A stretch of 32,695 bases of DNA, from contig JAFMML010000033.1 of assembly GCA_017859745.1 (NCBI GenBank), forward strand, positions 1-32,695, given 5' to 3'. The DNA is from Planctomycetota bacterium. GTDB lineage: Bacteria; Planctomycetota; Phycisphaerae; Phycisphaerales; SM1A02. Shown piece after piece: positions 1 to 32,695 of the stretch (its first letter is position 1; every line of letters begins with the position of its first letter). A program made the position numbers and the translations under genes. Under the pieces are notes generated by a model. It did not search any database and had not been told where the DNA came from. It was given only the letters and a program-made list of their open reading frames with translations.

Positions 1-519
1 GAGTGCGAACCCGACCCGCACCGGTACCGGCGTGGAGACGATCGCAAGTCCAAGAGCGATCACCGTCGGCCCAACCAGCCACCACCACTCCCGCGCCGCG
101 ATCGGGCCGGGGCCGCCAAGTCGCCAGCGGCTTCCGATCCGCGTGGCGAACCGCACCAGCCACGCCAGGGTGTATGCCGACAGAAGCAGAACCGCGAGCA
201 TCGCCCAGCCGAAGTAGACGGCGGGCGCGCTGTTGGCGAAGGACAGCAGCAGGACCGGGATCAGGGCGAACCCGCCGAAGATCGGACCGCACGCGCCGAA
301 GCGTCGCTCGAACCCGCTCCGACGGCCCCTTCGCCAGGTGCGAGGATTCGCGACGTCGAAGTCGAGCCCGCACTCGGGACAGCGACCGGCTTCGCCGACC
401 AGATCGCCGGACGCCCCCGCCGACACCTGGAGATCGTGATCGCAGGCGACGCAGAATCGGCGATCCCGAGGGGCGGGCGGCGGCGAACTCGCCAACTCGG
501 ATGGCGAAGACTCTGGCAT
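1..519 (-). CDS. Zinc-ribbon multi-TM membrane protein (3' end outside window)
   Basis: The frame is open from ATG at 519 down to base 1, so 173 codons are visible and the C-terminus is missing. The translation starts MPESSPSELASS. It then has a paired-cysteine zinc ribbon: CVAC near residue 23, and CPEC near residue 47 followed by GLDFD. A basic stretch (RTWRRGRRSGFERRF) and at least two to three hydrophobic segments follow (around FALIPVLLLSFAN, YFGWAMLAVLLLSAYTLAWLV and WLVGPTVIALGLAIV). This build, a cytoplasmic zinc ribbon ahead of membrane helices, is common among uncharacterised planctomycete proteins. No enzyme motif is visible and no function can be assigned. It is divergent from the lipoprotein gene at 800. 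The start has no clear Shine-Dalgarno site, so another start is possible. Confidence 0.6.
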   Translation of the reverse strand, partial: MPESSPSELASSPPPAPRDRRFCVACDHDLQVSAGASGDLVGEAGRCPECGLDFDVANPRTWRRGRRSGFERRFGACGPIFGGFALIPVLLLSFANSAPAVYFGWAMLAVLLLSAYTLAWLVRFATRIGSRWRLGGPGPIAAREWWWLVGPTVIALGLAIVSTPVPVRVGFAL

Positions 520-665
520 CGGGGTGGGATCCTCGAATGGCGGTCGAGACCGGCGGCGGCGACCGTGAACTTCCGCACGCACCCATCCGTCATCGACGCG
601 TTGCACATCGAACGCTCACACTTCACATCCACGGCGGACCATCCCCTCGGAGACCATTCCCGAAT

Positions 666-682
666 CGCACTCGGGCAGTGCG
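666..682. other. Small hairpin in the 520-799 divergent intergenic region
   Basis: CGCACT (666-671) and AGTGCG (677-682) form a perfect 6-bp stem around a 5-nt loop. The region is the 280-bp gap between the divergent zinc-ribbon and lipoprotein genes. It could lie in the lipoprotein 5' leader or be an operator. There is no T-run, so it is not a terminator. I see no convincing promoter in the gap. Confidence 0.25.
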
Positions 683-799
683 TCTGCAGATCACCACCGC
701 CATCTCCCCGCGATCCCGGCCGCTCCGATCCCGGTCACGCGATTCCGGCCACCCGACTCCGGCCTTCCACTCCGAGAGACTCGACCAAGGGCCAGCATC

Positions 800-1336
800 A
801 TGCATGTGTCTCGACTCGCGATCGCGAACACCGTCGTCTCCGCAGGTCTCTTGGGCTGCAGCAATCCGTTCGCCTCGCACTACGTCGGCGAGCGGTGGCC
901 GGCGACCTCGACCGCCCGCGTCCTCGAACAGGCGCCGTCGCCCGACGGCGTACGCTGGATCGGCCACAGCGAGTTCGACTCCTTCGACGTCCTGACCGAC
1001 GCCGAGGCGATCACGGCCGCCCGACAGGTCGGAGCGGACCTCGTCGAGTGGGACGACCACTCGATCGGAGACCGCGTGAAGTGGTCGAGCAGTCCGGTGC
1101 TGTGGAACCAGTGGGACGGGAAGATGTTCAACCAACCCGAGGCCATGCGGCAGACCGAGTACCGCTACGAGGCCCGCTTCTATCGCTCCGACTCGCTCGG
1201 TGGCAGGATCATCTCGGGCCGCCGCGACGTCGATGAGTCGAGCGAACCCGACACGCGGGATGAGAACCGGCCCGACGAGCAGCGCTGCGAGGTTCCGCTG
1301 CACCGTCCCGCGACGGACGACGTTCCGTCGCCGTAG
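800..1336 (+). CDS. Small predicted lipoprotein of unknown function
   Basis: 178 aa. The N-terminus MHVSRLAIANTVVSAGLLGCSN is a short lipoprotein signal with a lipobox-like LLGC; Cys20 would be lipidated, placing the protein in the periplasm or on a membrane. The mature part includes a segment VLTDAEAITAARQVGADLVEWDD, which resembles the stress-type surface proteins that ask whether a position is an aberrant residue. It also has an aromatic-rich stretch (VLWNQWDGKMFNQPEAMRQTEYRYEARFYR). The C-terminal 40 residues are polar, charged and proline-rich, and probably disordered. I do not recognise a named family. It stands alone, convergent with the HEAT-like gene at 1462, with 125 bp between. No strong Shine-Dalgarno site precedes the ATG. 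Confidence 0.6.
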   Translation: MHVSRLAIANTVVSAGLLGCSNPFASHYVGERWPATSTARVLEQAPSPDGVRWIGHSEFDSFDVLTDAEAITAARQVGADLVEWDDHSIGDRVKWSSSPVLWNQWDGKMFNQPEAMRQTEYRYEARFYRSDSLGGRIISGRRDVDESSEPDTRDENRPDEQRCEVPLHRPATDDVPSP

Positions 1337-1427
1337 GCGATCTCGCACCCGGCCCGACACGTCCGGACGGCGCCCTCGCCTTGCGATCGCTCGGCGGCGT
1401 CGGACCGGCATGACGGTCAGACCGGCG

Positions 1428-1477
1428 ATTCACGAGGTCTGCGACCCACCGATTCCGCCATTCACCAGGTCTGCAAC
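1428..1477. repeat. Imperfect 18-bp direct repeat at a gene 3' end
   Basis: Bases 1428-1445 and 1460-1477 match at 16 of 18 positions (ATTCACGAGGTCTGCGAC versus ATTCACCAGGTCTGCAAC), offset by 32 bp. The second copy encodes the last codons and TGA stop of the HEAT-like gene on the minus strand. The first copy lies just downstream of that stop. A local duplication of the gene end is the simplest reading. Confidence 0.55.
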
Positions 1478-2715
1478 TCGAAGTCCCACTCGAGGATCGG
1501 ATCGACGACCTTCCAGGTGAGGCGGGCGCCGCGGAGGCGATCGAGCGCCTCCTGTCGCAACGCCGAGTCCTCGGGCCAGTCCCAGTGGGCGAGCAGCATC
1601 TCGAGGCAGGCCCGCTGCTGATCGTCGGTCGAGTCGGCCAGCGCCTTCCGGCAGGCTCCTGCGGCCGACGGTCCGTAGCGAGCCAACGCCGCAAGACCCA
1701 TCAGCGCGTCGTATCTCGAGTGGTTCTCGTGAAGGTGCGGGATGATCGCCACCGCCGCCTCCTCGACCGGGATCGCGCCCGGCGCGAACGACAACAGGTA
1801 GGCGCCCATGAAGTGCGGCCAGGAGAAGTCCCGCAGTCGCCAATTGGAATCGGCGGCCGGGACCGACTCGAGTTCGAGCAGCGCCTTGCCGTCGCGGTGG
1901 GCTCGCACCGCCTCGACGAGCCGCGGCGCGGCCTCGCGGGCGTACTTCGAGACGAATCGCACCGAGCGCATGGGGCCGAGCTCGCCGTGAAGCGCCCCCC
2001 AATCCACACCGCCCCGATAGATCAAGGCCCACTGCACCGAGAGCTCGATCAGCCGCTCGTCGGGAACGACCGGCGGTTGCCCGGGATGGGGCTCGAGGCA
2101 CGCCTTCTGCAAGAGTCCCGCCGCCACCTTGGTCGCCTGCCAGTCGTCGCCCTCGAGCAGCGGCCACAACGCCGAGACCGCACCGCGGTAGCGGCCGGGA
2201 TCCCCGATGCGGCGGAACAGCTCCTCCGCCGCCACGGTCGCGTTCCAGCGGATCGAGTCGTCGAGAAGCCACGACGCGAGCTCCGCATCGTCGACGAGCG
2301 GGGCGAGCTTCCGCCACTCGCTCCAGCTCAGCGGCCGGTTCGGATCGCGCTCCTCGGCCGCCGTTTCGGTCCGCACGGCGGTCCGGGGGGCGATTCCCGG
2401 CACCAGACCGGGATCGCTGCATGGAAGATCCGCCGCCGCGGAACGGAGGCCGATCCCCACGCACTCGGCAAACATGGCGCCGAGCAGGATCGGGACGAGA
2501 CCGAGGCGGCGGCGCCGAACTCCACGAGAAGGCGGTCTTGCGGCAGCACGGCTTGCCGTCGCATCCGGGCCGACGAGATGTTGGGGCCACGCCGGATCGG
2601 CTGGATCTGCCCGATCGGGCGGATCTGCCGGATCGGTGGGGTCCGCTGGACAGGCACCGTCATCGCGGCCGACTCGGGTCTCGTTCCCCTCCGGATGATG
2701 TCGTTCGCGTTCCAT
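1462..2715 (-). CDS. Membrane-anchored HEAT-like repeat protein
   Basis: 417 aa from ATG 2715. I chose this start over the ATG at 2730 because GGAGG lies 8 nt upstream of it, inside the longer frame. Residues 1-60 are charged and then low complexity, with repeated ADP/TDP/ADP units and Arg/Pro. One hydrophobic helix follows (LGLVPILLGAMFAECVGIGL), which would anchor the protein. From about residue 125 the rest is alpha-helical with helix pairs rich in Ala/Leu, such as ASWLLDDSIRWNATVAAEELFRRIGD, EEAAVAIIPHLHENHSRYDALMG and AGACRKALADSTDDQQRACLEML. These look like HEAT/PBS-type repeats, a protein-interaction scaffold. No catalytic motif is visible. It is convergent with the lipoprotein gene and divergent from the ABC exporter. 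The exact function is unknown. Confidence 0.75.
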   Translation of the reverse strand: MERERHHPEGNETRVGRDDGACPADPTDPADPPDRADPADPAWPQHLVGPDATASRAAARPPSRGVRRRRLGLVPILLGAMFAECVGIGLRSAAADLPCSDPGLVPGIAPRTAVRTETAAEERDPNRPLSWSEWRKLAPLVDDAELASWLLDDSIRWNATVAAEELFRRIGDPGRYRGAVSALWPLLEGDDWQATKVAAGLLQKACLEPHPGQPPVVPDERLIELSVQWALIYRGGVDWGALHGELGPMRSVRFVSKYAREAAPRLVEAVRAHRDGKALLELESVPAADSNWRLRDFSWPHFMGAYLLSFAPGAIPVEEAAVAIIPHLHENHSRYDALMGLAALARYGPSAAGACRKALADSTDDQQRACLEMLLAHWDWPEDSALRQEALDRLRGARLTWKVVDPILEWDFELQTW

Positions 2716-2754
2716 GCACCACGCCTCCATGCGTGACCTTGGCGAGTGCGTCCG

Positions 2755-2782
2755 ACGCTACCACGTCGTGTCCCCGGCACAA
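2755..2782 (-). promoter_or_regulatory. Candidate promoter of the HEAT-like gene
   Basis: Read on the minus strand: TTGTGC (2782-2777), a 16-bp spacer, then TAGCGT (2760-2755). Transcription would start near 2748, giving a leader of about 30 nt that contains the GGAGG site before ATG 2715. The match to the -35 consensus is weak. Confidence 0.35.
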
Positions 2783-2904
2783 CGACGGAGTGTCGACTCC
2801 GTCGAACTTCATCCCACACACGAACGCCGGCCTCGGCACGGCCGCGCCCGGCCGATGAGTCCGGGCCCATGGGCCACGCGCACGCGGCCGCTGGTGGTGC
2901 GACA

Positions 2905-4821
2905 ATGTCGCATTCGCCGATCTCCTCCGCGCCCGAGTCGTCCGTGCCTTCTCCCGCTCCCATCCCCCGCCCATCCCGCCTCGACCTGGTCTGGAACCTG
3001 CTCGAGGGCGAACGTGGTCGCTACGGCCTCGCGATCGCCTGCACCGTCGGGGCGGCGGTCTTCGGGTACGGCACGCCGCTCGCGGTGCAAGCGGTGCTCG
3101 ACGGGGTTCTGGCCCAGAACGCCGCCGAACGAGCCGGCGACCTCGCACCGGCGGCGCGGATCACGCTTGATCTTCTCGGGGGACGGGAGTTCCTCGGCGA
3201 ACACCTCTGGGTGGCCGGCCTGTTCGTCGCGGTCACCGCAGCCCTCGCGGGCGCCTGTCTCTTCGGCCGCGGCGCCCTCGCGGCGGTGGCGAGTCAGCGG
3301 TCGATCCGCCGCCTTCGGGATCGACTCCATGGCCACCTGCAGCGGCTGCCGGGAGGGTTCTTCGATCGCACCGAGTCCGGGGACCTCCTGCAACGCCTGA
3401 CCTCGGACGTCGAGACCGTCCAGAACTTCCTCGGGGTGCAGGTGGTCGAGATGGGTCGGTCGATCTCGCTGCTGCTCGTGGCCCTGCCGCTCATGCTTGC
3501 CACCGACACGACCATGACCGGCCTCAGCGTGATCCTGATGCCGGCGGTGCTCGTCTACGCGATCGCCTACTTCCGCAGGATCCGCCAGACCTTCCTCGAG
3601 AAGGACGAGGCCGAAGGGCGTCTGACCGCCCGCGCCCAGGAGAACCTGACGGGAATTCGCGTGGTGCGGTCCTTCGACCGGGGCGACTTCGAACGAGAAC
3701 GCTTCCGCCTCGCCAACGACGAGCACCGCCAACTCGACCAGCGCCTGTTCGGGCAGTTCGCGTGGTTCTGGTCGATCTCCGATCTCATCTGCCTGATGCA
3801 GATGGCGCTCGTGCTGGGCGTGGGACTGCAGCGGGTGGTCGCCGGCGTGCTTTCGGTCGGGGACTTCGCCTTCTTCCTCGTGGCGGTCAACCTCTGGCTC
3901 TGGCCGATGCGGATGCTGGGCCGCATCCTCGCGGACCTCGGCAAGGCCACGGTGGCGATGGACCGTCTTCAGGAGGTCCTCGACGAGCCGGAGGAGCCGG
4001 CCCCCGCGACGCCCTCATCCACCCCCACGCCGCGCAGCGAGCGCCCCCGCATCGACTTCGTCGACGTGCGCTTCCGCCACCGTCCGGACGCGGCGCCCGC
4101 CCTCGACGGGGTGAGCTTCTCCATCGAATCCGGCGAGACCGTCGCCCTGCTGGGCCCGAGCGGCAGCGGCAAGAGCACGCTGATCGACCTGCTGCTTCGC
4201 CTCGCCGACCCGCAGTCGGGCCGGATCCTGATCGATGGGGTGGACATCGCCACCCGGCCCCGCCGAGAGATCCGCGCCGCCATCGCGAGCGTGCTGCAGC
4301 AGCCGTTCCTGTACTCGCGGTCGATTCGCGACAACGTCGCCATGGCCGCCGCCGATCCCGCCGGCGAGTCCGAGATCGCCGCGGCGGCCTCGAGCGCCGC
4401 GATCGACGAGACCATCCGGTCGTTCCCGGAGGGGTACGCCACCGCGATCGGCGAACGAGGCATCAGTCTCTCTGGAGGACAGCGACAACGTCTCGCCATC
4501 GCCCGGGCCTTGCTGCGCGACGCGCCGATCCTGGTGCTCGACGATGCCCTGAGCGCCGTCGACACCGAGACCGAACGCCGCATCGTCGAGGCCCTCGCCG
4601 CGCGGCACGGCCGCCGCACCACGATCGTCGTCGCCCATCGACTCTCGACGCTGGAGATGGCCGATCGGATCGTGGTGCTCGAGGGTGGCCGGGTGAGGGA
4701 GATCGGATCGCCCGCCCACCTCCGCAGCAGCGGCGGCCTCTACCAACGTCTGTGGGCCATTCAGGAGGAGGTCGAGGACGAGGGGCGGTTCGAGACCGTC
4801 GACGAGGAGTCGGACCCGTGA
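2905..4821 (+). CDS. ABC exporter, fused membrane/ATPase subunit 1 (degenerate NBD)
   Basis: 638 aa from ATG 2905 (MSHSPISS); ATG 2869 is the main alternative. The N-terminal part is a six-helix exporter domain (about residues 25-340), with the intracellular-loop motif FFDRTESGDLLQRLTSDVE. The C-terminal nucleotide-binding domain has Walker A GPSGSGKST (417-425), Q-loop VLQQPFLYSRSIRDN, signature LSGGQRQR (522-529), Walker B ILVLDD (542-547) and switch His578 in VVAHRLST. The residue after the Walker B Asp is Asp547 instead of the catalytic Glu. In heterodimeric exporters such as TM287/288 and BmrCD this marks the degenerate subunit. The GTGA overlap with the next gene supports co-translation and heterodimer assembly. 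The substrate (lipid, drug or peptide) cannot be told from sequence. Confidence 0.93.
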   Translation: MSHSPISSAPESSVPSPAPIPRPSRLDLVWNLLEGERGRYGLAIACTVGAAVFGYGTPLAVQAVLDGVLAQNAAERAGDLAPAARITLDLLGGREFLGEHLWVAGLFVAVTAALAGACLFGRGALAAVASQRSIRRLRDRLHGHLQRLPGGFFDRTESGDLLQRLTSDVETVQNFLGVQVVEMGRSISLLLVALPLMLATDTTMTGLSVILMPAVLVYAIAYFRRIRQTFLEKDEAEGRLTARAQENLTGIRVVRSFDRGDFERERFRLANDEHRQLDQRLFGQFAWFWSISDLICLMQMALVLGVGLQRVVAGVLSVGDFAFFLVAVNLWLWPMRMLGRILADLGKATVAMDRLQEVLDEPEEPAPATPSSTPTPRSERPRIDFVDVRFRHRPDAAPALDGVSFSIESGETVALLGPSGSGKSTLIDLLLRLADPQSGRILIDGVDIATRPRREIRAAIASVLQQPFLYSRSIRDNVAMAAADPAGESEIAAAASSAAIDETIRSFPEGYATAIGERGISLSGGQRQRLAIARALLRDAPILVLDDALSAVDTETERRIVEALAARHGRRTTIVVAHRLSTLEMADRIVVLEGGRVREIGSPAHLRSSGGLYQRLWAIQEEVEDEGRFETVDEESDP

Positions 4822-6731
4822 GCCTGGTCGACGACTTCGACGATCCGCTGCCTCCGCGGATCGATTGGAGCCTCTGGCAGCGCTACCTCCGACGGGCCAT
4901 GGCCCTTCGCGGAGGGGTGCTGGGCGTCCTCGCGGGAGGCCTCGGCATCGCGGTCATCGAGAGTCTCCGCCCCCTGATCGTGGCGGGTCTGATCGACGAA
5001 GCCAGCCGCGGCGAATGGACCGATCGCCTGACGTGGCTCTTCGCGGCCTGGGTCGTGCTCGCGATCGCCTTCGCCGCAGCGGTCTGGTGCTTCATCGCGG
5101 CGGCGGGCCGCCTCGGCGCGGGCCTCGCCTTTCGTCTTCGCGAACAGGCCTTCGACAAGTTGCAGCGGCTCTCCTTCAGCTACTTCGACCGGCGTCCCGT
5201 CGGCTGGCTGCTGTCGCGGATCACCTCCGACTGCGCCCAGGTCAGCGGCCGGGCCCCGTGGGTGATCCTCGATCTCTTCTGGGCGCCGCTGCTCATGGGC
5301 TCGAGTGCGGCGGCCATGCTTTGGCTCGACGCGGGGCTCGCGGGGCTCGTGCTGCTGGTGGTGCCGCCGCTGGCGATCGTCAGCCGCTTCTTCTCCCGGC
5401 GCATGGTCCGCAGCGCCCGCCGGGTCCGGCGCACCAACTCGATGATGACCGCCTTCCTCAACGAGGCGATCGCGGGGATCCGCACGACGAAGACCCTCGG
5501 CCGCGAGGAGGCCGCCCAGGCGGAGTACACCGAGCAGACCGCGACCATGCGCCACTGGAGCATCGTCAACGCACGCCAGGGGGCCCTGTACACGCCTCTG
5601 CTCTCGACCATCACCGCCGTCGGCGCCGCGGTCGCACTTTGGCTTGGCGGCGAGGCCGTACGGGTCGAAGGACTCTCGGTGGGCGAGCTCGTCGCCTTCT
5701 GCCAGTACGCCCTCCTGTTCGCGTTCCCCGTCCAGGATCTCGCCCAACGGTTCGCCGATCTGCTCTCCGCGCAGTCCGCCGCCGAGCGCATCGAGAACCT
5801 GCTCGATGCCCGCATCGAGATCGCCGACTCCGACGAGGTCCGTCGGCGGATCGCTGCGCAGGCCGAAGATCCCGATCCGCGACGGGCCGAGGACGGCGGG
5901 GCCCTCCGTCTGGAACGCCTCGCTCTGGAAGGCGTCCGCTTCCGGTACGCCGCGCGAAGCGGCGCCTTCGATCCATCCCGAGATTCCGGGGACGACGCCA
6001 CTCCGGCCGACGAGACGGCACCGTGGACGATCGACGACGTCTCGCTCGCGATTCCACCGGGGCAGAGTCTCGCCCTCGTGGGACCGACCGGCGGCGGCAA
6101 GACCACCCTTGCGAGTCTGATCGCCCGCTTCTACGAGCCGCAGCAGGGCCGGATCCTCGCCGACGGCGTGGATCTCCGAGATCGCTCGCTCTCCTGGCTC
6201 AGCCGGCAACTCGGCGTGGTGCAGCAGGCGCCTTGGCTCTTCAACGACTCGATTCGCGAGAACGTCCGCTTCGCGCGGCTCGACGCCACGGACGAGGCGG
6301 TCCAGCGAGCCCTCTCGACCGCCGGAGCCGCGACGTTCGTCGATCGCCTCGAAGGCGGACTCGACTTCGTGGTCGGCGAGGGTGGCGAGCGGCTCTCGCT
6401 CGGCCAGCGGCAGCTGATCTCGCTGGCCCGGGCGATCCTGAAGGATCCCGCCGTGCTCGTCCTCGACGAGGCGACCAGCAGCGTCGACACCGAGACCGAG
6501 CGGGCGATCCAGGACGCCATCGATCGTCTGCTGGTCGGTCGGATCTCGATCGTGGTCGCTCACCGCCTCTCGACGATCCGACGGGTCGATCGAATCCTGT
6601 TCGTCGAAGCGGGCCGCATCGTCGAGGACGGCTCCCACGAGACCCTGATGCGTCGCGAAGACGGACGGTACCGCCGTCTGTATCTGCGGCAGTTCGCCGA
6701 GGATCGCGAGCGACGCATGCTGGGCGACTAG
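4818..6731 (+). CDS. ABC exporter, fused membrane/ATPase subunit 2 (canonical Walker B)
   Basis: 637 aa from GTG 4818, whose GTGA overlaps the stop of subunit 1. The start begins V/MSLVDDFDDPLPPRIDW. The transmembrane domain (about 25-320) carries SYFDRRPVGWLLSRITSD, the coupling-helix region of exporter-type transporters. The ATPase domain has Walker A GPTGGGKTT (422-430), signature LSLGQRQL (526-533), Walker B VLVLDE (546-551) with catalytic Glu551, and the H-loop VVAHRLST. The Gly-to-Leu change inside the signature (LSGGQ to LSLGQ) is frequent in the partner of a degenerate subunit. An acidic, low-complexity insert of about 20 residues (around SGAFDPSRDSGDDATPADE) interrupts the first beta strands of the ATPase domain. 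It forms the second half of a heterodimeric exporter in the inner membrane. Confidence 0.93.
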   Translation: MSLVDDFDDPLPPRIDWSLWQRYLRRAMALRGGVLGVLAGGLGIAVIESLRPLIVAGLIDEASRGEWTDRLTWLFAAWVVLAIAFAAAVWCFIAAAGRLGAGLAFRLREQAFDKLQRLSFSYFDRRPVGWLLSRITSDCAQVSGRAPWVILDLFWAPLLMGSSAAAMLWLDAGLAGLVLLVVPPLAIVSRFFSRRMVRSARRVRRTNSMMTAFLNEAIAGIRTTKTLGREEAAQAEYTEQTATMRHWSIVNARQGALYTPLLSTITAVGAAVALWLGGEAVRVEGLSVGELVAFCQYALLFAFPVQDLAQRFADLLSAQSAAERIENLLDARIEIADSDEVRRRIAAQAEDPDPRRAEDGGALRLERLALEGVRFRYAARSGAFDPSRDSGDDATPADETAPWTIDDVSLAIPPGQSLALVGPTGGGKTTLASLIARFYEPQQGRILADGVDLRDRSLSWLSRQLGVVQQAPWLFNDSIRENVRFARLDATDEAVQRALSTAGAATFVDRLEGGLDFVVGEGGERLSLGQRQLISLARAILKDPAVLVLDEATSSVDTETERAIQDAIDRLLVGRISIVVAHRLSTIRRVDRILFVEAGRIVEDGSHETLMRREDGRYRRLYLRQFAEDRERRMLGD

Positions 6732-6753
6732 TCGGCCCTCCACCCGGCACCGG

Positions 6754-6759
6754 TACGAT
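6754..6759 (+). promoter_or_regulatory. Candidate -10 element (TACGAT) for a leaderless transcript
   Basis: TACGAT ends 9 nt before the ATG at 6769 and no Shine-Dalgarno sequence is present. Initiation would fall at or next to the start codon. The -35 region is not recognisable. Confidence 0.35.
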
Positions 6760-6768
6760 CTGGGCGGC

Positions 6769-9700
6769 ATGGCGCCGCCCGCGATCATTCCCAGACTCGA
6801 ACCCGACGGCGAGCTCGACGCGCGTTCCGCGGCGTTTCTCTCGTCCTTGAGGCGACGGGGCTACCGCGGCGGCCTGCGAAGCGATCTGGCGAGTCGCGTG
6901 GTCGCGGCCACCGACAACTCCATCTACGAACAACTGCCGCTCGGCGTGCTGCAACCGCGCAACGAGCACGATGTCGTGGCGATCATGCGCACGCTGGGCG
7001 AGGATCGCTTCCGGTCGATCCCGATCGCGGCACGCGGTGGCGGCACCGGAACCGACGGCAGCGCCCTGACCGAAGGCTTCGTGATCGATCTCGCCCGTGG
7101 TCTGGACCGGATCGTGGAGATCGACGTCGCTCGCCGCATCGCCCGGGTCCAGCCGGGCGTGGTGCTCTCTCAACTCAATGCGGCCCTCGCGCCGCTGGGC
7201 CTGCAGTTCGGTCCCTCGGTGAGTCCGAAGGACCGGGCGACCCTCGGCGGCATGATCGCCACCGACGGCGCCGGCAAGGGATCGCGGATCCACGGCAAGA
7301 CCAGTGATCGGGTGCGATCCCTTCGGGTGGTCCTGCCGGGTGGCGACGTCGTCGAACTCCGACGCCGCGAGTTCGCCGAGATCGAGGCCGCGATCGCCTC
7401 CGGCACGGTCGAAGGACGTCTGCTCGCCGCGGTGCGGGCGACCCTCGCCGACCGGACCGTTCGGAGCGCGATCGACGAACGCTGGCCGGATCTCCCCCGA
7501 CACGTCACCGGCTATGCCCTGCCGAGGGCGTTCGATCCGACGTCCGGCGCCGTGGATCTCGCCCAGCTGGTCTGCGGCGCGGAGGGCACTCTCGGCCTGG
7601 TCGTCGCGGCCGAACTCGAACTCGCACTCCTTCCGCGACATCGCCGGCTGGTCCTGATCGCCTACGCCTCCTTCGACGACGCGGTCGCCGACGCCGAACC
7701 GCTGGGCGAGTTCGCCCCGGCGGCCATCGAGACCATGGACGAGACGGTGCTGGGCCTCGCCCGCGGAGACGAGTCGTGGCGAGGACTGGATCCCGCGGTC
7801 GCGAACGCCGCAACGGACGACGGCATCGGCGCCATCAATCTCGTCGAGTTCGAGGGCGGGGACGAGGCGGCGATCGATGCGACCCGCGATCGCCTGCGGA
7901 ACGAGTCCTCGCCCTTGCGGCGAAGGGTCGTGGCGGTCGAGGGCGAGTCGGTCCGCCGCGGACTCTGGGAGGTTCGCGAACGGGCGGTGGGACTCCTCGG
8001 CAACATGCCCGGACCGCGGCAACCGATCGCCTTCGTCGAGGACTGCGCCGTCCCGCCGGCGAGGCTGCCGGAGTTCGTGCGGGGGTTCCGGGAGATCCTC
8101 GGTCGCCGCGGCATTTCGAGCGGCATGTACGGCCACGTCGACGCGGGCTGCCTGCACGTCCGACCGGCGCTGGACCTCCGCGACGAGGCGGATGAGAGGA
8201 TGGTTCGGGAGATCGCCGACGAGGTCGAGGCCATGACTCGTTCGCTCGGCGGCGTGCTGTGGGGCGAGCACGGCAAGGGCTACCGCAGCCGGTTCAGCGA
8301 AGCGGTCTTCGGGCGGGTGCTGCTCGGGGCGATGGGCAGGATCAAGACGGCGTTCGATCCGCACAACCAGATGAACCCGGGCAAGATCGCGGTCCCCGAC
8401 GGCGTGCCGCTGGCGATGCTCTCGATCGAGGCGAGCACCCGCGGCTCGCGCGATCGCGAGATCGATCCCCTGCTTCAGCGGCGTCACGAGTCCACCATCC
8501 GCTGCAACGGCAACGCCGCCTGCCAGAGCGTGGATGCGGGTCGGTCGATGTGCCCATCGTCGAAGATCACCCGGGACCCACGCCACAGCCCCCGGGGCCG
8601 GGCGCTCCTGATGAAGGAATGGCTGCGGCGGGTCAGCGATCTCGGGTGGCACGACGACGGCGCGCGAGCCGAGCCGTCGTGGCCGGAGCGAATGCTGCGC
8701 ACGCCGCGCCTGCTGCTCGATCGGGCCCTCGGTCGGCGGGACTTCTCCGACGAGGTTCTCGAGGCGATGGACGGCTGCCTCTCCTGCAAGGCGTGCGCGG
8801 GGAGCTGTCCGGTCAAGGTGAGCGTGCCGGAGTTCCGAAGCGAGTTCCTCTTCCATCACCACCGACGCCGCCCGCGACCGTGGCGGGACGCCCTGATCGG
8901 CGGCCTCGAGGAGCGTCTCCCGCGACTCGCGCGGCATGCGCGGATCGCCAACACGATCGTGTCGGTTCCGCCGGTCCGAAGTCTGATCGAACGCCTGACC
9001 GGCCTTGTCGACGCGCCTCGCCTCGCCGAATCCTCGCCTTCCCGACGTCTCGCCAAGATGGGCGTCGACGTCGTCTCGATCGATGCGTTGGCCTCGCTCC
9101 CGCCGCCTGCGTCTCCGCTCGCCGAGGTGATCCTCCTGCAGGACGCGTTCACCAGCTTTCTCGATCCCGAGGCGCTCGACGCGGCCATCTCGCTTCTCAC
9201 CCGACTCGGCGTGCGTGTTCGAGTGGCCGAGTACTTCCCCACCGGCAAGGGCTGGCACGTCAAGGGCTATCTGGGCCGGTTCGAGGTCCTCGCCCGGAGC
9301 AATCTCGACCGCCTCGAACGCCTCGCTCGCAGCGGCAGGTCCCTCGTCGGCGTCGATCCCGCCACCACGCTCGTCCATCGCGACGAGCTTCCCAAGGCCC
9401 TCGGCGCATCGCCCAACGAGGTGCCAACGGTGCAGTTGCTGTCGGAGTTCCTCGATCGCCTGCCCGATGCGGCGTTCGCGGGTGTGCGACTCGCTGCCGA
9501 ACCGGCCGGATCGCCGCCGATCCGTCTCTTCCGTCACTGCACCCGGGAGGCGATCGCCCCGGAGGGACTCGACGCCTGGCGTCGGGTGTTCGCCCGTTCC
9601 GGCCGCGATCTCGAGGCGGTCCGGGTCGGCTGCTGCGGCATGGGCGGCGCGTGGGGCCACGAACGGCCCAACGCCGCCGACAGTCGTGGCATCTTCGGCT

Positions 9701-9852
9701 TGAGTTGGGCCGCGGAGATGCCCCACGAGGAGGCGGTCTGGGACCGCGTCGCCGTCGAAGGCTTCAGTTGCCGCAGCCAGATCGAGCGGATCTGCGGACG
9801 GCGGCCGCCGAGCCCGGCCGAGGTGCTGCTGGGCCGCCGGCGGAACACGTAG
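6769..9852 (+). CDS. ydiJ: FAD-linked oxidase/4Fe-4S fusion, YdiJ-type (D-2-hydroxyglutarate dehydrogenase-like)
   Basis: 1027 aa, the usual length of E. coli YdiJ (1018). The N-terminal half is a PCMH-type FAD domain: LQPRNEHDVVAIMRTLGE, the pyrophosphate loop AARGGGTGTDG (about 86-97) and SPKDRATLGGMIATDGAGKGS. A FAD-oxidase C-terminal domain follows, with GHVDAGCLHVRP and FDPHNQMNPGKI. The C-terminal half binds Fe-S: CNGNAACQS...MCPS (579-595), a classical CxxCxxCxxxCP (670-681), and a CCG-domain motif VGCCGMGG (Cys955, Cys956). YdiJ of E. coli is reported to oxidise D-2-hydroxyglutarate to 2-oxoglutarate; related fusions use D-lactate or glycolate, so the substrate here is inferred. Electrons would pass to a quinone or other membrane carrier. 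The next gene is a saccharopine dehydrogenase family member. Confidence 0.85.
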   Translation: MAPPAIIPRLEPDGELDARSAAFLSSLRRRGYRGGLRSDLASRVVAATDNSIYEQLPLGVLQPRNEHDVVAIMRTLGEDRFRSIPIAARGGGTGTDGSALTEGFVIDLARGLDRIVEIDVARRIARVQPGVVLSQLNAALAPLGLQFGPSVSPKDRATLGGMIATDGAGKGSRIHGKTSDRVRSLRVVLPGGDVVELRRREFAEIEAAIASGTVEGRLLAAVRATLADRTVRSAIDERWPDLPRHVTGYALPRAFDPTSGAVDLAQLVCGAEGTLGLVVAAELELALLPRHRRLVLIAYASFDDAVADAEPLGEFAPAAIETMDETVLGLARGDESWRGLDPAVANAATDDGIGAINLVEFEGGDEAAIDATRDRLRNESSPLRRRVVAVEGESVRRGLWEVRERAVGLLGNMPGPRQPIAFVEDCAVPPARLPEFVRGFREILGRRGISSGMYGHVDAGCLHVRPALDLRDEADERMVREIADEVEAMTRSLGGVLWGEHGKGYRSRFSEAVFGRVLLGAMGRIKTAFDPHNQMNPGKIAVPDGVPLAMLSIEASTRGSRDREIDPLLQRRHESTIRCNGNAACQSVDAGRSMCPSSKITRDPRHSPRGRALLMKEWLRRVSDLGWHDDGARAEPSWPERMLRTPRLLLDRALGRRDFSDEVLEAMDGCLSCKACAGSCPVKVSVPEFRSEFLFHHHRRRPRPWRDALIGGLEERLPRLARHARIANTIVSVPPVRSLIERLTGLVDAPRLAESSPSRRLAKMGVDVVSIDALASLPPPASPLAEVILLQDAFTSFLDPEALDAAISLLTRLGVRVRVAEYFPTGKGWHVKGYLGRFEVLARSNLDRLERLARSGRSLVGVDPATTLVHRDELPKALGASPNEVPTVQLLSEFLDRLPDAAFAGVRLAAEPAGSPPIRLFRHCTREAIAPEGLDAWRRVFARSGRDLEAVRVGCCGMGGAWGHERPNAADSRGIFGLSWAAEMPHEEAVWDRVAVEGFSCRSQIERICGRRPPSPAEVLLGRRRNT

Positions 9853-9910
9853 CGAATCCCACCGGAACCGAACGCCTCGACCCGAGGATGCCGATACCCT
9901 CTGCTCCCCG

Positions 9911-9962
9911 AACGCCGGGCCGAAGGGCGACGAGGTCGTCGCCAATACGGATCCCCGGCGTT
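9911..9962 (+). promoter_or_regulatory. 52-nt near-perfect hairpin just upstream of a Shine-Dalgarno site
   Basis: Three stacked stems are visible. AACGCCGGG (9911-9919) pairs with CCCGGCGTT (9954-9962), CCG (9920-9922) with CGG (9948-9950), and GGCGACGA (9926-9933) with TCGTCGCC (9936-9943). Only aag/aata and atc are left as small loops. The structure ends 5 nt before the GAGAGGAG ribosome-binding site (9968-9975) of the saccharopine dehydrogenase family gene. It may control translation or mRNA stability, or end ydiJ transcription; the TTT tail is short for a terminator. The inner 18-bp palindrome could also be a protein operator. Confidence 0.55.
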
Positions 9963-9982
9963 TCCCGAGAGAGGAGTCGCGC

Positions 9983-11062
9983 GTGCGTCGAGTTCTGGTG
10001 GCAGGAGGCGGCCGAATCGGCCGCATGACAGGGCACTTTCTTTCGACCTCGGGCGACTATCGGGTCCGGGTGATCGATCCCAGCGCCGAGGCCCTCTCAT
10101 GGTTCGAGGCCAATCGGCCGGAGATCGAGCGGGTGCAGGGCGACGTCGCGGACGCCGCGGTGCTCGACAAGGCCCTCGAGGAGTGCTGGGCGGTCTGCTC
10201 CTGTGCGCCGTTCCACTGCAATCCGGGCATCGCCGAACGGGCCAAGGCCGCAGGCGTGCACTATCTCGACCTCACCGAGGACGTCGCGGTCACCAAGAAG
10301 GTGATGACGCTCGCCGAAGGGGCCGACACCGCCTTCGTCCCGCAGTGCGGACTGGCACCGGGCTTCATCGCGATCGCCGGCCGGCACCTCGCCCGTGGCA
10401 TGGAGCGGATCCGCGAACTGCGGATGCGGGTCGGCGCTCTGCCGAGGCATCCGGCCAACATGCTCGGCTACAACCTGACCTGGTCGACCGCCGGTCTCAT
10501 CAACGAGTACCTCCATCCCTGCGAGGCGATCGACGGCGGCGAGTTCACGACGGTCGCGGCACTCGAAGGTCTCGAGCGTCTCGTCGTCGACGGCGTGGAG
10601 TTCGAGGCGTTCAACACCTCCGGTGGACTCGGCACCCTTGCCGAGAGCCTGATGGGCCGCGCCGACCGCGTGAACTACAAGACGATCCGATTCCCCGGTC
10701 ACCGAGATCTCGTGTGGTTCCTCCTGCACGAGCAGGGCTTCGCCAAGGATCCGGAAGGCCTCGGACGCCTCTGGGAGCGTGAGATTCCAGGGACCGAAGA
10801 CGATCAGGTCGTCGTCTACGTCAGCGCTTCCGGCCTCGTCGACGGTCGGCTGATCGAGCGGACCCACGCCCTTCGCGTGCTGCATGCGGAGTTCGACGGC
10901 CTCCCGTGGACCGCGATCCAGATCACCACCGCGGCCGGACTCTGCGCCGTCGTCGACCTGCTCGCCGAGGGGCGACTGCCGCAGAAGGGCTTCGTCCGGA
11001 TGGAGGACGTGGACTACGGCGAGTTCATCGCCAATCGGTTCGGTCGCCACTACGCCGGGTAG
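9983..11062 (+). CDS. Saccharopine dehydrogenase family oxidoreductase
   Basis: 359 aa from GTG 9983, chosen because GAGAGGAG lies 7-8 nt upstream. The N-terminus MRRVLVAGGGRIGRMTGHFL is a Rossmann NAD(P) loop. The substrate domain shows CAPFHCNPGIAERAKAAGVHYLDLTEDVAV, PQCGLAPGFIAIAGRHLA, YNLTWSTAGLINEYLHPCEAIDGGE and FNTSGGLGTLAESL, all typical of bacterial saccharopine and lysine dehydrogenase homologues. Such enzymes form saccharopine, aminoadipate semialdehyde or piperideine-6-carboxylate; carboxynorspermidine synthase is a more distant relative. Which reaction it catalyses cannot be fixed from sequence. Codirectional with ydiJ, 130 bp downstream, behind a strong hairpin. Together they could carry lysine carbon through aminoadipate and D-2-hydroxyglutarate to 2-oxoglutarate (inference). 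Confidence 0.85.
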   Translation: MRRVLVAGGGRIGRMTGHFLSTSGDYRVRVIDPSAEALSWFEANRPEIERVQGDVADAAVLDKALEECWAVCSCAPFHCNPGIAERAKAAGVHYLDLTEDVAVTKKVMTLAEGADTAFVPQCGLAPGFIAIAGRHLARGMERIRELRMRVGALPRHPANMLGYNLTWSTAGLINEYLHPCEAIDGGEFTTVAALEGLERLVVDGVEFEAFNTSGGLGTLAESLMGRADRVNYKTIRFPGHRDLVWFLLHEQGFAKDPEGLGRLWEREIPGTEDDQVVVYVSASGLVDGRLIERTHALRVLHAEFDGLPWTAIQITTAAGLCAVVDLLAEGRLPQKGFVRMEDVDYGEFIANRFGRHYAG

Positions 11063-11063
11063 G

Positions 11064-11093
11064 TCGCCCGAGCCCGACGGTCCGGGCGGGCGA
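11064..11093. terminator. Hairpin shared by two convergent genes
   Basis: TCGCCCG (11064-11070) pairs with CGGGCGA (11087-11093), and inside it CCCG (11073-11076) pairs with CGGG (11083-11086), with a 2-nt bulge and a 6-nt loop. It fills most of the 42-bp gap between the ends of the saccharopine dehydrogenase family gene and the SPFH gene. It is symmetrical, so it could stop transcription from both sides. No T-tract is present on either strand. Confidence 0.45.
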
Positions 11094-11104
11094 ACTCTGC
11101 GGCC

Positions 11105-12763
11105 TCAGTTCTGCGGTGCGCTCTCGTCCTTCTCGGCGGTGGCGGCACGCCGCGCCGCGGCGCTGCGTCCGGCGTCCTGCTGCACCATCGACTCGAGCAT
11201 GGTCCCGATGAGGGCCACCGTGGTCTCGTCGGACGATCCGCCGCCGGTCCCACCGGCCCCCCGATCGCCGACCACCATGACCCGCGGAGTGATCTCGATG
11301 CCGCTCTCGCCGATGATCTTCAGGAGTTCGACGAGCGCCGCGTTGCCCGCGCCGATCTCGTCGGCGACGAGACGAAACGCCTCGGCCCGACCGTCCGCCT
11401 CGATGCGGATCGCCTCCGCCTCCGCCTGAGCGGCGATGAGGCGACGGTCCTTCTCCTGCTCGGCGATCTGGACCTCGTAGCTCGCGGTGGCGAGGCGGCG
11501 CTCCTCCTCGGCCTCCTGCTCGGTGCGAGTCAGCTGCTTCTTCTGCTCCGCGGCCCGCTGCTGCTCCTGGAAGGTCAACTGCTCCTGAAGGGCGATCTCG
11601 CGATCGGTCTGGGTCTTGAGCAGCGGCTGCAGATCGGGGTCGTCGGTGCCGACGTCGCCGATCCGGACCGCGGTGATGCTGACGCCCCGCTCCTCCATCT
11701 CGTTCTGAAGCATCTCGAGCGACTGCCGCTCCTGCGAGGAGCGCTGCTGCACGTAGTCGAGAGCCTTCACGTTCTCGGCGTTGTTGCGGAAGATGGCACG
11801 GACCGAGGAGTTGAGCGGTCCGACCACGTTCTGCTGGTCGTTGCCGAGCTTGGCGACGACCACCGGGGCGTTGGAGGGATCGATCCGGTATTCGACCCGC
11901 ACGTCCACCGGGAAGGTGAACCCGTCGCTGGTTCGGACGGTGATCTCCTTCTGTTCGTCGGGGCCGCTGCGGGCCCGCCCCTCGGTGAAGTAGAGGATCC
12001 GCACCTCGTTGGAGACGATCGAGATCGTGTACGCCTCGGGATTGATCGGATAGGTGCCCGGAGGCAGCGTCTCGGCACGAACGCCCCGCTCGTTCTCCCC
12101 GGCGAGCATCACCGGCGGCGAGTTCGGGCTGGGCACGACCTCGAGCGACGGCGCCTCGCCGAAGTTCGCCTTCAGCACCGCGACCGCGGCTTCGGGGACC
12201 TCGGTGGCGGAGACGTTGCGAACCTTGAAGAGCTCGGTGTTGATCCGGTAGCGACCGGGGGTCAGGACGTTGGACTGCGGCCCCTTTCGGCCTCCGCCGT
12301 CGGTCAGGAAGTAGGTCGCGTTCTCGACCATGCGCTTGAACTCCGCGTTCTCCACCTCCGGGGCGTAGAGCTGGCCACGATCGAGCGGAGTGCCGTCCCT
12401 GGACTCGACGAGGCCGACCTCGCCCGACTCGATCTCGACCAGCGGCACGCTGTCGACGTCGTACAGAAACGGCCAGTAGCCGAGGTGCCAGCCGGGAGAA
12501 AGCACCTGAGCCTGCACGCCCATCTCGCCTCCGGTGGCCACGATCCGACCGTCGGTCAGCTGCGGACCGAGGGCGTTCTTGGTCACGATGCCGACCTCGT
12601 CGGCGGCGACGAATCGCACCGAACTCGCAAGCACGCCCACGACGAGCAGCACCGGAGCGAGGGCGAAGAGGCCGTAGCGAACACCGCGGTCCTGGGTCGA
12701 GGCCGAACCGGCGAGGGCCGCGAGAGCGAGCACCACGAACAGCAGAAGAAGCGTGAGGGTCAT
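11105..12763 (-). CDS. SPFH/band-7 (flotillin-like) membrane protein
   Basis: 552 aa from ATG 12763, with GGAG 5 nt upstream. Two hydrophobic segments open the protein (MTLTLLLLFVVLALAALAG and YGLFALAPVLLVVGVLASSVRFV). An SPFH/band-7 region follows: ADEVGIVTKNALG, LSPGWHLGYWPFLYDV, the segment ITVRTSDGFTFPVDVRVEYRI and the helix SSVRAIFRNNAENVKALDYVQQRSSQERQSLEMLQNEM. Next is a long coiled coil of about 110 residues rich in Glu/Gln/Ala (DREIALQEQLTFQEQQRAAEQKKQL onward), as in flotillins. The C-terminal tail is Gly/Ser-rich and disordered. Proteins of this type oligomerise into membrane-microdomain scaffolds. No NfeD-type partner gene is adjacent. Also possible: a prohibitin/HflK-like scaffold. 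Confidence 0.85.
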   Translation of the reverse strand: MTLTLLLLFVVLALAALAGSASTQDRGVRYGLFALAPVLLVVGVLASSVRFVAADEVGIVTKNALGPQLTDGRIVATGGEMGVQAQVLSPGWHLGYWPFLYDVDSVPLVEIESGEVGLVESRDGTPLDRGQLYAPEVENAEFKRMVENATYFLTDGGGRKGPQSNVLTPGRYRINTELFKVRNVSATEVPEAAVAVLKANFGEAPSLEVVPSPNSPPVMLAGENERGVRAETLPPGTYPINPEAYTISIVSNEVRILYFTEGRARSGPDEQKEITVRTSDGFTFPVDVRVEYRIDPSNAPVVVAKLGNDQQNVVGPLNSSVRAIFRNNAENVKALDYVQQRSSQERQSLEMLQNEMEERGVSITAVRIGDVGTDDPDLQPLLKTQTDREIALQEQLTFQEQQRAAEQKKQLTRTEQEAEEERRLATASYEVQIAEQEKDRRLIAAQAEAEAIRIEADGRAEAFRLVADEIGAGNAALVELLKIIGESGIEITPRVMVVGDRGAGGTGGGSSDETTVALIGTMLESMVQQDAGRSAAARRAATAEKDESAPQN

Positions 12764-12963
12764 GGGTTCTCCGGATCACGAACGCGTTTCGACACAGGCC
12801 CCTGCGACGCTCCCGAGGGGCCGACCTCCCCCCCGGCCCTCCATGGTATTGGCGAAGGCGACTCCCACGTTGCGACGCCGCCGAGCGAGCCGTCGCAGCG
12901 GCGCTCTCGCCCCGCCGGCCACGGTCGCGGCCGATGCGCTGCTCGCCTCCGGATCGCCAAATG

Positions 12964-12989
12964 AAAACCGCCGCCCGAAGGCGGCGGTT
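12964..12989 (-). terminator. Intrinsic terminator of the RRM protein gene
   Basis: On the minus strand, AACCGCCGCC pairs with GGCGGCGGTT around a UUCG tetraloop (plus-strand arms 12966-12975 and 12980-12989). A run of T follows (12967-12964 read on minus). It lies 26 bp beyond the stop codon at 13015. A classical, very stable rho-independent terminator. Confidence 0.85.
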
Positions 12990-13014
12990 GCGATTCGATC
13001 ATCGAACGTGGTGT

Positions 13015-13392
13015 TTACCAGCTGTCGCGGTCGCGGCCACCGCCGCCACCACCGAAGCCACCTCGGCCGCCACCACCACCGCCGAATCCGCCGCGGCCGC
13101 CGCCGCCGCCGAATCCGCCGCGACCGCCGCCACCGCCACGCGGGCCGTCGGTCCGAGGACGAGCCTCGTTGACGTTGATCGCGCGTCCATCGACGTCCTG
13201 ACCGTTGAGGGCCTCGATCGCCGCCTTCGCGGCGTTGTCGTCGGACATGGTCACGAAGGCGAAACCGCGGGGACGCCCGGTCTCACGGTCGGTCGCGATG
13301 AAGACCTCGTCGACGGCGCCGTGCGCCGCAAACAGGTCCTGGATCGTCCCCTCGGTGGTCTTGAAATTCAGGTTTCCAACAAAGATCTTCAC
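13015..13392 (-). CDS. RRM RNA-binding protein with glycine-rich C-terminus
   Basis: 125 aa. I place the start at GTG 13392, giving [11 protein letters not shown], with GAGG about 8 nt upstream; an upstream ATG frame adds 12 residues unlike the family. A single RNA-recognition motif spans residues 1-80, with RNP2 KIFVGNL near the start and RNP1 RGFAFVTM near residue 45, plus the [13 protein letters not shown] helix. The rest is a low-complexity tail of [12 protein letters not shown] units with RGG/RDRDSW, like cyanobacterial Rbp and plant glycine-rich RNA-binding proteins. It would bind single-stranded RNA, perhaps as a cold-stress RNA chaperone. Transcribed alone with its own terminator, divergently from rplI. 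Confidence 0.93.
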
Positions 13393-13730
13393 GTACGCAT
13401 CCTCACACTGAGGCCTCGAAGAACGCAAGCAGTCGGCTGAGCGGCCTCAGGGGAGTGCGCAGACGAGCAGAGCGGTCGACTGACCGCGCGCGGAGTGTAC
13501 CAACCCCCGCCGGCCGTCAAGTCGGGAAAACCCGGAAGTTCGGGAAGGACCGACCGCCGCCCCACGCCCGATCGGCCATGCCCCGGGGCGGGGCCGGTCC
13601 AGAAATCCGTCCGCATGCTTGCCGGAAGGCCTTGGAGGCCTCATACTGCGGGGCTCCCCGTTGGGGCGGCGGCAAGGGCCCCCGCTCCTCACTTCCGAAG
13701 GCCAACGCCCTCGAGAAAGGACAGCGATCC
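13393..13730. other. 338-bp divergent regulatory region between RRM gene and rplI
   Basis: No coding frame with family signals is visible. It holds the 5' leader of the RRM gene on the left and a candidate rplI promoter on the right (13619-13647). A G/C-rich segment with a small CCCC/GGGG inverted repeat (around 13655-13667) lies in the likely rplI leader. I see no tRNA or small RNA. Confidence 0.5.
13619..13647 (+). promoter_or_regulatory. Candidate sigma-70 promoter of rplI
   Basis: TTGCCG (13619-13624), a 17-bp spacer and CATACT (13642-13647). Transcription would begin near 13654, leaving a leader of about 75 nt before the rplI ATG at 13731. Confidence 0.45.
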
Positions 13731-14303
13731 ATGGCCAGCCGCCGAATCGAACTGCTTCTCAACCGGACCGTCGAGCACCTCGGGCTCGTCGGTGATGTCG
13801 TCAAGGTCCGGGCCGGATACGCCCGGAACTACCTCCTGCCCTTCGGCATCGCCGAGGCCCCCACGCCCGAGCGGATCGAGGAGCTGAAGGAGGCCCGCGC
13901 CGCCGCCGCCGCCGAGATGGCTGCGATCCGCGCCGCCCGCGCGGAGACGATCGAGAAGCTCGCGGAGATCACCCTCGAACTCGTCCGCTCCTGCAACGAC
14001 CAGGGGGCCCTCTACGGGTCGGTGACCCAGCGGGACATCTCAGACGGCCTGATCGAGATCGGCTACCAGGTCGACGTCAGAGCGGTCCGCCTGAATCAGC
14101 CGATTCGTCGCCTTGGCGACTATCTGGTGCTGATTCAGTTCGACCGCGATCTCAAGCAGGAGATCACCGTCAAGGTGTTGCCCGACCGTGAGCTCGAGGA
14201 CGAAACCGAAGAAGTGGCAGAGGCCGCCGAAGCGGAAGCGACCGAAGGCGAGAGCGCCGAGGGCGCCGCGGACGAGGCCACCGGGGATTCGGCCGCCGAG
14301 TGA
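13731..14303 (+). CDS. rplI: Ribosomal protein bL9
   Basis: 190 aa from ATG 13731, preceded by GAGAAAGGA. Residues 1-50 carry the bL9 N-terminal domain: RIELLLNRTVEHLGLVGDVVKVRAGYARNYLLPFGIA, including the conserved GDVVxVxxGYxRNYLxP block that binds 23S rRNA. A long connecting helix follows, then the C-terminal domain: DQGALYGSVTQRDISDGL and QPIRRLGDYLVLIQFDRDLKQEITVKV. The protein is about 40 residues longer than E. coli bL9 (149). The extra C-terminus is almost only Glu, Ala, Asp, Gly and Thr and is probably disordered. The usual rpsF/ssb/rpsR neighbours are not adjacent; the gene is followed by a hairpin. Confidence 0.96.
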   Translation: MASRRIELLLNRTVEHLGLVGDVVKVRAGYARNYLLPFGIAEAPTPERIEELKEARAAAAAEMAAIRAARAETIEKLAEITLELVRSCNDQGALYGSVTQRDISDGLIEIGYQVDVRAVRLNQPIRRLGDYLVLIQFDRDLKQEITVKVLPDRELEDETEEVAEAAEAEATEGESAEGAADEATGDSAAE

Positions 14304-14311
14304 GGTTCGCC

Positions 14312-14328
14312 GGCGTGCCCGGCACGCC
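14312..14328 (+). terminator. Hairpin after rplI
   Basis: GGCGTGC (14312-14318) and GCACGCC (14322-14328) form a 7-bp stem with a CCG loop, 9 nt beyond the rplI stop. No T-run follows, so termination is possible but weakly supported. Confidence 0.4.
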
Positions 14329-14558
14329 TCCAACGGCAACTTCGAGACGTTCCAGCCCGACCACGACTCGTTTCCGCGTGTTCGGGTTCGGTTCGGGTCG
14401 CGCGATGGGCCTCGCGAGACGGTTCAACGAATCGCCGCGTGCGGACCGATCTTCGATCTCGTCGCGGCGTTGCGAAGCACGGACGCTTGGCGGTCGCGGC
14501 ACGGATCAGGGCCCGGATCGGATCTCCGACGCCGCCGCGGCTCTCGGAAGCAGACCAC

Positions 14559-14954
14559 ATGTCGCACCCCGCCGCTGCCGTTGCCGACCAACGTCGGGTT
14601 CTCTCGAGCGTCCGACGTTCGATCACCCACAAGTTCTCGATCGGCACCCACGAGGGCTATCTCACCGTGGGACTCTTCGAGGACGGCCGCCCCGGCGAGA
14701 TCTTCATCAAGATGAGCAAGGAAGGCTCGACGCTGTCGGGCCTCATCCAGGGATTCTGCCGGGCATTCAGCCTGGCCCTGCAGTTCGGCCTGTCGCCACA
14801 GGAGGCGGTCGAGCGGTTCCGAGGCATGCGGTTCGAGCCTTCGGGCACCACCAACAACCCCGAGATCCCCGAGGCGACGAGCATCCTCGACTACGTCGCC
14901 CGCTACATCGAACTGCACTTCGTGTCCGTCGACGCCGACTCGACGGCGGCGTAG
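14559..14954 (+). CDS. Free-standing C-terminal (TSCPD-type) domain of B12-dependent ribonucleotide reductase
   Basis: 131 aa from ATG 14559, with GGAAG upstream. The body HKFSIGTHEGYLTVGLFEDG, GRPGEIFIKMSKEGSTLSGL, FCRAFSLALQFGLSPQEAVERF and RFEPSGTTNNPEIPEATSILDYVARYI closely matches the extreme C-terminal domain of class II NrdJ, where these blocks follow the catalytic barrel. Here it is a complete gene with its own start and stop and no reductase core anywhere in the window. The redox CxxC tail found at the end of many NrdJ proteins is absent; the only cysteine is Cys in QGFCRAF. A role in ribonucleotide reductase regulation or as a subunit is inference. It is convergent with mfd, 12 bp away. 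Confidence 0.85.
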   Translation: MSHPAAAVADQRRVLSSVRRSITHKFSIGTHEGYLTVGLFEDGRPGEIFIKMSKEGSTLSGLIQGFCRAFSLALQFGLSPQEAVERFRGMRFEPSGTTNNPEIPEATSILDYVARYIELHFVSVDADSTAA

Positions 14955-14966
14955 GCCCTCGGGCGT

Positions 14967-17900
14967 CTACGCCGAGAGTCGCTTGAGCAGGATCCGCAGC
15001 AGCGTGCTCCGCTCGAGGTGGTTGGCCGGTGGACGCCAGTACACCTCGACGCCGTTCTCTCCGACCGGTCCGATCGTCCGGACGGTCCCTCGAACGCCCT
15101 TCAGACGGGCCTCGATGGCCGCGGGGTCGCGGGTTCGGATCACCAGGTCCGGTTCGCGCACGATGACCGCCGTCGCCTCGAGAAGTGCCGCAGCCAGTCG
15201 CAGCCGGGCCAGTTCGAGCAAGGTCGCCACGCCCTGAGGCGGATCGCCGTAGGCGCTTCGCAGCGAGGCCTCGACCTCGTCGAGGCGATCGAGCGTCTCG
15301 GCCTGACCGATGCGGCGGTAGGCCTCCATCCGCCGGGTCTCCGAGGGGATCCAGCCCCGCGGAATGATGCCGACCAGCCCGATGTCGACCAGCGTGTCGG
15401 CGGGAACCACCGGCCGCTCGTGGCGGAGTTCCCGCACCGCGTTCTCCAGCAGGCGGCAGTACATCTCGTAGCCCACCGAGGCGATGTGTCCGCTCTGCTC
15501 CTTGCCGAGGAGATTGCCGGCGCCGCGAATCTCCAGGTCTCGCATGGCGATCCGAAATCCGGCGCCGAGCATCGAGTACTCCTCGATCGCCCGCAGTCTC
15601 TTGCGGGCGTCCTCGGTGACCTTCCGCTTCTGGGGCAGGAGCAGATAGCAGTAGGCCCGATGCCTCGAGCGGCCGACCCGTCCTCGCAACTGGTGCAGCT
15701 CGGCGAGACCGAACATGTGGGCGTTGCTCACGAACATGGTGTTCGCGGTGGGGATGTCGATGCCGCTCTCGATGATCGCCGTCGAGACCAGGATGTCCGC
15801 CTCGCGGCGCATGAAGACGCGCATCACCTCCTCGAGATCGTGCGGATCCATCTGCCCGTGCCCCACCACGATGCGGGCGTCCGGCGCGAGGCCGTGCACG
15901 AAGTCGGCGACGTCGTCGAGATCGCCGATGCGGTTGTGGACGAAGAAGACCTGCCCTTCGCGGGCGAGTTCGCGGTCGATCGCCCGCTTGATCCGGGTGG
16001 GATTGAACGGGATGGTCTCGGTGACGATCGCCCGCCGATCCACGGGGGCGGTGGTCAGGCTGCTGATGTCGCGGAGTCCCAGCATCGCCATGTGCAAGGT
16101 GCGGGGGATCGGCGTGGCGCTCAGCGTCAGCACGTCGGCGGTCATGCGGAATCGAAGCAGACGCTGCTTGTGCTCGACGCCGAAGCGCTGCTCCTCGTCG
16201 ATGACGACGAGGCCGAGATCGTCGAAGGCGACGTCCTTGGACAGCAGGCGATGCGTGCCGACCAGCACGTCGACCTTGCCGGCCGCGGCGTCCTCGAGCA
16301 CCACCCGCTGCTCGGCGGCGCTCTTGAATCGGCTGAGGCTCTCGACCCGGAAGGGATATCCCGCGAACCGACTGGCGAAGGTCCGTTCATGCTGCTCGGC
16401 GAGCACCGTGGTCGGCACCAGCACCGCGACCTGCCGTCCGTGCTCGACCGCCTTGAACGCGGCCCGGATCGCGACCTCGGTCTTTCCGAACCCGACATCG
16501 CCGCAGACGAGGCGATCCATGGGCCGGGCGTCCTGCATGTCCCGCTTGATCGCGGCGATCGCCGAGACCTGATCCTCCGTCTCCCGGTGCGGGAAGGACG
16601 CTTCGAACTCCCGCATCCAAGGGGTGTCCCCGGGAAATCGGATGCCCGGGCTCGCCGCCCGAGCGGCCTGCAGACGAAGCATCTGCGCCGCAAGTTCGCG
16701 AACCGCCTCGGAGACCTGCTCCTTCTGCCGCTTCCAGCGCCGCCCGCCCAGCGTCGACCGCTTGGGCGCACCACCCGCCGCCCCCACGTACCGCTGCACG
16801 AGATCGATCCGGGTGGCGGGCACGTGGAGGAGCGCCCCCGAGTCGAACTCCAGGCGCAGGTACTCCTGCTCGGGGCCGGCGCCGTCGGCGATCGTCTCGA
16901 GTCCCAGGAATCTCGCGATCCCGTGGTCGCGATGCACGACGTGATCGCCCGCCTCGAAGTGCAGGAAGGCTTCGCGATCGGCACCCCCGCGCAGTCGCCC
17001 CGCCTGGCGACGGGCGTGCCATCGGTGCAGCACCTCGTGCTCGGGCACGAGGGCGAGCGGTCGGTCCCCGCCCGCATCCCACACGAATCCGCGATGCAGG
17101 TAGCGCTGCTCGACCTCGATGACGGCCGTGCCTCCGCCGCCGGCGGCGTGCTCCTCGACGAGGGCCCGTGCCCGCTCCGCCTCGCCGTCGGTTGCGGCGA
17201 GCACGTGGACCTCGCAGCGCGTCGCCAGTTCGCCGAGTTCTCCGAACGCCTCTGCCCCATTCTCCGAGAACGCCTCGAGCGGTTCGATCGGGAGTTCGAC
17301 CAGCCGCTCCGGCACCTGCCCCTCGGAGAACTGCCCGACGTCGAGCACCGCGTGGCAGCGCTCGGCGATGGACATGAAGACCGCCGGTGGCCCATGCACG
17401 GAGTGCGCGCCTCGTACGCGTTCGTAGTAGCCGCGCCCCTGCTCGGTGATCTCGGCGATCTCCAGCAGCACCCCGACGGTCTCGCAAGGCATGCGCTCGG
17501 GCAGCAGTTCGACGTCCGCATCCGACTCGAGATGCTCGAGCGAGGCGCCCACGACCTCGACCCGCGACACCCGACGATCGGACGCCTGGGTCGTCGGATC
17601 GACCTCGAAGATCCGCTCGACCGAGTCTCCGAAGAGATCGAGCCGGAACGGAACCGATCCCCCCGGAGGAAACACGTCGAAGATCCCGCCCCGGACCGCG
17701 AACTCGCCGGGATTCTCCACGACGTCCCCGCGGGTGTAGCCGGCCTCGGCCAGCCACGCGGAGAACTCCTGCGGATCGAGGCGGTCGCCTTCCGCGATGG
17801 TCCGCAGCATCGAGGCGAGTCGGGTTGCCGCAGGCACGGCCTGCATCAGCGCCGCGATCGGCGCCACCACGACCGGCGGCACCTGCCCGAAGTGGAGATC

Positions 17901-18242
17901 GCGCACCAGCGTCAGGCGTGCCGCAAGCAGCTCGAGACTCACCCCGCTCTCGCCCGGCAGGACCTCGAGCGCCGGGAAGAGGCGACCGTCGATCCCGAGA
18001 TCCGCGAGTTCGTCGGCGATGTCGGAAGCGTCGTCGAGATGGGCGGCGACCAGCAGCAGCGGACGGTCGAGCCGTCGCGAAAGGACCGCGGCAAGCAGGG
18101 TTCCACTCGATCCTGCGAGGCCACGCGCGGACACGCTGCGGCCCCGGGCGAGATGTTCAAGCATTCCCGCGAGGGCGGGAGTCCGGGCGATCGCATCGAA
18201 CCAGACGGGGCCGGCTTCCAGAGGACGGTCCGCCCCGCTCAC
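14967..18242 (-). CDS. mfd: Transcription-repair coupling factor Mfd
   Basis: 1091 aa from GTG 18242, whose GTGA overlaps the stop of the upstream HhH gene. The N-terminal third is UvrB-like (LFPALEVLPGESGVS, GDVVENPGEFAVRGGIFDVFPPGGSVPFRLDLFGDSVE). The RNA-polymerase-interacting, CarD-like domain is LHFEAGDHVVHRDHGIARFLGLE. The translocase has CGDVGFGKTEVA (about 580-590), VIDEEQRFGVEHKQRL (DEEQ about 680), LSATPIPRTLHMAM and STAIIESGIDIPTANTM with GRVGRSRHRAYCYLL. The C-terminal TRCF domain closes the protein. It removes stalled RNA polymerase and recruits UvrA to the template strand. Slightly shorter than E. coli Mfd (1148). Last gene of a three-gene overlapping operon. Confidence 0.97.
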   Translation of the reverse strand: MSGADRPLEAGPVWFDAIARTPALAGMLEHLARGRSVSARGLAGSSGTLLAAVLSRRLDRPLLLVAAHLDDASDIADELADLGIDGRLFPALEVLPGESGVSLELLAARLTLVRDLHFGQVPPVVVAPIAALMQAVPAATRLASMLRTIAEGDRLDPQEFSAWLAEAGYTRGDVVENPGEFAVRGGIFDVFPPGGSVPFRLDLFGDSVERIFEVDPTTQASDRRVSRVEVVGASLEHLESDADVELLPERMPCETVGVLLEIAEITEQGRGYYERVRGAHSVHGPPAVFMSIAERCHAVLDVGQFSEGQVPERLVELPIEPLEAFSENGAEAFGELGELATRCEVHVLAATDGEAERARALVEEHAAGGGGTAVIEVEQRYLHRGFVWDAGGDRPLALVPEHEVLHRWHARRQAGRLRGGADREAFLHFEAGDHVVHRDHGIARFLGLETIADGAGPEQEYLRLEFDSGALLHVPATRIDLVQRYVGAAGGAPKRSTLGGRRWKRQKEQVSEAVRELAAQMLRLQAARAASPGIRFPGDTPWMREFEASFPHRETEDQVSAIAAIKRDMQDARPMDRLVCGDVGFGKTEVAIRAAFKAVEHGRQVAVLVPTTVLAEQHERTFASRFAGYPFRVESLSRFKSAAEQRVVLEDAAAGKVDVLVGTHRLLSKDVAFDDLGLVVIDEEQRFGVEHKQRLLRFRMTADVLTLSATPIPRTLHMAMLGLRDISSLTTAPVDRRAIVTETIPFNPTRIKRAIDRELAREGQVFFVHNRIGDLDDVADFVHGLAPDARIVVGHGQMDPHDLEEVMRVFMRREADILVSTAIIESGIDIPTANTMFVSNAHMFGLAELHQLRGRVGRSRHRAYCYLLLPQKRKVTEDARKRLRAIEEYSMLGAGFRIAMRDLEIRGAGNLLGKEQSGHIASVGYEMYCRLLENAVRELRHERPVVPADTLVDIGLVGIIPRGWIPSETRRMEAYRRIGQAETLDRLDEVEASLRSAYGDPPQGVATLLELARLRLAAALLEATAVIVREPDLVIRTRDPAAIEARLKGVRGTVRTIGPVGENGVEVYWRPPANHLERSTLLRILLKRLSA

Positions 18243-18640
18243 CGTACGAACTCCATGCGCATGCGGCCGTCGCGGTCGTTCTCCGAAGCCAGATCGGCGT
18301 GGATCGCCTCGATCGTGCGCGGACCGATGCCCGGCACCTGCTGCAGGTCCTCGATCGAGTCGAACCGCCCGCCACGGCGTCGGGCGTCTGCGATTCGGTC
18401 GGCCAGGACCGGCCCGATCCCGGGGAGGAGTGTGAACTGTGCCGGGGTCGCCGAAGCGGGATCGAAGCGGGCCGTCGCGGCAACGCCGCCGGTCGTGCCC
18501 CCTGTCCGCACGAATGCCGAAGGCGTCGCGGGAGCAGGCGCGAGGAACCCGAGGAGCGCCAGGGCACCACCGATCGGCGCGACGCCGGCGAGGGCTCTCA
18601 CGCCACGACCCGTGAACGCCTCCCCGTCGTGGTCAGGCAC
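18239..18640 (-). CDS. ComEA-like helix-hairpin-helix protein with N-terminal membrane segment
   Basis: 133 aa if the start is GTG 18640, which overlaps the stop of the GH10-like gene by 8 nt. An upstream in-frame ATG at 18769 would add residues antisense-like in composition. The N-terminus has one hydrophobic stretch (VRALAGVAPIGGALALLGFLAPAP), a membrane anchor or signal. After a Thr/Ala-rich linker come tandem helix-hairpin-helix motifs: FTLLPGIGPVLADRIADARRRGG and LQQVPGIGPRTIEAIHADL, as in ComEA and related proteins that bind DNA without sequence specificity. It may take part in DNA uptake, or hold DNA near the membrane. No other competence gene is visible nearby. The stop overlaps the mfd start by 4 nt. 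Confidence 0.8.
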   Translation of the reverse strand: MPDHDGEAFTGRGVRALAGVAPIGGALALLGFLAPAPATPSAFVRTGGTTGGVAATARFDPASATPAQFTLLPGIGPVLADRIADARRRGGRFDSIEDLQQVPGIGPRTIEAIHADLASENDRDGRMRMEFVR

Positions 18641-20129
18641 CTGCCGATCCCGGCCGCATCGCGGCGGGGTCGAAGGCCAGATCCGGGGACGGTGCCGAGA
18701 GGCGTTCGGAGAGTTCGCGAAGGCGCGTGGAGGCCGGCTTGGCTCTTCCGTCGCCATCGAACAGTCCAAGCGGGTGATCGGGACCCGGATCGGCCACGTG
18801 TCCCCAGAGGACCGCGTCGAATCGGGGGCGACCGAGCACGATCGGCACCATGTCGGTCATCCACGACGCCTGACCCTCCCTCGTCCAGTGGCCGCCGGAG
18901 GACGGCGCTCCGAGGGCCGAGACGATGAGGTGTCGCTCCGGCGTCGAGTACCGGTCGAGCAACGCCGCAACCGTCGCCGGATCTCGGTCGATGGAGACGC
19001 TCTCACCGATCAGGAATCGCAGCCCCACCACATCGAAGTGGATGCCCTCCTCGGCGATCCGGCGCAGATATCGATACGGCCCCAGACGCTCCGGTCGCGA
19101 CCACATCCGTTCGCCGAAGGGATCGGCGATCTCGACGAGGATCCGGGCTCGCGGATGCCGTTGACGCACCAGCACGCTGGCCAGACGGGTCAGGCCCACC
19201 GCCCTTTCGACGTTGCCGGCGTCGTCGCCCTGCGACGCAAGTCCCGAGGCGACGTTCCACATGTGGACGCCGCCCCGATATCGCATCACCACCTGCTCGC
19301 AGAAGGCGTACAGCGCCTCTCGAAACGCCTCGGGATCGGCCCGACGGGCGAGCATCCAATCGGGAATGTTCTGGAGCGAGAGATCCACCAGCGGACCACA
19401 CAGCACCCGCCGCTTTGCGCGATCGGCCGCCACCATCCATCGGTCCAGGCGTCGCCAGTCGAAGCGGTCGGGCGCGGGCTGGACCTCCGCCCATCGGAGC
19501 GGGACCGACACCAGGCCGAGACGATCGAACGGCGACTTCTCCAGAAGGCCCGGCGAAAGGGAAGAGGCCACTCGGATGCCCAGGCTGGTCGACGGCGCCG
19601 CCTTTCGAGAGTGCTTTCGCTGGAGACTTCGCCGGGCGTGCTCGGCGGCCGCCATTCGCGAGGCGTCGAGCGCGCCCGACAGGCTCTGCATCGCCAGGGA
19701 CGCTCGCGCCGCGGGATCGACTTCGGTGCTCGCCCGCCCGAGGGCATCTCGGCCCTCTTCGAAGGCGATCACGGCGTCGGGAGGCACCCCGGGATTCCAG
19801 ACCCCCCAGTCCTCGCCCTTGGCCAGGAAGAACCGGATGCGTTCTCGAGCCAGTTCGTAGAGCAGGGAGTACGGACGCCGACGTGGCACCAGCAGCGTCG
19901 TCTGAAGCCGGAACCTGCCGACGGCGGTGGTCATCGGAAGACTGATCGCCACCGACGCGGCTTCGGTCGGCTGGGCGACGATGCACCCGCCACCCTCCGC
20001 GCTCGCATCGATCTCGACCTCCCCGGCCACCGGCAGGCCATCGGCGCCGACCAGCATCACCCACTTGGCATCGCTGGGATCGAATCCCTCCCCCGCACCG
20101 AACTCGAACGTGAGCGCAACCCCCGTCAT
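18633..20129 (-). CDS. GH10-fold protein lacking both catalytic glutamates (pseudo-xylanase)
   Basis: 498 aa from ATG 20129, with GGAGGA 9 nt upstream; ATG 20150 would add 7 residues. There is no signal peptide, so it should be cytoplasmic. Residues 1-170 form a beta-rich domain of unknown family (TFEFGAGEGFDPSDAKWVML onward). Residues 180-460 follow GH10 xylanases: PLRWAEVQPAPDRFDWRRLDRWM (like the MKWxxxEPxxGxFxF block), LQNIPDWM, RYRGGVHMWNVASGLA (like RYxGxxxxWDVVNEA) and HLIVSALGAP (like WITELxxP). The acid/base Glu of WDVVNE aligns with Gly296 and the nucleophile Glu of ITEL with Ala405. Hydrolysis by the GH10 mechanism is therefore unlikely. It may bind sugar or act as a scaffold. It heads the operon with the HhH gene and mfd. 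Confidence 0.75.
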   Translation of the reverse strand: MTGVALTFEFGAGEGFDPSDAKWVMLVGADGLPVAGEVEIDASAEGGGCIVAQPTEAASVAISLPMTTAVGRFRLQTTLLVPRRRPYSLLYELARERIRFFLAKGEDWGVWNPGVPPDAVIAFEEGRDALGRASTEVDPAARASLAMQSLSGALDASRMAAAEHARRSLQRKHSRKAAPSTSLGIRVASSLSPGLLEKSPFDRLGLVSVPLRWAEVQPAPDRFDWRRLDRWMVAADRAKRRVLCGPLVDLSLQNIPDWMLARRADPEAFREALYAFCEQVVMRYRGGVHMWNVASGLASQGDDAGNVERAVGLTRLASVLVRQRHPRARILVEIADPFGERMWSRPERLGPYRYLRRIAEEGIHFDVVGLRFLIGESVSIDRDPATVAALLDRYSTPERHLIVSALGAPSSGGHWTREGQASWMTDMVPIVLGRPRFDAVLWGHVADPGPDHPLGLFDGDGRAKPASTRLRELSERLSAPSPDLAFDPAAMRPGSAGA

Positions 20130-20539
20130 GTCAGCACGTCCTCCAGACACCCGGGCCGCCCGTTGTCGCCAACGCAGCCATCGGCCGCCGACACCGCGGG
20201 CCGGGAACCGGCACGAAGGAGGATCGGACGGCGTTCGGCAGCGGAATCGACTTGGGGATGAGGTTCGTCATCACAAGTGGCGACACGAATGGACCAGTCA
20301 GACGAGCGGACAGGCAGGTGGGCGAACAGGCAGGTGGGCGAACAGGGACCTGACACCAGAACGTGGCGAGCGGAAGGTCGAAACGGCGACCTTGCCTTGA
20401 ATGGCGGTCCGACGCCGGAACGACCGTCGTCCAGGCTGCCTCCGATCCGCAGTGTACGCGCCGCCACCTCCCACGCCCGCACTCGCTACCTTGCCGCAGC
20501 CGGGCGGACCTTCGCCGCCACTCCGAATCCTCGCATCCC
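20130..20539. other. 410-bp divergent intergenic region with tandem repeat
   Basis: Between the GH10-like gene and purC. It contains a 16-bp tandem repeat (20310-20348) followed by GGGACCTGACACC. Near purC is TACCTT (20487-20492), a possible -10 that would give a leader of about 40 nt. No coding frame with homology, tRNA or clear small RNA is visible. Confidence 0.5.
20310..20348. repeat. 16-bp tandem repeat, two and a half copies
   Basis: ACAGGCAGGTGGGCGA occurs at 20310-20325 and again, identical, at 20326-20341. A third partial copy (ACAGGGA) runs into GGGACCTGACACC (20346-20358). The last motif resembles ends of REP-type sequences in other bacteria from memory; no transposase is present. 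Confidence 0.6.
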
Positions 20540-21520
20540 ATGTCCACCGCCGTCTCCACGCTCGTCACGACCGATCTCCCACTGCCGGGCCGTCGGGCCG
20601 GCAAGGTCCGCGACCTCTACGACCTCGCCCCGGACCTCGATGGGCGACCACGGGTCCTGATCGTCGCGACGGATCGGGCGAGCGCCTTCGATGTCGTGCT
20701 GCCCGATGCGGCGCCGGGCAAGGGGCGTCTGCTGACCACCACCAGCCTGTGGTGGTTCCGACGCCTCCGCCGTCTCGAGATCGTCGAAGACCACGTCCTT
20801 CACGGAGACGTCGAGGCGATTCCCGAACTCGAAGGTCTCGAGGTCGAGGTGTTCGACGCGCTTCGAGGAAGGATCTCCGTCTGTCGGGCGGTCGAGATCG
20901 TGCCGATCGAGTGCGTGGCCCGTGGCCATCTCGCCGGGAGCGGCCTCGCGGAGTACCGCGAGCAAGGTTCGGTCTGCGGCCTGCCGCTGCCACCGGGACT
21001 TCGGCCGGGGGATCCGTTGCCCGAGACGATCTTCACACCCGCGACCAAGGCGACCGAAGGCCACGACGAGAACATCGACTTCGACCGAGTGGTGCGGGAA
21101 CTCGGCGGCGAACTCGCCGAGCGGCTCCGGGCGACGACGGTCGAACTGTTCGAGGCGGCCCGCCGAATCGCGGCGGAGCAGGGTCTCGTGCTCGCCGACA
21201 CCAAGTTCGAGTTCGGATTCGAGCTCGGCCCGGACGGCCGCCCCACCGATCGCCTGCTTCTCGCCGACGAGATCCTGACCTCCGACAGCAGCCGCTGGTG
21301 GCCCGCCGAAGCGGTCGGCCACGGTTCGGTTCCCCGGGGCTTCGACAAGCAGCCGCTCCGGGACTGGCTGCAGGCGGAGTTCGACACCGGGAGGTGGAAC
21401 AAGCAGCCGCCCGGACCGAGGGTGCCCGGCGAGGTTCGCGAGGCGCTGCTGGGCTCCTATCGCGAGGTCGCGGTTCGCCTGGGTGCCTTGCCCGATCGCG
21501 ACGTGGTGTCCGGGACCTGA
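20540..21520 (+). CDS. purC: Phosphoribosylaminoimidazole-succinocarboxamide (SAICAR) synthase
   Basis: 326 aa from ATG 20540. It joins CAIR and aspartate with ATP to make SAICAR in purine synthesis. Family blocks in order: GRRAGKVRDLYDL, ATDRASAFDVVLPD, GKGRLLTTTSLWWF, ECVARGHLAGSGLAEYR, FTPATKATEGHDENIDF, LVLADTKFEFGFE, LADEILTSDSSRWWPAE and RGFDKQPLRDWLQ. The length fits the longer, single-domain version common outside enterobacteria (about 290-310). No Shine-Dalgarno site is clear before the ATG. Convergent with folD, 29 bp apart; both serve purine and one-carbon metabolism, but they are not in one operon. Confidence 0.96.
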   Translation: MSTAVSTLVTTDLPLPGRRAGKVRDLYDLAPDLDGRPRVLIVATDRASAFDVVLPDAAPGKGRLLTTTSLWWFRRLRRLEIVEDHVLHGDVEAIPELEGLEVEVFDALRGRISVCRAVEIVPIECVARGHLAGSGLAEYREQGSVCGLPLPPGLRPGDPLPETIFTPATKATEGHDENIDFDRVVRELGGELAERLRATTVELFEAARRIAAEQGLVLADTKFEFGFELGPDGRPTDRLLLADEILTSDSSRWWPAEAVGHGSVPRGFDKQPLRDWLQAEFDTGRWNKQPPGPRVPGEVREALLGSYREVAVRLGALPDRDVVSGT

Positions 21521-21549
21521 ACGGTCGCCTGCATCCGCCGACCGGTCGA

Positions 21550-22437
21550 TCACACTCGCTCGGCGGCCTCGACGCAGTTGCGAAGCAGCATGGCCACGGT
21601 CATCGGGCCCACCCCGCCGGGCACCGGCGAGAGGTGTCCGGCGATCGGCGCCACTTCGTCGTGCCGGACGTCGCCGATCGTCCTCGCCCCCGCATCGTCC
21701 TCGACCCGGTGGATCCCCACGTCGACGACGACGGCACCGGGCCTGACCCAGTCCGCACCGACGAGCTGCGGCACGCCCGCGGCGGCGACGAGCACCTCGG
21801 CGTCGCGTGCGATCGCCGGCAGGTCGTCGGTGAACTTGTTGGTCGAGACCACCGTCGCCTCGGCCCGCATCAGAAGCACCGCGATCGGCTTTCCGACGAT
21901 GTTGCTCGCTCCGACCACGACGCAGCGCTTGCCCTTCAGGTCGATGCCGGTCGACTCGATCATCTCGACCACGGCGAGCGCCGTGCAGGGCACGAGGCTG
22001 CGACGCCCGTAGACGACGTTGCCGATGTTGGCGGGATTGACGCCTTCGACGTCCTTGCCCGGATCGATCAGCGACTGGATCCGCTCGGTGTCGACGCCCG
22101 CAGGAAGCGGCAGGTGCAGCATGACCGCCCGCACGTCCTCCTCGGCGTTGAGCAGCAGCACGAGACCGGCGATCTCCTTGTAGCCCGCGTCCGACGGGAG
22201 GCGATGCAGCACGTACTCGATGCCGACCTTGCCGCACGTGCGGGCCTGGCTTTCCGCATAGAGCTCCGCGGAGCGATCGCCGCCCACCAGCACCGCATCG
22301 AGGCGCGGCCGCCGGCCGGCCACCGCGAGCTTCTCGACTCGTGCCGTCACGTCCGCGCGGACGGCCGCAGCGAGGGCCTTGCCGTCGATCGGCGTGGCGT
22401 GGGATGGGGGCGGTTGTGGGGATGAAGCGGACGACAT
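21550..22437 (-). CDS. folD: FolD-family methylenetetrahydrofolate dehydrogenase with altered cyclohydrolase site
   Basis: 295 aa from ATG 22437. The fold is FolD: VEGVNPANIGNV, VVVGASNIVGKPIAVLLM, VLVAAAGVPQLVGADWVRPGAVVVDVGIHR and LSPVPGGVGPMTVAMLLRNCVEAA. The catalytic YxxxK motif reads Tyr60-AES-Gln64, so the lysine needed for cyclohydrolase activity is Gln. Other changes: QLPLP is HLPLP, KDVDG is KDVEG, PCTPxG is PCTALA, and the GRSxxVG Arg that often faces the NADP phosphate is Ala. The human K56Q enzyme is known to keep dehydrogenase but lose cyclohydrolase activity, and the monofunctional NAD-dependent yeast MTD1 also lacks that Lys. This protein may be a monofunctional, possibly NAD-linked, dehydrogenase (inference). 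Confidence 0.88.
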   Translation of the reverse strand: MSSASSPQPPPSHATPIDGKALAAAVRADVTARVEKLAVAGRRPRLDAVLVGGDRSAELYAESQARTCGKVGIEYVLHRLPSDAGYKEIAGLVLLLNAEEDVRAVMLHLPLPAGVDTERIQSLIDPGKDVEGVNPANIGNVVYGRRSLVPCTALAVVEMIESTGIDLKGKRCVVVGASNIVGKPIAVLLMRAEATVVSTNKFTDDLPAIARDAEVLVAAAGVPQLVGADWVRPGAVVVDVGIHRVEDDAGARTIGDVRHDEVAPIAGHLSPVPGGVGPMTVAMLLRNCVEAAERV

Positions 22438-22443
22438 GCGGGA

Positions 22444-22449
22444 AGGGTA
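22444..22449 (-). promoter_or_regulatory. Candidate -10 (TACCCT) for leaderless folD mRNA
   Basis: On the minus strand TACCCT ends 6 nt before the folD ATG (22437). Transcription would begin at or beside the start codon. No Shine-Dalgarno site fits in this space. Confidence 0.4.
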
Positions 22450-22453
22450 CCCA

Positions 22454-22481
22454 TTGGGATCGGCGCCGCCGGGGGTATAGT
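22454..22481 (+). promoter_or_regulatory. Candidate sigma-70 promoter of the thioredoxin-like gene
   Basis: TTGGGA (22454-22459), 16-bp spacer and TATAGT (22476-22481), the best promoter match in the window. Transcription would start near 22488, about 60 nt before ATG 22549. Confidence 0.55.
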
Positions 22482-22489
22482 CGAGCGTC

Positions 22490-22507
22490 GTTGCGAAACC
22501 TCGCAAC
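22490..22507 (+). promoter_or_regulatory. 5' leader hairpin of the thioredoxin-like gene
   Basis: GTTGCGA (22490-22496) and TCGCAAC (22501-22507) form a perfect 7-bp stem with an AACC loop. It sits at the predicted 5' end of the transcript, where such a hairpin can shield mRNA from decay. Confidence 0.45.
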
Positions 22508-22548
22508 CGCCGCGTCCTTCGCCATCCGTCCCGACGGGAGACCGACCC

Positions 22549-23628
22549 ATGCAGATCCACCACCAGCTCGCCGCAACCCTGCCGCTGATCGCCGCATCGG
22601 CCGTGTTCGCCGCGGCCCCGCAGGCGGCGCCGCAGCCCGCGGGACCGTCGCTTTCGATCGGCGACAAGGCTCCCGCGCTCGACATCGCCCATTGGGTCCG
22701 TGGAGAGAAGATGGACGGCTTCGAATCGGGCAAGACGACCGTCGTCGAGTTCTGGGCCACCTGGTGCGGACCTTGCAAGGCCAGCATGCCCCACCTGACC
22801 GAGTTGCAGAAGCAGTACGCCGACCGGGGCGTGCGAATCGTCGGCATCAGCGACGAGGAGCTCGAGAAGGTCTCGACCTTCCTCGGCACCGACGAGTGGA
22901 AGAAGAAGGCCCAGTACACCGTGTGCACCGACCCCGACCGCTCCAACCACACCAACTACATGACGGCCGCCGGCCAGCGGGGCATCCCCACCGCGTTCGT
23001 CGTCGACGGCGACGGACGCGTGGCGTGGATCGGGCATCCCATGAACATGGACGAGCCGCTCGCGAAGATCGTCGCCGGCAACTGGGACACCGACGCCTAC
23101 GCCGTCGAGTGGAAGAAGGAGCAGGCCCGCAAGAACGCATGGTCGGCTCGGAGCCGCCCCTTCTTCATGGCGACCCGCGCCGGCGACTTCGCCAAGGCCG
23201 TCGAGCTGCTCGACGCCCAGATCGCCGAGCATCCCGACGATCTCGAGACCCGGATGCGCCGGGTGCAGATCATGGTCATCGAACTCGACCGCGCGGACGA
23301 GGCGATGGGCGACGCTCGCGAGATCGTCGCGACGACCGACAGCCCGCAGCTGCTCAACGCCATGTCCTGGTCGATCCTGGAATCCGGCAAGGCCGAGGGC
23401 GACGTCCTCGACATGGCGATGACCGCCGCGAAGAAGGCCACGAAGCTTTCCGAACGCAAGGACGGCTCGATCCTCGACACGCTCGCCCGGGCCTACTGGG
23501 AGAGCGGCGACGCGGCGACGGCGATCCGCATCCAGAAGGAGGCGATCGGCGTCACTCCCGCAGGGCGGATGAAGGACTCCCTCGAGAAGACCCTCGCGGA
23601 GTACGAGTCCGCCAAGACCGCCGGCTGA
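22549..23628 (+). CDS. Exported TlpA-like thioredoxin with C-terminal TPR-like helices
   Basis: 359 aa. The signal peptide MQIHHQLAATLPLIAASAVFAAAPQ ends near residue 22-25 with AxA sites. The redoxin domain (about 35-170) has VVEFWATWCGPCKASMPHL with active-site Cys73 and Cys76, GVRIVGISDEE and the cis-Pro loop GQRGIPTAFVVDGDGRVAWIGHP. From about residue 200 helix pairs follow (FFMATRAGDFAKAVELLDAQIAEHP and LDTLARAYWESGDAATAIRIQKEAI), which read as TPR-like repeats. This redoxin/TPR build occurs in planctomycetes and Bacteroidetes. It would act in periplasmic disulfide reduction or protein folding. It has its own promoter, leader hairpin and terminator, so it is probably monocistronic. Confidence 0.92.
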   Translation: MQIHHQLAATLPLIAASAVFAAAPQAAPQPAGPSLSIGDKAPALDIAHWVRGEKMDGFESGKTTVVEFWATWCGPCKASMPHLTELQKQYADRGVRIVGISDEELEKVSTFLGTDEWKKKAQYTVCTDPDRSNHTNYMTAAGQRGIPTAFVVDGDGRVAWIGHPMNMDEPLAKIVAGNWDTDAYAVEWKKEQARKNAWSARSRPFFMATRAGDFAKAVELLDAQIAEHPDDLETRMRRVQIMVIELDRADEAMGDAREIVATTDSPQLLNAMSWSILESGKAEGDVLDMAMTAAKKATKLSERKDGSILDTLARAYWESGDAATAIRIQKEAIGVTPAGRMKDSLEKTLAEYESAKTAG

Positions 23629-23675
23629 CGCACCCGGCCCTCGCGCCGACCACCATTGATCGGATCGAACCCGCT

Positions 23676-23708
23676 CGACGCCCCGGCCCGACCGCCGGGG
23701 CGTCGTTT
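23676..23708 (+). terminator. Intrinsic terminator after the thioredoxin-like gene
   Basis: CGACGCCCCGG (23676-23686) pairs perfectly with CCGGGGCGTCG (23695-23705) across an 8-nt loop and is followed by TTT. It starts 47 bp beyond the stop codon at 23628. Confidence 0.8.
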
Positions 23709-23733
23709 GGTTCATGCGGTCGCCATCTGGACG

Positions 23734-24837
23734 TCAGGCGTCCACCTCGACCTCGCAGCCCGCCTCGGCCGAGCGATAGATCGCGTCGATCGCCGCCTGG
23801 GTGCGACGACACTCGCCGACCGGCGCAACCCGAGGTCCCTCGCCGCGGATCGCGGCCGCGAACGTCTCGTACTGCCGTCGCCACGCCGCCTGCCCGCCGT
23901 CCTCGGTCTCGAGCACCGGCTGCACGTCGAGCAGGCGACCGTCCTCCTCGGTGGCGATGCGAACGGAGTTTCCCAGCGGCTCGAAGAAGAGGCCCGCGCG
24001 ATCGCCAAGCAGGACGATCCCGTCCCGCACGGCGCCATCCACGAGGTTCGCCGCCCAGGCCACGTTCATCTCGAAGGTCGCGCCGCCTTCGAGGCGCAGC
24101 AGCGCCGAAGCGTGGTCCTCGACGTCGAAGACCCCGCCCGGCCTCGGCGGGCCGCCCCACATCTCCTGATGCACGTAGGACCCGATGTCGCGACCGAACG
24201 TCGCGTAGGTGACGCCGCTTGCCCGCAGGACACGCGGCTGCGCCAGCACGTGAAGCACCAGATCGATGACGTGTACGCCAAGATCGATCAACGGCCCGCC
24301 CCCCGACATCGACTTGTCGGTGAACCATCCGCCGAGGCCGGGGATCCCCCGCCGACGATGCAGGTTGGCCCTGGCCTGATACACCGTTCCGAGGCGTCCC
24401 GACTCGACGATCCGGGCCACCTCGGCGGCGACGGGAGTGTGGCGACAGACCAGTCCGATCTGCAGGATCCGACCGCTCGACGCCTCCGCTTCGGCGAGTC
24501 GGTCGCATTCGGCCGCGTTCATGCCGGCCGGCTTCTCGAGCAGGACGTGCCGCCCGGCCGCGAGCGCCGCCTCGGCCAGCGGACGATGCGTGGCGTTGGG
24601 AGTCGCGATCGCCACCGCGTCGACACCCTCTTCGTCGAGCAACGCGTCGAGATCGGCGACCACCCGCCCGCCATGACGCTCGGCCAGGGCCTCGGCGCGG
24701 GATCGGTCGGCGTCGCAGACGACCTCGAGCGACCATCCCGCCCGTCGTGCCGCGTCGGCATGGACTTCGCCGATGCCGCCGGCGCCGACGAGGCCGAGTC
24801 GGAGGGACGGAGGCGCAGAGCGGTCGGGCTGAGGCAT
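23734..24837 (-). CDS. Gfo/Idh/MocA family NAD(P)-dependent oxidoreductase
   Basis: 367 aa from ATG 24837, with GGAG 7 nt upstream. The N-terminal Rossmann domain reads LRLGLVGAGGIGEVHADAARRAGWSLEVVCDAD, and AIATPNATHRPLAEAALAAGRHVLLEKPAGMNAAE contains the family EKP motif whose lysine takes part in catalysis. The C-terminal alpha/beta domain includes GGWFTDKSMSGGGPLIDLGVHVIDLVLHVL, with the DxxxHxxD-like sequence near the substrate site, and a closing helix TQAAIDAIYRSAEAG. Such enzymes oxidise or reduce sugars and inositols; the substrate is unknown. Divergent from the DadA-like gene (108 bp), so the two may share regulation. Confidence 0.93.
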   Translation of the reverse strand: MPQPDRSAPPSLRLGLVGAGGIGEVHADAARRAGWSLEVVCDADRSRAEALAERHGGRVVADLDALLDEEGVDAVAIATPNATHRPLAEAALAAGRHVLLEKPAGMNAAECDRLAEAEASSGRILQIGLVCRHTPVAAEVARIVESGRLGTVYQARANLHRRRGIPGLGGWFTDKSMSGGGPLIDLGVHVIDLVLHVLAQPRVLRASGVTYATFGRDIGSYVHQEMWGGPPRPGGVFDVEDHASALLRLEGGATFEMNVAWAANLVDGAVRDGIVLLGDRAGLFFEPLGNSVRIATEEDGRLLDVQPVLETEDGGQAAWRRQYETFAAAIRGEGPRVAPVGECRRTQAAIDAIYRSAEAGCEVEVDA

Positions 24838-24945
24838 CGGGGATCTCCGGGACGTTGGCGGTGCCAAGGGTGCGATCGGCGGCGGCGGAACGCCGACAAT
24901 ACGGGGGTCCGCACCGAGCCTCAATCGCCGGAGCCGCCCCGCCGC

Positions 24946-26235
24946 ATGACCACCCGCCGCGACGAGACCGTCCTGATCGTGGGCGCCGGCGTCGTCGGCC
25001 TCGCGGCGGCGACCGAACTCGCCGAGCGGGGGATTCCCGTCGTCGTCTGCGATCGCGAACGCCCCGGCAGCGGCGCCTCCTGCGGAAACGCCGGCCTCGC
25101 GAGCTTCGGCCATCCTCCCCTGACCCGCCCTGGCGCCTCCTGGCGTGGTCTGCGATGGATGCTCGATCGACGCAGTCCGCTGCTGATCCGGCCTCGCCTC
25201 GATCCGTCCTTCCTGAGATGGCTGCTCTCGTTCCATCGTCATTGCCGGACCGATCACTTCGAGCGCTCGATGGCGGTGCTGGCCCGGCTGGGGCACGCGA
25301 GCCGTGAGCGCCTCGATCGCCTTCTCGACGTCGCAGGCGGCTGCGATCCGAGGCCCGACGGCTGGCTCGACGTCTACTCGACCGAGCGGGGACGAAAGGC
25401 CGCCGACGAGGAGGCGCTGCTGCACGAGCGATTCGGCTTCCCATCGGAGCCGTGGAGCGGGTCGACGCTCCGCGCGAGGGAACCGGCCTACCGCGACGGC
25501 GTCCGAGGCGCCCGCCACTATCGGCACGCGACGACCCTCGATCCGGGACGCCTCGTCGACGGGCTCTTCAGGAGTCTCGAACACCGCGGCGTGGAGTTTC
25601 GACTTGGGACCGGGGTGACGTCGCTGCGTCGGGACGCCGCAGGACATGTGCACGGGGCGATCCTCGACGACGGGCGAGAGATCGCCGCCGGAACCACCGT
25701 GCTCGCCGCCGGTGCATGGTCGGATCGCCTCGCGGCGCTCGTCGGACTGCGCCTTCCGCTCGAAGGCGCCCGCGGCTACCACGTCGAGTTCGAGTCCGCC
25801 GCGCCGATGCCTTCACGAGGCGCCGTCCTCCACGAGAGCTTCATCGCGATCACCGCCTTCAACGGGCGGCTGCGCCTCGCCGGGACCCTCGAACTCGCGG
25901 GCCTGGATCGGCCCTGGATGCGCGAGCGTCTCGAGCATCTGCCCCATGCGGCCTCGGAATGCCTGCACGGTCTCGACGGGGCGACCCGCGTGGGCGAATG
26001 GGCGGGCTACCGCCCCTGTCTCGCCGACGGGATGCCCGCCATCGGCCGGGTTCCCGGCCGCGAGGGCGTGCTCGTCGCCACCGGCCATGCCATGATGGGG
26101 GTGACGCTCGCACCGGTGACCGGCTTGATGATCGCCGAGCATGTCTGCGCCGGGCGGAGCACCTTCGACGATCCGATGCTCGACCCGGGGCGATTCGGTC
26201 CGACTCGAACCGGCTCGCATCGCGTCGCGAGTTGA
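24946..26235 (+). CDS. DadA-like FAD-dependent amino-acid oxidase/dehydrogenase
   Basis: 429 aa from ATG 24946. TVLIVGAGVVGLAAATELAERGIPVVVCDRE is a complete FAD-binding GxGxxG fold with the acidic end. CGNAGLASFGHPPLTRPG is the second conserved block of D-amino acid dehydrogenases. The middle holds LDPGRLVDGLFRSLEHRGVEF, and the C-terminus has GEWAGYRPCLADGMPAIGRVPGREGVLVATGHAMMGVTLAPVTGLMIAEHV, the usual DAO-family end. It probably oxidises a D-amino acid (or proline/sarcosine-type amine) and feeds electrons to the respiratory chain. Substrate not determined. The gene ends 35 bp before the 163-bp inverted-repeat element. Confidence 0.9.
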   Translation: MTTRRDETVLIVGAGVVGLAAATELAERGIPVVVCDRERPGSGASCGNAGLASFGHPPLTRPGASWRGLRWMLDRRSPLLIRPRLDPSFLRWLLSFHRHCRTDHFERSMAVLARLGHASRERLDRLLDVAGGCDPRPDGWLDVYSTERGRKAADEEALLHERFGFPSEPWSGSTLRAREPAYRDGVRGARHYRHATTLDPGRLVDGLFRSLEHRGVEFRLGTGVTSLRRDAAGHVHGAILDDGREIAAGTTVLAAGAWSDRLAALVGLRLPLEGARGYHVEFESAAPMPSRGAVLHESFIAITAFNGRLRLAGTLELAGLDRPWMRERLEHLPHAASECLHGLDGATRVGEWAGYRPCLADGMPAIGRVPGREGVLVATGHAMMGVTLAPVTGLMIAEHVCAGRSTFDDPMLDPGRFGPTRTGSHRVAS

Positions 26236-26270
26236 TCTCGCCACGACCGGCGGAATCGAGGCATCGGCCC

Positions 26271-26433
26271 AGGTCCTGTTTGACGGATCGGCGTCGACCC
26301 GAGAGGTTCGGAGGGGGCCCTCCCGCGAGGAGGGCGAAGCAGGCGATTCCCCAACGAATCGTCGATGCAGCCCGACGATGCGGGTGGTCGTCTCCGGGCC
26401 TCGAAGTCCCGATCGATCCGTCAAACAGGACCT
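26271..26433. repeat. 163-bp element with perfect 20-bp inverted ends and three internal hairpins
   Basis: AGGTCCTGTTTGACGGATCG (26271-26290) is repeated exactly, inverted, at 26414-26433. Between the arms three hairpins can form: 26317-26335 (7-bp stem, GCCCTCC/GGAGGGC), 26344-26361 (6 bp, CGATTC/GAATCG) and 26374-26392 (5 bp, GACGA/TCGTC). The arms thus enclose a cloverleaf-like fold. CGGCC lies outside both ends (26265-26269 and 26435-26439), a possible 5-bp target duplication if one extra base per side belongs to the element. It has no coding frame. It may be a MITE-like mobile element or a structured RNA. The right arm includes the first two of the three stop-codon bases of the ROK gene. 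Confidence 0.75.
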
Positions 26434-27367
26434 ACGGCCAGAGCCAGGCGGCGCCACGAACGCCGCTCGAGTCGCCGTGGGAGGGCTTGAGGATCGCGGT
26501 GTCGAAGGTGTCGGAGAAGACCCGCTTCGCGAGCGCCTCGGGCAATCGTTCGTAGAGGATTCCGAGGTTCCCCACGCCGCCGCCCAACACGATCGCATCG
26601 GGATCGAGCACGTTGCACACGACCGACAGGCCCCGCGCCAATCGATCGACCAGACGATCGAGCGCTCCCGCCGCGTCGGCGTCGCCCTTGCTCGCGGCGT
26701 CGGAGATCTCCGGCAATCTCCACGTTCGCCCGGTCCGGTCGGCGTGCTCCCGTTCGACCGCGGGCCCGGCGATCCACTGCTCGAGACAGTCGATCGCTCC
26801 GCAGTAGCACCGACGCGACGCCTCTTCGCGTTCCCCGTCGCCGCGGCGCGGCAGCGGCGTATGTCCCCACTCGCCGCCGATGCCGTTCCGACCGCGGAGC
26901 ACTCGTCCATCGACGACCACGCCCCCGCCGACGCCGGTGCCGAGGATCACGCCGAAGACGGTTCCGAATCCCGCGGCGGCGCCGTCGCACGCCTCGGACA
27001 GGGCGAAGCAGTTGGCGTCGTTCTCCGCTCGAATCGACCGCCCGATCGCCCGCTCGAGGTCCTCGATCACCGGACGGCCGTTGAGACAGACGCTGTTGGA
27101 GTTGCGCTGCAGTCCCGTGCGTGGCGAGATCGAACCGGGAAACGCAAGGCCGACCGGGGCCTTGGAATCGAGGCCGCGTCCGACGGTGTCGACCACCTCC
27201 GCCATCGCTCGGATCGTGCCCTCGTAGTCGCCCTGCGGCGTCGGCACCCGGGTCCTCGCTCCGATCTCACCATCGGGCTCGAGGCGAACCGCCTCGATCT
27301 TGGTGCCGCCGAGATCGACGCCGATGCGGGGGCGATCTGAGGTGACGACGGACGCATCGGGGCTCAT
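26432..27367 (-). CDS. ROK-family sugar kinase (fructokinase/glucokinase-like)
   Basis: 311 aa from ATG 27367, with GAGAG upstream. IGVDLGGTKIEAVRLE is the ATP phosphate-1 motif; FPGSISPRTGLQRNSNSVCLNGRPV and AENDANCFALSEA contain the catalytic Asp region; GVILGTGVGGGVVVDG is phosphate-2. The ROK signature GEWGHTPLP is followed by the zinc motif CYCGAIDCLEQWIAGPAVE. The end GDSSGVRGAAWLWP closely matches E. coli Mak (manno(fructo)kinase), so the protein is complete although its stop codon is inside the inverted-repeat end. It phosphorylates a hexose with ATP; fructose is likeliest but not proven. Divergent from the S9 peptidase gene with only 53 bp between. Confidence 0.92.
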   Translation of the reverse strand: MSPDASVVTSDRPRIGVDLGGTKIEAVRLEPDGEIGARTRVPTPQGDYEGTIRAMAEVVDTVGRGLDSKAPVGLAFPGSISPRTGLQRNSNSVCLNGRPVIEDLERAIGRSIRAENDANCFALSEACDGAAAGFGTVFGVILGTGVGGGVVVDGRVLRGRNGIGGEWGHTPLPRRGDGEREEASRRCYCGAIDCLEQWIAGPAVEREHADRTGRTWRLPEISDAASKGDADAAGALDRLVDRLARGLSVVCNVLDPDAIVLGGGVGNLGILYERLPEALAKRVFSDTFDTAILKPSHGDSSGVRGAAWLWP

Positions 27368-27404
27368 GGCGGACTCTCGCTGAGCGGGGACTCGACGAGG
27401 CGGA

Positions 27405-27414
27405 ATGGTACATT
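27405..27414. promoter_or_regulatory. Overlapping divergent -10 elements
   Basis: On plus, TACATT (27409-27414) ends 6 nt before the S9 peptidase ATG. On minus, TACCAT (27410-27405) lies about 38 nt before the ROK ATG. The two hexamers share the bases TA, so RNA polymerase could serve only one promoter at a time. Confidence 0.4.
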
Positions 27415-27420
27415 CCGACG

Positions 27421-29472
27421 ATGCCGACACGACCTTCGCGCGGGCGATCCGCACCGCGGCGCCGCCCGATCGGACCCTCGGACCTGCTCGAACTCGTCGG
27501 GGTCTCGGACCCTCGAATCTCGCCCGACGGCCGACGCATCCTCTTCACCCGAAGTCGCATCGAGGGGTGGCGGGTCGTCCGCAATCTCTGGACGGTGGAC
27601 GTCGACGGCAGGACGGACGCTCGACCGATCACCTCCGGCACCAACGACTCCGCCGGCCGATGGTCGCCAGACGGCACGATGATCGCCTTCATCCGCGGAG
27701 GCGAGCCGAAGGACGGCCGTCCGCAGGTCGCGGTGCTCGACCTTGCAGGCGGCGAAGCCCGCTTGGCGACCGATCTTCCCGAGGGTTCGCTGCGAGACGC
27801 GATCTGGTCTCCCAACGGCGACTCGATCCTGTTCGCGTTTCGCCGACGGGCCGAGGAACGCACCCGTACCGCGCGTGAGGTCCGTGAACGCGAGGGACGC
27901 TCAGATCCGCCGCGCATCGTCGAGGATCCCTGGTACCGCCTCGACGGCGACGGGTACTTCATGGCGGACCGCTTCGTCATCCAACATCTCGATCTCTCGT
28001 CCGGGGCGGTCCGCACGCTCTTCGACCGCGATCGCCTCGGCGAGTTCTCCTTCGACGTCTCGCCCGACGGCCGCACCCTCGCCGTCACCGCGCACACGTC
28101 GTCCACCGCGGTCCTCGATTCGTGGAAGACCGACCTGCTGCTGATCGACGTGGCGTCCGGACGACGGGCCAAGGTCGCCAAGGCGCCGATCGGCCCGAAG
28201 ACCGCCGTCCGCTTCAGTCCCGACGGGCGGATGCTGGCCTTCGCGGGTCGCGAGGATCGCGAGGACGGGCTGTACTCCACGCGGAACCTCGGTCTGTTCG
28301 TCGGCCGAACCGACGGTCGCGGCGGGTTTCGCGATCTGCTCGCGACGACCGACTGGTGCCTGCTCGCGGCCACGCTCTCGGACAGCCGCGAAGCGTCGTT
28401 CGCCCCGAGCGTCGCCTGGAGCAGAGACGGGCGGCGCCTGTTCGCCCGAGTGGGCTGGCAGGGCTCCGGCCGAATCGCCTCGGTGCCGATCGACGGCTCC
28501 ACGCCGCGCTTCGCAAGCCCGGAGGGCGTCGAACTCTCGATGGGCGACCTTTCCGCCGACGGTCGCCGAATGGCCCTCGCCGTCGGCGACATGACCACGC
28601 CCGACGAGATCGCCGTCGGCGACGTCGCAACAACGTCGATCCGCATCTCGACGCTGACCGACTCGAACGCCGGGTTCATCGCCTCGCGACATCTCGCAGC
28701 CCCGATCGAGCATTGGATCGAGACCACCGACGGCACGAAGGTCCAGGTGTGGGAACTGCGCCCGCCCGGCGTGCCGGCCTCGCGCCGAACGCCCGCGATC
28801 CTCGAGGTCCACGGCGGGCCGCACGCCCAGTACGGGCACACCTTCTTCCACGAGTTCCAGTGCCTCGCGGCAGCCGGATACACCGTCTTCTTCTCGAATC
28901 CGCGGGGCAGCAAGGGATACGGCCGCGACTTCTGCGAGGCGATCCGCGGCTCGTGGGGCGGCAAGGACTGGGAGGACGTGCGGGCCACGCTCTCGTTCAT
29001 CCGGGGGCGACGCAACATCGACGCCGGGCGTGTCGGCATCATGGGCGGCAGCTACGGCGGCTACATGACCAACTGGGCGATCGCCCACGATCCGTCGATT
29101 CCCGCGGCGATCACCGACCGCTGCGTCAGCAACATGGTCTCGATGCAGGGCAACAGCGACCACCTCGGCCGCCCCGACCGCTACTGGACCGGGGCGCCGT
29201 GGGATCGGCCCGAGGCGCTGTGGCGGTCGAGCCCCATCGCCCACTTCAAGGGCGTGCGCACGCCGACGCTCGTCATCCACAGCGAAGGCGACCTCCGCTG
29301 CAACGTCGAGCAGTCCGAGCAGGTCCACGCGGCACTCGTCGCCCAGAACGTCCCCACCCGCTTCGTCCGCTACCCCGCCTCGACGAGTCACGGCATGAGC
29401 CGCAGCGGCCCGCCGGACCTGCGGATCCACCGGCTCGGCGAGATCCTCGCGTGGTGGGATCGGTGGCTCTGA
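27421..29472 (+). CDS. S9 family (prolyl oligopeptidase/acylaminoacyl) peptidase
   Basis: 683 aa from ATG 27421. The N-terminal two-thirds is a beta-propeller built of WD40-like/TolB-like units: PRISPDGRRILFTRS, GRWSPDGTMIAFIRGG, AIWSPNGDSILFAFR and FDVSPDGRTLAVTAHTS. The alpha/beta-hydrolase domain follows: LEVHGGPHAQYGHTFFHEFQCLAAAGYTVFFSNPRGSKGYG, then GIMGGSYGGYMTNW. The catalytic triad is Ser544, Asp624 (SEGDLRC) and His657 (STSHGMSR). It cleaves small peptides, probably as a cytoplasmic aminoacyl- or dipeptidyl-releasing enzyme; no signal peptide is clear, as the start is basic. Likely leaderless, with TACATT 6 nt before the ATG. Confidence 0.94.
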   Translation: MPTRPSRGRSAPRRRPIGPSDLLELVGVSDPRISPDGRRILFTRSRIEGWRVVRNLWTVDVDGRTDARPITSGTNDSAGRWSPDGTMIAFIRGGEPKDGRPQVAVLDLAGGEARLATDLPEGSLRDAIWSPNGDSILFAFRRRAEERTRTAREVREREGRSDPPRIVEDPWYRLDGDGYFMADRFVIQHLDLSSGAVRTLFDRDRLGEFSFDVSPDGRTLAVTAHTSSTAVLDSWKTDLLLIDVASGRRAKVAKAPIGPKTAVRFSPDGRMLAFAGREDREDGLYSTRNLGLFVGRTDGRGGFRDLLATTDWCLLAATLSDSREASFAPSVAWSRDGRRLFARVGWQGSGRIASVPIDGSTPRFASPEGVELSMGDLSADGRRMALAVGDMTTPDEIAVGDVATTSIRISTLTDSNAGFIASRHLAAPIEHWIETTDGTKVQVWELRPPGVPASRRTPAILEVHGGPHAQYGHTFFHEFQCLAAAGYTVFFSNPRGSKGYGRDFCEAIRGSWGGKDWEDVRATLSFIRGRRNIDAGRVGIMGGSYGGYMTNWAIAHDPSIPAAITDRCVSNMVSMQGNSDHLGRPDRYWTGAPWDRPEALWRSSPIAHFKGVRTPTLVIHSEGDLRCNVEQSEQVHAALVAQNVPTRFVRYPASTSHGMSRSGPPDLRIHRLGEILAWWDRWL

Positions 29473-29496
29473 TCCCGATCGTCGTTCGCCAGCGAC

Positions 29497-29502
29497 TACA
29501 CT
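29497..29502 (+). promoter_or_regulatory. Candidate -10 (TACACT) close to the folE start
   Basis: TACACT ends 9 nt before ATG 29512, in a 39-bp gap without a Shine-Dalgarno site. Transcription would begin at or just before the ATG. Read-through from the S9 gene is also possible. Confidence 0.35.
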
Positions 29503-29511
29503 TCGCGACCC

Positions 29512-30123
29512 ATGTCAGACCTCAGCGACACCGCCCTTCCCGATCGGCCGGACGAGGATCCCGAAGGCACCGACATCGTCCGCAGGATGCTTCGCTACAT
29601 CGGCGAGGATCCCGAGCGAGAGGGACTCAAGGACACGCCGCGTCGCGTGGTCGGCGCCTGGAAGGAGCACTTCGCGGGCTACTACGCCGACCCGCTCGAA
29701 CCGCTCGCCCGCACCTTCAGCGAGGTCGAGGGCTACGACGAGCTGGTGCTGCTGCAGGACATCGAACTGCAGAGTCACTGCGAACACCACATCGTGCCCT
29801 TCGTCGGCAAGGCCCACGTCGCGTACATCCCCGACGGTCGCGTGGTCGGGCTCAGCAAGCTCGCTCGCGTCGTCGAGATCTTCTCGAAGCGCCTTCAGGT
29901 GCAGGAGAAGCTGACCGCTCAGATCGCCGGGGCCATTCAGGACGCCCTGCAGCCTCAGGGCGTCGCGGTCATCGTGCAGGCCCGCCACTTCTGCATGTGC
30001 TACCGCGGTGTGCGGCAGCCCGGCGCGTGGACCACCACGAGCAAGTTGCACGGGGTGTTCCTGAAGAGCGCCGCGGCGCGGATGGAGCTCTTCACGCTGA
30101 TCGGGATCCGCCCCGAGGCGTGA
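29512..30123 (+). CDS. folE: GTP cyclohydrolase I
   Basis: 203 aa from ATG 29512. It converts GTP to 7,8-dihydroneopterin triphosphate, the first step of folate and other pteridine synthesis. The family blocks are all here: RRMLRYIGEDPEREGLKDTPRRVVGAWKE, LQDIELQSHCEHHIVPFVGKAHVAYIPDGRVVGLSKLARVVEIFSKRLQVQEKLT and ARHFCMCYRGVRQPGAWTTTSKLHGVF. Zinc ligands are Cys90, His93 and Cys161. The N-terminal 20 residues are acidic and variable. The length matches the bacterial family (about 180-220). Followed after 101 bp by glyS, codirectional, with a tandem repeat and probable promoter between. Confidence 0.97.
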   Translation: MSDLSDTALPDRPDEDPEGTDIVRRMLRYIGEDPEREGLKDTPRRVVGAWKEHFAGYYADPLEPLARTFSEVEGYDELVLLQDIELQSHCEHHIVPFVGKAHVAYIPDGRVVGLSKLARVVEIFSKRLQVQEKLTAQIAGAIQDALQPQGVAVIVQARHFCMCYRGVRQPGAWTTTSKLHGVFLKSAAARMELFTLIGIRPEA

Positions 30124-30130
30124 GTCGCCG

Positions 30131-30160
30131 GTCCAGCGCGGTCCAGCGCGGTCCAGCGCG
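30131..30160. repeat. 10-bp tandem repeat, three copies
   Basis: GTCCAGCGCG occurs three times in a row (30131-30140, 30141-30150, 30151-30160), followed by a diverged GTTCAGAGGG (30161-30170). It lies 7 bp after the folE stop. No function is evident; replication slippage would explain it. Confidence 0.75.
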
Positions 30161-30182
30161 GTTCAGAGGGGTCCCGAGTGAT

Positions 30183-30218
30183 CCCCCGCCGGGGGTACCA
30201 TCTCCGCTTCGCCGGAGA
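30183..30218 (+). promoter_or_regulatory. glyS promoter and leader region with two small hairpins
   Basis: CCCCC (30183-30187) and GGGGG (30191-30195) form a tight hairpin just before TACCAT (30196-30201), a candidate -10. A second stem, TCTCCG (30201-30206) with CGGAGA (30213-30218), covers the GGAG ribosome site of glyS (ATG 30225). It could hide that site; a T-box does not fit in so short a leader. Confidence 0.35.
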
Positions 30219-30224
30219 CCCCTC

Positions 30225-31769
30225 ATGACCGACGCCCCCGCCGCCCCCGTGTTTCGCATGGAAGATCTCGTCGCCCTCTGCCGGCGTCGAGGCTTCGTCT
30301 TCCAGAGTTCGGAGATCTACGGGGGCATCAACGGCTTCTGGGACTACGGCCCGCTCGGCACCGCCCTCAAGCGAAACCTGAAGGACGCCTGGTGGCGCGA
30401 CATGGTCGCCTGCCCGCCCGACGGCCCCGACGGACGCCCGCTCTCGATCGTCGGACTCGACAGCACCATCATCGCCAACCCGAAGGTCTGGGAGGCCTCC
30501 GGCCACGTCGGCGGCTTCAACGACCCCATGGTCGACTGCCGCGAGAGCAAGGCCCGCTACCGCGCCGACCACCTCATGGTGCTCGTGGGCGCCGACGACG
30601 ACGGCAGTCGCCGCATGGTCGGGTTCCTCGAAGGCGACGACGCCGGCCGCGAGAAGGCCGGCAAGAGCCTCGCGAAGTACGAGAAGCGGGAGTTCGATCC
30701 GGCGAACTACGCGATCCGACCGTTCACCCAACTCGCCGCCACGGACCTCTCGCGGGTCCTCGGACCGGACGCGAAGGAACCCGGCAGCCTGACCGAGCCG
30801 CGGATGTTCAACCTGATGTTCGAGTCCCACGCCGGGGCGATCCGCGACGAGGACAGCAAGGTCTATCTGCGCCCCGAGACCGCCCAGGGGATCTTCGTCA
30901 ACTTCCAGAACGTCCTCGACTCGACGCGGGTGCGGGTGCCCTTCGGCATCGCCCAGATCGGCAAGGCGTTCCGCAACGAGGTCACGCCGCGGAACTTCAC
31001 CTTCCGCAGCCGCGAGTTCGAGCAGATGGAGATCGAGTTCTTCATCCGGCCCGACGAGGCGGAGACGTGGTATCCGTTCTGGCGGGACCTGCGGCACGCC
31101 TGGTGGCGCTCCATCGGCCTGACCGGCGAGAACCTCGTGCTTCGCGAGCACGATCGCGACGAGCTCGCCCACTACGCCAAGGAAGGCGCCGGCACCTGCG
31201 ACATCGAGTACCGCTTCCCCTTCACGGCGCCCGGCTTCGGCGAGCTCGAGGGCGTCGCCCACCGGAGCGACTTCGACCTCAAGCGCCACGCGGAGTTCAC
31301 CGGCAAGGGCGAGAAGTCCCGCTACTTCGACCAGGAGCGGAACGAACGCTACTTCCCGCACGTCATCGAGCCTTCGGCGGGCGCCGACCGCGGCACCCTC
31401 GCGGTGCTCTGCGAGGCGTACACCCCCGACGACAGCCGCCCGAGCGGGGTGGTCATGAAGTTCCACCCGCGCCTCGCCCCGGTGAAGGCGGGGATCTTCC
31501 CGCTCGTCAACAAGGACGGGATGCCCGAGGTCGCCGAGAAGCTGCATCGCGAACTGCGTGTGAAGTACGCCTGCGAATTCGATCCCAAGCAGTCGATCGG
31601 CAAGCGGTACGCCCGCATGGACGAGGCCGGCGCCCCCTACTGCTTCACGATCGACAGCGACACCCTCGCCGACCAGACCGTCACCGTCCGCGAGCGGGAC
31701 ACCCTTTCTCAGGAGCGGATCTCGATCGACCGCGTGGCGACGTATCTCGCCGAGCGGATCGACGGCTGA
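30225..31769 (+). CDS. glyS: Glycyl-tRNA synthetase (single-chain alpha2 type)
   Basis: 514 aa from ATG 30225, with GGAG 7 nt upstream. It charges tRNA-Gly. The class II core shows FVFQSSEIYGGINGFWDYGPLGTALKRNL, HVGGFNDPMVDCRESKARYRADH, LRPETAQGIFVNFQNVLDSTRVRVPFGIAQIGKAFRNEVTPRNFTFRSREFEQMEIEFFI (motif 2) and ELEGVAHRSDFDLKRHAEFTGK. Motif 3 is VIEPSAGADRGTLAVLCEAY, and the anticodon-binding domain is KFHPRLAPVKAGIFPLVNKDGMPEVAEKLHRELR. This is the dimeric form with a single gene, as in many Gram-positives, Planctomycetota and eukaryotes, and not the alpha2beta2 glyQ/glyS form. Convergent with the glycosyltransferase gene, 15 bp apart. Confidence 0.97.
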   Translation: MTDAPAAPVFRMEDLVALCRRRGFVFQSSEIYGGINGFWDYGPLGTALKRNLKDAWWRDMVACPPDGPDGRPLSIVGLDSTIIANPKVWEASGHVGGFNDPMVDCRESKARYRADHLMVLVGADDDGSRRMVGFLEGDDAGREKAGKSLAKYEKREFDPANYAIRPFTQLAATDLSRVLGPDAKEPGSLTEPRMFNLMFESHAGAIRDEDSKVYLRPETAQGIFVNFQNVLDSTRVRVPFGIAQIGKAFRNEVTPRNFTFRSREFEQMEIEFFIRPDEAETWYPFWRDLRHAWWRSIGLTGENLVLREHDRDELAHYAKEGAGTCDIEYRFPFTAPGFGELEGVAHRSDFDLKRHAEFTGKGEKSRYFDQERNERYFPHVIEPSAGADRGTLAVLCEAYTPDDSRPSGVVMKFHPRLAPVKAGIFPLVNKDGMPEVAEKLHRELRVKYACEFDPKQSIGKRYARMDEAGAPYCFTIDSDTLADQTVTVRERDTLSQERISIDRVATYLAERIDG

Positions 31770-31784
31770 ATCGCGATCGGCGGA

Positions 31785-32495
31785 TCACTCCCGCCGGCCG
31801 TCGTACCAGATGCCGAGGCCTTCCCGCGACTGCCAGGCCGCAGGGCCTTGCAGCAAGAGCGAGACCGTCTGCCGGAACAGCGGCCACGGCCGGTAGAGCC
31901 TGACCTTGCGGGCCGAGGTCGTCACCGGGGGCCGCACCTTCTCGAAGCGGCCGAACTCGCGAAGGCGCTTGGTCAGGCCGATCTCCTCGCTCGCGTAGAA
32001 CCGTTCGTCGAAGCCGCCCGCCTGCTCGAACGCCTCACGAGTGCAGAACACGAAGCAACCCGCCGCGTAGCCGAGCAGGCGGTAGGTGGTCATGAACACC
32101 CAAAGCGGCAGGCGGATCGCCCACGGCGCCGGCTCGTCGATCGCGACGTTCGCGCCGCCGCCGACCGCGCCCGACCGCATCGCCTCGACCGCGCGGGCGA
32201 GCGTCTCCGCGGGCACGATCGTGTCGGCGTCCACGAAGACGAGCATCCGGCCCCGCGTCGCGGCGGCCCCGGCGTTTCGTACCGCCGCGATCTGCCGCCA
32301 ATGCCCCGACAGCACTCGCACCCCGGCAGCCTCCGCCACCGATGCCGTGCCATCGTCAGAGCCGTCGTCGACGACGAGGATCTCCGCCCCGCAATCGAGC
32401 GCGTCGGTCGCCTCCCGCAGCGCTGCCAGCGTCGCGGGCAGCGTCTTCGCCTCGTTCCAGGCGGGGATGACGATCGACAGCGTCGGCGCGGACAT
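31785..32495 (-). CDS. Family 2 glycosyltransferase
   Basis: 236 aa from ATG 32495 (a GTG directly before it is also possible). The GT-A core starts LSIVIPAWNEAKTLPATLAAL, followed by AEILVVDDGSDDGTASVAEAAGVRVL, the nucleotide-sugar site AVRNAGAAATRGRMLVFVDADTIVP with the metal-binding DAD, and FCTREAFEQAGGFDERFYASEEIGLTKRLREFG, which holds the acceptor-side ED region (SEEIGL). There is a short hydrophobic stretch (LPLWVFMTTYRLLGYAAGCFVF), but no clear membrane helix at the end. It transfers a sugar to an unknown acceptor. It is divergent from the sulfatase gene, with 46 bp between holding an inverted repeat. Confidence 0.9.
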   Translation of the reverse strand: MSAPTLSIVIPAWNEAKTLPATLAALREATDALDCGAEILVVDDGSDDGTASVAEAAGVRVLSGHWRQIAAVRNAGAAATRGRMLVFVDADTIVPAETLARAVEAMRSGAVGGGANVAIDEPAPWAIRLPLWVFMTTYRLLGYAAGCFVFCTREAFEQAGGFDERFYASEEIGLTKRLREFGRFEKVRPPVTTSARKVRLYRPWPLFRQTVSLLLQGPAAWQSREGLGIWYDGRRE

Positions 32496-32501
32496 CACGG
32501 C

Positions 32502-32535
32502 ACCCTATCCCGAGACGCCGCTCGGGAGGTAGGCT
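32502..32535. promoter_or_regulatory. Divergent control region: inverted repeat between two putative -10 elements
   Basis: TCCCGAG (32508-32514) and CTCGGGA (32521-32527) form a perfect 7-bp inverted repeat with a 6-bp spacer. On the minus strand TAGGGT (32507-32502) is 6 nt from the glycosyltransferase ATG, and on plus TAGGCT (32530-32535) is 6 nt from the sulfatase ATG. The inverted repeat lies between the two and could be an operator acting on both. Confidence 0.4.
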
Positions 32536-32541
32536 CGGGCG

Positions 32542-32695
32542 ATGCCCAGAACGACTGCTGCGACCGCCGTCGGCGTCCTGCTCGCCTTCACCGCCGCTCG
32601 AATGGCAGCCGGAGTCGCCTCTGCGAACCGAGACGATCCGCCGCCGCCCAACCTCGTCGTGGTCATGGTCGACGACCTCGGCTGGCAGGACGTCT
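32542..32695 (+). CDS. Sulfatase (N-terminal part only; gene runs out of the window)
   Basis: 51 codons are visible. MPRTTAATAVGVLLAFTAARMAAGVASA is a signal peptide, and the mature part begins NRDDPPPPNLVVVMVDDLGWQDV, the hallmark N-terminus of type I sulfatases, in which the two Asp residues bind the catalytic calcium. The formylglycine C/S-x-P-x-R site would be about 40 residues further on, outside the window. It would be exported and remove sulfate from a polysaccharide or similar ester. GGGAGG (32524-32529) could be a distant ribosome site. Confidence 0.88.
   Translation, partial: MPRTTAATAVGVLLAFTAARMAAGVASANRDDPPPPNLVVVMVDDLGWQDV

Follow-up and report, generated by a model that had tools for sequence, protein, structure and literature searches.

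A palindromic element of 161–163 bp that lacks a transposase gene is very probably a MITE moved by an IS5-family transposase, with an interior drawn from a family of core hairpins that is spread over the whole phylum Planctomycetota. It was found in a stretch of 32,695 nucleotides of a Planctomycetota genome, the whole of which is called the window here. The assignment to MITEs of the IS5 type is strongly supported, and so is the pattern by which the wider family is marked, i.e., by a conserved folded core and not by its ends.

The element is a non-autonomous MITE and, according to the proposed mechanism, would be mobilized in trans by a candidate DDE transposase of the IS5 family that resembles those of the IS427 group. 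This enzyme would recognize the terminal repeats, insert the element at the sequence YTAR and thereby duplicate TA; in the window, the site of insertion is the stop codon, TAG, of a gene for a ROK-family protein. Mobilization by such a transposase is suggested by the copies of the element, the IS5-family ends, the empty orthologous site and the YTAR/TA flanks. The interior belongs to a Planctomycetota-wide family of ~160-bp elements that have a 56-nt core hairpin in common and terminal repeats that differ between lineages. Selection probably acts on the plus strand in its folded state, which would most likely be RNA arising from read-through of the neighboring genes.

The Element and Its Surroundings

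The features of the region are listed in Table 1.

Table 1. Coordinates of the element, its parts, and the adjacent genes in the window.
Feature	Position	Strand	Remarks
MITE body	26272–26432	+	Lies between both copies of the target dinucleotide; ends set by alignment of copies and by intact copies
Element as first drawn	26271–26433		163 bp; body and a single flanking base at either end
Left terminal inverted repeat, AGGTCCTGTTTGACGGATCG	26271–26290	+	Complementary to right arm at 20/20 positions
Right terminal inverted repeat	26414–26433	-	Complementary to left arm at 20/20 positions
Conserved core hairpin, AGGAGG-GC-GAAGCA-GGCG..loop..CGTC-GATGCA-GCC-CGAC	26325–26380	+	Model R1, 82.5 bits; pair counts; phylum-wide matches
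ROK-family gene	26432–27454	-	PF00480, E 1e-70; stop codon is the insertion site
FAD-dependent oxidoreductase gene	24949–26235	+	PF01266, E 3.9e-63; start not fixed
Left copy of target dinucleotide	26270–26271	.	CA here, not TA
Right copy of target dinucleotide	26433–26434	.	TA; together with C26432, gives the ROK stop codon TAG (-)

The perfect 20-bp inverted ends reported in the initial annotation were recovered, and these arms are the sole exact inverted 16-mers at most 400 bp apart in the 32.7-kb window. The domain matches bear out that the element sits between convergent genes: the oxidoreductase gene (PF01266) reads toward it on the plus strand and ends at 26235, and the ROK gene (PF00480) reads toward it on the minus strand. 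Also as described earlier, the right arm enters the ROK stop codon, its last base being part of the CTA at 26432–26434.

The region folds far better than expected from its composition. With RNA parameters, the z-score is -9.35 relative to 200 dinucleotide shuffles, and with DNA parameters it is -5.79; in both cases 0/200 shuffles folded equally well. As to the cloverleaf-like interior described earlier, the best fold with DNA parameters is branched, whereas the best fold with RNA parameters is a single long nested hairpin with internal loops and without a cloverleaf. In Rfam 15, no family scored above its gathering score in the window, where the single sub-threshold match lies off the element, and 15 related loci likewise contained no family and one sub-threshold match that is not on an element. 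This agrees with the earlier statement that no known RNA family was recognized. A search for intrinsic terminators, defined as a stem-loop plus a T run, yielded none (0) between 26100 and 26600, and promoter-like sites were not detected in the vicinity either.

Copies in the Source Genome and in Relatives

The source genome (G000; 3.24 Mb in 147 contigs) contains four copies of the element in unrelated flanks, i.e., the one in the window, one each on contigs C85 and C102, and one that is truncated by the end of contig C25. They are 95–98% identical to the window copy. No further copy of the end was detected in this genome at up to three mismatches. A search with the full element in 61 genomes, including the source genome, gave matches in five of them; in the other four (G013, G025, G030, and G038), only the interior matched and the ends were different. 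The two congeners G001 and G002 gave no match in this search.

When the 19 end bases were used in an exact scan, nine stretches were found, eight of them in records of Phycisphaerae, Phycisphaerales, Planctomycetia or Planctomycetota. The ninth, from Clostridia, is regarded as a chance match, because the next 260 bases do not contain a second end. Among the relatives, another MAG carries a full-length copy that is 93% identical (L060), a 31-base fragment is present at a contig end (L055), and genome G065 contains additional copies, one of which is missing most of the interior. At two loci, L057 and L062, the same ends as those of the window element enclose different interiors. Genome G064 contains 37 end matches at up to two mismatches, with many window-like ends; as at L057 and L062, such ends also bound other short elements there with different interiors. 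No match was found in plasmids, nor in viral contigs with a strict core pattern. The search of the source genome and its relatives that had been suggested at the outset thus produced four copies in the source genome itself and the 93% identical copy at L060. The earlier suggestion of a MITE-like element is substantiated by these copies, by the relatives, by an IS that shares the ends and by an orthologous site that lacks the element.

The Insertion Site

In congener G002, the convergent DAO and ROK genes are present without an element between them, and the aligned parts of the two genes are about 100 bp apart, as compared with about 290 bp in the window. In congener G001, the DAO and ROK genes are located on separate contigs, which leaves only the ROK end for comparison; there, too, the element is missing. 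In both congeners, the ROK stop codon reads CTA on the plus strand. The window element was inserted at the TA within the stop codon of the ROK gene.

The ends were sought in 66 core-bearing elements, and both were intact (left TAG, right CTA) in 25 of them. A pyrimidine precedes 24 of these 25 elements and a purine follows 24 of the 25, which leads to YTAR as the target sequence with a 2-bp duplication of TA. This target was derived from the 25 intact elements only, since the ends were misplaced in several others (e.g., L159, L175, L219, and L220). TA is present only on the right side in ten elements, one of which is the window element, and only on the left side in eight. Eight of the ten right-only cases, among them the window element, retain the A adjacent to the element and differ solely in the T. 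A systematic loss of T at the left end was considered and dropped in view of the ten right-only versus eight left-only cases.

The sequence CGGCC is indeed found outside both ends, at 26265–26269 and 26435–26439, as noted earlier, though one base separates each copy from its arm. Its interpretation as a 5-bp target duplication had to be abandoned: other copies of the element lack CGGCC, and the intact copies duplicate TA in YTAR instead. As the element starts with G after the TA (TA|G) and finishes with C before the TA (C|TA), insertion into a TAA or TAG stop codon yields TAG. With TAG restored in this way, such insertions should be nearly harmless.

The Partner Insertion Sequence

The same 19–20 end bases were found near contig ends of another genome, MAG-52 (JAEUIV, G061), where they bound an IS5-family element of which only fragments are available. 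At some contig ends, the end sequence is followed by a leader and an ATG that opens a reading frame, MAKRTRTGRGVDGRP; at others, the mirror end is found, encoding the C-terminus of a transposase. Joining the two halves into one IS is an inference, as no contig spans it. The 45 C-terminal residues from MAG-52 are identical at 35 positions (78%) to those of the complete, 289-aa transposase of locus L142. The latter protein is an IS5-family transposase, which matches NCBIfam model transpos_IS5_3 (E 1.6e-88) and the Pfam domains DUF4096 and DDE_Tnp_1. L142 and L143 represent complete IS copies of about 960–990 bp with CT..AG flanks, and their ends differ from those of the window element at 3–4 of 18 positions. 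In both L142 and MAG-52, the element end and the target together complete the stop codon of the transposase gene. At positions 1280–1330 of L142 and at the right end of L123, the reading frame of the transposase extends into the right IS end, and its TAG stop codon is completed by the target.

In the source genome, no match to DDE_Tnp_1 (PF01609) was found; the mobilizer is therefore absent there, lost or unassembled, and the window element is either an orphan in its own genome or has a partner that was not assembled. For the ends of the core elements of G069, a complete genome, the only further occurrences in that genome were three partial matches, 35–74 bases long, and for two of these no second end was detected within 1.5 kb at up to four mismatches, the match itself aside. 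Among the 301 genomes of the order, 102 contain a DDE_Tnp_1 domain, and its occurrence showed no clear link with that of the core (11/24 genomes with a core of at least 40 bits vs. 91/277 others; p 0.26). At L227 (G072:C1:609300-612300, positions 915–2507), a 158-bp core element abuts a 1437-bp IS with other ends, and one TA is common to both. The source genome has a single match to Y1_Tnp, of the RAYT type (G000:C16:3581-3925), and neither congener has one.

A Conserved Core With Covarying Stems

Inside these elements of about 160 bp with lineage-specific ends lies a core of 56 nt that consists of covarying stems and near-invariant loops. An alignment (A1) and a covariance model (R1) were built from 15 cores, among them that of the window. 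When the 301 genomes of the order were searched with R1, 41 gave a match at E ≤0.001; 24 of these genomes contain matches of at least 40 bits, and the other 17 only matches below 40 bits, and at several of the weakly matching loci (L173, L179–L186) neither a clear core nor clear ends could be made out on visual inspection. Among 392 genomes drawn from the phylum, 24 gave a match at E ≤1e-5, of which 20 are labeled as belonging to the same phylum only (10 families) and four were already part of the order set. The core was present in all of ten loci from the phylum search, most of which fold as nested hairpins; the best fold of L269 is not a nested hairpin, and L268 is truncated where its contig ends.

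On 70 chosen loci, R1 produced 72 matches with 62 distinct sequences. In these 62 sequences, 93.3% of the cells are paired and both sides have changed in 13 of the 16 pairs, with 172 cells changed on both sides as compared with 52.7 in shuffles. The covariation score was 0.477 in an alignment that is fitted to the model and hence favored, vs. 0.157 in shuffles and at most 0.090 in slid controls; in the smaller, unfitted alignment A1, it was 0.187, vs. 0.064 in shuffles and at most 0.038 in slid controls. The covariance analysis over homologues that had been recommended for the element thus came out positive for the stems of the core. Hardly any variation is seen in the GA/GA step and in the two loops, GAAGCA and GATGCA, and the ends and the sequence outside the core have little in common between different lineages. 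The position of the core is well-defined: in 23 of 25 intact elements, it lies 52–55 nt from the left end and 53–54 nt from the right end.

The Folded Strand

Strand preference was evaluated in 43 of the 66 elements, i.e., those with the core 50–56 nt from both ends, with 23 left out and the orientation set by the model. The plus strand is the more stable one as RNA in 41/43 elements and 18/19 genomes. This advantage was retained when the core was omitted (40/43 elements, 18/19 genomes) and when only the outer stems were considered (36/43 elements, 16/19 genomes). Among the isolated mismatches of the outer stems, G-T outnumbers A-C (31 vs. 9 with lineages merged; p 0.0007, an optimistic value given the relatedness of copies and of positions). 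Within the core zone, the bias is reversed in the raw counts (25 G-T vs. 41 A-C), which is ascribed to the conserved non-pairs of the core. One pair of the core is G-U in 29 of the 62 sequences and G-C, A-U or C-G in the rest, with four unpaired; on the opposite strand, the 29 G-U pairs would be A-C. Together, the strand stability and the mismatch bias point to selection on the folded plus strand, either as RNA or as single-stranded DNA.

We have moderate confidence that the conserved core may act as RNA, as judged from these sequence patterns. The initial annotation had offered a structured RNA as the competitor of a mobile element, to be refuted by copies at many loci. The covariation of the core across lineages and the better folding of the plus strand speak for the RNA part of that proposal, and the MITE reading holds as well; the two are not exclusive, and both hold in part.

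Gene Context of the Family

Gene calls were made with a simple caller based on codon usage, which gave no call at one of 57 loci and was wrong at the window: it called the genes divergent, without a stop codon at the element end, whereas they are convergent and the ROK stop codon is located there. Among the 56 elements with gene calls, 23 overlap a stop codon, and the miscalled window would be the 24th. Dedicated targeting of stop codons was rejected as an explanation, since 9 of 24 YTAR sites within 150 bp behind genes overlap them as well (23/56 vs. 9/24; p 0.81); an early signal in this direction (24/49 gene ends vs. 11/131 non-coding YTAR sites) was gone once the 150-bp background was used. 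A strong preference for convergent genes was not upheld either (convergent:divergent 15:7 vs. 5:8 in the background; p 0.16), and copies were found in all gene arrangements. The orientation of the elements relative to the neighboring genes showed no bias (++, 14 same; --, 11 opposite), which makes a fixed role for these genes unlikely.

A Possible Relation to the Transposase Leader

In the leaders of three IS copies, i.e., those at L142, in MAG-52 and at L236, the ribosome-binding site AAGGAG is located in a hairpin loop immediately 5' of the start codon; in L143, the fourth of the IS leaders, the best fold pairs GGAGG instead. The AAGGAG hairpins lie near 427–445 in L142, at 609–626 in L126 (MAG-52) and at 476–493 in L236. 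The stems of these leader hairpins are compensated, as in TCGGC/GCCGA and GTCAGC/GCTGAC. With the filters switched off, R1 placed its outer positions GCAAGGAGG and CCGACGATG on the leaders, with E-values of 0.0028 for both L143 and MAG-52, 0.0033 for L142 and 0.061 for L236. In L143 and MAG-52, these matches lack the apical 38 positions of the core, and the likeness between core and leader amounts to about 18 positions in four IS. At L105, a place ~590 bp outside the IS scored better than the leaders did (E 0.00068), for which reason the kinship between core and leader is considered a lead only. This place, at positions 2594–2643 of L105 (G030), may be a degenerate core ~590 bp from an IS5-type element (18.7 bits).

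One lead, then, is that the core may be derived from the hairpin holding the ribosome-binding site of a transposase leader. In an extension of this idea, which is unlikely, the core would imitate the leader of the transposase mRNA as an RNA; it looks like the leader hairpin lengthened by about 38 nt at its apex. If so, transcripts of dispersed copies could bind a protein or RNA regulator of the leader, and the transposase output of any IS5 lineage present could change. Such a role would account for the persistence of the core in elements whose ends vary with the partner.

Alternative Explanations

The element might also be a plain IS5-derived MITE, the hairpin of which is a by-product of the long inverted repeats and the core of which was kept by common descent and horizontal spread. 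The mobility part is common to this reading and the preferred one, and the probabilities given to the two overlap and do not sum to one. We regard it as unlikely, albeit worth serious consideration. The 95–98% identity of the copies in the source genome and the absence of an orientation bias relative to genes are in line with it. What speaks against it is that the core loops are near-invariant and the stems covary where little sequence is common outside the core, and that the bias in stability toward the plus strand persists even without the core. The folded plus strand could instead be recognized as a hairpin of single-stranded DNA by a Y1/HUH transposase, as in REP/RAYT systems, with the ends being secondary. 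The 5' foot GGAG of the core, followed by a stem with conserved mismatches, would suit such recognition, and Y1_Tnp is encoded by the source genome and by 19 of the 24 genomes searched, and is missing in both element-less congeners. However, terminal repeats and a TA duplication at YTAR fit DDE elements, no match to Y1_Tnp was obtained in G062, G170 and G266, all of which carry the core, and no core match was found on the contig of the Y1_Tnp gene of the source genome. Moreover, published REPs measure 20–40 bp (PMC3733652). A single-stranded DNA element is considered very unlikely.

Equally little probability, or slightly less, is given to a host element, i.e., a 3'-UTR element or terminator that is kept for the benefit of both convergent genes. 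The location between convergent genes in the window and the very stable hairpin would be expected of such an element, but it is missing at the orthologous site in G002 and at the ROK end in G001, no intrinsic terminator-like site was found, and the copies occur in all gene arrangements without a significant excess of convergent over divergent ones. A MITE moved by an IS5-family transposase, with its interior from the core-hairpin family, accounts best for the observations.

Meaning and Relation to Known Systems

MITEs are normally recognized by their ends, which are read by the transposase. A conserved MITE interior becomes a testable question, with a function as RNA, in translation control or in protein binding as candidates. 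In practice, the covariance model finds the family where end-based searches fail, and it accounts, for annotation purposes, for a class of palindromes of about 160 bp near genes in Planctomycetota. Among the open-licence papers listed on Planctomycetes, Rhodopirellula, MITEs and IS5/IS427, titles and abstract openings contained no description of the core family, and the same applies to those on repeats and hairpins in Planctomycetes, structured RNA with transposons, and MITEs with stop codons or convergent genes.

REPs have been reported in Planctomycetes (PMC3733652; PMC2817692). Like REPs with their RAYTs, the elements described here are dispersed intergenic hairpins. They differ in being about 160 bp long with terminal repeats and a TA duplication, and are not tagged hairpins of 20–40 bp; the Y1_Tnp gene of G000 has no core match next to it.

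The likeness to IS5/IS427 elements consists of the IS5_3 transposase of the partner, the short terminal repeats and the 2-bp duplication. In the IS5/IS427 rows compared from Table 2 of PMC3281130, the duplication is 2 bp in all but ISPha1 (4 bp) and the length is 832–865 bp; the 2-bp duplication agrees with these rows, and the placement in the IS427 group is tentative. Unlike such IS, the window element is geneless and its own genome lacks such a transposase, and the complete copies L142 and L143 are longer (about 960–990 bp).

RUP, NEMIS, ERIC, and Nezha are non-coding elements of 70–300 bp with terminal repeats and strong hairpins that are often located beside genes, and each of these families is known by its common ends and sequence. 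The family of the window element resembles them in being small and non-coding and in having terminal repeats and a strong hairpin. All four bacterial MITEs are named in a published account (PMC3733652). In contrast to these families, it is the center that is conserved here, across an entire phylum, while the ends change.
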